DNA of 64,000 bases, taken from assembly GCA_017311185.1 (NCBI GenBank), contig JAESUZ010003487.1, positions 716,001 through 780,000 of the forward strand, in the 5' to 3' direction. Below, piece after piece: positions 1 to 64,000 of the stretch; the stretch's first letter is position 1; each line of letters begins with the position of its first letter. The translations under genes and the position numbers were made by a program. Origin of the DNA: Proteles cristata cristata (lineage: Eukaryota; Chordata; Mammalia; Carnivora; Hyaenidae). Below the pieces are notes generated by a model. That model searched no databases. It saw only the letters and a list, made by a program, of their open reading frames with translations, and had not been told where the DNA came from.

Positions 1-19
1 TACTATGTATCGGGCACTC

Positions 20-125
20 CTTCAAGTGTCAACACCACCATGAGGTGGGTACTTTTATTATCTCCATTTATAAATGGGAAACCCGGAACACAGAGTGTTT
101 AGTTGACTTGTCCATGGTCATCGAA
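20..125 (-). repeat. MIR-like SINE fragment
   Basis: The order of blocks (TTTTATTATCTCCATTTATA, then AAATGGGAAACC, then a region like the GTTAAGTGACTTGCCC block) matches the core of a mammalian-wide MIR read on the minus strand. It is old and diverged, and the 5' limit is outside or near the window edge. Confidence 0.5.
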
Positions 126-1010
126 TAAGAAAGACTCAGTTTCCCTCCCAACTCCACCCTGTGTACCTCCTTTACTACTCACACACAACACATCACTTTG
201 GACATTTCTGAACACCAAACATCAGGTTTTGTCTTCACCACACCAAGCAATTCCCTGTGATGCTAGCTGGGTATGCTACAATTCAACACACTTCTGATAC
301 CATCTACCTGGAGATACCTGAAATTCCACAGATTAAGGGCTCAGTTCCATAAAATGGATCCCCACCATCACCATCCATTTCAGATGCCAGTAGCAAGCCC
401 TGGTTATCATCTGTACTTCTGATCAACCAGGTATAGATCAGAGGTTCTAACCATTCCTTGGGTGCCATTCATTTGCTACAGTGGCTCATAGAACATAGGG
501 AAACTCTTACATATACCTGTATATTAGAGGAGAGAATAAAGGATGTAGATAAAAAGTCAGATGAAGAGATAAATAGGGCAAGGTCTGGGAGGGTCCAGAA
601 TGCAGGAGCTTCTGTTTCTATGCAGGTGGGGGGTGGTGACACCCCCCAGAGCGTGAATGTGTTAACCAACGTGCAAGCTCTCTGAATCCCATACTATTGA
701 GATTATAGAGGCTTCTTCACATAAGCATAATCAATTACTAATTCCACTTCTGGTCCCTCTTCCCTTTCTGGAGGATGTGGGGGAGGGTAGCTAAAAAGTC
801 CAAGTTTCTAATCATGGCTTGGTCTTTCTCATGACAAGCCCCCTTCCAACCATCCAGAAGCCCACTCAGAATTGCCTCAAAAGAACAAGAGATGCTCTTA
901 GTACTCTTATCACTTACCAATTTACCTGAGTTTTAGGACCTCTGTGCCAGGAACCTGGGGGCAGAGGCCAATACATCTATTTTCTATTATCTCATGGATG
1001 TTTATTAAAC
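100..1010 (+). repeat. Old LTR-like interspersed repeat, copy 1
   Basis: About 0.9 kb here is colinear with 42325-43260 on the same strand. Shared blocks include CAAGCAATTC, AGCTGGGT, GATACCATCTA, AGGGCTCAGT and a late GCCAGGA block followed by a TATTTTCT-type end. The arrangement is that of a dispersed repeat, probably a solo LTR, but I cannot name the family. No open frame of note lies inside. Confidence 0.5.
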
Positions 1011-1195
1011 AAGCAACATGAGGCTAATCCAGTTCCAGATGCTCTTAACCACTATGGTGTGATCTGCAGAAAACTAACTTCTCTGAGCTTTCACTTTACT
1101 TATGGTGTACTTCTCACTGTGGGGGAGCAGGAGGAAATCCATCAGACCTTCCATACTGCATAGAAATCATTGTCTGTAGAAACATGGGATATCAT

Positions 1196-1442
1196 AAAAC
1201 CACAAATTTTTGGGGGCACCTGGGTGGCTCAGTTGGTTAAGCGTCCAATTTCAACCCAGGTCATGATCTCACAGTCTGCAAGTTCTAGCCCCACATCAAG
1301 CTCTATGCTGACAGCTCAGAGCCTGGAGCCTGCTTTGGATTCTGTGTCTCCTTCTCTCTGCCCCTCCCCCGCTCACACTCTGTCTCTCCCTTTCTCTCAA
1401 AATGAAATAAACATTAAAGAAAAAGAAAACCACAACTTTTGG
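1196..1442 (+). mobile_element. tRNA-derived carnivore SINE (SINEC_Fc-like) with TSD
   Basis: The body at about 1212-1425 has the tRNA-like head with the A box (GTGGCTCAGTTGGTTAAGCG), a decayed B box, the GACAGCTCAGAGCCTGGAGC block, a CT-rich stretch and an AAATAAACATTAAA tail. Target-site duplications flank it: AAAACCACAAATTTTTG at 1196 and AAAACCACAACTTTTGG at 1426, differing by two or three bases. The divergence suggests an old but carnivoran insertion. Confidence 0.93.
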
Positions 1443-1479
1443 TCATGTAATCTAAGCTTCTAACTCATGCAATCATTTG

Positions 1480-1600
1480 ACCAACTAAGCAACAAATATT
1501 TATTGTGTGCTTCCCAGATACTGGACACTGAGAACATGGTGGTAAGTCTAGTGGAAGAAATGAATATTAAAGAATTTATTTTACAAGTATATAACTAAAA
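1480..1600 (+). repeat. Ancient mammalian repeat fragment (AACAAATATTTATTG type)
   Basis: The string AACAAATATTTATTGTGTGC followed by CCAGATACTGGACACTGAGAAC matches a common ancient interspersed repeat containing the block CTGTGTGCCAGGCACTG. The same type of sequence recurs near 25735. I do not assign a family. Confidence 0.35.
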
Positions 1601-2690
1601 ATGATAACAATCTTTTGAAAGGAATATCCATATGCATTGAGAGTAATGGTAGTTACTAATTTAGATGGATTTATTTATGAGCCATGAGGGTAATCATGAG
1701 AAAATAAAGAGAATCTCAAGCAATTAATTAATAATCATCTCAAATGATACTGCTATTTGCAAAATCAAAAACGTAGAACCCACCAAGACATGATGAATTT
1801 GACTTATGAAGCTGTTTTCATTGAGGTTTCGTATAGCATAAATCTGTCCTTTTCAGATAGCTTGTTCTACCCACCTTAGTCATCTGATCTCACTTTAGAC
1901 ACCGATCATAGTTGACATGTCTCTTCCCCGTGTAGTATTGACAATTCTTCATTAAAGGAAATCTCTTTATTTTCCCCTGAGATAAAATCTCCTGTATACT
2001 ATTTTAGATAAGTTGCTGGCAGCAGTGATTTTATAGACTGGTTCTTATTCTCATTTCTGGAACAGGAAAAATACTGTCTCTAATGAACATTCTGAGTATT
2101 ACTTCCTACTATTGATTAAGGGCTCACTGTGTACTTTAAATATTCGGGGTCTTTTACTGTTGCGCCTGCCAGCGGGCAAAGCCACTGTGCTCATCACCAG
2201 CATAATGGTGCCAGAGCTGAATCCCATTATTCTGAGGCAACAAGAACACTAATTGGAAAGAATAAGAATGAGCTAGGAAGGGAAGGAATGTACTGTAGAA
2301 AGATATAATTTGTTCTTGAATCTGGATCTTCATTAGTTGTTCCTGATTCTCAGTTCCCAATGGCTTTCCCCCTCATTTTCAATAAGAAAAAACAGAAAAA
2401 AGAAAAAAACAACAACTAAGTTTTAGAGTGAAAACAATGTTATTTAACTGAGGGTTTTTATTCTTTAATCCTCAGGACAAGTTATAATAATTCCCCATGA
2501 CACTCAGACATGATCCTCCATCTCGTGAAAAAATAACTATTTTCATTTCCCTCCAGGGCTGTCGTTCCCTTTCAGGCAGAGATACTTGTTTGCATTTGAA
2601 ACTTTGAAAATCATTAAATGCTTGCTAAGAAACTTCTGGAAACACAGGATTCTAAAAAATAGGCACACAAGGTTTCTGTATCACTTAGCT
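1601..2690. other. Unique intergenic sequence
   Basis: AT-rich DNA with a short A-rich tract at 2388-2417. No recognisable element or credible exon; the open frames here are short and without family resemblance. Confidence 0.4.
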
Positions 2691-3000
2691 TTGGCTGAAG
2701 AAAGGAACAATTCTAAAACCCCAGCAACTTGCAATAACATATTCATTGCTCTATCACATTACAGGAGGTTTGTGTCTTATCCCAAGGTCGAGGCTGGAGG
2801 ACCAGTCCTCATTTGGGATGTGTTATTCTCACGAAATTTCATTCAAAGCTTCTCCTGGGAGCAAGTGCATGCGCACTCCACTGGCCACAGTCAGTCACAT
2901 GGCTAAGCCCAGAATGAATGTGACAAGGCAGGAAACACTCCTACAGTTACCAACAAAGCGAATCATTAGGAACAATAACATTACCATGACTGCTATATTC
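2691..3000. repeat. Possible old interspersed repeat, unassigned
   Basis: The block from TATCACTTAGCTTTGGCTG through CCACTGGCCACAGTCAGTCACATGGCTAAGCCC has the cadence of an old LTR or DNA-transposon copy with short CpG remnants. I cannot name it. A 106-codon frame across it (2586-2906, plus) has no recognisable domain. Confidence 0.25.
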
Positions 3001-3789
3001 AAACATAACTTCTGCTAACATCTTTATTCGGGGATATTTTTAGGTACAGTTTACTAAATGGATTTTTTTTGGATGTATACAATTTCAGATTTCAAACATT
3101 TGCTTTATAGCATACTTTTCATGAAACTTATCATAAATGGCTATATTTAATTAAGTGGAGGAACCAAAATTTCTCTATAATTTGTCCATTTAAGATTCTT
3201 CCAACCTTCTGCTTTTAAACTGATCAGTAATGGCATTATGAAAATCTTTGTGAATTTTTTTTTTCTGAACATAAACGCTTTCTTTTGACTAGATGCCCAG
3301 AAAAATAATAATGGGATCAAAGAGTATGAATTTAGAGTTCATGAATTACAGTTCTTAAAATAATTTGACAAATTTCTGTCCAAAAAAGGTGGTTACAATT
3401 TTACTCCTATTTGCAATATAAGATTCATTTGTACCAAATGCTCATCAGTAGTAATATTAGTAATGATATGAAATATTTCTGAAACTATTTCTTACACCAG
3501 GTATATTTTACTAGTCCTTTTAAAAATTAATTAATTAAGTAATTTAGTATATGTGTCTCTTTTCTCTATTTGGGGTTTTCTCTCTCCAAGGGGCTGAGAT
3601 TTACTGAGGGAAGAGCGCTGGGTGTTTCACGGCTGGTGGAGTGAATCACCTACTGAATAAATAAATAACTAAAGAAGTTAAACTGGTATCTCCGTTTCTT
3701 AAAACATTTTTAATGTGACCACAAGGTAGAATATTTTTCTGTATTTTATCAACCAGTTTGTGTTTTTCAAGAATATCCCTTTACTCCCT
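3001..3789. other. AT-rich intergenic sequence
   Basis: No element recognised with confidence. Around 3600-3660 there is a short piece (GCGCTGGGTGTTTCACGGC, ending ATAAATAAATAACT) that could be a degraded retroelement tail. Confidence 0.3.
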
Positions 3790-4310
3790 TCCCATATGGT
3801 CCTCTTTGTTTCTTAAATTCCACAAAGGAGTGAAATTATATGGTATTTGTCTTTCTTTGACTGATTTTTTTCATTTAGCATAATATATTCTAGCTCCATC
3901 CACATCGTTGCAAATGGGATTCATTCTTTTTGATGGTTGAGTAATATTCCATTGTATATATACACCACATATTTTTTATCCATTCAGTAGTCAATGGACA
4001 TTTGGGTTGTTTCCATAGTTTGGCTATTATTGATGATGCTGCTATAAACACCAGGGTGCATGTACCCCTTCATATCTGGACTTTTGTATCCTTTGGGTAA
4101 ATACCTCCTAGTGCAATTACTGGATGTAGGGTAGTTCTATTTTAGTTTTTGAGGAACCCCTGTCCTGTTCTCCAGTATTAAAGAAGACACTGTGATCAGC
4201 ACTGGATGTCATATTTAAATGATGAATTGCTGAATTCTGCTCCAGGAACCAATATTGCACTGTATGTTAACTAAAATTTAAATAAAAATTAAAAATTATA
4301 AAAACTAAAA
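3790..4310. mobile_element. 5'-inverted L1 3' end (twin-priming type)
   Basis: From about 3790 to 4165 the sequence is the end of L1 ORF2 and start of the 3' UTR on the minus strand (blocks ATTCCATTGTATATATAC, TTTATCCATTCAGTAGTC, GGGTAAATACCTCCTAGTGC). At about 4165-4180 it switches to L1 3' UTR on the plus strand (CAATATTGCACTGTATGTTA, then TTAAATAAAAATTAAAAA). A 5' part inverted against a 3' part ending in an A-rich tail is the usual product of twin priming. The 3' UTR type is the older carnivore one, not that of the young copies at 18.5 or 34.1 kb. Confidence 0.8.
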
Positions 4311-4454
4311 CAACCAAAAAGAGTACCCTTGTTCTTTTCTCACTTCCTCCCATCAGATCTCATTACTTTTATCAAAATATATCTTAACACAAAAATTAAT
4401 AATCCTTTCTGATATAACAAATGATTTTCTCCAATATTATATTTGACTTTCAAT

Positions 4455-5222
4455 TTCTATTTTTCTTCTTTTTAAGTCCCCTGAAAATTATTTATTTAAA
4501 AAAATTTTTTTTACATTTATTGATTTTTGAGAGACAGAGAGATATAGTGCCTGAGTGGGGGAGGGGCAGAAAGAGAGGAAGACACAGAATCTGAAGCAGG
4601 CTCCAGGCTCTGAGCTGTCAGCACAAGGCCCGATGCAGGGCTTGATCTCATGAACTGTGAGATCATGACCTGAGCTGAAGTCAGATGCTCAACCGACTGA
4701 GCCATCCAGGTGCCCCCAAATTATTTCTTATATGGATGAAGCCTGATCCTCATGATGGACTTATTGCTAGGATTTCTGATAGCCAGCACCAGCATCAAGA
4801 CCACCAAACTTTTTGGATCGACAGGATCAGCTACCAGCAGGGGCCGGTTGTACTGGAGGAGAATGTCTTTGATCTTCTACTTAGAAGCCTCATTCAGTAC
4901 TTTTAGAATAGGCCATGGGATTTGGAGATGGGCAACTGGATTATGTAAATCTGGGCCACGTCACCATCACCCTTCACCCAGACTCCGTGTCCACCCCTGG
5001 CATATAGCTCCTTGTGCAAAGCATAACTGTTTCCAGTGGCTTGTGCTGCCTCACGTGTGTGACTCCATTATCTCCAGGGGACACCCATTCACCTCAACGA
5101 GGCCGGCACCGCTTGCAGTGTGCCACAGCTGTGGCCATCTTCCCTCTCCTTGTATCTGAAGACCTGCATCACAGTCAAGGACCCTTGGACCGCAAGGTTG
5201 TGAATGTAGACAAGAGCCCATA
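4455..5222 (-). pseudogene. RPS16: RPS16 processed pseudogene, interrupted by a SINE
   Basis: Read on the minus strand this is an intronless, decayed copy of the ribosomal protein S16 mRNA (the parent is a 146-residue protein of the small ribosomal subunit). The degenerate start (TTG in place of ATG) is at 5195, then come codons resembling the S16 N terminus, QVF near 5155, a PLE block near 5065, VAQIY near 4945 and KFGG near 4805. The terminal TAA is at 4761-4763 with an earlier TAG two codons upstream, so the coding span of 435 bp is close to the expected 441. Several frameshifts break it. The 3' UTR continues past the stop, is split by the SINE at 4494-4717, and resumes at 4455-4493 before an A-rich tail. 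A few bases of 5' UTR lie at 5196-5222. It is non-functional as protein; identification is by remembered protein similarity. Confidence 0.85.
4485..4726 (-). mobile_element. tRNA-derived SINE inserted in RPS16 pseudogene
   Basis: The minus-strand element runs from the GGGGGCACCTGG head at about 4717 to the T-rich end near 4495 (TTTACATTTATTGATTTTTG, then GAGAGACAGAGAG). TSD AAATTATTT occurs at 4485-4493 and 4718-4726. Both flanks are the pseudogene's 3' UTR, so the SINE is younger than the pseudogene. Confidence 0.93.
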
Positions 5223-6149
5223 AATGCGAGGTGCCACACCAGAAAACAAAACAAGGCAAAACAAAAAAAAAACTATTATATTTTTTCTTAGATGTATTTA
5301 ATCTTTTATGTAGACCTTTCAATCTTTTGTAATTTCTTCTGTTGCTTGCACATTTAGACATTTCTTCTCCTAAAAGTTTTGATGAATATTTGCTTCTTTT
5401 TTATATTATTTAATTTGGTTAGCTTTTCAATATTCTTAGAATTTGCTCCTTTGTAGGGAATGAGATAAGATTTTTAAACTGATTGCTTCTCCTAAATAGT
5501 TGCAATTGTTTCTTTTAAGACTCGCAGACTCTTGTTATGGGATTCTGAAGGTGTTGCCTTCTAATGAGCAAAATTAAATGAACTTTGTGTATTTAATATT
5601 TTAAACTACTTTAAACCTTAAATTTCTTATATGATTAATGGTTAAATCACCAAAGATTAATTTACCTTTATTATTTTTAATCATTACAGACTACTCCTGA
5701 CCTCAGTTCATGGTCTAATTTTTCCTGATCAGCAAAAGAACTGGGCAGATAGATCAACACCAATCTATCATTCCAAATAGAAAAACAACCCTTAGAAATT
5801 TCCCTGATCTCAATGACTCAGAAAAGCCAACTTCATGTCTGAAGGAAATATGTAGCTTAGAATTACGTAATCCAAGTCCACTGTAACTTGAATTGTGAGG
5901 GTCATGGTCAGATTGCACATGGTATTGTGGCTGGAATTTAATATGAGGTAATGGCTATTGTTGATGAAACACTGCTCCCAAGAGCCACTCTAGAGTCAGG
6001 GCAACCTCCACCTCTCAAGGATGACTTCACACAAAGAAGAAAGATAGGAGGACCTGGGGACAATGGTCTGTATCAGAAACACTGCAACGGGCACTTCATG
6101 GTTAATGGGTCAATTTATAACTTCTGGAAGAAGGAAAGCAGTACTCTTT
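5223..6149. other. Unique intergenic sequence
   Basis: Starts with an A-rich tract (5240-5272) next to the 5' end of the RPS16 pseudogene. AT-rich afterwards. No exon or repeat recognised. Confidence 0.35.
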
Positions 6150-6440
6150 GAAAAGCTACTATAAAATCTGTTACACGACATTGTGCCTATAGTTGATAAT
6201 ATTGCGCATTTAGAAACATGTTAAGTGGGTAGAGCTCATGTTAAGTGTTCTTAACACAATACAAAAAATAAAAAACAACCAGTAAAGACCAAAAAGGCTG
6301 GAGGAAACTTTTGGAGGTGATGGACATGTTTATGACTTAATCAAGGGTACATACATATATCAACAATCATCAAATTGCATACTTTAAATATCTGTAGTTT
6401 TGTTATTGGTATATAAATTATAGCTGAGTAAGACTATTAA
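6150..6440 (+). mobile_element. Ancient L1M-type 3' UTR fragment
   Basis: Blocks resembling old L1 3' UTRs occur in order: TATAGTTGATAATATTGCGC, TTAAGTGTTCTTAACACA, GAGGTGATGGACATGTTTATG, then ATACTTTAAATATCTGTAGT. No coding part remains. Confidence 0.6.
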
Positions 6441-6510
6441 AAACATCTGTCTGTATTAGAGTCAAGCTGGTGGATACTTTTAGAAGAAAAGACTATCTAA
6501 TCCATGACTT

Positions 6511-6767
6511 TGAAATCGGGGATTTGGGGGGTGCCTGGGGTGGCTCAGTCGGTTAAGTGTCCGACTTCCACTCAGGTCATGATCTCGTGGTACATGAGTT
6601 CGAGTCCTGTGTCAGGCTCTGTGCTGACAGCTCAGAGACTGGAGCCTGCTTCAGATTGTGTGTCTCCCTCTCTCTCTGCCACTCCACCACATGCTCTCTG
6701 TCTCTGTCTCTCAAAATAAAATAAAGACATAAAAAATATTTTTAAAAAAATGAAATCGGGAATTTGG
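6511..6767 (+). mobile_element. tRNA-derived SINE, first of two at one target
   Basis: The body is at 6528-6750, with A box GTGGCTCAGTCGGTTAAG, B-box relic GAGTTCGAGTCC, and tail AAATAAAATAAAGACATAAA. TSDs are TGAAATCGGGGATTTGG (6511-6527) and TGAAATCGGGAATTTGG (6751-6767). A second SINE follows immediately and shares the middle TSD. Confidence 0.95.
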
Positions 6768-6976
6768 AGTGGCACCTGGGTGACTAGTTGGCTAAGCCAT
6801 CTGACTTCGGCTCAGGGCATGATCTCATGTTTCATAGGTTTGCACCCACATCGGGCTCTGTGTTGACAGCTCAGAGCCTGGAGGCTGCTTCGGGTTCTGT
6901 GTTTCCCTCTCTCTCTCTCTCTAAATAAATAAATAAACATTAAAAAGTGATTTTAAAAATGAAATCAGGAATTTGG
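6751..6976 (+). mobile_element. tRNA-derived SINE, second at the same target
   Basis: The body at 6768-6959 has a more diverged head (GGTGACTAGTTGGCTAAGCC) and a tail AAATAAATAAACATTAAAAA. It is bounded by TGAAATCGGGAATTTGG (6751-6767) and TGAAATCAGGAATTTGG (6960-6976). The CT stretch is shorter than in its neighbour, so the pair is not a simple recent tandem copy. Confidence 0.93.
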
Positions 6977-7639
6977 ACTCTGGTGAGAAAAAAGACCCAT
7001 CAGATGTCAAGATAAACCCCACTCTGGCATGTCTCTAGGTGCCTAGGAGAGCCCAGGATCAATCTAGAACAGCACATGCTGACCAAAGGAGGGACTAGGG
7101 AATCTGGGCTTGGTGGGCTTTGGAAAGCCTTTGAACCATATGGCTTGGAAACCATGCTCTGAACTGTAAGTTATTGTGGAAGCTTCTTGGTTTCATTACC
7201 AGTAAAACCATTTGAAATTTGCAAGTGTTGCAATGTCAGACTGTCCAGTAGGGTTTATTTAAATTGGTCAATGCATATTTATTTAGTGCCTCCTATGGAT
7301 GCTAGGTACAGGAAATATAGCTGTGGGGGAAAAAAAAAAAGACACAGGTGTCTCCCCCACCCCCCGGACCATGTTGTTTACAAACTAAAGGAGAAACAGA
7401 CATTAAACAAATAAGCAGAAATAAGGAATGAAAGAATCCCAAGTAAGCAAAACAATCTTTACACCAGGGTATTAAGTTCATCTTGGTTATCAGAGTAGAT
7501 ACTTATGCTAGCCAAAGCTGCTGCCAGTTATGTGTTCTTTTGCTTCTTAAAAATGGAAATAGTTCGAGCCTTATCCTTTTTTTCTTACTTCTAGGAAATG
7601 ATTAAGTCATTGATTTCATTAATTAAAAACAAATCATTT
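6977..7639. other. Unique intergenic sequence
   Basis: Contains an A-run with flanking C-rich bases at 7328-7370. Nothing else recognised. Confidence 0.35.
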
Positions 7640-7860
7640 GGAGCACCTGAGTGGCTCAGTTGGTTAAGCCTCTGTCTCTTGATTTCTGCTCAGGTCATGA
7701 TCTCAGAACTTGTGGGTTCACGCCCCACATAAGGCTCCATGCTGGAAGTATTGAGTCTGCTTGGGATTCTCTCCCCCCCACCCCTGCCCTTCTGCCATGC
7801 CGGCACATGTGCATGCACATGCTCTCTTTCTCAAAATAAATAAAAATAAACTTAAAAAAC
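7640..7860 (+). mobile_element. tRNA-derived SINE, variant subtype
   Basis: The head GAGCACCTGAGTGGCTCAGT is followed by a body with TTGAGTCTGCTTGGGATTCT in place of the GACAGCTCAGAGCC block, then CT-rich sequence and an AAATAAATAAAAATAAAC tail. The body variant also appears at 26466 and 31156, so at least two SINE subtypes are present. TSDs are imperfect (ACAAATCATT at 7629, CACAAACCATT at 7860). Confidence 0.92.
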
Positions 7861-7892
7861 CACAAACCATTCTAAGTTTTCTTAGTTTCCTA

Positions 7893-7970
7893 TCTATAGT
7901 AGACAGAATAATGAACTACCAAAGATGTCAATGCCTTGATCTCCAAAGACTATAAATATGCTACCTCATT
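7893..7970 (+). repeat. Possible MaLR (MLT1-like) LTR fragment
   Basis: The order AGATGTCAATGCCTTGATCT, then TATAAATATGCTACCTCA resembles the 5' part of MLT1-type LTRs. It is short and diverged. Confidence 0.4.
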
Positions 7971-8407
7971 TTTGGGGCATCTGTTTAGGGGACAGTGGTT
8001 CTTCTCTGAGAAATGACCCATTACTTACACGTAAGAGCCCTCAGCCGCCATGTTACTCTATGTGAGTCTTCCCTTGCCACAGCTGATTGGACTAAGGGTG
8101 AACTGCGCATAAGCTTGGAAAACTGATTGACTTCCTAGGAATATGGACTTGTTCTTAACAAATGGGAGAAATCACAGAGTGCACAGTTGGGACCCATGAG
8201 GTTGCCATGTTTGAGTATCTGCATGCCAAGGCAGAGAAAGCCATGCTATGAAGAGAGAGAAGGGTGGAGCCTTTACTCCCTAAGTTACCACTTGTTTCCC
8301 AATTTCTGATACTACTCTCACATATGGTTTTGATGTCCTTATGGTTCCCTGGAATATCACTGGTGCACTTTATGTAAATTATCACTTTTGTTTAAATTAG
8401 TTTTATT

Positions 8408-8636
8408 TATATAAAATTTTTAAAATTTATTTAAATGTTTTATTTATTTCTGAGAGAGAGAGACAGTGTGAGCATAGGAGGGTCAAAGAGAGAGAGATGC
8501 AGAATCTGAAACAGGCTCCAGGCTCTGAGCTGGCTGTTAGCACAGAGCCCAATGTGGGGCTTGAACCCATGAACATGAGATCATGACCTGAGCTGAAATT
8601 GGACGTTCAACTGACTAAGCCACCCAGGTGCCCCAG
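8408..8636 (-). mobile_element. tRNA-derived SINE
   Basis: Tail-to-head on the plus strand: AATGTTTTATTTATTTCTGA, a GA-rich stretch, CAGGCTCCAGGCTCTGAGC, AGATCATGACCTGAGC, then the head complement CCACCCAGGTGCCCC ending near 8634. An AGTTTAAAT-like repeat at both sides suggests a weak TSD. Confidence 0.93.
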
Positions 8637-10711
8637 TTTAAATCAATTTTTTAATGGATTTATGTCATGGACAACAAACAGAATATATGATAAACAAATG
8701 TGCATAAAGAACAGGGTAGCAAAGCTTTCAGAATGTTAATGATGGGTAGAAATTGTATATAACTTTTATTTTGTTCTTTGTACTTTCCTGTATTTACAGT
8801 TTTCTAAAGGGAGTAATATCATTTCCATAATAAAAAATAAAATGCGTTACAGGAGACAGAAATCTTTATTTCTAGAGAAATCTTTGTTTTTTTCCCTCTT
8901 TTAATACAAAGAGTTTCACTACAAAATATGCTAACCAAATATACTCAAATACATCTAGGAGTGGAAAAGCAGCCTGTGTTAGACAGTTGGCAGAGTTCTA
9001 ATGCAGGCCCACAGAGACCTCAACTCAACCAAACACCAATTTTAGAAATGGGCCCTGTCAGTCTACCTAGAACAAATACCATCATTTTTGCCAATAACTG
9101 GTTCATGAATGAGCGTGTGTCCCAATAGGGACCAATGGGATGAAAGAAGAAGCTTCTGGAACTGTTCTTCTGTTCTATTACCAAAGAGCTCCAAGAAATG
9201 ACCCTTTCTCCCTCTGTGGGGAAGTTGTTATATTTAGCTAGAAGACCCAGAGCAGCTACCACCATCTTATTCCCAGCCCAAGTATGAAACTGATACCTAC
9301 AAGAGCAAACAGGTAAGAAAGCTGCAGACAAGGGGGCTGACGTTGCTTATTTAATTCATCCTGAACACCAGTGTGCCTTTGCACTTGCAGTTAGGTAACA
9401 CAGTAGCCTCCATGGTCTTTTGGCCTATTTGATTTGAGCCCTCTGTCTTTCAGAGCCAAAGATTCCTAAAGGACATATCTATGGATTGAGAGACAATACC
9501 ATGCCATTTCACTCAGGTAAGATCTGGTCTAGCATGTTTAATTCTTCTCATTTATCTCTACCCCATCTTTTCTATCTCTAGGTCAGTTTCCCTTACTTTC
9601 AGCATATTTTAATGTGGCTCAGTTTGTAAACATGTGTGGAACCGACTCAATAATACTTCTAAAATCCAAATCTTCTATTTCTTTTAGTTCTTTCTGATAG
9701 CACACCTAGAGCCTGCTTGCCCGTTACCAGCCTTCATCTCCTTGCTACTGCTAAGAAGCAGGCATGCTTTTCTCTTATAGAAGACACTGCCACCCACCCA
9801 AGAAGTCACTTAGTCAGTCTATTCTTTATCTGGTGTCTTCCAGCATGCCTCTTTGGGAACTGAGCCCTGGGATGTTACCTTGAAATGACCTTTGGAAATC
9901 AATTAGGAAGAGAAGTAGATACATTCTGTCATGGCTTATTCTTAGTCTGCTTTGGTTTATTCCAAATAGCTTATAAAGAAACAGGTAGAATTTAAATAAA
10001 ATTAAACAAAAATTCTTATGTGCTATGGATTCTAGGATGAAGAGGTATAATCAACACTGATGCTGATGCTTCTGAAGACAATTTCGCTGTAAGAGCCCTT
10101 AGGGGGTCTGATTTTACTAAGTCTAGTAAATCAGTCCCACTTATGTAAGAAATATTTATTCAAGGGCTTTATACCAGTTTCACCTGCTAATTAGTTGAAA
10201 AGAGAAATGTAAATGACAGGGAATCATTTAAGCCCAGAGGCCACAAAAACACACCATGGAATATTTTCCTAAGTGCCAATGAGAGAAAACTGTATCATAG
10301 ACCTCACATCCCCTCCCATCCCCCAGTACCATAAAAGAAGAGAGTTTTATACAATTCATATGATTTTTAGATTTCCAATAACCTTAATATATTTTATTTA
10401 GATAAACACATTTTTTGTCTTAATAATACATTTAAATACTTTGAGTTTTTTAACATTAAGATTCTACCTTATTATCTGTCCCAGTATTTCTGGCTTTTAG
10501 ATAATAGAGGTACATCTATCTATTATAGTATCTGGTATATCACTGAGAAAAATTAGTCAATAAGTATCTGATGGGTTGTGATAATAACTGAATTAAGGCA
10601 GCAGATTAAAGCAAGTTTCTGGTACTTAAGAAATGCTACAAAAATAAAACTAATTTTTCAGAACTGATTTGATAGGACTCAGAATATAATCAGGTTAAGT
10701 CACACATAATT
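8637..10711. other. Unique intergenic sequence, about 2 kb
   Basis: This is the longest repeat-poor run in the first 20 kb. No exon, pseudogene or repeat was recognised with confidence. The 103-codon minus frame at 9020-9331 shows no family resemblance. Confidence 0.4.
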
Positions 10712-10950
10712 AGAACAATGGAATTCGGGTTGCCTAGGTGGCTCAGTCGGTTGAGTGTCTGACTTTGCCTCAGGTCACGGTCTTACCGCTCCTCAGTTCA
10801 AGGTCCGTGTTGGGCTCTATGACAAGAGCTCAGAGCCTGGAGCCTGCTTCAGATTGTGTGTCTCCCTCTCTCTCACTGCCCCTCCCCCATTTGTGCTCTG
10901 TCTGTCTCTCAAAAATAAATAAACATTTAAAAAAAAAGAACAATGGAATT
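10712..10950 (+). mobile_element. tRNA-derived SINE with perfect 14-bp TSD
   Basis: The body is at 10726-10936. TSD AGAACAATGGAATT is at 10712-10725 and 10937-10950. The A box reads GTGGCTCAGTCGGTTGAG; the tail is AAATAAATAAACATTTAAAA. Confidence 0.96.
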
Positions 10951-11197
10951 GATGCAAGAGATTCCAAAAATGGAAGCTGGTACCCAAATAACACAGAGTA
11001 CTCCCAGCATTCACTGGCTACTACTGAGAGAGCAGAGGGATCAGTGCTCTGAGTGGAGCCAGAGCAAAGCTTCTGCAGTTAATACTCTGACTTGAAAAGC
11101 ATCTTCCAGAGAGTAAAACAGGTCATTTCCCAACTGAGGTATAATTGGCATCATTAGAATTTGGTATAAAATGCAATATTTAACCTTTGTCTTGAGA

Positions 11198-11442
11198 GAA
11201 GGTTTTAAATTTTTTAAAAATATTTTTGTTTATTTCTGAGAGAGAGAGAGAGAGAGAGAGACGGAGAGACAGCATGAGCAGAAGAGGGTCAGAGAGAGAG
11301 GGAGATACAGAATCTGAAACAAGCTCCGGGCTCTGAGTTAGCTGTCAGCACAGAGCCCGATGCAGGACTTGAACCTATGACATGAGCCGAACTCGGACAC
11401 TTAACCAAATGAGCCACCCAGGTGTCCCAACGGAAGGTTTTA
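11198..11442 (-). mobile_element. tRNA-derived SINE with expanded GA tract
   Basis: TSD GAAGGTTTTA is at 11198-11207 and 11433-11442. The complement of the CT stretch has grown to a GA dinucleotide run of about 24 bases at 11237-11261. Confidence 0.94.
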
Positions 11443-12060
11443 GAATACAGCTCCCAGACACTACTGGATATGTTCAAAGTTCACATATATAAACATACAT
11501 TGTATGGTAAACTTATAGTTCACCAATGCCTCTATTTGCCGATATCCAGGGACTTTGATGAAACTTTTATTTTCTTAAGATTAAAGAGAACAGTCATTTT
11601 TTTCTGTTTTAAAAAAGTTATCAAGAGTTTGCTACATGCCAAGCAAGGACCCTATGTAAACAATCTTGATGATTAGGACTCAAAAACATTAGTGTTGGAG
11701 GATATAAATAATATGTATAACAGTCACAAAGTGGAGTATATCCAAGCAATATAATCCTTGACAAGCTGTAGCTTCTAGCTGAAGATAGCATGATAGATAA
11801 CCATATATAACTGTAAGCAAACAAAGTTATTGTAGCTAAAGGCTGTAAAAAAAAAAAAAGGAATAGTTGTACAGCTGGATTCCTGGTATGCAAACTGTAC
11901 AGTCACATGGGGACGTGCACTTAGAAGGGCTCTGAGATTGGCTTAATGCTCTATTGTTGCTGTCTTAAAATTATCAATAATGTTTGAACACAGGGCTCTG
12001 CATTTTCATTTTGCACTGGATCCCATCAATTATAGGGTCTGTCCTGTTCTCAGTTCTAAT
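11443..12060. other. Unique intergenic sequence
   Basis: No element recognised; one A-run at 11848-11859. Confidence 0.35.
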
Positions 12061-12064
12061 TTAT

Positions 12065-12235
12065 AGACATAGATGTATATGCTTGTATCTCTTTCTCTCT
12101 CTCTAGAGATGTATATATATCTCTATATGTGTCTCTCTCTATGTATACATCTATATATTTAGAATATGTATATGTATATAGAAACTTTTATATATATATC
12201 TTCTAAATATATATACATATATCTTCTAGAACTGA
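12065..12235. repeat. TA/CT-rich simple-sequence patch
   Basis: Alternating TATA, CTCT and GTATAT units (for example TTTATATATATATCTTCTAA) over about 170 bases. Low-complexity DNA; no element boundary. Confidence 0.7.
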
Positions 12236-12255
12236 TCTAACTTAACCTCTAGATT

Positions 12256-12498
12256 TCTAGTTTTCTTTTCTCCTTCTTTTTTTAATGTTTTATTTATTTC
12301 TGAGAGAGAGAGAGACAGCGTGAGCAGAGGAGGGTCAGAGAGAGAGGGAGACACAGAATCTGAAACAGGCTGCAGGCTCTGAGTTAGCCGTCAGCACAGA
12401 GCCCGACGCGGGGCTCAAACCCACAAACCGTGAGATCATGACCGGAGCCAAAGTCGGACGCCCAAATGACTGAGCCACTCAGGCACCCCTCTAGTTTT
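12256..12498 (-). mobile_element. tRNA-derived SINE, CpG-retaining
   Basis: TSD TCTAGTTTT is at 12256-12264 and 12490-12498. The element keeps several CpGs (GCCCGACGCGGGGCTC, GTCGGACGCCC), which argues for a younger insertion than its neighbours. Confidence 0.95.
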
Positions 12499-13716
12499 AT
12501 TTTCTTATATATAATGACAGGTTGTGACTAATCCATCCACCATCTCTTTCTTATTCTCCTTTATGAGATGTTTACATAAGACATGTTTTATGACTGTGGA
12601 CAAGGTTGGTCCTAAGCAGTTCCTTTTCAGTTTTACCTCAGTTCACAGATAAATATCTTCTTCTCCATCCACTGATTTAAAAAAATAAAAAAAGCAAAAT
12701 ATAGCAGCAACAAAAAGACTTGCCTTTTCTGGGGAAACTGCAGGTGTCAGGGGGCAAGAGATTTATCTAATCTTTCATCCAACCATGCATCCATCCATCT
12801 ATTAATTTACTTTTGTAACATACACATAAATAAGCACTTGTTATGGGAGAATCTAAGGTTCAAGGATAAGATAAGAAGATGGGGTCCCTGGACCTGGAAT
12901 GATTCACTGCATAATACAGTGAACTTGGCATATGATACAAGCATAATAGTACAATGTAATCAAGTATTACAGATGTGAATTAACTGATTGTTACAAGCAT
13001 TTTTCTCTTTAAAAGTCCTTACTAGTTAATCCAGCTAGTAACTGTGGCTGACTGAGCACAATGGGATATAAGGAGAATGAGGGAAGAAAGGACATTCTTT
13101 CCAGAGTGGGCAGCGCCCCAAGATTTATGGAGCAGTAACTTCTCTGTCGAGTCTCACCAGGTGTGAGACGTGCACTGGTAGTGGGAAGCCAGGGACTGGA
13201 GCAAAATTTGCCAGGGCCTAGAAGTTGGTAGGACTTTGTGTTGCTCTGCATCAATCACTCTGGAGTGGCCCTGACTTTGGCACAAAATTTTCCTCTGAAC
13301 AGGGGAAATGTCTGGAGTGAAAAGTAAACTCATGGATGGTTTCATTAGCAGAGACTCAAACCGACTGAGCTATCCAATTTATAAAATAAGCACAAAACAA
13401 TCAATACTCTCACTTACAAGTGTGGTTCATAGGTAGAAGTACCATTTGATCTGGAACATGTTCATTGTGTAATTTAAGTATTATTTGCCTAAGAAGCCCC
13501 AAATCCTTTAGAATTATGGGCTAACTTAATTTTTCTTTTTAAGCTGTTTTTAAATTAAGGAGTTGGAAAGTCCATTCCATGTACAATGAGAAATCTAACA
13601 TCTACTACCTTCTAAAACATATCTAAACACACACACATGCATGCACTCATGGAATACAGAGATATCTCCAGGAATTCCCAGCATCCCCTTTCTCCTACAA
13701 GTTCTTAATGTTCCTT
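12499..13716. other. Unique intergenic sequence
   Basis: Includes a CCATCCATCTAT patch at 12780-12800 and an ACACACACACATGCATGC patch at 13628-13645. Minus-strand frames at 13009-13254 and 13154-13345 have no recognised homology. Confidence 0.35.
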
Positions 13717-15885
13717 TTTTTTTTTAATTTTCAAATTTTTATTTACTTTCTCAAGTTTTTATTTAAATTCTAGTTAGTTAACATATAGTGTAATATTAGC
13801 TTCAGGTGTAGAATTCAGTGATTGATAACTTACATACAATACCCGGTGCTCATCACAAATGCCTCCTTAATACCCATCAACCATTTAACTCGTCCCACTG
13901 CCCACCTCTCCTCCATCCACCTTCAGTTTGTTCTCTATAGTTGAGAGGTTTTTTCCTAGCTTTCCTCTACTTCTCCCCCACCATGTTCATCTGTTCTGTT
14001 TCTTAAATTACACATATGAGTGAAATCATATATTTATCTGTCTTTGACTGACATATTTTGCTTAGCATAATACACTCTAGCTCCTTCCATGTCACTGCAA
14101 ATGGCAAGATTTCATTATTTTTTATGGATGAGTAATATTTCATTTTATATTACCTCTTCTTTATCCATTGATCAGTTGATGGACATTTGGACTCTTTCCA
14201 TAATTTGGCATTCTTGAAAATACTGCTATAGACATAAGGGTGAATGTATCCCTTTGAGTCAGTATTTTTGTATCCTTTGGGTAAATGCCTAGTAGTGCAA
14301 TTGCTGGCTCCTAGGGTAGTTCTATTTTTAACTCTTGGAGGAAACATAATACTGTTTTCCAGAGTGGCTGCACCTGTTTTCATTCTCACCAACTGTGTAA
14401 GAGGGTTCCCCTTTCTCTGCATCCTTGACAACACCTTTTGTTTCCTGTGTTGTTAATTTTAGCCATCTGACAGGTGTGAGGTCATAACTCATTATAGTTT
14501 TGATTTGCATTTCCTTACTGATGACTGATGTTGAGCACCTTTTCATGTGTCTGTTAGCCACCTGGATGTCTTTTTGGAAAGATGTCTATTCATGTCTTCT
14601 GCCCATTTCTGAACTGGATTATTTGTTTTTTGGGGTATTGAGTTTGATAAGTTCTTTATAGATTTTGTTTACTAACCCTTTATCAAATATGTCACTTACA
14701 AACACCCTTTCCCATTCTATAGACTGCCTTGTAGTTTTGTTGATTGTTTCCTTTGCTATGCCAAAGCTTTTTATTTTGATGAAGTCCCAATAGTATATTT
14801 TCGCTTTTGTTGGCCTTTCCTCAGGAGACATATCTAGTAAGAAGTTGCTACAGCCAATGTCAAAGAGGTTGCTGCCTGTGTTCTCCTCTAAGATTTTGAT
14901 AGTTTTTTGTCTCATATTTATATCTTTCATTCATCTTGAATTTATTGTTGTGTATGGTGCCAAAAAGTGGTCCAGTTTCATTCGTTAGCATGTTCCTTTC
15001 CAGTTTCTCCAACACCACTTGTTGAAAAGACTGTCTTTTTTCCACTGGATATTCTCTCTTGCTTTGTTGAAGATTAGTTGATCATATAGTTGTGGGTTAA
15101 TTTCTGGGTTGTCTATTCTGCTCCATTGATCTATGTCTGTTTTTGTGCCATTACCATACTGCCTTGTTCACTATAGCTTTGTAACATAACCTGAAGTCTG
15201 GAATTGTGATATTTCCAGCTTTGTTCTTCTTTTCCAAGATTATCATTGGCTACTTGGGAGCTTTTGTAGTTCCATACAAATTTTAGGATTGTTTGTTCCA
15301 GCTCTGTGAAAAATGCAGCTGGTATTTTGATAGATTTTGCATTAACTGTATAGATTGCTTTGGGTAGTATAGACATTTTAACAATATTTGTTCTTTCAGT
15401 CCATGAGCATGGAATGTTTTTCCATTACCTTGTGTTGTCTTCAATTCCTTTTATCAATGTTTTATAGTTTTCAGTGTATAAGTCTTTCACATTTTGGGTT
15501 AAGTTTATTCCTAGGTATCTTACATTTTGGTGCAATCGTAAATGGAATAGATTCCTCAGATTTTCGTTCTGCTGCTTCATTATTGGTGTATAGAAATACA
15601 AAAGATTTCTGTACATTGATTTTGTATCCTGAGACTACAAAATTCATGTAGCAGTTCTAGCAAATTTTTGGTGGAGGCTTTTGGGTTTTCTTTATAGAGT
15701 GTTATGTCATCTGCAAACAGTGTAAGTTTGACTTCTTCCTTGCCAATTTGGATGATTTTCTTTCCTTGTGTTGCCTTATTGCTGAAGCTAGGACTTCCAG
15801 TGCTCTTTAAGAACAGTAGGGAGAGTGGGCATGCCTGTCCTGTTCCTGCCTGTAGAGGCCATTGAGTATGATATTAGTGATCAGT
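13717..15885 (-). mobile_element. Older carnivore L1, 5'-truncated, minus strand
   Basis: The 3' end is the T-rich run at 13717-13760 followed by the complement of the older carnivore 3' UTR (TAGTTAGTTAACATATAGTG). ORF2 C-terminal sequence follows in broken frames: minus 14328-14561 (ANRHMKRC block), minus 15131-15376 ([17 protein letters not shown] blocks) and minus 15425-15616. The part matching the palm of the RT is reached near 15790-15860 (complement of GTGGGCATGCCTGTCCTGTT), then similarity stops. Frameshifts and stops throughout show long decay. It differs in 3' UTR from the young copies. Confidence 0.9.
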
Positions 15886-16080
15886 TTCTCTCCCTAGCCA
15901 TGTCTGCATTTCCTACCTTCCACCATATGGCCTTTATTCTCTTCTAGTTGTGTGGTTTGTTCTGTCAGTCCTCAGGTCAATATCTTGAGTATTGAGAATG
16001 ATTTGATAGGTATCGAGCTGTGTTCAAGGAGCAAGGCAAGCCGAGGGTCCTCCTACTATGCTGCCATCTTATGTCCCTGC
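15886..16080 (-). repeat. Possible L1 5' UTR-like remnant joined to the older L1
   Basis: The blocks TGTTCTGTCAGTCCTCAGGT, TTGAGTATTGAGAATGATTT and AGGGTCCTCCTACTATGC followed by GCCATCTT resemble a segment I associate with older carnivore L1 5' UTRs. If so, an internal deletion joined it to the RT region. The assignment is uncertain. Confidence 0.35.
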
Positions 16081-17390
16081 AACGTTATTTTTCCATTGAA
16101 ACTAGAGCTTCTGCTGCGCTTCTGTTCCTATGGGCCTTCTCTTCCAGACCTTAATGTGCATCATAGATCATTTTACTTGTTTGTTCCCAAACAAACTCAA
16201 ATACAAGTTTGGTTTATGTAGTGAAATTTTATTGAAGGCTTGTGGGTATCTGAGGTAGTTATATTACAGTAAGGCCAAAAAACTACAAAGTGGGTGTTAA
16301 TGGTAACTTTGTTCTTTAAAACCCTTTTATCGAACCCAATGCTGTTCGCTTCTTGTGCCTGTCTTTCTCTCTAGGCCCTCTGCCTGCTACTGGCCCATTT
16401 GTCCCGTCCATTCTCCTTCCATCTCCATCTCACCTCTGCTCCTTCAAGGAACACTGCAAATTTCAAGTCTCTACTTGATTATGCCAAGAAAAGTAGATCT
16501 GTACACTGACTATGCATATGTGAACACATATAAGTAGATCAAGAAAATCCCTCTCAAAATCTATATAGGTTCCCATCCTTGCCAGGAACCTGCCAAGATA
16601 TGATATTTCCCTCTCCATTCTACCTGCTCCAGTAGTCTCCATATGTAAAATAGAAAAGTACAGAAACTTCCTTAGCTAGTGATGTAACCCATACTCCCCT
16701 CATAGAGAGTGCAAGAGGTGTTAGTCAGTCTGGGTTTAAGCAGCATCTTGGTGGCCCACCTGCGCTGAATAACACCGATGTGCTGTTGCTAAAAGGAAGT
16801 AGAATCAGATTAGCCCATTACTCTGCAGTTTGACAATTCTCGTTGTCTGCTAATCAGTAACAGTGCAAGGCATTCGTGAAAATAACATCTGAGACCTTCA
16901 AAATCAGGCAGACAGAAACAAACCTACATTCTGAATAAATAAAAATATAGATACAAATTTAAAAATATATGGCTAGTCAAGAAGAGGAAGACAAAAGAAA
17001 TTTATTATGATTCAGATGAACTAGTGGTGCAAAGTTGATTAAAACTGTGTAATTAAGAATTTAAAAATAACAAAGTACATTACATAAAGTGCTACCTTTA
17101 AAACTATGGCTACGATAATGAAGTGGTTCCATACCCTATATCTAATGATCTGATGCTTTTTTAGAGTTATAATGTTATGTTTTTTTTTCTTTTCTGTTAT
17201 TGAGATTAACATAGCAGTCTCTATACATTGCATAGTTTGAGAAAGAATTTTGCACACAGTAGTCTGGGAGTTTCTATTTCTAATTGCGTTCATATGCAGG
17301 AGAAATTATCTGATTTAAAACACTCCTACAAGCACAGATTCTTATATAAATATCTCTCACTGTAGTTATCACATTATAGCATAATTACCT
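16081..17390. other. Unique intergenic sequence
   Basis: No exon or repeat recognised. Frames here are under 90 codons without family resemblance. Confidence 0.35.
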
Positions 17391-17520
17391 GTTAGGGCAA
17401 TTGTTTTTTTCATGAGGCTATAAGTTCCCTCAGGATGGGAACTGGTTCGAACTCATCTCTGTGCTCCTGATGCTAAGCACAGTTTCTAGCACGTAGGTTA
17501 TGTTCAATAAAATGTTTGAA
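17391..17520 (+). repeat. L2-type 3' end
   Basis: CTATAAGTTCCCTCAGGATGGGAACTGG, then CTAAGCACAGTTTCTAGCACGTAGGTTATGTTCAATAAA is the classic ancient LINE-2 3' end order (split here for description). Confidence 0.6.
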
Positions 17521-17850
17521 AAATTAATCAGTGGATAGATGACCAGTGTTTAAAAGAAATCAAGATGGGTCTTAATGAAAACTTAATGGACTAGCCAGAC
17601 AGCATTCAGAAAGAAACTATTCTGGTAATCACTTAGAGGAATGGGTTTGTACTAGTGTCAGACTATTAGGTTAGTGTTATCCAACCTACTTACAGTTTCA
17701 TTACATTAGGTTGAAGAAACTTCTCTAGCTTCTTATTATTGATAAATCTAGATAAATGCGGAATGCCTATATCAGAAAAGCACCAGAGACATTGTTGCCT
17801 GTACTATTTTGATCTCTTTTTTTTTTTTCAAGGTCCAGAATCATCCTTTT

Positions 17851-18179
17851 TCTGCATCCATTTTCTCTTTTTTTTTCATAATAGTTTATTGTCAAATTAG
17901 TTTCCACATAACACTCAGTGCTCATCTCCACAAGTGCCCTCCTCCATGCCCATCCCCCCTCTCCCCCACATCCATCAGTCCTCAGTTTTTGTCAGCATTC
18001 AAGAGTCTCTCATGGTTTGCTCCTCTCCCTTTCCCCCACCATTTCCCCCCTTCTTCTCCCCCTTGTTACTCCGCCAAGTTCCTCCTAATCCTCCTATATG
18101 TGCAAACATATGGTATTTGTCCTTCTCTGCCTGACTTATTTTGCTCAGCATAACACCCTCAAGGTCTGCATCCATTTTC
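17851..18179 (-). mobile_element. Short L1 3' end nested inside the transduced segment
   Basis: About 300 bp of L1 3' terminus, from the T-run at 17866-17876 and the complement of GACAATAAACTATT up to about 18164. Its own TSD TCTGCATCCATTTTC is at 17851-17865 and 18165-18179, and the target reads TTTC/AAG. It was therefore an independent insertion downstream of the L1-A source copy before being carried along. Its AATAAA (complement at 17885-17890) is the likely polyadenylation signal used by the transduced transcript. Confidence 0.9.
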
Positions 18180-18508
18180 AAGAACTATTCTTTCAATCTG
18201 TTAGTTTCTAGATACACAGAGTCTGATTTTGTTCTGAAGGGCAGGTGGGTTTTATTTCAGGTCTTTGTAGAGTTGAAGAGACATTATTAGCATGTAAGTG
18301 ATATTTGCATAGACAGATGAAATATTCTGCCTTCTGAGACCTTATGGAAATCCTCCCTATTAATAGCTACATTTAATGGAAGACATGGATTTTTATCACG
18401 TCAGCATCTTTCTTCTGTCAAGTGGCTAGTTCCTGTCCATGTCACTAAGTAATTTTAGAAAGCCACTACCATCTGTCTTTTTAGGACTAAGGGCATTTGA
18501 TTTTTTTC
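18180..18508 (-). other. Transduced non-L1 flank of the L1-A source locus
   Basis: This unique sequence lies between two L1 3' ends and inside the outer TSD. It should be the genomic DNA that followed the source L1 elsewhere in the genome, so it serves as a tag for finding the parent element. Confidence 0.8.
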
Positions 18509-18721
18509 TTTTTTTTTTTTTTTTACAAATAGTTTATTGTCAAATTAGTTTCCACATAACACCCAGTGCTCATCCCCACAAGTGTCCTCCTCCATGCCCA
18601 TCCCTCCTCCCCCCAACATCCATCAGTCCTCAGTTTTTGTCAGCATTCAAGAGTCTCTCATGGTTTGCCTCTCTCCCTTTCCCCCACCATTTCCGCCCTT
18701 CTTCTCCCCCTTGGTCCTCTG

Positions 18722-21700
18722 TTAAGTTCCTCCTAATCCTCCTATACGTGCACACATGATATTTGTCCTTCTCTGCCTGACTTATTTCGCTCAGCATAAC
18801 ACCCTCAAGGTCCATCCATGTTGCTACACATGGCCAGATTTCATTGTTTCTCATTGCCATGTAGTATTCCATGGTATAGATGACCACATCTTCTTGATCC
18901 ATTCATCTGTTGATGGACACTTAGGCTCTTTCCAGGTTTTAGCTATTGTGGAGAGTGCTGCTATGAACATTGGGGTACATGTGCTCCTATGCATCAACAT
19001 TTCTGTATCCCTTGGGTAAATTCCTAGCAGTGTTATTGCTGGGTCATAGGGGAGTTCTATTGTTAGTTTCCTGAGGAACCTCCACACTGTTTTCCAGGAG
19101 GGCTGTACCAGTTTACATTCCCACCAACAGTGTAGGAGGGTGCCCGTTTCTCCACATCCTCGCCAGCATCTAGAGTTCTCTGATTTGCTCATTTTAGCCA
19201 CTCTGGCTGGCGTGAGGTGGTATCTCAGTGTGGTTTTGATTTGTATTTCCCTGATGAGGAGGGATGCTGAGCATCGTTTCATGTGTCTGTTGGCCATCTG
19301 GATGTCCTCTCTGGAGAAGTGTCTGTTCATATCTTCTGTCCATTTCTTCACTGGGTTGTTTGTTTTTCGGGCATGGAGTTTGGTGAGTTCCTTGTAGATT
19401 CTGGATATCAACCCTTTATCTGATATGTCATTTGCAACTACCTTTTCCCATTCCGTTGGTTGCCTATTAATTTTCTGGGTTGTTTCCTTGGCTGTGCAGA
19501 AGCTTTTAATCTTGATGAGGTCCCAATCAGTTTATTTTTGCTCTTGAATCCCTTGCTTTTGGGGATGTGTCAAGTAAGAAGTTGCTGCGGTGGAGGTCAA
19601 GGAGGTTGTTTCCTGCTTTCTCCTCTAGGGTGTTGATAGTTTCCTGTCTCACGTTCAGGTCCTTTATCCATTTTGAGTTTATTTTTGTGCATGGTGTGAG
19701 AAAATGATCTAGTTTCATTCTTCTGCATGTTGCTGTCCAGTTCTCCCAACACCATCTGTTAAAAAGGCTGTCTTTTCCATCGGATATTCTTTCCTGCTTT
19801 GTCAAAGATTAGTTGGCTGTATACTTTTGGGTCCACTTCTGAGTTCTCAATTCTGTTCCATTGGTCTATGTGTCTGTTTTTGTGCCAATACCATACTGTC
19901 TTGATGATGACAGCTTTGTAGTAGAGGCTAAAGTCTGGGATGGTGATCCCTCCCGTTTTGGTTTTATTTTTCAGGATTACTTTGGCTATTCGGGGTCTTT
20001 TGTGGTTCCATACAAATTTTTGGATAGTTTGTTCTAGTTTTGAGAAGTATGCTGGTGCAATTTTGATTGGAATTGCATTGAATGTGTAGAGTGCCTTAGG
20101 TCGTAATGACATCTTAACTGTATTTATTCTTCCTATCCATGAGCATGGAATGTTTTTCCATTTCTTTGTGTCTTCTTCAATTTCCTTCGTAAGTTTTCTA
20201 TAGTTTTCCTCATACAGATCTCTTGTATCCTTGGTTAGGTATATTCCGAGGTATTTTATGGTTTTTTGTGCAATTGTGAATGGGATCAGTTTCTTGATTT
20301 CTCTTTCTGTGGCTTCATTGTTGGTGTATAAAAATGCAACCGATTTCTGTACATTGATTTTGTACCCTGCAACTTGGCTGAATTCTTGGATCAGTTCTAG
20401 TAGGCTTCTGGTGGAGTCTGTCGGGTTTTCTATGTAGAGTATCATGTCATCTGCGAAGAGTGAAAGTTTGACTTCCTCTTTGCCAATTCTGATGCCTTTG
20501 ATTTCCTTTTGTTGTCTGATGGCTGATGCTAGGACTTCCAGCACTATGTTAAACAGCAGTGGTGAGAGTGGGCATCCCTGTCGTGTTCCTGATCTCAGAG
20601 GGAAAGCTCTGAGTTTTTCCCCGTTGAGGATGATGTTAGCTGAAGGCTTCTCATAGATGGCTTTGATGATGTTTAAGTAGGTTCCTCTATCCCAACTTTC
20701 TCGAGAGTCTTTATTAAGAAGCGATGCTGTATTTTGTCAAATGCTTTTTCTTCATCTATTGACAGGATCATATGGTTTTTATCTTTTGTTTTATTGATAT
20801 GATGTATCACATTGATTGATTTGCGAATGTTGAACCAGCCCTGTAACCCAGGAATGAATCCCACTTGATCTTGGTGGATGATTCTTTTTATATGCTGCTG
20901 GATTCGATTTGCAAGGATCTTGTTGAGAATTTTTGCATCCGTATTCATCAAGGATAGTGGCCTGTAGTTCTCTTTTTTTGCTGGATCTCTGTCTGGCTTG
21001 GGAATCAGAGTGATGTTGGCTTCATAAAATGAGTCTGGGAGTTTTCCTTCGATTTCTATATTTTGGAATAGCTTGAGAAGAATTGGGATTAATTCTGTTT
21101 TAAATGTCTGGTAGAATTCCCCAGGGAAGCCATCAGGTCCAGGGCTCTTATTTGTTGGGAGATTTTTGATCACTGATTCAATATCTTCACTCGTTATGGG
21201 TCTGTTCAGGTTTTCTATTTCTTCCCGTGTGAATTTTGGTAGTGAGTGTGTGTTTAGGAATTTGTCCATTTCTTCAAAGTTGTCCAATTTGTTGGCATAT
21301 AATTTTTCATAGTATTCCCTGATAATTGCTTGTATTTCTGAGGGGTTGGTTGTAATAAGTCCATTTTCATTCATAATTTTGTCTATTTGGGTGCTCTCTC
21401 TTTTCTTTTGGATAAGTCTGGCTAGAGGTTTGTCAATTTTGTTTACTTTTTCAAAAAACCAACTCTTGGTTTCATGGATCTGTTCAATTGTTTCTTTCGT
21501 CTCTATGTTGTTTATTTCTGCTCTTATTTTTACTATTTCTCTTCTTCTACTGGGTTTAGGGCGTTCTTGTTGCTCTGCCTCTAGTTCCTTTAGGTGAGCT
21601 GGTAGATTTTGGACTTGCGCTTTTTCTAATCTCTTGAAATAGGCCTGGAGAGCAATGTACTTTCCTCTTAGGACCGCCTTTGCCGCATCCCATAGATTTT

Positions 21701-22569
21701 GAATTGTTGTGTTTTCATTTTCATTTCTTTCCATATATTTTTTAATTTCATCTCTAATTGCCTGATTGGCCCATTCATTCTTTAGAAGGGTGTTCTTTAA
21801 CCTCATGTTTTTGGAAGTTTTCCAGACTTCTTCTGGTAATTGATTTCAAGTTTCAAAGCATTGTGATCTGACAGTGTGCATGGTATGATCTCTATTCTTT
21901 TATATTTATTGAGGGCTGCTTTATGTCCCAGTATGTGATCTATCTTGGAGAATGTGCCATGCGCACTTGAGAAGAAAATAAATTCTCTGGCCTCAGAATG
22001 TAAAGTTCTAAATATATCCGTCAGGTCCATCTGGTCCAATGTTCTTTCAAGTCCATTATTTCTTTAGTGATTTTCTGTCTGGTTGACCTATCCATTGCTG
22101 TAAGTGGAGTATTAAAGTCCCCTGCTATTAGCACATTCTTATCTATAAGCTTGTTTTTGTTTGTGATTAATTGTTTTAGATATTTAGGTGCTCCCATATT
22201 CGGTGCGTAGACATTTATGATTGTTAGTTCTTCCTGATGGATGGACCCTGTAATTATTATGTAGTGCCCTTCTTCATCTCTTGTGATTGTCTTTAATTTA
22301 AAGTCCAGTTTGTCTGATATAAGTATCGCTACTCCGGCTTTCTTTTGATTTCCTGTAGCATGATATATATTTCTCCATCCCCTTACTTTTAATCTGAAGG
22401 TATCTTCCCGTCTAAAATGAGTTTCTTGTAGACAGCATATAGATGGATTTTGTTTTTTAATCCATTCTGCTACCCTATGTCTTTTGATCGGAGCATTCAG
22501 CCCATTGACATTCAGTGTTATTATTGAAATATGTGGGTTTAGAGTCTTTGTATCTTTTGTAGGGTTCAT
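18722..22569 (-). pseudogene. L1-A ORF2 remnant (endonuclease, RT, C-terminal domain)
   Basis: L1 ORF2 normally encodes a protein of about 1,275 residues with an AP-like endonuclease, a reverse transcriptase and a cysteine-rich C-terminal part. Here 3.85 kb keeps nearly the full length. The start is ATG at 22569. Endonuclease motifs are visible: LNVNGLNAP (near 22510), QETHF (near 22430), IAGDFN (near 22130), SDHNAL (near 21860). RT motifs include [13 protein letters not shown] (near 21140), [11 protein letters not shown] (near 20750) and LFADDMILY (near 20455). The C-terminal CWWECK block is near 19100. It is broken by a 1-nt deletion near 22040, by the ACATGAGG frameshift at 21803-21806, after the KVGIEEP segment near 20680, near 19770, and near 19520 and 18900. 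It cannot make a full ORF2 protein. Confidence 0.92.
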
Positions 22570-22615
22570 GTTTGTGGTGGTGTCTCTGGAATCTTTGTTC
22601 CTTGCAACCTTTCCT

Positions 22616-23508
22616 TCAGAGCATCCCCCTCAGGATTTCTTGTAGGGCTGGCTTCGTGGTGACAAATTCTTTCAATTTCTGTTTGTTTGGAAAGGTTTTT
22701 ATCTCTCCTTCTATTTTGAATGACAGGCTTGCTGGATAGAGGATTCTTGGCTGCATATTTTTACTGTTCATCACATTGAAGATCTCCTGCCATTCCTTTC
22801 TGGCCTGCCACGTTTCAGTAGATAGGTCTGTCACCACTCTGATAGGTTTCCCTTGTATGTGAGGGCCCTTTTCTCCCTAGCTGCTTTCAAAATTCTCTCT
22901 TTGTCCTTGTATTTTGCCATTTTTACGATGATATGTCGTGCAGAAGATCGATTCAAGTTACGTCTGAGGGGAGTCCTCTGAGCCTCTTGTATTTCCACAT
23001 TTACTTCCTTCCCCAGGTCGGGGAAGTTCTCTGCTATAATTTGTTCCAGGACTCCTTCAGCACCTTTCCCTCTCTCTTCCTCTTCTGGGATTCCTATGAT
23101 ACAGATATTGTTGCGTTTGACCGTATCACTGAGCTCTCAAATTCTTCTTTCCTGTTCCTGGATCAGTTTGTCTCTTTTTTTGTCAGCTTCTTGTTTTTCT
23201 ATAATGGTGTCTTCTAAATCACTTATTCTCCTTTCTGCCTCTTCAATCCGTGCATTGGAGGCCTCTAATTCATTATGTATCTCATTTATCGCATTTTTTA
23301 ATTCTTCATGCCTATTTTTATTTTCCATTCTGTCTGTAGCCATAGTTTCTTTGATGTCCCCTATGTTTTTTTCAAGCCCTGCTATTAATTTTACCATTAT
23401 TATTCTAAAATCTTGTTCACTTATGCTGCTGATATCTGTTTTGAGCAGTTCATTAGCTGTCATTTCTTCTTGGAGTTTCTTTGGAGGAGAGCTCTTTCAT
23501 TTCGTCAT
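22616..23508 (-). pseudogene. L1-A ORF1 remnant (RNA-binding coiled-coil protein)
   Basis: L1 ORF1 encodes a trimeric RNA chaperone with an N-terminal coiled coil, an RRM and a C-terminal domain. The coiled coil is visible in the minus frame 23137-23463 (heptad-rich NEIHNELEASNARIEEAERR region). The C-terminal domain is in minus 22616-22837 (EWQEIFNVMNSKN, ILYPASLSFKIEGEI). Three lesions are visible by comparison with L1-B: ATG ACG AAA TGA at 23508-23497 stops at codon 4; a CGA-to-TGA change at about 23136, a typical CpG transition; and a 1-nt loss near 22850 (CCCTTGTATG against CCCTTTGTATG). ORF2 starts 46 nt downstream. Confidence 0.9.
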
Positions 23509-23968
23509 TTTAGTTAGCTTTCTGGCTCTTGTTGGTTTTAAAGACCTGTTATGCTCTCTGTTTCTATGAGTGCTGCTATATCCAAGAAGACTCTTTGACT
23601 TTCCAGGGCCTATCCTTTCAGAGATTGTTTTTTGAATGGTATCCCCCAGTCTCTCTTGTTGGGACCTTAGTTATTTTATTTTCCTATTCGTAGCGATATT
23701 TGGGACTCTTCACCTTGTGTACTCTAGCTTGTTTCTTGAGATAGCCCTCTCAGGCAGGGATGGGCGTGGCGTGATCCGATGCCTCAGGCGGGCGTTTCGC
23801 CTTGGCGGTTGTGAGGAGGAGAGTGAGGGTGCTCCAGTCCCTTCTTGAACCCCGTGATGCAGCTTGCTTTTTTTTGGCGTGCCAACTCCCCGTTCTGGGG
23901 ACGCAGCCGAAGTTGGTTGCACTCTTCATCCCAGGCCAGTTCCAATCTCCAAATTTTGGAGTACTATT
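23509..23968 (-). mobile_element. L1-A partial 5' UTR with spliced-type junction
   Basis: Matches the L1-B 5' UTR at both ends but skips L1-B 58876-59584; the join is at 23746/23747. Upstream (in L1 sense) about 210 nt match L1-B up to about 23956. After that, 23957-23968 (ATTTTGGAGTACTATTT) does not match and partly copies the target, so the element is 5'-truncated inside the UTR. Confidence 0.85.
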
Positions 23969-23987
23969 TGTACTATTTTGATCTCTT

Positions 23988-24814
23988 AAGAGTAAGAATA
24001 TTGTTTTCCTGTGTTCTCTATTTCTTCTAGTGGTAATAACAGGCCAGCAGAGAGAAGCAGCAAAAAGTTTTGTATGGTTATTCCAAGGCCAGAGAAGCTT
24101 AGATCTTGAACTATGAAATTCCAGTCAGGTTTAGAGTATGAGGAGATTTCTAGAGTGTAGTTAAAAGTGAGTTTATGGACACATGGATTCCTTTTCTAGA
24201 TGCTCATCTCTTTACACGTACATACCTGTAATCTGAATTTGATGTTTTATCTTGGTCTCTTCACACTCATCCATTCCAAACTGCTCAGATTAAAATGTCA
24301 ACCGGTATGAGAATGGCAAAGAACAGAAAATGTTTTTACTGATGAAGAAATGTTAATCATATTTTAAAATGTTTTTAGGAAAGCGTTCATCTTTTAACAT
24401 ATATCGTTGGTATGCTGCGCTCAGCCTGCAGGAACTAGGTTGACAATGACCAATCTGGGGAGTCACTGAAGCAGGTGTTCAAAGACTGAACACTTATATT
24501 AGCTGTGGGGTTCCAAAAGAAAGGAGGAGCTCTGCTAGAATGGCATCACTGACCTTACTATAGTCAAAACTGTGTCAGCTCAATCCAGGGCAGTGGAGTG
24601 GGTCAACAACTAGCCTCACAGCAGAACCCCAGTCAAAGGCCCTTAAAAAAACATGCATCTTTTTTTCAGGGATAAAGCAAAGTAGTTCAGAAATTATTTC
24701 CCTCTAAATACTACCTGATTAAGAGAATCAAACCTATCATCAAATAACTGAGGAAGGAAAATGCATATTTTGATGATCAGGAACATTGAATGTGCAGTCA
24801 GACTTTTCAGGTTT
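23988..24814. other. Unique intergenic sequence
   Basis: The right flank of L1-A. No exon or repeat recognised. Confidence 0.35.
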
Positions 24815-24936
24815 ACACTGTGGCTGCTTCTTCTTCTCCTTCTTCTTCTTCTTTTTTTTTTTACAGATAGTTTATTGTCAAGTTGGTTTCCATATAACAC
24901 CCGGTGCTCATCCCCACAAGACATTGTGGCTTCTTC
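24815..24936 (-). mobile_element. Very short young-type L1 3' end
   Basis: Only about 60 bp of L1 3' UTR remain: T-run at 24852-24862, then the complement of ACAATAAACTATC and GTGTTATATGGAAACC, ending near 24920. Imperfect TSDs flank it (ACACTGTGGCTGCTTCTTC at 24815, ACATTGTGGCTTCTTC at 24921). It lies at the edge of a MIR. Confidence 0.75.
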
Positions 24937-25095
24937 TGCCAACCTGGGGCAAGTTATTTAGCCTCTCTGTGCCTCAGTTTTCCCATCCATAAAATGGAAT
25001 ATCTTGATTATAGTTTTTGCACAGGATAAAAATGAGATAATATTTGCATAGCACTTAGCATCATGCCTGGCACAAATACTCAATTAAATGCATGT
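24937..25095 (+). repeat. MIR
   Basis: The core order GGGGCAAGTTATTTAGCCTC, TCTGTGCCTCAGTTTTCCC, ATAAAATGGAATA, AAAATGAGATAAT, CATGCCTGGCAC is the well-known MIR sequence on the plus strand. Confidence 0.85.
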
Positions 25096-25329
25096 GGGTG
25101 TCTATAAATACATCAATAAATAAATAAGGATACAAAGACACATAGATGGATGGATATATAGATGTTTAGTTAAAATTTGATACAAAGGCTCTCAAACTAC
25201 CAAAATGAAATTCGGTAATTCCTTCAATATGCAATTAGCATTTTGGTGCTACATGAGATATTTCTCCATGTAATGTAGCTAAGCTAGGAAGTATCTCCAA
25301 TGGAATATAAGAAAGTCTGTACTTGAGAT

Positions 25330-25500
25330 CTGGGGCCCCATTTACTAATTTGGTAAGAATTTGAGCAATCCATTTAAGTCTTCTGGATTTCATTTTCTTT
25401 ACTAATTAAATGAAGATGATAATGTCTACCCCACAGTGGTGTTGTGAGTTTTCATGAAATGAAATTACAAATCGGTAAGTGCTAAGCATATGTGAAGGTT
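25330..25500 (+). repeat. MIR, second copy
   Basis: Diverged but colinear with MIR: TTGAGCAATCCATTTAAGTC, GGATTTCATTTTC, ATGAAGATGATAATGTCTAC, GTTGTGAG, GTAAGTGCT. Confidence 0.6.
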
Positions 25501-25734
25501 ATTATAAATATTTGATAGATATATTTTGCACTGAATGCAAAAGAGTTAGAAACAAATATCATACACAACCTTTAGCTTTCAAATTAATTTGTTGCAGGTT
25601 AGCAGACACATCCTGATAAGATTTACAGAGAGTAATATATTTACCTGGCACAAAGGGGCAGTTTTTGACTTTTCATTCATAAATCTTCAGAAAGCTAACT
25701 AGAGATTCTCTGATAGCTAAATATATTAATTCAT

Positions 25735-26430
25735 CCTACAAATATTTATTTACTGTCTGCTGTGTGCCAGGCATGGTTCTAAGGAGCTTGAGATACACTC
25801 ATGAATATATGTCTCTTGGAGCTCACATTCTATCTGGAGGAGAGAGACAACACTCTATAAACATGAGAAAATAGTCAATTACCTGGTCTTTAGAAGGTAG
25901 TAAATGTTTATGGGAAAAAGAAAAAGTAGAGCACTGTGAGGGGTATAAGAGGATGCGGCTAAGGTTGCGATTTTAGCTAAGTAGTCAGGATAGGCCGCAT
26001 TGAGAATCTGAGGTATGAACAAAAACTTGAAGAGAAGGAGTCAAAGGGACAAATGTGTCCTAGGGTGAGGTAAAAGATAAAGCAAAGGCCCTGTGGCAGA
26101 GAGGTTCCAGGGAGTTCCAAGAAAAGTCAAGAGGTTTAGAGAGGAGAGATGAGAGAGAAGGGGGGAGGGAGTGAGAGAGTGAGAGAGACAGAGAAAGAGA
26201 GAGAGAGAGAGAGAGGAAAGTAGAGGAGAGAAGATGAAAGGAGAGGAGAGGAGAGAACATTATAGACCTAATGGAGAACAAGATCACGAGGTACCTTGTG
26301 TAGCATTGCAAAGACTTTGACTTTTCTCCTAGTGAAGTGAGGTCTATTGCAGGGTTTAGAACACTGAGGTGACCTGATCTGACATACTTTCAAAAGATCA
26401 CTATGAATGCTGTGTTGAAAATATTTTATA
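25735..26430 (+). repeat. Ancient mammalian interspersed repeat, with GA-rich patch
   Basis: CTACAAATATTTATTTACTG, CTGTGTGCCAGGCATGGTTCTA, GGAGCTCACATTCT, GCAAAGGCCCTGTGGCAGAG, AAAGACTTTGAC and GACCTGATCTGACATACTTT appear in the order of a long, common ancient repeat. Family not assigned. It contains a GA-rich simple tract at 26140-26250. Confidence 0.5.
26140..26255. repeat. GA-rich simple repeat
   Basis: Nearly pure purine strand with GAGA runs (AGAGAGAGAGAGAGAGAG at about 26196-26214) and AGGAGAGGAGAG units. Confidence 0.85.
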
Positions 26431-26459
26431 GATGAATAAAGAGCACAGGCAAGGAGACT

Positions 26460-26675
26460 AGTTAGGAGTTGACAGTCTCAGTCAGTTAAGCGTCTGACTC
26501 GATCTCGGCTCAGGTCATGATCTCATGGTTTCTAAGACAGAACCCCTCATCAGGCTCTGTGCTCACAGCATGGATCCTGCTTGGGATTCTCTCTCCCTCT
26601 CTCTCTGACCCTCCCCTGCTCCCATGTGCTATATGCAGTCTCTCCCTCTCAAAACAAATAAATGAATCAATAAAA
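26460..26675 (+). mobile_element. tRNA-derived SINE, 5'-damaged
   Basis: Begins within the head (CTCAGTCAGTTAAGCGTCTG), and carries the CTTGGGATTCTCTC variant body and an AAACAAATAAATGAATC tail. The first bases of the head are missing or mutated. Confidence 0.85.
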
Positions 26676-26699
26676 AAATTAAATGGTAAAAGTAATGAA

Positions 26700-26890
26700 T
26701 AAGTACATTTATATATTTATTTAATAGTATATACTTACATTTATTATTATACATGTGTGTGTATATGTATGTGTGTGTGCATATATATATATACATATAT
26801 AATGGATTATATTATATATATAATGGAATATAAACACATACATATATAATGGAATATTATATATATAATATACATATATATAATGGAATA
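26700..26890 (+). repeat. TG/TA microsatellite with tandem L1-derived units
   Basis: GTGTGTGTATATGTATGTGT passes into TA runs and then four spaced copies of TATATAATGGA at about 26803, 26815-26830, 26850 and 26879. The last is in its normal place in the L1 3' region (AATGGAATATTACTTAGCC). Confidence 0.7.
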
Positions 26891-27315
26891 TTACTTAGCC
26901 ATAAAAAAGAATGAAATCTTGCCATTTGTGACAACATGGATGGATGTAGAGGACATTATCCTAGTGGAGTAAGTAAGCAAAGAAAAATGAATACCATATG
27001 ATTTCACTTAAATGGGGGATCTAAAAAATAAAAAGCAGAAACAGACCTATAAATACTGAGGACAAACTAATGGTGGCCAGAGAGGAGGAAGGGGAGTATA
27101 AGATACAGGCTATGGCTATGAAATGAAGAAGGGGATGAAAGACACAGCACAGAGAATATAGTCAATAATATTATAACAGTGTTGTATGGTGACAGATGGT
27201 AGCTATACTTCTGGTGAGCACAGCACAATGCATAGACTTGTCAAATCACTGCATTGTACACCTGAAACGAATGTAACATTGTGGTGTCACCTATGCTCAA
27301 AAAATTAATACTTTA
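26880..27315 (+). mobile_element. Old L1 3' end
   Basis: Runs from AATGGAATATTACTTAGCC through ACAACATGGATGGATG, the 3' UTR block CACTGCATTGTACACCTGAA to a tail near 27305. Highly diverged, no frame retained. Confidence 0.85.
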
Positions 27316-28925
27316 CAGTTTAAAAACTTCCCTTGGACCCTCTTATCACCCAGCTACTACCACATTTTTTTTTTGCTTTTTTCTGCAGCAAAACTTCTCA
27401 ATTTATTCATCTTTTCCATTTGACATCTCATAAACCTATACCAAAAAATTTCTTGTTCCCATCAGGCCACCAAATTTGTTCTAGCCATAGTCTCCATTGC
27501 TGGATCCAATGATTAATTTTCAGTTTTTACCTAACTTGACTATCATTTCTTGCTGGATCATGCTATTGTTAACTCAGTTAAACCCTCCTGGCTTCCATTC
27601 CTAGAATTCTCTTTCTTGCTTGGTTCCAGGTTAGAGTTCACCAAAACACACGTAGATAGTGGTCACTCCTTTCTGAAAGTTGTTGCTCTGAGATGTGGTG
27701 ATAGGTCAATGTAGCTTGCTTTTGCTCCCATCTACAATGCATCTAGCTGTCTTCCTGACTGTTGGCCCTGCTATCCAATACAGACCCCAGACTTGCCACC
27801 AGGTATTGGCTGTAGACCCTACAGAGAGCCAATAGCTTCTCATAGACCTTTCTAGAACCTCTTCTTTCTTGGTCTCATTTTGGCTGGTAGGCCCACTTCA
27901 GATTTATGGTCATGAATTAAAGGGAGAATCTGTACCCATAATAACAAGACTAAATTGTGAACATCTTTCATTAAATGCCCCACCACCATCCACTTTGCTC
28001 TGAGATACTAGGGCACAGTGGGGTAATGGGGCTCTTGGGAAAGCTTTGCACAAATTGTGATTATCTATGTTAGGAAAAGTACTCAGTACCCCTGTCTCAG
28101 ATTTCTAAATGTTTGAACTATTCCAGATATTGTGACCACTCCAATGTTGTGATCTGAACCTGAGAGGTCTTAGGAGGTAGGGAACTCACCGAAAATGACC
28201 CCTGCTCTGGGTTGGTTCCCAGCCTGGGAGATCATTGTGTGTGACTCTTGGGGGTATTCTAACCCCCTACTTCCCCTTGGGGATGCAAGCTGCCCTAGGA
28301 GGTATCACTGCATCATTATGTCCTCAGGACAATGGATTCTTAGATCCTCTTTCAGAACTTGGCATTAATTCAGGTGAGGAGCTTATCAGCATGGGAAGGG
28401 GCCTCCTACGAGACCAAATACTGTACCGGCCCTTGAACCTCTGATGGGGCTCCCCATAAACCAAGTTTCTAAACACCAGCAATTCAGAGTGGGAAATTTG
28501 GCCTCTTGTTCTTCAATGTCTCCTGAAACACCACACCTGCTATCTGCCTCCCCTAATTTGAAGTAATGAGTTGTCCAAAAAAGCACTTTGGAAATATCCA
28601 AGAGAACACCGTCTCATCTCTAAATTGAGGGATTCTGAAAATGAAAGGTTTAAAATTCCATTAAGAATCCCCTGAGTCACCCATCTTCCTCCATTCTTTT
28701 AGTCTGCACTGTGCAACGTTAGCTCAGTGGGTTTTCTAAATTGTTCTGTTAATTTTAGCTGTTTCTAGAGAGATAGCCATATTCTAGGTGAATCATCAGG
28801 AAAATTGAGGATAAGAGCAAATAGCACACTGTACTATTGTGAACCACTTAATCAGCTCTTTACAGAAAAGACAGGCAGAGTAGCTCTCCATTACATGGAT
28901 CCTTCTGGATAATACAGAATATATG
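27316..28925. other. Unique intergenic sequence, about 1.6 kb
   Basis: Higher GC than the surroundings. No exon or repeat recognised. The frames at 28235-28444 (plus) and 28386-28601 (minus) overlap on opposite strands and lack recognisable domains. Confidence 0.35.
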
Positions 28926-28935
28926 TGTATAAGTA

Positions 28936-28986
28936 CACACACACACACGCACACACGCATGCGCACACACACACAGTGTATGTGTA
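28936..28986 (+). repeat. CA-type microsatellite, imperfect
   Basis: ACACACACACACACGCACAC followed by ACGCATGCGCACACACACAC; interrupted by CGCATGCG. Confidence 0.95.
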
Positions 28987-28989
28987 ATT

Positions 28990-29845
28990 GAAAAGCACCC
29001 ACTTTACTTTGTTCATACTTAGCTTTTCTGTGTCTTTATATTTTCTCAGCCAAATGCAGTCAAAGAACACCTATATTTGTTCAGATAGAGATTTATTACA
29101 TAATTCTAATGTTATTTTCTCTTCTTCGTTCTACTCATTGCCATTTTGGGTGCAAACAAGGAGGATCCTTGTATTGTCAAGATGTAAATGTGACTTTACA
29201 GTAGACAAGAAAGGGTTAGTTGTCTGGTATGTTCCAGGATTACAATGCAGTTGAATATTGCCTTATTTGTACATGATCTGAGGTATCAGCTTGCCCTTAT
29301 TCAAGAGATTTTATCGTTTTAGATTAAGAAATCTATTTTGTAACCTATTATTAAGTCAAACATTACCCCTACATTATGATTACAAAGGGTCGTATTTTCC
29401 TGTCCTTCTCACCCCCACATAGTTCTGCCTTTAATGCAATTTGAACAATAGAACTGCATTTTTATCTTCCAGAGAATTCAGAACCAGACTTCTACCATGC
29501 AAAATGGTATTCAACTGGAGACAGAGAGAATTGGAATGATAAGCAAAATACACAAAAAATCTGGTATCATCATCTAAAGGAATGTTTTAATTAGTCACTC
29601 ATCCTTTTCCAAAAGCCAAATAATCCTCCAGTTAGATGTAAATTGGGTTCTTCCAATCAGATACAAATTAGAAACCAGATATCCTATTTTATGTCTTTGT
29701 ATCCCCCAGGATGTCTTAACAGTGGATTTTGGAGAAATGTAAATAAATGAATAGTTGGATAAACCAATGAAGTTAAACTTGTAAAAGTGAGAAGTGGAGA
29801 AAGAAAAAAGATGTAAAAAGGAACTAATCTCTCTCATTAGTGAGG
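28990..29845. other. Unique intergenic sequence
   Basis: AT-rich. No element recognised. Confidence 0.35.
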
Positions 29846-29847
29846 GT

Positions 29848-30092
29848 AGGGTTTCTCTCCCTCAGTACTATTGACAATCTGGGTAGGAAATTATTTTTTA
29901 TGGGGGGGTGCTACACTGTACACTGTAGAATTTAGTAGTGTCCCTGGCTTCTATCCACCAGATGCCACTAGTGACAACCAAATACACTGCCAAACATTGC
30001 CAAATGTCCCTATGTGGCAGAGGTGGGGGAATGTGGAGGGCAAGGGAGTAGGAAAAAGTAACTCCCTAGTTTAGAACTACTGATCCAGAGAA
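29848..30092 (-). repeat. MER20-like hAT-Charlie nonautonomous transposon
   Basis: AGTACTATTGACAATCTGGG, TGCTACACTGTACACTGTAG, CCTGGCTTCTATCCACCAGATGCCA, GTGACAACCAAA, AACATTGCCAAATGTCCC follow in order the complement of a MER20-type element. Terminal inverted repeat remnants may be GGTTTCTC at the left and AGAACTACTG at the right. Confidence 0.7.
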
Positions 30093-30126
30093 TCAATTTC
30101 CTTTAACTATAGGAACTGGGAATAAT

Positions 30127-30370
30127 TAGAGTTATTTTAATTTTTTTTAATGTTTTATTTATTTCTAGGAGAGAGAGAGAGAGACAGCGTGAGCAGGGGA
30201 GGGTCAGAGAGAGAAGGAGTGACAGACTCTGAAACAAGCTCCAGGCTCTGAGCTGGCAGTCAGCACAGAGCCCAACGTGGGGCTGGAACCCACGAACCGC
30301 GAGATCATGACCTAGGCGAAAGTCGGACGCTTAACCGATTAAGCCACCCAGGCGCCCCTAGAGTTATTTT
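30127..30370 (-). mobile_element. tRNA-derived SINE with perfect 12-bp TSD
   Basis: TSD TAGAGTTATTTT is at 30127-30138 and 30359-30370. It retains CpGs in the head (GTCGGACGCTTAACCG, CAGGCGCCCC), so it is among the younger copies. Confidence 0.96.
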
Positions 30371-30599
30371 GATATACATAAGGCAGGATATACATATAGA
30401 GTCATGTTGTAGATAACATTAATATTAAGAAATTTTAGTTCTAAAAATTATTTTACATATGCCAAATTACAGAATCCAGATTGTATAAAAGTATATCATT
30501 ATCAGCTTCAATATGCTTCTTATAACTATTCTTCTAAAGTCAGATATATAAAAAACACCACAGCAAATTTGGCATAGATGTCCAATAGATTTTGTACAG

Positions 30600-30800
30600 G
30601 TATTTAGACCATTCTCACTCTCCCTGTTGGCAATATGGTTACAGTAGAATATGAATTCAGTGAGAGAAGGAAACATGCTTGTCTCTTGCATGAGTGTAAA
30701 CCCAGTTGGTAGAACGATGCCAGGCATAAGAGTGGCACTCAACAAATGTTAACAAGATGAACAGATAGATGAATGAATGAATGTATGAATGAATGGATAC
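30600..30800 (+). repeat. L2-type 3' end plus GAAT repeat
   Basis: GAATTCAGTGAGAGAAGGAA, CAGTTGGTAGAACGATGCCAGGCATAAG, GGCACTCAACAAATGTTAAC resembles the L2 3' end. The GAAT tandem run at 30770-30797 is the usual type of tail expansion. Confidence 0.55.
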
Positions 30801-30867
30801 ACCTTATTTTCCCAAATTTATTGCCAAGTATTCTCTTGTGTGTTGACTAAGCCCATATATTAAGATT

Positions 30868-30913
30868 GAATCTGATCTGTATTTTGGAGAGAATCTGATC
30901 TGTATTTTGGAGA
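30868..30913 (+). repeat. Perfect tandem duplication, 23 bp x 2
   Basis: Two identical adjacent units of 23 bp beginning GAATCTGATCTGTATTTTGG occupy 30868-30890 and 30891-30913. Confidence 0.97.
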
Positions 30914-31146
30914 TTATTATAAATTCAATATAAACTTTTTGTAGGATTTTAGTTTTCCATCTATATATGAAATTTATAATTTTTTAAGTTGCCTCTGCAG
31001 CTGTTGATTCAATAATTACTTTAAGTAATCTTTGTATAACTGAAGAAGAAAAAGCACTTAGGTAATCCTTCCCTCTTCCAGTGGGGGTCTGCTGGTCAGT
31101 TACCAGAATGATAAAAAAAAACATGAATGAATTTATTTATTTAAAA

Positions 31147-31374
31147 AATATGATTGGGGCACCTGGGTGGCTCAGTTGGTTGACTTTTCAATTCCTGATT
31201 CTGGCTCAGGTCATAATCTCATGGTTTATGGGATTGGGTCTGACCTTGGGCTGTGCATTGATAGTGTAGAGTCTGCTTGGGATCCTCTCTCTCTCCCCCT
31301 TTATCTTACTCATCCCCTGCTTGCACTCTCTCTCTCTCTCAAAATAAATAAATAGCATTAAAAACTAATATGAT
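31147..31374 (+). mobile_element. tRNA-derived SINE, first of a tandem pair
   Basis: The body is at 31156-31366 with the GAGTCTGCTTGGGATCCTCT variant and tail AAATAAATAAATAGCATTAA. TSD AATATGAT is at 31147-31154 and 31367-31374. Confidence 0.92.
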
Positions 31375-31592
31375 CAGGGCACCTAGGTGATTCAGTTGGT
31401 TAAGCATCTGATTCTTGATTTTGGTTCAGGTCATTATCTCATGGTCATGGGATTGAGCCCCATGTCAGGTTCTGTGCTGACAGCGTGGAGCCTCTCTCTG
31501 TTTCTCTCTGTCTGTCTCTGTTTCTTTGCCCCTCTCCTACTCAGGCTCTCTCTCTCTCTCTCTCAAAATAAATAAATAAACATTAAGAAAAT
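31375..31592 (+). mobile_element. tRNA-derived SINE, second of the pair
   Basis: Starts AGGGCACCTAGGTGATTCAG directly after the first copy's TSD and ends AAATAAATAAATAAACATT. No clear third TSD copy follows; the right flank is old L1 sequence. Confidence 0.92.
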
Positions 31593-32471
31593 AAAAATGC
31601 ACTAAATGGAACAAATAGTAGACTAGAAGAAGTAAAAAATAGATAGTAATGGAAAGTAATCACAGAGAGAGAAAAATAATAATAAAATATGAAAATAGAC
31701 TTAGGGAAATCAACAACATCAACACTTACATTATATGGATCCCATAAGGAGAAGACAGAAAAAAAAGGAGAAGAGAGAGAAAAGAAGGCAGAAAATTTGT
31801 TTGAAGAATTAATAGCTGAAAACTTCCTGAATCTGGGAAAGGAACCAGAAATCCAGATCCAGGAGCCTACAAATCCCTCAATAAAATCAACCCAAGAAGA
31901 TCCACACCAAGACATATGATAATTAAAATGGCAAAAGGTAGTGATAAAGAGAATTTCTAAAGCAGCAAGAAAAGACAGTTACAAAGAAAGGAAACCCCAT
32001 AAGGCTATCAGCAGATTTTTCAGCAGTAATTTTGCAGGTCTGAAGGGAGTGGCATAATATATTCAAAGTACTGAGAGAAAAAACTTGCAGCCAAGAATAG
32101 TCTATCCAGCAAGGCTATCAATCTAAATAAAATGAAAGATAAAGTTTCCCAGACAAACAATAGCTGAAGAAATTCATGACCACTAAACTCACCATACAAG
32201 GCATGTTAAAAGGGACTGAGTAGAAAGTAGAGACCATAAGTAGGAATAAGAAAAGTAGGAAGCACAAAAACAGTAAAAATAAGTAGCTATATAAAAATCA
32301 GTTAAGAGATTCACAAAACAAAAAGAAGTATGACACCATATACCATAAAACATGAAGGGAGAAAGGAATAAAGAATGGGTTCGAACATAAGTAACCGTCA
32401 ACCTAATGTAGAGAGCTATATTCATAAGATGCTATATATGAACCTAATGGTAACCACAATCAAAAACCAAT
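31593..32471 (+). mobile_element. Old L1 (L1-D), 5' part: ORF1 and inter-ORF remnants
   Basis: This is the plus-strand 5' portion of an old L1 later split by L1-C. ORF1-like text is visible around 31800-31870 (AGAATTAATAGCTGAAAACT, the ENFLNLGKEPEIQIQ block in plus frame 31689-31919) and 31925-32160 (ATTAAAATGGCAAAAGG, AGGGAGTGGCATAATATATT). All frames are broken. It belongs with 34182-38310. Confidence 0.85.
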
Positions 32472-32475
32472 AACA

Positions 32476-33924
32476 AAGAAGTGGAAAAACATTCCATGCT
32501 CATGGATAGGAAGAATAAATACAGTTAAGATGTCATTACGACCTAAGGCACTCTACACATTCAATGCAATTCCAATCAAAATTGCACCAGCATACTTCTC
32601 AAAACTAGAACAAACTATCCAAAAATTTGTATGGAACCACAAAAGACCCCGAATAGCCAAAGTAATCCTGAAAAATAAAACCAAAACGGGAGGGATCACC
32701 ATCCCAGACTTTAGCCTCTACTACAAAGCTGTCATCATCAAGACAGTATGGTATTGGCACAAAAACAGACACATAGACCAATGGAACAGAATTGAGAACT
32801 CAGAAGTGGACCCAAAAGTATACAGCCAACTAATCTTTGACAAAGCAGGAAAGAATATCCGATGGAAAAAAGACAGCCTTTTTAACAGATGGTGTTGGGA
32901 GAACTGGACAGCAACATGCAGAAGAATGAAACTAGATCATTTTCTCACACCATGCACAAAAATAAACTCAAAATGGATAAAGGACCTGAACGTGAGACAG
33001 GAAACTATCAACACCCTAGAGGAGAAAGCAGGAAACAACCTCCTTGACCTCCACCGCAGCAACTTCTTACTTGACACATCCCCAAAAGCAAGGGATTCAA
33101 GAGCAAAAATAAACTGTTGGGACCTCCTCAAGATTAAAAGCTTCTGCACAGCCAAGGAAACAACCCAGAAAATTAATAGGCAACCAACGGAATGGGAAAA
33201 GGTAGTTGCAAATGACATATCAGATAAAGGGTTGATATCCAGAATCTACAAGGAACTCACCAAACTCCATGCCCGAAAAACAAACAACCCAGTGAAGAAA
33301 TGGGCAGAAGATATGAACAGACACTTCTCCAGAGAGGACATCCAGATGGCCAACAGACACATGAAACGATGCTCAGCATCCCTCCTCATCAGGGAAATAC
33401 AAATCAAAACCACACTGAGATACCACCTCACGCCAGTCAGAGTGGCTAAAATGAGCCAATCAGAGAACTCTAGATGCTGGCGAGGATGTGGAGAAACGGG
33501 CACCCTCCTACACTGTTGGTGGGAATGTAAACTGGTACAGCCCCTCTGGAAAACAGTGTGGAGGTTCCTCAGGAAACTAACAATAGAACTCCCCTATGAC
33601 CCAGCAATAGCACTGCTAGGAATTTACCCAAGGGATACAGAAATGCTGAGGCATAGGAGCACATGTACCCCAATGTTCATAGCAGCACTCTCCACAATAG
33701 CTAAAACATGGAAAGAGCCTAAGTGTCCATCAACAGATGAATGGATCAAGAAGATGTGGTTTATCTATACCATGGAATACTACATGGCAATGAGAAACAA
33801 TGAAATCTGGCCATGTGTAGCAACATGGATGGACCTTGAGGGTGTTATGCTGAGCGAAATAAGTCAGGCAGAGAAGGACAAATATCATATGTGTGCATGT
33901 ATAGGAGGATTAGGAGGAACTTAA
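32476..33924 (+). pseudogene. L1-C ORF2 C-terminal fragment, uninterrupted frame
   Basis: The frame is open from the truncation point (AAG AAG TGG at 32476) through ATG at 32530 to the natural stop at 33922-33924. It covers the post-palm RT and C-terminal part of ORF2: [15 protein letters not shown] at the start, [39 protein letters not shown], the cysteine cluster [19 protein letters not shown], and a C terminus ending GGLGGT. It has no endonuclease and no FADD, so no activity is expected. The lack of any stop or frameshift in 1.45 kb means recent insertion. The same region in L1-A has several frameshifts. Confidence 0.9.
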
Positions 33925-34124
33925 CAGAGGACCAAGGGGGAGAAGAAGGGCGGAAATGGTGGGGGAAAGGGAGAGAGGCAAACCATGAGAGACTCTTGAA
34001 TGCTGACAAAAACTGAGGACTGATGGATGTTGGGGGGAGGAGGGATGGGCATGGAGGAGGACACTTGTGGGGATGAGCACTGGGTGTTATGTGGAAACTA
34101 ATTTGACAATAAACTATTTGTAAA

Positions 34125-34173
34125 AAAAAAAGAAAGAAAGAAAGAAAGAAAACATTAAAATATTAAAAAAAAA
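34125..34173 (+). repeat. GAAA microsatellite in L1-C tail
   Basis: AAAAGAAAGAAAGAAAGAAA, then ACATTAAAATATT and another A-run. Either an expanded and mutated poly(A), or a poly(A) followed by a very short transduced piece. Confidence 0.8.
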
Positions 34174-34181
34174 CAATAACA

Positions 34182-37100
34182 GATGTGCAAGAAATATAGA
34201 GAAGGAATCTAAGTATATATCACTAAAAAAAAAGCCAATAAATAGTAAGAGAAGAGCAAGAGAAGAAAGAAACCGAGAAGAACTAAAAACAACCATAAAA
34301 CAAGTAACAAAATAGTTGTAAGTACATACCTATCAATAATTACTTTGAATGTAAATGGATTGTATGCTCCAATCAAAAAAACATATGGTGATAGAATGGA
34401 TAAAAAAGCAAGCACCATCTTTATGCTGCCTACAAGAGATGGATTTCAGAAGTAAAGACACATGTAGATTGAAAGTGAAGGGATAGAAAAGCATTTATTA
34501 TGCAAATGTAAGTAAAAATAAAGCCAAGATACCTACTCACGTTGGACAAAATAGATTTTAAAAGAAAGACTGCAGAAACAGAAAAGAAGGACACTATATA
34601 ATCATAAAAATAATCCAACAAGAAGATATAACAATTGTAAATATTTATTCACTCAACATGGAAGCACAAATACATAAAGCAGCTAATAATAAAGATAAAG
34701 GAAGTAATTGATAGTAAACAGTAATAACAGGGAACTTTAACACTTCACTGCATAGATAGATTAGTCATCCAAACAGAAAATCAACAAGGAAACAGTGGTT
34801 TTGAATGACACAGTGGACAAGATGGATCTGACAGATATGTTCAGAACATTCCACCCTAAAACAGAATACACATTCTTCTCAAGTGCACATGGGACATTCT
34901 TCAGAATGGATCACATATTAGGCTACCAAACAAGTCTCAATAAATTAAAAAAGATCCAAGTCGTACCACATATCTTTTCAAATTCCAAGGCCATGAAACT
35001 AGAAATCAACCACAAGGAAAAAATCTAGATCTACCACAAATACATGGAGGTTAAATAGCACGCTACCAAACAATGAAGGTAAAACCTGAAATCAAAGAAA
35101 AAATGAAAAAAAAAAATACATGGAGACAAATGAAAATGAAAACATAATGGTCCAAAATCTTTGGGATTTACTAAAAGCTGTTCTAAGAGGAAAGTTTATA
35201 CGGGCCTACATGAAGAAGCAAGAAAAACCCCAAATAAACAACCTAACCTTGCAACTAAAGGAGCTAGAGAAATAAGAACAAACAAAACCCCAGACCAGCA
35301 GAAGGAAGGAAATAATGAAGATTAGAGCAGAAATAAACAAAATAGAAACTAAAAGAAAAAAAAAACAGATCAATAAAATGATGAACTGGTTCTTTGAAAA
35401 GACCAACAGAATTGATAAACCTTTAACCATAGTCATCAAAAAGAGAGAGAGAGAAAGAGTAGCTTCAAATAAACAAAATCAGAAACAAAAGAGAAATAAT
35501 AACTGACACCACTAAAAAACAAAGGATTATAAGAAAATATTATGAAAAACTACATGTCGATAAATTGGACAACTTAGAATATATGGATAAATTTTAGAAA
35601 CACAATCACCCAAAACTGAAACAGAAAGAAACAGAAAATTTGAACAGACCAATTACCAGCAATGAGATTGAATCAGTAATCAAAAGATTCCCAACAAACA
35701 AAAGTCCAGGACAAGATAGCTCCAAAGGTAAATTCTATCAAATGTTTAAAGAAGAGCTAATACACCTATTTTTTCAAACTATTCAAAAAATAGAAGAGGA
35801 AGAAAAGCTTCCAAATTTATTCTGAGACCACCATCACCTTGATATCAAAACCAGAGAAAGACACCACCAAATGAGAGAACTACAGGACAATATGTCAGAT
35901 GAATATAGATGAAAAATCCTCAGCAGAATATTAACAAACTGAATTCAACAACACATTAAAAATTCATTCACCACAATCAAGTGGGAATTATTCCTGGGAC
36001 GTAAGTGTGGTTCAATATTCACAAGTCAATCCATGTGATACATCACATCAACAACAACAAAAAAATTGATGATTTCAATAGATGCAGAAATAGCATTTGC
36101 TAAAGTACAACATCCATTCATGATAAAAACCCTCAACAAAGTAGGCGTAGAAGGAATGTACCTCACCATAATAAAGGCCACATATGAAAAACCCACAGCT
36201 AACATTATACTCAATGGTGAAAAACAGAGCTTTTCCCCTACGATCAGGAACAAGACAAGAAAAGGATCACTTTTATACAACATAGTACTGGAAGTCCTGG
36301 CCAGAGTAATTAGACAACATACAGAAATAAAAGGCATCCAAGATGGTAAAAAAGAAAAAAAAAGCTTTCACCATTTGCAGATGACATATTATACACAGAA
36401 AGTCCTGAACTCCGCCAAAAAATTATTATAACTAATGGTGAATGCAGTAAAATCTCAGGGTACAAAATCAATATAGAGAAATTCTTTGCATTTCTATATG
36501 CTAATAATGAAGTAACAGAAAGAAAAATTAAGAAAATAATCATATTTACAATTGCACCAAAAATAACAAAATACCTATGAGCAAACTTAACAAAGAGGTA
36601 AAAGATTTGTATTCTAAAACTATAAAATGCTGATGGAAGAAATTGAAAGTGACACAAAGTAATGAGAAGATATCCCATGCATAGAGATTGGAAGAACAAA
36701 TATTGTTAAAATGCCCATACTACCCAGAGCAACCTACAGAGTTAATGCCACCTCTGTCAAAATACCAATAGCATTTTTCACAGAACTAGAACAAACAATC
36801 CTAAAATTTGTATGAAACCACAGGAGACCACAAATAGCCATAGAAATCTTGAAAAAGAAGAACAAAACTGGATATATCAAAAACCCCAGATTTTAAGATA
36901 TATTACAAAGTTGCAGTAATTCAAAACAATATATGGTACTGGCACAAAATAGACACACAGATCAACAGAATAGAATAGAGAGCTCAGAAATAAATCCATA
37001 AGTATATGGCCAATAAATCTTCAACAAAAGAGGCAAGAATATGCAACAGAAAAAAAATTGTTTTTTAAACAAATGGTACTGGGAAAGCTGGGTAGCTACA

Positions 37101-37908
37101 TGCAAAAGGTGAAACTGGACCACTTTCTTATACCATACATAAAAATAAACTCAAAATGGATTAAATATCTAAGCGTGAGGCCTGAAACCATAAAAATCTT
37201 AAAAAAGAACCCAGGCAGTAATTTCTCTGACATTGGTCATAGCAACATTTTTCTACATATACCTCCTGAGGAAAGGGAAACAAAAGTGAAAATAAACTAT
37301 TGGGACTACATCAGAGTAAAAAAACTTTTTCACAGCAAAGCAAACAATCCACAAAACTAAAAAACAGCCTACTGAATGGGAGAGGATATTTGCAAACAAC
37401 ATACGTGATAAAGAATTAGTGTCCAAAATATATAAGGAACTTATACAAATAAACATACAAAAAATAAGGCAATTAAAAAATGGGCAGAAGACATGAACAA
37501 ACCAAAAAAGACATCCAGATGGCCAACAGACAGACAAAGACACTCAACATCACTCATCATCAGGGAAGTGCAAATTAAAACCACAGTGAGTTACCACTTC
37601 TCACCTTTCAGAATGGCTAAAATAAAAAACACAAGAAACAATAAGTGTTGATGAGGATGCAGAGAAAAAGAAACCCTTGTACAGTATGGGTGGGAATGCA
37701 AACTGGTGCACCCACCGTGGAAAACATTATGGTGGTTTCTCCAAAAATGGAAAATAGAATTAGCATAAGATCCAGTCATTTCATGACTACCCACAGCATA
37801 TGAAAACACCAATTCAAAGATATATGCATCCCTATATTTACTGCAGCATTATTTCTAACAGCTAATTAGGAAAGCAGCCCAAATATCATTCAATAGATGA
37901 AGTTGTGG

Positions 37909-37947
<39 letters not shown>

Positions 37948-38310
37948 TACTCAGCCATAATAAAGAATGAAATCTTGCCATTTGCAACAACATGGATGGA
38001 TCTGCAGAGTATGATGCTAGCTGAAATTAGAGAAACAAATGTCATATGATTTTACTCATACGTGGAATCTAAGAAACAAACAGAAAAAAAGAGAGAAACC
38101 AAAAAACAGACTCTTAACTATAGAGAACATATTTATGTTTACCAGAGGGTGGGGGGTAATAGGTGAATTAGGGGAAAGGGATTAAGAATACACTTCCCAT
38201 GATGAGCACTAAGTAATAATATAGAATTGCTAAACCACTATATTGTACACCTGAAACTAATGTAACACTCTATGTTAACTATGCTGGAAGTAAAAACAAA
38301 GCTAAAAAAT
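34182..38310 (+). mobile_element. Old L1 (L1-D), 3' part: ORF2 remnant and 3' UTR
   Basis: Continues the old L1 after L1-C. Endonuclease remnant: TLNVNG-like text near 34340 and plus frame 34795-35028 (KMDLTDMFRTFHP, FFSSAHGTF, MDHILGYQT). TACATGGAGGTTAAATAGC at 35042-35060 keeps the TGG codon lost in the young copies. RT remnants: KSPGQDSSKGKFYQ near 35705, SIDAEIAFAKVQHPF near 36075, and a decayed FADD region near 36370. The C-terminal part runs to about 38030, with the 3' UTR to TATATTGTACACCTGAAACT at about 38240. Dozens of stops and frameshifts. Confidence 0.9.
37911..37946 (+). repeat. CA microsatellite inside old L1
   Basis: About 17 CA units replacing the short TATACACAC of other L1 copies, just before ATTACTCAGCC. 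Confidence 0.97.
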
Positions 38311-39149
38311 AAAATTCACATTGGGATAAACCTATTCCCTCTTTGATTTTCCACTCATTTCACCCCAAATTTTACACAACTCAACTATTAACATTGTTTA
38401 TGTAACAAATGGAAGCATTGGAGAGAAAATTCACTGTATAACTCAGTAGAAATACTTCTTTTTCTTACACTACACTTAAAATGATGTATCATGACACATT
38501 TTGATTTGGTTTGGTTTTCCTCTTTGGATTTTGGTAAAACCACAGGCATTTGCCGGGTTCCCCCCCAAAAAAATGCCTTACAAAGTATGTTGTCTCTGAA
38601 AAGAATTCTTTTAGAAGTGTGAGGTACTAATAAAATTAATTCCTTTGAGACATATTTGATATAGAAATTTATTGTATTGAAGTTGATTATTATTTATTCT
38701 GTACAGGATTCATTTATTTGTAAGTATCAGGGATTTACTTTCTATGTAGTTTTATGAATGACTTAAGCAGTAAGCTTATTTATAAAACTACAGACAAATC
38801 AAAACAGTAAAAACAAAACAAAATGCCTACTACCAACTAAGTAAGAAAGGTAATTACAAATCATTTCCTGCCAAACTTAGGAACAAGGCATTCTTAAATG
38901 GTAACAATGGATGAATTTGAGTATTGAAATCTGTAAAAGTTATAAAGGACTTCTTAGTGATTACCTTATAGTTTAAAAATTGTTAGTGATAGTGACTGAT
39001 TAATAATTGATTATAATGTCATGTTCAATTTTTCTTGCCATGCTATATTGAGCCTAATGAAATTTAGTCCTACTCACCAATACTTCAATTTTTTCAGATA
39101 TTCTTCCAGGACATAGGTACAAATTTCCAGTTATAAAATAAGTAAATCG
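38311..39149. other. AT-rich unique sequence
   Basis: No element recognised. Confidence 0.35.
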
Positions 39150-39319
39150 TGAAATGCAATGTAAAGCATGGAGAATATAGTAATAACATTTTATCAACTT
39201 TATAGAGTGACAGATAGTAACTAGACTTATTGTAGTGATTATTCATCAATGGTATATAAATGTGCAATCACTATGTTGTACACTGAAACAAATATAATAC
39301 TGTATATCAATTATACCTC

Positions 39320-39350
<31 letters not shown>
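39150..39350 (+). mobile_element. Old L1 3' end with AAT-repeat tail
   Basis: GGAGAATATAGTAATAACAT, AGTGACAGATAGTAACTAGA, CACTATGTTGTACACTGAAA and TATATCAATTATACCTCAAT are the old L1 3' UTR. The tail is an AAT trinucleotide repeat of about ten units at 39320-39348. Confidence 0.85.
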
Positions 39351-39587
39351 CACAGCCATATGTTCTCTCAGATCTTGTAGCTATATAGCTCTCCCTAGAA
39401 AATTGGGATAACTCTAGCCAACTCAGTAGCACTGATATCGAGTATGTAATTTCCTGGACTTTGGTCTTCTACCCTACTTGGCATGGTTATTGCTAACACT
39501 GCATAGCCTTCAGAATTCAAAGGCATATTTACCCACTTCACCGCCCCTCATTTTGCTGTGTTGTGAGATATTTGGGGTAATTAGTTA

Positions 39588-39782
39588 CAGCTGCGGTTCT
39601 CCAAGTATGGTCCCCAACAAGCAGCATCAGCACCACCTGGCAACTTGTTAGAAATGTAACTTCTTGGGCCCTAATGCAGACTTACTGAATACAAATCTGG
39701 AGATGGGATCCAGCAATCTGTATTGTTAACCAACCTCCAGATGGTTCCGATGCTCACTAGCATTTGAGAATCACTGTATTGG
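39588..39782 (+). repeat. MER5A-like hAT-Charlie nonautonomous transposon
   Basis: GGTTCTCCAAGTATGGTCCC, CAGCATCAGCACCACCTGGCAACTTG, TTAGAAATGTAACTTCTTGGGCC, CAGCAATCTGTATTGTTAAC and GAGAATCACTGTA match the order of a MER5A element, with inverted ends GGTTCTC and GAGAATCACTG. Confidence 0.8.
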
Positions 39783-40570
39783 ATTGTATCTAGGGGTAAA
39801 AGCTTTTTTATCCTTGTACCTGAAATTTATCAATGACTCAGGATTTTCTTATTCTTTTGTCTTATTCTATAAGACATCTGTTTGATTGGAGTAACGGGAT
39901 GTGAAGACAGAAGTCTGTATAGAAGCTCACCGTTATCAGCAATGTAGACTTGATTCAATGAGTCAATTTCTCACACATATATAAGGGAGATTTTGTAGTC
40001 CTATAGAACTCTAACTAAAAAGGCTGCACCCCCACCCTAAACCAAGCATGGAAAATACCTTCTATAGCAGTTACCTGTCCATGACATTCTTTATGTTTCA
40101 GCTTCCAAAAGCATAGATAATTCAGCAAAATATTAGGGTAAACAGAGTAACTATAGTGTGTTGGTCATTTAAATGAACACTGGATAATACAGATTTATTC
40201 ATTTTGTTTTTTAGCAAAACAGCTTGCTAAGCCATTTAACTGAGGAAAAAAATAGGCCTTAGGGAATGACCAGGAAAATCAAATACTGCAACAAAGAAAA
40301 CTAAATTATTTGCCTAAGAAAAGCAAACTTTTTGGAACAGTCCAGAAAGAGGAGGTGATGCCAGAGAGTGGGGAGCACAACACCTAGCTGTAATGGGATA
40401 CGTATCGTCAGAGCCACGGAGAGAGAGGTGGCCGGTGAAAAGTTCCTAGTGGCAGGTCTGACCAAAGCAAAGGAATATCTAATACATATTAAACTGAAAT
40501 TTATCCCTGATGCTCTGCTGTGCTATATTCCCCTCCAGAATTCTCAGACTGTGGTGGATAGGCTATAGAG
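39783..40570. other. Unique intergenic sequence
   Basis: No repeat or exon recognised. The plus frame at 40368-40568 has no known domain. Confidence 0.35.
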
Positions 40571-40574
40571 TGGC

Positions 40575-41100
40575 CCTGACATGATCCTGGTCTCTTGAAA
40601 CTCATGCCCTCACACTGATGACTTGTGACTTGCTTCTAAAAGAACACAGTAAAGCTGATGGGATTTATCTGATATGTGTGCATGATTACAAACCTAAGAT
40701 TGTAGCAAGTGTGTTGCTGAGTCTTTCTCCTTCACTTCCTATCTTTGAAGAAGCAAGCTGCCATGTTGGAAACTGCCTGTGTTTGGAGGCCCACGTGTCA
40801 AAGAACTGTGAGAGCCTCTAGAGCCTGCAAGAGACTGCAATCTTCAGTACTATGGCTGCAAGGAGCCGAATTCTGCCAACAACCTAAGTGGGTCTAGAGG
40901 CAGAACCTTCCCCAGGTGAGTCTCAAATGAAACCACAGCCCTGGTTAACACCATGACTGCAACCAGTGAGACCCTTAAGCAGAGAACCCAGCAAAGTCAT
41001 GCTTGTACTCTGGACCCACAGATATTTTGAGATAATAAATGTGTATTATTTTAAGACACTAAATTTGTGGCTTGCCACACAATGATAGATAGCTATTACC
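40575..41100 (+). repeat. MaLR (MLT1-like) LTR
   Basis: The second half is diagnostic: GGCTGCAAGGAGCCGAATTC, TGCCAACAACCTAAGTGGG, AGAGAACCCAGCAAAGTCAT, then GAGATAATAAATGTGTATTA and TTTTAAGACACTAAATTTGT near 41030-41075, an order typical of MLT1-type solo LTRs. AATAAA at 41034 would be its old polyadenylation signal. Ancient endogenous retroviral LTR without coding sequence. Confidence 0.65.
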
Positions 41101-41454
41101 TGAACCATCAGTGAAGTCTGCTACACTTGACCTGGATTTGGAGAAGCAAAAATGAAAGCAAAACAACTGAACTCGAATCTGATCAAGTCTAAAGATTTAC
41201 CACTTTCCAGATATAGGCTGTAAAGAAACACATTTGAAAAAAATACCATAAGGATGCAATCAGCAAAATCCACACCACGGAAAACATTAAGGGGCAAAAC
41301 AAACAAAAACGAAAATAGGTCACTGCACAAACAATGTGAAAAAAAAATAGAAGGCTGGAGGTTTTAAAAATATCTAAAAGCCTTACAACCAATTAAATGC
41401 ATCAGCCTTATTTTCATTCTTGATGCAAACCCAGTTAAAAATACATAAGACAAC

Positions 41455-41775
41455 TGTGAACACTTGAGCACAGACTGGCTATTTTAGAATTTTAAGAGAT
41501 TGCTGTTAATTTTTGTTAATGTGATAGTGGCACTATGATGGGTTTAAAAAGTCTTTAACTCTTAGATGTGTAAAATAAAATACTGTAAGTGAAATTATAT
41601 GGCATGGTTAAAAATAATATACTGAGGACAGGAGAATGGAGTATGAAGGAGATGAACAACTTTGATCAGTCTTTGATAATTCTTTAAGTTGGCTAATGGG
41701 TCAGTGGGAGTTCATTGTATATTCTCTTTACTTTGGCATATCCTGAAATTTCATACAATAAAAAGGCTTTGGTTT
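41455..41775 (+). repeat. Ancient interspersed repeat 3' end, unassigned
   Basis: TTGCTGTTAATTTTTGTTAATGTGATAG, AATGGGTCAGTGGGAGTTCATTG, then TGAAATTTCATACAATAAAAAG have the order of a common ancient repeat end. I cannot assign it. Confidence 0.4.
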
Positions 41776-41929
41776 TCTTTCCAGCAGAGGAATCAACCGA
41801 AGCATGCATGAACCAGTGGGGTTGCAGTACACACAGGACTGGACATGACACCGGCCTCACTCCCCCGACCAGCAGCTTCCAAGACGGATGTGCAAGATGA
41901 TCTTCTGGGGTATGAAAAGAAATGATTAG

Positions 41930-42132
41930 AATTTCCATTTTATATGGAAACCAACTTGACAATAAATTATAATAATAAAAAATTTAAAAAAATTTAAAAA
42001 ATACCACTACTACTGATTTGGCCTAAAGAAAAGAGAAAATGTTTTTTATTATGCCTAAGCAACCTGTTAACTGTGTCAATTTTTGCTACCAAAATAATAA
42101 AAGTCATTCGTAGAAAAAAAAAATTTCCATTT
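41930..42132 (+). mobile_element. L1 stub with apparent 3' transduction
   Basis: Only about 35 bp of young-type L1 3' end are present (TATATGGAAACCAACTTGAC, AATAAATT at 41942-41975), followed by an A-rich run to about 42000, about 115 nt of unrelated sequence, a second AATAAA at 42096-42101 and a poly(A) at 42113-42122. The 11-bp TSD AATTTCCATTT is at 41930-41940 and 42122-42132, enclosing both poly(A) tracts. This is the structure expected of a severely 5'-truncated L1 that used a downstream polyadenylation site. Confidence 0.75.
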
Positions 42133-42322
42133 GTGTGGGGCATCTGGGTAGCTCAGTCGGTTAAGCATCTGACTATTGATTTCAGCTCAAGGTCACGATC
42201 TCATGGTTCATAGGATCAAGCCCCGAACTGGGCTGTGCACTGACAGCACAGTGCCTGCTTAGGACTCTCTTTCTCTCTCTCTCTCTCAAGATAAATAAGC
42301 TTTAAAAAATATTTCCATTTGT
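42123..42322 (+). mobile_element. tRNA-derived SINE inserted next to the L1 stub
   Basis: The body at 42135-42310 is shortened in its CT region, with tail AAGATAAATAAGCTTTAAAA. TSD ATTTCCATTTGT is at 42123-42134 and 42311-42322; its left copy is also the right TSD of the L1 stub. Confidence 0.94.
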
Positions 42323-42324
42323 AT

Positions 42325-43260
42325 TAAAATACCTCAGTTCTTCCCTACTATGTATGTCCTTCACTACTCACACAGAACACTTCACTTCTGACACTTCTAG
42401 TTACCAAATGTGGGGTGTGGTTGGGGGAGGAGGCAAGCAATTCTCTGTGACACCAGCTGGGTGTCCTACAATGTAACTCAATTTTGATACCATCTATGCG
42501 GAGGTAGTGTTAGATCCCACAGGTTCAGGGCTCAGTCCCACAAGACTGCCTCCCCTTCAGATAAGGGCACATGTCCAGGTTGCAGCTGTTTTTCTGAACA
42601 ACTGGCTACAAACCTGAGGTTCCCCTTCTTGGGTTTGATTAGTTTTCCAGAGAGGCTCACAGAACTTAGGAAAACTGTTTACTTACCATTTACCAGTATA
42701 TTATATAAGGATATGATGAAGGACATAAACAAATAGCCAGATGGAACAGAAGCATAGGACAAGGGATGTAGGAAGGGACTGAGAACTTCTATGCTGTCTC
42801 TAAACATACCCCTCTCCCCCCACTTCACCCATTTTCTAAACTGGAAGCTCTCCCGTCTCATGTTTTGGGATTTTTATGGAGGCTTCATCACAAGGCAGGA
42901 TCAATTACTGACACCATTTCTAGGCCCCCTTTACTCTCTGGAGGACAGTGAATGGAGCTGAAACACATTCTAAGCTTCTAACCATGGTTTGGTCCCTCTG
43001 GTGACCAGTTCCTATCCAGGAGCCATGCAGGGACCCACCCAGAAACACGTCATTAGAACAAAATACGTTTCTAGTACTCTAGTCACTTGGGAGTCCACAA
43101 AGGTCCTAAAATCCCTGTGTAGGGACAGGGTGAAAGACAAATATGAAAACAAGAGGTGCTGCTCATACTCTTATCACTGAAGAAATTATAAGGGTTTCAG
43201 GAACTCTGTGCCAGGAGCTGGGGGAACATACAGATTCTATTCTCACACCACTTGTTTGTG
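42325..43260 (+). repeat. Old LTR-like interspersed repeat, copy 2
   Basis: Colinear with 100-1010 on the same strand. This copy is better preserved in the middle (AGACTGCCTCCCCTTCAGAT, GGTTGCAGCTGTTTTTCTGA, GAGAGGCTCACAGAACTTAG). It ends with a CTGTGCCAGGAGCTGGGG block. Family not assigned; probably a solo LTR. Confidence 0.5.
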
Positions 43261-43559
43261 ATCTCATCCATTTAAAAGTTGCATTTGTGTATATGTAATT
43301 TATAACTAAATTATCATGCATATGTTGTGGATGTATAGGCTCCAGGTTTTGTTCGTTTTTACTGATGGTGTGCATACATGCAAGACAAAGGTGATTCTTG
43401 AGCAGGACATGGGGAGTCCTCTATCTGGGTTTCATTACAGTATCTCATCCTGCGATGTTTATAATCATGAAGGAGGACTCATTAGTATCTCTAAACCACT
43501 ATCCTAGATTGAGCCAGAAGGCCATCTTTACCATGGAGCTAAGATGAAATCCATATGGC

Positions 43560-43870
43560 CTGGATGATTCTTACAGCATGGTGGTCTCAGAGTAGTTAGT
43601 CTTCTCAGTGGCAGCTAACTTCTTCCAGAATGAGAATTCCAAGAAAACCAGGTACAAGCTACCAGCTTAAAATGCCCACCATGTAACTCCTTCTGTATTA
43701 TTATATTGGTCAAAGCCATAGGCCAGCCTGATTCAGAGAGGTAGAAGAACTGACTCCACCTCTGGATGGCAGGATGGTACCCTCATACAAGGAGGATCAG
43801 AACTAATGACAGCCATCTTGAAGAAAGCTACCATATGCCTGCCTAAGATCACTTGCTGTCAGTATTTCTT
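43560..43870 (+). repeat. Old interspersed repeat, unassigned
   Basis: GCATGGTGGTCTCAGAGTAG, TATTATATTGGTCAAAGC, AGACTGACTCCACCTCTGGATGG-like text and GACAGCCATCTTGAAGAAAG follow the order of a common ancient LTR or DNA-transposon family that I cannot name. Confidence 0.4.
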
Positions 43871-45430
43871 GGGTTATGTTGGGTGCTCTACATTTTGAGC
43901 AAGCACCCCTAGAAATTTTTAATGGTACTAAATTTTGGAAATCACTTTAGTGAATATTTGGTAGTACCTGAATCTCTCATTTAAAATTTTTGACTGTATG
44001 AAACAGAGAGATTTCACTTTGGGGTTTGGATCCAAGATACTGTTGCAATAGGTAGTGTAGAGGGGCATTACTGAAGAGAGAGTGTAACCATTCTCTATTA
44101 AAATAACACTTCTAGGACTATTTACTGTAAGCTGATTAGAGACCTGATAGGGGATTAAGATTCTCATTAGCTAAGTTTAGAAAACATAAGAAAGAAAGCA
44201 GTGTATTTTTCAGGGAGCTGAGCTGCATAGCAAAGTCTCACAGGGAGACCCTTCTCAGGCAGGAGATGGATGAGGTGGAGATGATGTGAAGTGGAGAGTC
44301 CACTCACAGCTCCAGCGCTGGGACAGGTGGTCCCCCCCGCCAGTGAGACTGGCTCCATAAAATGCCCTCAGTCCTGACAGGTAACTGCACATGTTCCTAT
44401 CCTAAATGTATGGAAAAGGAGATCAAGTCACATATCTTCCCTAGGACTTAACAAGCTACAATGCCTAAAGGACACCCAGAAAAGAGCACAGAAATCCAAA
44501 GACTGTCTTTAAGGCAGCAGGAAACAAAGAAGCTTCATCCAAGGAGCAACCAGGCAACTGAGCTGCATGGTTCATTTCATCCTATCACTGAACGCAAGCC
44601 TGGTGCTGTTCTTCCTGAACACCACAGAGTGAGCATATGGCCATCCCTCTTGTGATGCCTGGGAGATGCAATGGTGGCTACATTTACCAACTTTTCCTCA
44701 ACATCTGGGTCCCAGGTCCTTAAAAGGGGAATCTGCCAATGATACAATTATATAAATAACAAGTAAAATGATTTAGTAAATACAAATTAATCTCAAGGTT
44801 TAAATGCAATAAAGCAACAGTGTTCAACCAGGGCACAGAATGAAGCGGCGGTGAACAAACTACTTGTAAAATGAAATAACAATATAACATGACTTCTATC
44901 TTCCATTACCTGGGCTGATCTCAGTGGCCCAATCCACAAACCCCTGAAGGAAAACAATTTTAACCCATGTAAACTTGGATGTGAATTGAATGATAACAAC
45001 TCATTCTCCTCCCCAAATGATATACCAGAATTCAAACACAGAAGACATCTCAGTTATTCTAAACATAGAGTCTGTCTATAGTTTTGGGAGTTGTAATGTA
45101 TTATGATTTAGAATCATGATACATTCTGGCAGTTTTCCTCTAAGAAATACTGTAGAAAAAAAAGTAATGTGAATAAATAGTTCATGCAACCAGAAACACC
45201 GTTTTATCCTGCTATTGTTGTTAATACAGTGGTTGAAATGTGAATAATATGTAATCCGTGAAAGATACATGAATCTTACCTTGCAAGGTGACTTTCTATA
45301 GCTTATTATTTAATGAACAGCTTGTTTTATGCAAGAAGAAATCTTTTGAGAATGGTATGTGGCTACATAATATAAATTTATCAAGACCTGAACTTCTCTT
45401 TCAGGTCAAGAAGGGTCATCTTTCTTTAAC
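43871..45430. other. Unique intergenic sequence, about 1.5 kb
   Basis: No exon or repeat recognised. Frames are all below 81 codons. Confidence 0.35.
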
Positions 45431-45439
45431 CTTTACATT

Positions 45440-45850
45440 TATCTTTATAGTTCTCAAATGCTTTTCAATTCAATGTTACTTAATCTTCAGGACATCTCTA
45501 TAAGGTGAGCCAATATTATTATTATTTCTTAAATGTTTTATCTATTTCTGAGAGAGAGAGAGAGAGTGAGCGAGCAGGGGAGGGTCAGAGAGAAAGGGAG
45601 ACACAGTATCTGAAACAGGCTCCAGTCTCTGAGCTAGCTGTCAGCACAGAGTCCAACAAAGGGCTCGAACCCATGAACTATGAGATCATGACCTGAGCCG
45701 AAGTCAGATGCTTAATTGACTGAGACACCCAGGTGCCCCTATTAAACTGAGGTACAGAAATATTAAGTGACTTGCCCCAAGTTCCCAGGAAAACCACTGC
45801 CAAGGGGCAGGATTAAAATGTAGAAGTTTATCTAATGAACTATGTTCCTT
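45440..45850 (-). repeat. MIR split by a SINE
   Basis: Left part 45465-45527 (TTACTTAATCTTCAGGACAT, AAGGTGAGCCAATATTATTA) and right part 45741-45830 (ACTGAGGTACAGAAATATTAAGTGACTTGCCC, AAGTTCCCAG) join into one MIR read on the minus strand when the SINE is removed. Confidence 0.8.
45528..45739 (-). mobile_element. tRNA-derived SINE inserted in MIR
   Basis: Complete tail-to-head order on the plus strand: TTAAATGTTTTATCTATTTC, a GA run, CAGGCTCCAGTCTCTGAGC, the head complement ending CACCCAGGTGCCCC at 45738. Interrupts the MIR at 45440-45850. Confidence 0.94.
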
Positions 45851-46194
45851 CTCTGGATATAGGTGACTTTGGTTTTTACAACAGACTTGTCAAGAATTTT
45901 GGAAGTTAATAATCACAATTTGAGGGTATCCTTGCCTTCTAAAAGAATAAAGTAATTAAAGATTGATATAAGATTTGTGTGGATGCTGTTGCTTTCTCAA
46001 AGAAGGGAAATGACCAGAAAGTGTCCTGACAGGGCTTAGAGTATCTTTAAGGCAGTCAGAAACAAGGAGACATTAGAGTATCCTTTTCCTGACATGGTGA
46101 TATGAAGTTAGCCAGGGATGGGTTAGAGTAAGCAGCAAGGGCACTGATTACAATGTGGACAGAAAGGTGAGCTGCTATCATCTGGGCCCCTTGA

Positions 46195-46435
46195 AATCTG
46201 TCGGGGCGCCTGGGTGGCTTAGTCGGTTAAGCGTCCGGCTTTCGCTTAGGTCATGATCTCGCGGTTCGTGGGTTCGAGTCCCGCGTCGGGCTCTGTGCTG
46301 ACTGCCAGCTCAGAGCCTGGAGCCTGTTTCAGAGTCTGTGACTCCCTCTCTCTCTGACCCTCCCCTGCTCACGCTGTCTCTCTCTCTCCAAGAAATAAAT
46401 AAAAATAAAAAAATAAAAAAAAAGAAAGAAACCTG
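46195..46435 (+). mobile_element. tRNA-derived SINE, best-preserved copy
   Basis: The body is at 46203-46428. This copy is CpG-rich and keeps an intact-looking RNA polymerase III promoter: A box near TGGCTTAGTCGGTTAAGCG and B box GGTTCGAGTCC at about 46270-46281. The internal GACTGCCAGCTCAGAGCC has a short insertion relative to the others. TSDs are short (GAAATCTG left, GAAACCTG right). Probably the youngest SINE here. Confidence 0.95.
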
Positions 46436-46481
46436 AAGCTGAGGGGGAAATGGCGTCTGTGGTGAAGTGCTTTCCAAGACT

Positions 46482-46945
46482 CTGCTAGTTTCCTAGGGCT
46501 GCTCTAACAAAGTACCATAAACCTGTAGTTAAAACAACAGAAATGTATTGCCTCACAGTTCTGGAGGCTGGAAGTCCAAAATCAAGGTGTCAGCAGGGTT
46601 GACTCCATGTGAGGGTTCTGAGGGACAATTTGTTCTATGCCTCTTCATAGCTTCTGGTGGTTACCCAAAATTCTTGGTGTTCCCTGGCTTGTAGACGCAT
46701 CATTCCAATCTCTGCCTCCACTGTCCCATGGCACCTTACTTCTCTGGGTCTTCCCATGGCCTTCTTTTCATAAGGACACCAGTTACAATGGAGTACGTCT
46801 TGTCCTAAGGACCTCATCTTAACGTGATTAAATATACAAAGATCCTACTTCCAAATAAGGTCACACTCACAGATACTAGGAGTTAGGGCCTCAACATACC
46901 TTTTTGAGGGACGCAGCTCAACCCATAACAAAGGCCAGGAGAGCA
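46482..46945 (-). repeat. MaLR (MLT1-like) LTR, minus
   Basis: CTAGTTTCCTAGGGCTGCTC, AACAAAGTACCATAAACC, CACAGTTCTGGAGGCTGGAA, GTCCAAAATCAAGGTGTCAG, CTGGTGGTTACC, TAAGGACACCAGT, CCAAATAAGGTCACACTCAC and CAGCTCAACCCATAACAA is the complement of an MLT1-type LTR across nearly its whole length. Ancient endogenous retroviral LTR, no coding sequence. Confidence 0.8.
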
Positions 46946-49065
46946 GAACTGAATCTCTGAATAAACCTTTCATTGAAAGCCTGCAATTTAAGTTGGTCTC
47001 AATATAACTGTTGATTTTAGATGTGGCAAGATAAAGAAAACAGAGTCATGGGCTATAGATTTAGATATTAAGCTAATTGCTCAGTACATGGTCCCCCTCC
47101 CTGCTGAGGAGATTAATGTGATGACTGCAGGTCATGGGTGTTTGAAGTGGACATTTCTGCTTTCAGGAGGCACCAACCTACATCCATTCCTGGGCATTTT
47201 ATGGAGTAGATAGCAGCTTATTGCAGAAAATAACTCTTCTGACTGTGCAGAGATTGTAAAGCATTGCTTAGTTAATATGAACTTCCCTCTTTGAGAAGGG
47301 TCATTCTTGCTTATAAACCCCCTCACATACCAATTACTCCTTAAACCCCTGACCCCAATATGCACACATAATTCAGGATGCTGCTCCTTTAGGGAATCTG
47401 TCACAGACAAACTTTAATATTCAAATGAGTGAACAATTTGTTTCTTAATAGAAAAAATATGACATTGTGAGAACTTATTTTCAAAAGAGTGAAAATCTCT
47501 GTTTGTTAAGAAGAATTATTCTTAAATAAACTATATCAAATTAAAATTATTTCTTATGCAAGTCCCACTACTCATTTAATAGTGCTCTTTCCACTTTGGC
47601 AATGGTTACCTGATAGAAACACAATTTTTGTGATCACTGATTCTCAAGGGTTTTTGGCTTTTCAAGACTAGGGGATCACTGATTTCATATAAGTTTATGT
47701 AAACAAATAAACATGGACTTCTTCTTTGTCCAGTGCACCATAACACTTCTGTCTCTTCCAGGTTATTGCATGTTTCTTTCAAGAGAAGAAATAAATTTTA
47801 AGGAAGTGTAGGAAAGAAGGGCAGAATGATTACTATTTTAAGATATTATCTTGCAATCATTATTTATAAACAAATGGGAATAGGTTGGGGTGTTTTTCAC
47901 AGTTTGTATTTTAAGAAAAATGACAACTTTGATTTGATATCTTTTCTTCTGCATTAACTATGCGATATATGCCAGACCCACATATGTTGCACTGTCATTG
48001 AAATAATCCCATGCCACATGTGTCCTATTTGCTTACTTATGTTTGGATCATGTAATTGTCACATTCAAATACCTAGACCTACGTGGAAAGCAAAAGCCTT
48101 TTATATAATTTATAAGGGTGATGCCCAGACAATGACCTCACACAATAAAGTAAAAATTTGTGATTGGTTTATGTTCTTGTCATTATCCTGAATAATAACA
48201 CTATTTTAATTCTAAAAAATATTGACATAGATCAATAAATAGCTAATTTGCCTCTAGGAATTTTGCCTTTTAAAATGAACATGAATTTTTCAGTCCTATA
48301 AAAAGGAAATATCAGTCAAAAATCCCTCTTACTGGGTCTATTTTGGATATAAATAAATAGAAGAAGGGTGATTGGAATCATTGAATGCAAAAAGATCTAT
48401 AAAGGGGAATCAAATAAGTGTAGGACGGCAAAAGATAAAGACTTATGAAAGAAGTGAAAATGATGTTATTCTTCAAGTAACTAAGAGGAATGCTGACTTC
48501 AGACATATATATTTTTGCTTTGCGCCTGGAAGTGTCAGGATTCTATTGGAAAGGACTCCCACCCCTAAAGGCTTTCTGGGTGGGAGTGTGGGGGTGAGGG
48601 GAGGCACAGGACTAGCTCTCCAGAGTAAGAAATAATAATATTAATGCCAAGGTAAAGCATTACTTGGAACTTCTTTGGCAGGTCTCCTGCTGGAAACTTT
48701 AATTGATTGCTGAAAAGAGATTAGGCATGTCCAATTTGCTTTAGGTCGCAGTCTTCATTAAAATGAGAACTTACTGTTTACTTTCTTTGAGAATTATGAA
48801 CATTTCTAGTCAATAAGAAATAGCTATCACTATTTAAAATACATTGTGACCCATCCTAGAAAGTATAAATGATGTATTTCTTTTGAAAGAGTAAACAAGC
48901 AATTTGGAAAAGAACAAAATGTAATAGAACCAGGAACACTACTAATGGTGCTATTCTCACATTTTTCTACAGTCTTTTATTCAAGCATTTAACAAATTAG
49001 GTACAAGAAGACAGCTTGTTCTAGGGAATCAGTACTATGTAGTGGGGATGTTACAGAATTGCACT
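46946..49065. other. Unique intergenic sequence, about 2.1 kb
   Basis: No repeat, pseudogene or exon recognised. The plus frame 48372-48635 (87 codons) and minus frame 47132-47410 (92 codons) lack recognisable domains. Confidence 0.35.
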
Positions 49066-49332
49066 TAAGTGCCCAGGAACTTTCTTTCTTTTAAAAAAAA
49101 AAAGTTTATTTATTTATTTTTGGGAGATAGGGCATACACGAGGGGCAGAGAGAGAGAGAGAGAGAGAGGGAAAGGGAGAGAGAGAATCCTAAGCAGGCTC
49201 CACACTGTCAGCAGAGAGCCTGATGCCAGGCTTAATCTCATGAACTGCTGAGATCATGACTTGTGCCAAAATCAAGAGTTGGACACTTAACCAACTGAGC
49301 AACCCAGGCACCTCAGTACCCAGCAACTTTCT
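49066..49332 (-). mobile_element. tRNA-derived SINE
   Basis: The body is at 49086-49313. TSDs are AGTGCCCAGGAACTTTCT (about 49067-49084) and AGTACCCAGCAACTTTCT (about 49315-49332), with two mismatches. An A-rich interruption (TTTTAAAAAAAAAAAGTTTA) sits at its tail end. Confidence 0.94.
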
Positions 49333-49539
49333 GCTTAACTCTTAGCCCCTTCGTTATAACCTCCTTTCTCATCATTGTTATTGTCATTACCATCTCCTCT
49401 ATCGTCATGATCACCATGTCAAATGTACCCTCTGTAGAGTGATCTCCCCTTACTAATTCTCTATCTTTGTCACTAGTATTTATCTTCTCATATTTTCTAC
49501 CCTTTTACCTTGCCTTAAACTTCTTCATAATATATTTAA

Positions 49540-50120
49540 AGATCAAAAATTGTATTTTCTGTTTAGCTGTTCACTATGGCTAAATGAGGGTAGGGTTTCT
49601 TTTCTCCGGGTTTCCCAGTGTGTGTTGAGTACCTAGAAGTGTTTCTGACATGTATTTGGTACTCGGTAAATCCCAGCTAAGTGAATAAAGTATTATTTAT
49701 TAAATAATTTACTTAGGAGAAAAAGTAGGGAGGTAAGAAATAGTATGAGCAAAGTGGCACTTGAATCAATATTGTAAGTAAGTGAGAGAGAATCCCGTGA
49801 ATTTGGTAGGAAAGGACACCCCAGGCAGACAAAAATCTACCATAAAAATGAGTGAAGCAAGAGAATCCTGAAAGGAGGCCAGTGTGTCTGCAACAGAGTC
49901 AGGTGGGAAGGGAGTTGTGGGAGATCAGGCAGAGAGGGCGCTGGAAAGTCACTGAAGGACTTTGAGAAGAAGAATGACAGATGTAACATAGCCATAAAAG
50001 GCTGCTGTGTTGAGAATACATAATGGGGCAAGGTCCACAGAAGAAAAGAAACCGGTTTGTTATCTGGTGGCCATCCAATTTAGAAAAGGAGTCAAGAAAG
50101 AAGAGAGAAAAATTGAAATC
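49540..50120 (+). repeat. Ancient repeats: L2-like 3' end, then an unassigned old repeat
   Basis: 49560-49690 has the L2-type end (GTTGAGTACCTAGAAGTGTTTCTGACATG, TACTCGGTAAA split here). 49760-50000 has the same old family as 25970-26420 (GGCAGACAAAAATC, GGCCAGTGTGTCTGCAACAG, AAGTCACTGAAGGACTTTGA). Confidence 0.45.
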
Positions 50121-50860
50121 ACAGCACATAGTGGCTCAAGGGAGAAGGGAGTAAGATAAAGACTTAACATAAAAAATAAAACAGATGAGATATTCTTTTG
50201 TTGTTTTTGCTGTAAGGTGAGGGAAACTAGGAAGGGAAATCAGGCTTGACTAGTTTGTGGAAGAAATGGGAGATGAGGAACTTCAAAGGACTATGGAACA
50301 TTCTTGACATACATTTGATTACGAAGTAAAAGAGAAAGAGAATGATAGAAAAGTTCTTGAGGTCTTTATGAAATACAGTGAAAATATTTATCCTTATTGT
50401 TTTCTGATCATGGAAGTCATACATGTATATTGAAAAATTCAAAGACATAGAAATAGATGATGCACAAGCTGATATTCCCCCAATTTTCAACACCAAGAAA
50501 GCAATTATTAAGAGTTAATGTAAATTCCTTCAGTTGTGTTTTATGTAAATAGTTATTCAGATAAGTAGCACCATGATGCTTCTTGAAAAAAATTAAAGTG
50601 GTCAGGTATGGGTAACACTGGATGTTCCTACAGTAAACTAGATATCTGAAAAAACGTAATTCAAATATAGTGATAATGAGTAGGGCAGTGGATTGACTTT
50701 ATTTTCTAGGGGCATCTATGTCTATGTACAAAATCATCCTTTTTTTTGTCTCCACTTGGCCAATGTTGCCTATCAGGAAATGGTCTGGTTGTTGGGATAA
50801 GAGAATAGAAGCTGGTCTTCCTAGAGGAGCCCAAGATACCTTTTACTATTTGGAACACTT
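50121..50860. other. Unique intergenic sequence
   Basis: No element recognised. Confidence 0.3.
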
Positions 50861-51030
50861 ACGACAGGCTCTTATGACTGCCTGTTTTATTCTTTGATCT
50901 GTGAGCTTTTTGAGGGCAGTGACTATATCTTGATTAATATCGTAACTACAGAATATAAATCCATCCCTGACACCATGACGCAGACCTCACTTGTGTTTGT
51001 GCATTGAATTAATGAATGAGTAGTATATCA
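50861..51030 (+). repeat. L2-type 3' end
   Basis: GATCTGTGAGCTTTTTGAGG, GCAGTGACTATATCTTGATT and a GAATTAATGAATGAG tail follow the L2 3' end order. Confidence 0.6.
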
Positions 51031-51059
51031 TCACAAATATGTATATGCCACAGCAAAGA

Positions 51060-51100
51060 TGTGCATGTGCACACGAGTGTGCACGTATGCATGTGTATGG
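51060..51100 (+). repeat. Short GT/CA-rich patch
   Basis: GTGCATGTGCACACGAGTGT then GCACGTATGCATGTGTATGG; alternating purine-pyrimidine. Confidence 0.6.
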
Positions 51101-52035
51101 GATTTTGTGTTTGGTCTTGGCCTTGATAGTTCTATGTTTTGTCTAATAGTTCTAATTCATCCAAATAAATTCTATTGTGAGAACTAAATGTTGGAAGTAA
51201 ATGTTGCTTACTAAGTGAGTAGGATCAAACTGTCAAAAGTGATAGAAATTTTAAATGATCACTCCAGCCTTTAATTTTTGCATATATATATTTTTAGTGT
51301 GAATGAGACAGTAAATATGGTTTTTGATATATGAATGGCACTATTATCTACATGCATACATTCCTTGATTATCAGTGATGGATTAATTTATTAAAAACAG
51401 CAGATGCTAAATTGAAATATACTTCACTATTTTCCAAATTCCAGTTCAACTGAGTAGCAAAATTTAAGTTTTATATGAACAAAAAAGGCCACTGAAAAGG
51501 CCAATATAATTAAAATTCAATTAATAATCCTACTTTAAAAAAAATATACAACAAACCATTCATTATACTTTGTCAATGAATGAATTCCAATTTGTCATAA
51601 CATTAGCCACTTACTTTCTTTGTTCTCTAATTTCAAAACCGAGTTCAGTCTAATTATATTCATTTCTTTCTTGGTTGAACTCAACGTACATTTTTCATTC
51701 ATAGCTTTTGTGAGATCCTCTAATATTTATTTACTAAGGCTTTTGAAGTATGAACATTTATAGGTCAATTCCATCAGAGAAATAATTGGGTTCTTTGACA
51801 GCATCAGAACACAGTAAGCAATTGTAAATCAGCCTTTTGAACAAGTTGAAAAGTAACATTAAGTATCTATTACTGAAAAGGGGTTTGCATTTATTTTTAG
51901 ACTCCCCTCCCACAGAAAAAAAATTTAAGACTAGATCTTGGGCACTGATTTGGTTTTACAGTTATTTAGGTTAGAATGACAACATGTGGATTAATAATTC
52001 TTTTTAGGGTAACTTGGATAATCAAAATGCATTTA
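51101..52035. other. AT-rich unique sequence
   Basis: No exon or repeat recognised. Confidence 0.35.
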
Positions 52036-52039
52036 TAAT

Positions 52040-52200
52040 AAACAAATGCCTATATTGCTCACTCTGTACTAATTACATATGCTGTTTCATTTAATACTAA
52101 TAATCTGTGAGAGAGATATTATTCTTCCATTTTTTCAGATAAAGAAACTAAGGCTCAGAAAGATTAAGTAAGTTGTCTAAAGTCAAACAAGATTCTACCG
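52040..52200 (-). repeat. MIR
   Basis: TGTTTCATTTAATACTAATA, GATATTATTCTTCCATTTTT, CAGATAAAGAAACTAAGGCTCAGAAAGATTAAGTAAGTTG is MIR on the minus strand (blocks split for description). Confidence 0.8.
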
Positions 52201-52399
52201 CCCCATAATATACATTAGAGTTATAAAATTATATACTTTTCATCAGCTTAATAGATGCTATTTTCACTCAGTATCTTTGTTCTATGCAAGGTTGTTCAAA
52301 TTGTCTAAGGCCGTAGAATCCTAAAGAAAACTGAGATCAGATAACAGTTGCAACTTAATGTTAGCTCAAATGTTTTAACAGTAAACATTTATCCAACTA

Positions 52400-52646
52400 T
52401 GCCTTAAGTTTCTTTTTTTTTTAATTAATTTATTTATTTTGAGTGAGAGAGAGAGCATGAGCACAAGTGGGGAAAGGGCAGAGAGAGAGGGAGAGATAGA
52501 ATCCAAGCAGTCTCCATGTTCTCAGTGTAGAGCCCAATGCAGGGCTTGAACTCACAAACCAAACTGTGAGATCATGACCTGACCTGAGCCGAAATCAATT
52601 CAAATGTTTAACTGACTGAGCCACTCAGGTGCCCTGCCTTGATTTA
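52400..52646 (-). mobile_element. tRNA-derived SINE
   Basis: The body is at 52412-52634. TSD-like TGCCTTAAGTTT (52400) and TGCCTTGATTTA (52635). The body shows a small internal duplication around CATGACCTGACCTGAGCC. Confidence 0.92.
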
Positions 52647-53270
52647 TTAATAGTAATTCCATATTTTAATTATACTATCATATTGGCTAACTTTTTGGTT
52701 ATTTTCCTCCATAATAAATATGTATCTGAGTGTGAATCTGTAGACTTTGAGTAGAAAATCTCCTTGGGGCAATAGCTGCCCATCAGAGTCTTGAAAAGAA
52801 TGCCATGTTTGCTACAGTTAATCAAAGTCCCTCTAACCATTCATGACTCTAGAAATGCCATCTAGTATATATGACACACAGATTAGACTGAGATTTTTGA
52901 AAACCAGAAGCATTTTGTGAGCCTTTTAAATAATCTAAATTCTTAATGTCCAAACTCAAGGAGTCATGTGGTATTGCCCAGCAAGACTTCTGTGTTTCCC
53001 TTATCTGTGTGCTTCCTCATTCTCCACTATGACTATCTGAAAATTTTGTCACTCTTCCCAAACTTCTGGCCATATCAGCTCCCACTTACTCTCAGTCTCC
53101 TACTTCATGGAGGAAACAGGGATATTAGATGGTATGGCAGGCAGATGGATCCCAATAATCACCACCTCCTGCTGTTCCCACACCATCATGACCTGCATTT
53201 TGGCAGGCTATATTTATTTTTTGGCTACCACACTGATGGATCAAAATGCTTGTGGTCAGCAGAATTTCTA
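52647..53270. other. Unique intergenic sequence
   Basis: The longest unassigned frame is plus 52968-53300 (110 codons), with hydrophobic and His-rich stretches but no family resemblance. Not called as a gene. Confidence 0.35.
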
Positions 53271-53279
53271 AACTGGCCC

Positions 53280-53875
53280 AAGCAGAGAGCTGTGTCCTAA
53301 TCCTCAGAACCTATGAACATAAGAAGATATCATTATCATTCTCATGATTATGTTATGTTATATGGAACACTTGACTGCCAGATACAAAAATTCTTTGGGT
53401 GAGTATAATCTGGACAGATAAGACCTTAAAAACAACAAGCCTTCTCTGACTGGTGGAAAAAAAGGGAATTAAGAGAGATTTGAAGCATGAGAAGGATCAT
53501 GAAGCATCAAGCCATAACTGGCTGTGAAGATGGAGAGAAACATGCAGTGAGGAATCCAGGCAGCTTCTAGAAGCAAAGACTAGCCTCCAAGTGATGACCA
53601 GCAAGGGAACATAGACCTCAGTCCTACAACCACCAGTAACTGGATTCTTCCAACAACCTGAATTAGCTTAAAAGTGGATTTTTTCCCCTAGATCTTCCAG
53701 ATGAGAGCCCAGGATATCAGGTACCCTGACTTTAGTCTTATGAGACCCTAAGCAAAGAATCTAGTCAAGCCCTTCTGGATTCTGATCTACGGAATTGGAA
53801 AAAAAAAAATGGGTATTATGTTAGGTTTCTAAACTTGCAGTAATTAGTTATACAAAATATAAAACTAATATGTTT
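53280..53875 (+). repeat. MaLR (MLT1-like) LTR
   Basis: CCTAATCCTCAGAACCTATG, GGACAGATAAGACCTTAAAA, AGAGAGATTTGAAGCATGAG, GACCTCAGTCCTACAACCAC, TCTTCCAACAACCTGAATTAGC and ATGAGACCCTAAGCAAAGAA give nearly the whole LTR. The 3' end has lost the usual AATAAA block. Confidence 0.75.
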
Positions 53876-54215
53876 CTATATTTGAGAGGCCCATATGGCA
53901 AGGAAGTGAAGGCTGGCTCTGGCCAGTAGCCAGCTAGGAATTGAGGCCCTTGGTCCAGCAGTCCTGGGGGAACTGAATTCTGCGAATGAACACGTGTACC
54001 TGGAAGCATTTCCCTTCCAGCAAAGCCTTCAGATGGGAGTCCACCTAAGGCTGATACCTTGATTGCTGCCTTCTGAAAAGCTCTAAATCACAAGACCCAG
54101 CTATGCTGTGCCCAAACCCCTGACTACAGATACTGTCAAATAATTAATATGTACTGTTTTAAATTGCTAAGTTTTGCGGTAATTTGATATGCATCAATAA
54201 ATAATGAATGCAGAT
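53876..54215 (+). repeat. Second MaLR-like LTR 3' part
   Basis: Directly after the first LTR, another 3' half appears: AGGCCCATATGGCAAGGAAG, GGGGGAACTGAATTCTGCGA, CTTCAGATGGGAGTCC, TACTGTTTTAAATTGCTAAG, TTTTGCGGTAATTTGATA. It is a separate diverged copy, not a duplicate of the adjacent one. Confidence 0.6.
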
Positions 54216-55138
54216 GGAAAGTCCCTCAATTCTCCTCTACCAAACATATAGCATATCAGCATGAAAATGCAACCTGTTATAGCCAGACTTATTCAACACC
54301 AAAGGAACCAATTAGCTTTATGCTAAATCAAATGGTCACTTGATATCTTAGCAAGTTTTGCTATTGCTGTTTGTTCTCTTCCTTTGGCTTTCACTATTTC
54401 ATGATTGCCTGGTTTTCTTCATAGCCTACAGTTTAAGACTACTCAGATTGCTTTTAAGAGGCCCCAAGACCACCTTTTCCCTGTGTTTTAGTCATCATGG
54501 GAAACACACATCATCCTAGCTCTTGGTGGGGAAGTAACTCCCTATTAGTTTTTAATCTCCCCTTGTTCGCCTTGAGAGTGGTTAGACAGCCCCTTTCTCT
54601 TAAATCTTTTCAGGTGTTCATCAGGTACCTCCAAATACTAGTGGGCATATGTTTATGGTATTTTTACAGCTCCTCTTACTTGGAGTAAGTGCCCATTTAT
54701 AAGCACACACAGCAAGGGAGGGGAGCATAACTCAATGACAACCCTCACCAAAGAAACCTACTGATGTTTTCAATTTCCTTCTTTTAAGTATTAAAGAGGT
54801 GGATTATCTACCAATGCTGGCAAAACCAGTGTCACAGTCTCTTAGCATGACTGTAGAGTCATACTGATTCCTGTGATTTTTCTCAGTCCCTGGAGCTCAG
54901 CTAAAATCAGGTTATGGTTTTAGCTTCAGGTTAATACCCTGAAGTTTTAAGCATGCATTTTTGTCATATAAGGATAAAGTAGACAATACCATTCATTCAG
55001 ATTTGTAGCTTTGGGTAAATTTCTTGGCATTATATTAGAGAGTTCCCACATATGGTATGCCTGTAAACATAAGAGGAACATTGCATTAAACATATTGTAT
55101 AGTTCTGCAACCAATATTAGAATATAAAAAATATTTCT
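54216..55138. other. Unique intergenic sequence
   Basis: Left flank of L1-B. No element recognised. Confidence 0.35.
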
Positions 55139-55400
55139 CTATTTTCTTTTTTTTTTTTTTTGCATTTTCTCTTCCTTATGACTTTCTTTTTTTTTTAAAT
55201 AAAAAATAGTTTATTGTCAAATTAGTTTCCACATAACACCCAGTGCTCATCCCCACAAGTGTCCTCCTCCATGTCCATCCCTCCTCCCCCCCCCACATCC
55301 ATCAGTCCTCAGTATTTGTCAGCATTCAAGAGTCTCTCATGGTTTGCCTCTCTCCCTTTCCCCCATCATTTCCCCACTTCTTTTCCCTCTTGTTCCTCAG

Positions 55401-57684
55401 TTAAGTTCCTCCTAATCTTCCTATATGTGCAAACATATGATATTTGTCCTTCTCTTCCTGAATTATTTTGCTCAGCATAACACCCTCAAAGTCCATCCAT
55501 GTTGCTACACATGGCCACATTTCATTTTTTCTCATTTCCATGCAGTATTCCATGGTATAGATAAACCACATCTTCTTGATCCATTTGTCCGTTGATGGAC
55601 ACTTAGGCTCTTTCCATGTTTTAGCTATTATTGAGAGTGCTGCTATGAACAACAGTGGTGAGAGTGGACATCCCTGTCGTGTTCCTGATCTCAGAGGGAA
55701 AGCTCTCAGTTTTTCCCCGTTGAGGATGATGTTAGCTGAAGACTTCTCATATTTGGCTTTGATGATGTTTAAGTAGGTTCCTTCTATCCCAACTTTCTCT
55801 AGAGTCTTTATGAAGAAGGGATGCTGTATTTTGTCAAATGCTTTTTCTGCATCTATTGACAGGATCATATCGTTTTTATCTTTTCTTTTATTGATATGAT
55901 ATATCACATTGATTGATTTGCAAACGTTGAAACAGCCCTGTAACCCAGGAATGAATCCCACTTGATCTTGGTGGATGATTCTTTTTATGTGCTGCTGGAT
56001 TCAATTTGCAAGGATCTTGTTGAGGATTTTTGCATCCGTATTCATCAAGGATATTGGCCTGTGGTTCTCTTTTTTTGCTGGATCTATGTCTGGCTTGGGA
56101 ATCAGAGTGATGCTGGTTTCATTAAATGAGTCCGGGAGTTTTCCTTCGATTTCTATTTTTTGGAATAACTTGAGAAGAATTGGGATTAATTCTGTTTTAA
56201 ATGTCTGGTAGAATTCCCCAGGGAAGCCATCAGGTTCAGGGCTCTTATTTGTTGGGAGATTTTTGATAACTGATTCGATTTCTTCACTCGTTATGGGTCT
56301 GTTCAGGTTCTCTGTTTCTTCCCGTGTGAATTTGGTAGTGAGTGTGTGTTTAGGAATTTGTCCATTTCTTCAAAGTTGTCCAATCTGTTGGCATATAATT
56401 TTTCATAGTATTCCCTGACAATTGCTCGTATTTCTGAGGGGTTGGTTGTAATAAGTCCATTTTCATTCATAATTTTGTCTATTTGGGTGCTCGCTCTTTT
56501 CTTTTTGATAAATCTGGCTAGAGGCTTGTCAATTTTATTTATTTTTTCAAAAAACCAACTCTTGGTTTCATTGATCTGTTCAATTGTTTCTTTGGTCTCT
56601 ATGTTGTTTATTTCTGCTCTAAGTTTTACTTTTCTCTACTGGGTTTAGGTTACTATTTGGGTTACTATTTTTTCTGGGTTTAGGGTGTTCTTGTTGCTCT
56701 GCCCCTAGTTCCTTTAGGTGAGCTGTTAGATTTTGGACTTGCGTTTTTTCTAATCTCTTGAAATAGGCCTGGGGAGCAATGTACTTTCCTCTTAGGACTG
56801 CCTTTGCCGCATCCCATAGATTTTGAATTGTTGTGTTTTCATTTGTTTCCATATATTTTTTAATTTTATCTCTGATTGCCTGATTGGCCCATTCATTCTT
56901 TAGTAGGATGTTCTTTAACCTCATGTTTTTGGAGGTTTTCCAGACTTCTTCCGGTAATTGATTTCAAGTTTCAAGCATTATGATCTGACAGTGTGCATGG
57001 TAGGATCTCAATTCTTTTATATTTATTGAGGGCTGCTTTATGTCCCAGTATGCGATCTATCTTGGAGAATGTGCCATGCGCACTTGAGAAGAAAGTAAAT
57101 TCCCTGGCCTCAGGATGTAAAGTTCTAAATATATCCGTCAGATCCATCTGGTCCAATGTGTCTTTCAAGTCCATTATTTCTTTACTGATTTTCTGTCTAG
57201 TTGACCTATCCATTGCTGTAAGCGGAGTATTAAAGTCCCCTGCTATTAGCACATTCTTATCTATAAGCTTGTTTCTGTTTGTGATTGTCTTAGATATTTA
57301 GGTGCTCCCATATTCGGTGCGTAGACATTTATGATTGTTAGTTCTTCCTGATGGATGGACCCTGTAATTATTATGTAGTGCCCTTCTTCATCTCTTGTGA
57401 TTGTCTTTAGTTTAAAGTCCAGTTTATCTGATATAAGTATCGCTACTCCGGCTTTCTTTTGATTTCCTGTAGCATGATACATATTTCTCCATCCCCTTAC
57501 TTTTAATCTGAAGGTATCTTCTAGTCTAAAATGAGTTTCTTGTAGACAGCATATAGATGGATTTTGTTTTTTTAATCCATTCTGCAACCCTATCTCTTTT
57601 GACTGGAGCATTCAGCCCATTGACATTCAGTGTTATTATTGAAATATGTGGGTTTAGAGTCTTTGTGTCCTTTGTGGAGTTCAT
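55401..57684 (-). pseudogene. L1-B ORF2 remnant with internal deletion
   Basis: The start codon is at 57684; the natural stop is at 55401-55403. Endonuclease text lies in minus 57261-57611 (QETHFRLEDTF, NVYAPNMGAP) and minus 56971-57252 (IAGDFNTPLTAMDR, FFSSAHGTFSK, SDHNA). The N-terminal RT part is in minus 56619-56924. In minus 55401-55961, RT sequence reading GCPLSPLLF is joined to C-terminal text [14 protein letters not shown] at about 55648-55651, so the FADD-containing palm and most of the region beyond are missing. Further frameshifts occur near 57252-57261, 56940-56965 and 56640. It shares the ACATGAGG frameshift (56921-56924) with L1-A. It cannot encode an active RT. Confidence 0.9.
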
Positions 57685-57730
57685 GTTTGTGGTGGTGTCT
57701 CTGGTATCTTTGTTCCTTGTGACCTTTCCT

Positions 57731-58637
57731 TCAGAGCATCCCCCTCAGGATTTCTTGTGGGGCTGGCTTCGTGGTGACAAATTCTTTCAGTTTCCGTTTA
57801 TTTGGAAAGGTTTTTATCTCTCCTTCTATTTTGAATGACAGGCTTGCTGGATAGAGGATTCTTGGCTGCATATTTTTACTGTTCATCACATTGAAGATCT
57901 CTTGCCATTCCTTTCTGGACTGCCACGTTTCAGTAGATAGGTCTGTCACCACTCTGATAGGTTTCCCTTTGTATGTGAGGGTCCTTTTCTCCCTAGCTGC
58001 TTTCAAAATTCTCTCTTTGTCCTTGTATTTTGCCATTTTTATGATGATATGTCGTGCAGAAGATCGATTCAAGTTACGTCTGAGGGGAGTCCTCTGAGCC
58101 TCTTGTATTTCCACATTGACTTCCTTCCCCAGGTCGGGGAAGTTCTCTGCTATAATTTGTTCCAGGACTCCTTCAGCACCTTTCCCTCTCTCTTCGTTCT
58201 CTGGGATAGAAGAGGACGTATCCTATGATACAGATATTGTTGTGTTTGACTGTGTCGCTGAGCTCTCGAATTCTTCTTTCTTGTTCCTGGATCAGTTTGT
58301 CTCTTTTTTTGTTAGCTTCTTGTTTTTCTATAATGGTGTCTTCTAAATCACTTATTCTCCTTTCTGCCTCTTCAATCTGTGCATTGGAGGCTTCAAATTT
58401 ATTATGTATCTCATTTATCGCCTTTTTTATTACTTCATGCCTATTTTTATTTTCCATTCTGTCTGTAGCCATAGTTTCTTTGATATCCCCTATGTTGTTT
58501 TCAAGCCCAGCTATTAATTTTACTATTATTATTCTAAAATCTTGTTCAGTTATGCTGCTGATATCTGTTTTGAGCAGTTCATTAGCTGTCATTTCTTCTT
58601 GGAGTTTCTTTGGAGGAGAGCTCTTTCTTTTTGTCAT
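57731..58637 (-). pseudogene. L1-B ORF1 remnant
   Basis: Starts with a basic N terminus MTKRKSSPPKK at 58637, then a coiled coil (minus 58173-58637). The RNA-binding and C-terminal part is in minus 57731-58114 (SARHIIIKMAKYKDKERIL, EWQEIFNVMNSKN, SFKIEGEIKTF). The halves are out of frame because of a 13-nt insertion (AGAAGAGGACGTA) near 58208-58220 and substitutions next to it. Otherwise it is better preserved than L1-A ORF1, with no early stop. Confidence 0.88.
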
Positions 58638-58875
58638 TTTAGTTAGCTTTCCGGCTCTTGTTGGTTTTAAAGACCTGTTATGCTCTCTGTTTCTATGAGC
58701 GCTGCTATATCCAAGAAGACTCTTTGACTTTCCAGGGCCTATCCTTTCAGAGATTGTTTTTTGAATGGTATCCCTCGGTCTCTCTTGTTGGGACCTTGGT
58801 TATTTTATTTTCCTATTCGTAGTGATGTTTGGGACTCTCCACCTTGTGTACTCTAGCTTGTTTCTTGAGGTAGCC

Positions 58876-59584
58876 CTAGAAAAGAAAACAGACAGACAAA
58901 CACACAGGGAGCAGGAGCACACAAACGCACAGGCTAATTCAACTAACATGCAAGGCGAGAGGGAAAACGAAAAAGTTAAGAGAAAAGACAGAGGAGGGAG
59001 GGCGAATAATAGGGAGTATAAAACACATAAAAGGGTCAAAAAGGGGAATAGAAAAGGAAAAAAGAAGAAAACCAATGGACAAAGAATGGTTTAAAGCGTA
59101 TGACCGGATTTCCCAGGTACAGTTAAATAGCCGTGAGTATGCAGTGCTGGTTGAAGAGCATAGAGAGAGAGAGAGAAGGCAGGGCGGGATGAGGCACAAT
59201 TGGAAATAGAATGAACAGGCAGAAGGGATAAGAAGTTTTTTTCAAAGAGGTAAAGGGTAGAAAATGGTTGGATAGGTGAGAAAAGGATGCTGGTATTATC
59301 CAGAGAAACTATATAGTCTAATTACTCCTGAGAGAAAGAGCTGAAAATGTAGGTCGGTGTAGAATTTACATTTACAGAATGGACTCATTGTGCTTGTTTA
59401 AGCAAGCTGGTGACCAGAGTTAATTAGGTCAGTGTTCTGGGGAAAAAAGAGAGAAAAGAGAAAGAAGAAGAAAAAAAGAAACGGTAAAAAAGGGAGAAAA
59501 AAAGAAAAAAAAAAGAAAAAAAAAGGAAAAAATAAACAAAAAAAAAGAAAAAGAAAAAAAGAAAACAAAAAGGGAGGAGGACAC
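58876..59584 (-). other. Putative intron in L1 5' UTR
   Basis: On the L1 sense strand the segment begins GAGAG/GTGTCC at 59585/59584 and ends GTCTGTTTTCTTTTCTAG/GGCTACC at 58876/58875. L1-A has exactly this 709-nt segment missing, with exons joined as GAGAG/GGCTATC. The acceptor has a long pyrimidine tract. The join is ambiguous by three or four bases because CCCT or CCT lies at both sides, but one of the possible positions gives a canonical GT-AG pair. Confidence 0.7.
59437..59580 (+). repeat. Purine-rich A/G tract
   Basis: About 140 bases almost wholly A and G on the plus strand (AAAAAAGAGAGAAAAGAGAA through AAAAGGGAGGAGGA). On the L1 sense strand this is a polypyrimidine run just inside the donor end of the putative intron. 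Confidence 0.95.
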
Positions 59585-60554
59585 CTCTCAGGCAGGGATG
59601 GGAGTGGCAGATCTAATGCCTCAGGCGGGAGCTCTGCCTTGGCGATTGTGGGGAGGAGAGTGACGGTGCTCCAGTCCCTTCTTGAACCAAGCGCTGCACC
59701 TCGCTTTTTTCGGAGTGTCAACTCCCCGTCTCGGGGGCACAGCCGAAGTTGGTTGCACTCTTCAAGCCAGGCCAGTTCCAATCTCCAAATCTCAGTCCGC
59801 GCACCCCGCTGAAATTGCGTTAGACACAGCTTCCCAGGCAACCCCCTCGGGCAATTCCAGGCCCCCTGCCGAGCTCTGGGGGTGGAGTCAGAATCGCTCC
59901 TTCCTTCTCTGGGGCGGGCTGGCGAGCATGCGCGGGGGCTTGCCTGCCGGGTGCACCGAGCCTGCTGGAGTGAGGAAAACCAGGTCTCTCTATGGCTCGT
60001 CACCCGAAATATGAACTCACAGGCAAATTTCCCAGGTTTTAGCTCTCTGCCTTCCCTCTCGAGTTCCAGCCAGCCTGGCGCGCAGACGCCCAGTGTCTGC
60101 GCGGCTCTTTCAGGGGCCCCAGCCGCCCGGGAGGACAATGGTGGCAGGCGCGCCACCGCTCTGAAGTCCTGCCTCCAGGAGACAGCACAAAGGAGCAGTC
60201 TGTGTGCTCATCTCCCCCCAGGACCAGTTGGCGCGAGGGGACCTGGTGTGCAGGTATTTGGCAAGTACGGTCTTTCTATGCACCGAGCGGAGCTTTTTCT
60301 CCCCGAGCGGAGGTTTTTCTGTTTCAGACTCTCTCCTTTTCCTTTCTCACTCCCCGTAGAGGGTAGAGGGGGATTGCCTCCCACCCTGGAGTCTCCGATC
60401 CCTGCTCGATTTTATCTTCCCCGGTTCGTACTCACGTTAGGAGGCTTGCTCAGTGGATTCTGCGTCCTTTTGTTCCCAATCTCTCAGGTTTTGTAAGGAT
60501 TCCAAAGGCTTCAGATCTTTTCTGTGTGGTGTATGGGCGCGATTGCCTATTTTC

Positions 60555-61910
60555 AATAGACTCTAATGTCAAGAGAGTCACCATGCACACAACCAAATGG
60601 TACATTAGCACTAACTATAACATGCTTACAAGAAATTCACTACATATGAATATTATAGTTGATTCATTCCCTAACATTCATTCCACCCAGGTGACTGGCC
60701 TAAGCCAGTCATGGCATGTCCATATCTCTTGCCAGAAAATGGTTCAAGAACGGGCATACGGCCAATGAGATATGAGGGGAGGTCTGCAGGGACTTCTGGG
60801 AAACATTTTCCTGACTCTAAAGAGAGAACTCAAAAAAAAGGATGGTCTTGTCTTTTCTAGATAATAAGTCAGCATGACAGGACTAGAATTTCCACAGCTA
60901 TATTGTTACTAAATAAAGAAGGAAGCAAACCTGGCATGGTTGAGAAGACACGGAAAGACGCTGGATCCTTGATGATATCACCAATGGAATCCAAGTTTTA
61001 TTACTTACAGAGAAAATTATTCTAGTAATAACATGTTTTGAGCACCAGTGACATATTGAGCTGAAAAAGGACTGTTTATAGTTAAATTTATGCAGGCATG
61101 CCTAGGAAGAAAATCAGAGGTGTTTAAGACAAATAGAAGAGCAAATTTAGAATGAAGAACAGGGGCTATTTTCAGATTAGGTCTTATGAAAAGACTAATC
61201 TATTACTAAAATCAAGAGATTGGTCAAGCCATGAGAGAAAGTCGAAAAATACAAATGTAGTCAATACTTCGAAGTGGGAGTTACTTTCTTGTACCTCAAA
61301 GGATGACTTCAAACTACACCAAAAGTCTTGCCAAAGTGAGACAAAAATGTAAGAGACCTAATGCCAATACAAAAAAAGTTGTTGATCCATGAAAGGCTTG
61401 GTATGTTCTGCCTTCCTATAAGAAGAACAAAGACCATTGTCCATCTTCTTGATTGTCAGGTAAACTTCAAAGACAAGAGAAGGTAATAATCAGGGTTTTT
61501 TTTTGGGGGGGGGCGCTGTAATACTCTAGCTTTGAATAAAATTGAAACATCAGGAAGATCCAACCACACACTGAGAACTACAGGACATTCAGTTAGTTCA
61601 CCATTAGCCATTTTACATGGTGGTGGTTTCCTTTCAATATATTCAATGAGGGTAAAAAAGATAGTGTACAAGCCAGATTTTATCATTTAAATACCAATTC
61701 ATTTTCATTGTTGCTATTGAAGTGTGAGTCTCACCTGCACCAAAATATAATTGTATATATAAGCAAACCACATATAATTATTGATGTGATATTGGGTGTT
61801 CATGATCTTGTACATTACAGAAAATTGTCTCCTCACTCCAATCCTTTCCTCCAAAGTCAGGGCTAGAGGAAAAGGGTCTAGTAAATGTGTCAAGAATAGA
61901 TAAAAATCTC
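60555..61910. other. Unique intergenic sequence, about 1.35 kb
   Basis: Right flank of L1-B. T-run with a G-run at 61497-61513 (TTTTTTTGGGGGGGGGCGC). No exon or repeat recognised. Confidence 0.35.
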
Positions 61911-61914
61911 ACAA

Positions 61915-62115
61915 ATCTAAAAGCAGTGATTTAAAATCAGATCAACCATGGCTTAAAACCCAGGATCGACATTTCTTTAGCTATGAGATCTTTGACATGT
62001 TATTTAATTCCATGAATCTATTTTTTCCTCAGGGAAAGGGAGATATTCATGGCTCCCTAAGAGGTTTGTTATAAGGCCTAGAGAGGGAATGTATGGGAAT
62101 TGCTTATTAGACAGC
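61915..62115 (+). repeat. MIR-like
   Basis: AAATCAGATCAACCATGGCT, TTTGACATGTTATTTAATTC, ATCTATTTTTTCCTCAGGGA, GAGGTTTGTTATAAGGCCTAGAG resemble a MIR on the plus strand, diverged. Confidence 0.55.
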
Positions 62116-63365
62116 CATAATGTATCAGAGACCAAAATAATGTCAATTTTCTCCCCATTTTTCCTAAAAAGGACTTACATTGGAGAGGGGAAAATCATTG
62201 AGAGAGTGAGAGAATTTTTTTTGGCCAATTAGCATACGTTTTTCACTAGGGGGGGACTCACGCTTTTAAAATACAGTACTGATCAATCTATGGATCAATC
62301 TCCCTAAGAGACTTTTATCACAACAGTGTAACAGGGAGTCAGAACATTTTTGCTTTGATGAGAATTCCAAGTTACAGATATTAAAACATGGCGCTATTTT
62401 TAGCTAGAGTGGACTAAGTATGTGAAAAATAGTTGCCTGGTTCTTGTTTCTGAATTCTTAGAATAAAGGAAGAGAGATTTTGTTTAAATGTCAGTATTTG
62501 TTTGAATGCCTCTGAGTCCCTCTTATTTTTAGCCCCGGTAGCTAGCAGTCCTAGCTCTGGGGGATGACTTGGAGGGTGAGTTTCAGTATTTACTAACAGA
62601 ACTAAACAAACAAAGTAAGCGTCTGATGGAAAACTGGATTCATAGACATCAAGCCACTGAAAGCTGATGTGGGAGAGAAGTAAAGGGCTCAGGAAAGATG
62701 CAGAGACCACGTAACTCTCCCTTCCATTCAGCTGTCTGCAAGCACTATAGAAGGGAACTAGGAGGCCAGTCTCCTGGATACAAGGACAACAGGATGCCAG
62801 CTCCCTGAAGGCCTCTCAGGCAGAAGCCTTGACGTAGGAGAGGAACGGAGGAGGGGTTAGAAGCCGAGGGATGCTGGAGGCAGAGCAGCAGCCTCCACCA
62901 GGGCTCTGTGGGACTCTTCCGAATGACCCCTTTGGGATGAGGGGCAGCCCACTCTCACAGCTCTTAACCAAGATGGAGATGGACATGCGGAGGCAGAAAC
63001 ATGTTCCGCACCTGGCCCAGACCTGTTCTGTTTTCTAAATGAATAAATAACATCTTCCATGGACTTAGAACGTTTTCTGTGAATCTCACTTTTGTCAGCC
63101 TCAATTTTAACAGGAGCTAGATGACTTCTAATGCAATATTTTCTCTGGTGAGTACTAGGATCTGATATTCTATGTTGCTGACCAATAAGAGATTCATATA
63201 TTTTGGTAGTTTAGGTAAGCAGGTTGCAAAATGCCTCAAATAGTACTTCTTTTTGAAGACTTTTGAAACCTATCCCTTATTAAAGTGTATTGTCCCCTTT
63301 TCTCTTCTCCCACAGCAGTTCGTGTATGTATATAAGTATTTCTAGAGACTTCTAAACTTATTTGT
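62116..63365. other. Unique intergenic sequence, about 1.25 kb
   Basis: Moderately GC-rich at 62540-63010. No exon, pseudogene or repeat recognised. Confidence 0.35.
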
Positions 63366-63510
63366 TTACAAGTCTATACACCATGTAAGTATTAATTCTC
63401 TGAGGGCCAAAATCTGCTATTACTCATGTTTGAACTCTCAGCACCTAACAAGTAACTGATACATGGTAAGCCCCCAATACCTTTATTGACGGAGTAAATA
63501 AATGGTGACA
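63366..63510 (+). repeat. L2-type 3' end
   Basis: TAATTCTCTGAGGGCCAAAATC, CTCAGCACCTAACAAGTAACTGATACATGG, CCAATACCTTTATTGACGG, AGTAAATAAATGG follow the L2 3' end order. Confidence 0.6.
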
Positions 63511-63746
63511 TTCCTGCACACAATTGCAAAATGGCAAGGCAGTGGTAACTGCAAGGGAATTTTACTTAATTCGCACAGCCACATACAATTGACTGCATTC
63601 TCCATTTGATTCTGTTCAATAAGCATTTAATGAATATGTATAGGCACTAGCCAAAGGTTTGGGCACAAGGAATGCTAAAATAATTATGACATTATTCCTA
63701 CTTGAAAGTAGTTCAAAACAAATTGTTATTTTAAAATGTGTGCTGG

Positions 63747-64000
63747 ACTGCTAGGAATATATCCAAGGGATACAGGAGTGCTGATGCATAGGGGCACATG
63801 TACCCCAATGTTCATAGCAGCACTCTCCACAATAGCCAAAGCATGGAAAGAGCCTAAGTGTCCATCAACTGATGAATGGATCTAGAAGATGTGGTTTATC
63901 TATACAATGGGATACTACAAGGCAATGAGAAAGAATGAAATCTAGGCATTTGTAGCAATGGGATAGAACTCAAGGGTGTTATGCTGAGAGAAATAAGTCA
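63747..64000 (+). mobile_element. Young L1 fragment, runs off the window
   Basis: From CTGCTAGGAATATATCCAAG onward the sequence is the ORF2 C-terminal region in plus orientation, closely matching 33615-33880 of L1-C (CATGTACCCCAATGTTCATA, GCAGCACTCTCCACAATAGC, GTGTCCATCAACTGATGAAT). An in-frame TAG arises at 63884 (GGATCTAGAAGATG in place of GGATCAAGAAGATG). The 5' truncation point is near 63747; the 3' end is outside. Confidence 0.93.

What the first reader, a model, noticed from the sequence alone, without database searches (positions are those of the whole stretch)
58876..59584. A GT-AG intron in the 5' UTR of a carnivore L1, absent from a second copy (spliced reinsertion)
Aligning the 5' UTRs of L1-A (23509-23956) and L1-B by eye shows that L1-A lacks exactly L1-B 58876-59584. 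On the L1 sense strand the missing 709 nt start GTGTCC after GAGAG and end in a long pyrimidine tract with TTTTCTAG before GGCTACC. L1-A reads GAGAG/GGCTATC. This is what reverse transcription of a spliced L1 RNA would give. Spliced integrated elements (SpIREs) are known for human L1; I do not know of a report in carnivore L1. The alternative is deletion using the 3-4 base CCT/CCCT microhomology, or insertion in the L1-B lineage.
Basis: partly seen in the sequence, partly recalled or inferred. Interest (0 to 1): 0.75.

Follow-up and report, generated by a model that had tools for sequence, protein, structure and literature searches.

The report
Spliced L1 copies in cat-like genome
In this cat-like genome, copies of the jumping gene LINE-1 seem to have had pieces of their leader cut out by RNA splicing before they were copied back into DNA, leaving many copies with one and the same precise gap.

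Summary
The window's own genome decides the cause. The joint occurs 217 times (reversed control 0); the uninterrupted acceptor 5571 times, so the segment is normal leader, not an insertion in L1-B. All 30 fetched joint copies have the same joint; the 28 spliced copies with a readable 5' flank have different flanks; the three checked at both ends have 18-19-nt target-site duplications. A tree does not unite the 709-lacking copies (p-AU 0.0099), though they cluster. There is a second intron: a conserved GTGAGT donor 146 nt from the L1 start. Copies exist with intron 2 removed, intron 1 removed, both removed, or exon 2 skipped; these exon-1 joints share only 0-1 nt and read GT-AG on L1-B. Splicing of L1 RNA before reverse transcription explains this best. 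Spliced L1 insertions (SpIREs) are known in humans; my searches found no carnivore report. No RNA was examined.

The parts
58876..59584 (-). intron 2 of the L1 leader, kept in L1-B, absent from L1-A
   Evidence: exact 709-nt gap; 217 joint matches, 5571 uninterrupted acceptor matches
59583..59584 (-). intron 2 donor GT (GAG|GTGTCC in L1-B; GAG|GTGCCC in most copies), weak
   Evidence: GT kept in 28 of 35 intron-keeping copies in which the site was found; score
58876..58877 (-). intron 2 acceptor AG behind a long pyrimidine tract
   Evidence: AG kept in 36 of 36 intron-keeping copies; 13 of 8840 window AGs score at least as well
59965..60435 (-). intron 1 of the L1 leader (kept in L1-B), donor GTGAGT at 60435, acceptor CACTCCAG at 59965
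   Evidence: absent with exact borders from L020 and L089; same donor with other acceptors in L067, L079, L077, L013
60436..60546 (-). exon 1 of L1-B (about 36 nt of the L1 start are missing in L1-B)
59585..59964 (-). exon 2
   Evidence: between the intron 1 acceptor and the intron 2 donor; skipped in L013
58638..58875 (-). leader part of exon 3, 238 nt up to the putative ORF1 ATG at 58635-58637 (ATG read by eye)
23746..23747 (-). spliced joint in L1-A
   Evidence: listed among the matches (C3329:739735-739761)
23747..23954 (-). what L1-A has left of exon 2
   Evidence: homology to 59585-59790
17800..23987 (-). L1-A insertion with its two 19-nt target-site duplications TGTACTATTTTGATCTCTT (17800-17818 and 23969-23987)

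Best explanation
The leader of this felid-like L1 family holds two GT-AG introns: intron 1 (60435-59965 in L1-B) and intron 2 (59584-58876). L1 RNA is sometimes spliced in the nucleus at one intron, at both, or with exon 2 skipped. No ORF sequence is removed, because intron 2 ends 238 nt before the putative ORF1 ATG. The spliced RNA is then reverse-transcribed into new sites by target-primed reverse transcription. L1-A is such an insertion (intron 2 removed, 5' truncated); L1-B comes from RNA that kept both introns. Shown from DNA: exact joints, GT-AG borders, many sites, target-site duplications in three copies, several combinations of joints. Inferred: the spliced RNA itself, the spliceosome as its maker, and the rate.
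For: 217 matches of the joint with at most 2 mismatches, reversed control 0. 30 of 30 fetched matches have GAGAG|GGCTACC. 28 spliced copies with a readable 5' flank (26 of these 30, plus L013 and L029) have different flanks; pairwise likeness is limited to 14-38 nt. Target-site duplications: L1-A 19 nt, L013/L040 19 nt, L029/L041 18 nt. The 709-lacking rows are not one clade: 31 against 36 rows, log-likelihood 92 lower when held together, p-AU 0.0099. In a sample not chosen by the joint (38 copies besides L1-B, chosen by exon-3 likeness to L1-B) three are spliced forms: L029 lacks intron 2, L020 lacks intron 1, L013 joins the exon 1 donor to the exon 3 acceptor. Of the 26 intron-2-less copies with a 5' end, 4 are also joined at the exon 1 donor. 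The exon 1 donor is the best-scoring of 85 GTs in L1-B 58500-60700. All six exon-1 joints read GT-AG on L1-B's sequence, with 0-1 nt of microhomology (read by eye). The intron 2 acceptor AG is kept in 36 of 36 intron-keeping copies.
Against: No RNA data. The intron 2 donor is poor (GAG|GTGCCC in most copies) and yet gives the common joint; two acceptor-like sites inside intron 2 (59437 and 59328 in L1-B) score 12.9 and 9.7 against 10.1 for the one used, and I saw no use of them. In most copies the bases before the L067/L079 joint read CCAGCGG, not AG; CAG stands there in L1-B and in L091, 1 of 35 other matches. The intron 2 joint has 3 nt of microhomology, so alone it could be a deletion. The 709-lacking rows cluster more than shuffled labels do (14 changes against a shuffled mean of 22.1, as low in 1 of 500), and L1-A's nearest row there is L068, which also lacks intron 2 (support 88/84), so some copies may descend from a spliced parent. 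Gaps elsewhere were not surveyed; L030 and L062 have gaps of about 75 nt that I did not examine.
Confidence: 0.95

Rival explanations
1. The gap is a DNA deletion or a jump of the reverse transcriptase between two short matching stretches (microhomology), and the GT-AG ends are chance.
For: The intron 2 joint has 3 nt of microhomology. The same pair of elements shows such an event: L1-B lacks 1586 nt of ORF2-side sequence with 4 nt of microhomology and no GT-AG reading. The intron 2 donor is weak.
Against: The same joint recurs 217 times in copies that a tree does not unite. Of 15,123 possible 3-nt-microhomology deletions in this leader 116 read as GT-AG and 3 have as good an acceptor. The joints at the exon 1 donor have 0-1 nt of microhomology (by eye).
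Confidence: 0.02
2. One element lost the segment once (by splicing or deletion) and then multiplied; the 217 copies are its descendants.
For: 709-lacking rows cluster in the tree; one branch of 26 rows holds 22 of them and 4 intron-keeping rows. They keep about 1 kb of leader upstream of the joint, so they might be active.
Against: One clade for the 31 rows is rejected (p-AU 0.0099); at least 3 changes are forced by well-supported branches. The rows were chosen differently (zero-mismatch joint matches against likeness to L1-B), which by itself clusters them by age. Intron 1 shows its own joints.
Confidence: 0.05
3. The segment is an insertion in the L1-B lineage.
For: From the two window copies alone it could not be excluded.
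Against: 36 of 38 other copies keep the acceptor side of the segment and the uninterrupted acceptor has 5571 matches in the genome.
Confidence: 0.003

Closest known systems
Intra-5'UTR SpIREs of human L1, Larson et al. 2018 (PMC5860796; outline, part 1 of Results, part 1 of Discussion and passages read)
   Same: L1 insertions from RNA spliced within the 5' UTR, exact donor-acceptor joints, target-site duplications, and a donor close to the 5' end (human G98U99; here about nt 147).
   Different: The human classes in the sections I read share one donor and differ in the acceptor, and lose promoter sequence. Here there are two introns in series, with each removed alone, both removed, or exon 2 skipped; the common class uses an internal donor and keeps about 1 kb of leader upstream of it.
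5'UTR/ORF1 SpIREs of human L1 (SpIRE97/976, same paper)
   Same: Spliced L1 RNA that was reinserted.
   Different: They lose the start of ORF1; the joints described here lie upstream of the putative ORF1 start.
Mouse L1 splice sites and exonization (PMC2176070; search listing only)
   Same: Splice sites in the L1 of another mammal.
   Different: The listed abstract concerns sites that exonize L1 into genes, not reinserted spliced L1 copies.

Membership tests
SpIRE | The missing segment joins a donor to an acceptor exactly (GT-AG) | tested here: met
   reservation: at the L067/L079 acceptor most other copies do not have AG
SpIRE | The same joint at independent genomic sites | tested here: met
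   217 matches; 28 readable 5' flanks differ
SpIRE | Target-site duplications and 3' poly(A) as in target-primed reverse transcription | tested here: met
   duplications in the three spliced copies checked at both ends; poly(A) read by eye for L1-A only
SpIRE | Insertion at an L1 endonuclease-type site | tested here: inconclusive
   L1-A alone looked at, by eye: TCTT/AA
SpIRE | Related full-length copies keep the intron with its splice sites | tested here: met
   intron 2 acceptor 36 of 36, donor 28 of 35; intron 1 donor GTGAGT in 17 of 18 readable copies of 20 fetched and in 22 of 22 other copies
SpIRE | Spliced L1 RNA is found | not testable with these tools
   no RNA data at hand
SpIRE | Reduced promoter activity of the spliced copy | not testable with these tools
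   needs a reporter assay
Microhomology deletion or template switch | Gap ends that vary between copies and need not be GT-AG | tested here: inconclusive
   the studied joints recur exactly, but gaps elsewhere in the leader were not surveyed; L030 and L062 have gaps of about 75 nt not examined

The most novel reading that the evidence does not exclude
This felid-like L1 carries a small optional gene structure in its leader (two introns, four forms preserved as genomic copies), and its intron-2-less insertions are not dead ends as described for human SpIREs: they keep most of the leader upstream of the joint and have founded lineages of their own, so that splicing acts as a source of new L1 subfamilies.
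Probability: 0.25. Interest if true: 0.75.

Novelty: new variant of a known kind. Interest (0 to 1): 0.62.

Why it matters
It suggests that splicing of L1 RNA followed by reinsertion is not special to primates. The genome holds a record of L1 splice forms from another mammalian order, with two introns and exon skipping, and so a second case for asking why L1 keeps costly splice sites and whether spliced copies can multiply.

Tried and rejected
Insertion in L1-B: refuted. One founder for all 709-lacking copies: rejected as sole cause. Relatives in other collections: none in viral contigs, genome contigs (27, 30), phages or plasmids; these hold microbial and viral DNA and say nothing about other carnivores. 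A protein search with residues 1-208 of a leader reading frame: 1181 candidates, none at E 0.01. Papers, all by listing unless stated: 'line-1' + 'spliced integrated retrotransposed' (12 of 12), + 'canine' + 'spire' (none), carnivore and felid terms (20 of 24 listed, none, none), canine splice terms (12 of 14 listed), spliced-L1 terms (12 of 59 listed, 13 of 13, 10 of 67 listed). No carnivore report was seen there; the library holds open-licence papers only. A MAFFT alignment split the gap wrongly; BLAST and base-by-base reading were used instead. Not obtained: counts of the exon-1-donor joints and of copies that keep the intron 2 donor (the fair denominator), because the genome machine stayed busy.

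Full report
Observation. L1-A (sense on the - strand) lacks exactly L1-B 58876-59584. The flanks align base for base and 3 nt (CCT on +) are shared, giving four equivalent joints, one of them GT-AG on the L1 sense strand. With recalled splice-site matrices, 13 of 8840 AGs in the window score at least as well as the acceptor, while the donor is weak (1076 of 6265 GTs at least as good). Of 15,123 possible 3-nt-microhomology deletions in this leader 116 read as GT-AG, 3 also have as good an acceptor and 2 also as good a donor, the real one included. L1-A is a retrotransposition product with 19-nt target-site duplications. As a contrast in the same pair, L1-B lacks 1586 nt on the ORF2 side with 4 nt of microhomology and no GT-AG reading.

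Ancestral state. The window's genome (2.39 Gb, 5412 contigs) could be searched. A 177-nt exon-3 query from L1-B gave 40 scored places of 1039 candidates. Of the 40, 39 were fetched, one being L1-B itself; the 40th, at a contig end, was left out. Of the 38 others, 36 keep the intron 2 acceptor, all with AG. The donor region was found in 35 of these 36; GT is kept in 28 of 35, and the length between the two sites runs from 619 to 927 nt. Genome-wide the uninterrupted acceptor has 2792 + 2779 = 5571 matches with at most 2 mismatches, control 0. The segment is ordinary leader, not an insertion in L1-B.

The joint recurs. The L1-A joint has 115 + 102 = 217 matches with at most 2 mismatches, control 0. 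217 of 5788 is 3.7 per cent, but the denominator includes copies truncated inside the intron, so this is not a splicing rate. The first 30 listed matches, all without mismatch, were fetched; 30 of 30 have the joint and 26 have the L1 5' end. With L013 and L029, 28 spliced copies have a readable 5' flank; likeness between flanks is limited to stretches of 14-38 nt. L029, one of the 38, has the same joint, a complete 5' end and an 18-nt duplication.

Not one lineage. In a tree of 40 rows L1-A was nearest to intron-keeping copies. With 68 rows (L007 and L033 dropped) its nearest row was L068, which lacks intron 2 (support 88/84); the intron-2-less label needs at least 14 changes, 3 of them forced by well-supported branches, against a shuffled mean of 22.1 (as low in 1 of 500), so it is clustered but not one clade. 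In that table the doubly spliced L067, L079 and L089 were a group of their own, L077 was counted with the single ones, and L020 with the intron-keeping ones. With L085 dropped as well (67 rows), holding the 31 intron-2-less rows together costs 92 log-likelihood units, p-AU 0.0099. Joint rows were zero-mismatch matches and the others were chosen by likeness to L1-B, so some clustering by age follows from the choice.

A second intron. A donor TCTAAY|GTGAGT lies 146 nt from GGCAAGATGG at the L1 start and is the best-scoring of 85 GTs in L1-B 58500-60700. Of 20 intron-2-keeping copies fetched for it (of 36), one showed no such region and one was cut at the stretch end (that one is L020); of the other 18, 17 keep GTGAGT. 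Of the 26 fetched joint copies with a 5' end, 22 keep it and 4 are joined there. In 69 loci screened (those that reach the site), six are joined exactly at this donor: L020 (intron 2 kept), L089, L067, L079 and L077 (intron 2 also gone), and L013, joined straight to exon 3. Read by eye on L1-B, the acceptors are CACTCCAG (L020, L089), CAGCAG (L067, L079), CAGAG (L077; or CCAG in tandem copies) and the exon 3 acceptor (L013), all AG. The reservation: among 35 other matches at the L067/L079 acceptor only L091 has CAG; 23 read TCCAGCGG. These joints share 0-1 nt, so microhomology does not explain them. Intron 2 alone, intron 1 alone, both, and exon 2 skipped are the forms expected of a two-intron transcript.

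Sample not chosen by the joint. Among the 38 copies picked only by exon-3 likeness, 3 are spliced forms: L013, L020, L029. L016 has no recognisable exon 2, its homology starting at 59334 inside intron 2. L010, L027 and L033 have long introns of 903-927 nt. Gaps elsewhere were not surveyed: L030 has one of about 75 nt over the ORF1 start and L062 one of about 75 nt in the leader, neither examined.

Mechanism and limits. Splicing of L1 RNA followed by target-primed reverse transcription explains the exact borders, the combinations and the duplications. No RNA was examined. Unexplained: why the poor donor GAG|GTGCCC gives the common joint, and why acceptor-like sites inside intron 2 (59437, 59328) were not seen in use.

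Known work. Larson et al. 2018 (PMC5860796; outline, part 1 of Results, part 1 of Discussion and passages read) describe human SpIREs: 131 of 6609 annotated full-length L1PA1-L1PA6, one donor, several acceptors, generally dead ends. Law and Burns 2026 (PMC13174262; abstract, outline and passages read) describe a SpIRE locus that appears to have regained activity from a gene promoter; 'dog', 'cat' and 'felid' have no whole-word hit in its main text. PMC5860798 was read in passages. The case here is a new variant of a known kind. That the genome is felid rests on SINE motifs that I recalled (10 felid-like heads, 0 canid-like), not on a name.

Noticed in passing
window 17800-18525 and 23955-23987: At its 3' end L1-A carries a stretch between two poly(A) tracts that looks like a 3' transduction, and within it a short L1 3' fragment with its own 15-nt duplication TCTGCATCCATTTTC (17851 and 18165). 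About 14 extra nt lie between the L1-A 5' end and its duplication.
   Followed up: partly
window 55648-55651 (L1-B) against 18966-20555 (L1-A): L1-B lacks 1586 nt on the ORF2 side with a 4-nt microhomology AACA and no GT-AG reading: an ordinary internal deletion.
   Followed up: yes
window 55139-55146 and 60547-60554: By eye L1-B is flanked by the 8-mer CTATTTTC, right where homology to other copies ends (60546): probably its short target-site duplication. No match of 9 or more was found.
   Followed up: partly
window 59964-60160; L069, L072, L074, L075, L076, L083, L087, L091: A leader unit of about 197 nt, single in L1-B, is present two or three times in other copies; some repeat units begin right after CACTCCAG, the intron 1 acceptor sequence.
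   Followed up: partly
window 59398-60207 (-): A stop-free frame of 269 codons runs through the L1-B leader across the intron 2 donor; residues 1-208 found no protein relatives. Probably chance in GC-rich sequence.
   Followed up: partly
L030 and L062: Gaps of about 75 nt relative to L1-B (L030 over 58584-58657, L062 over 59941-60015) whose ends were not examined.
   Followed up: no
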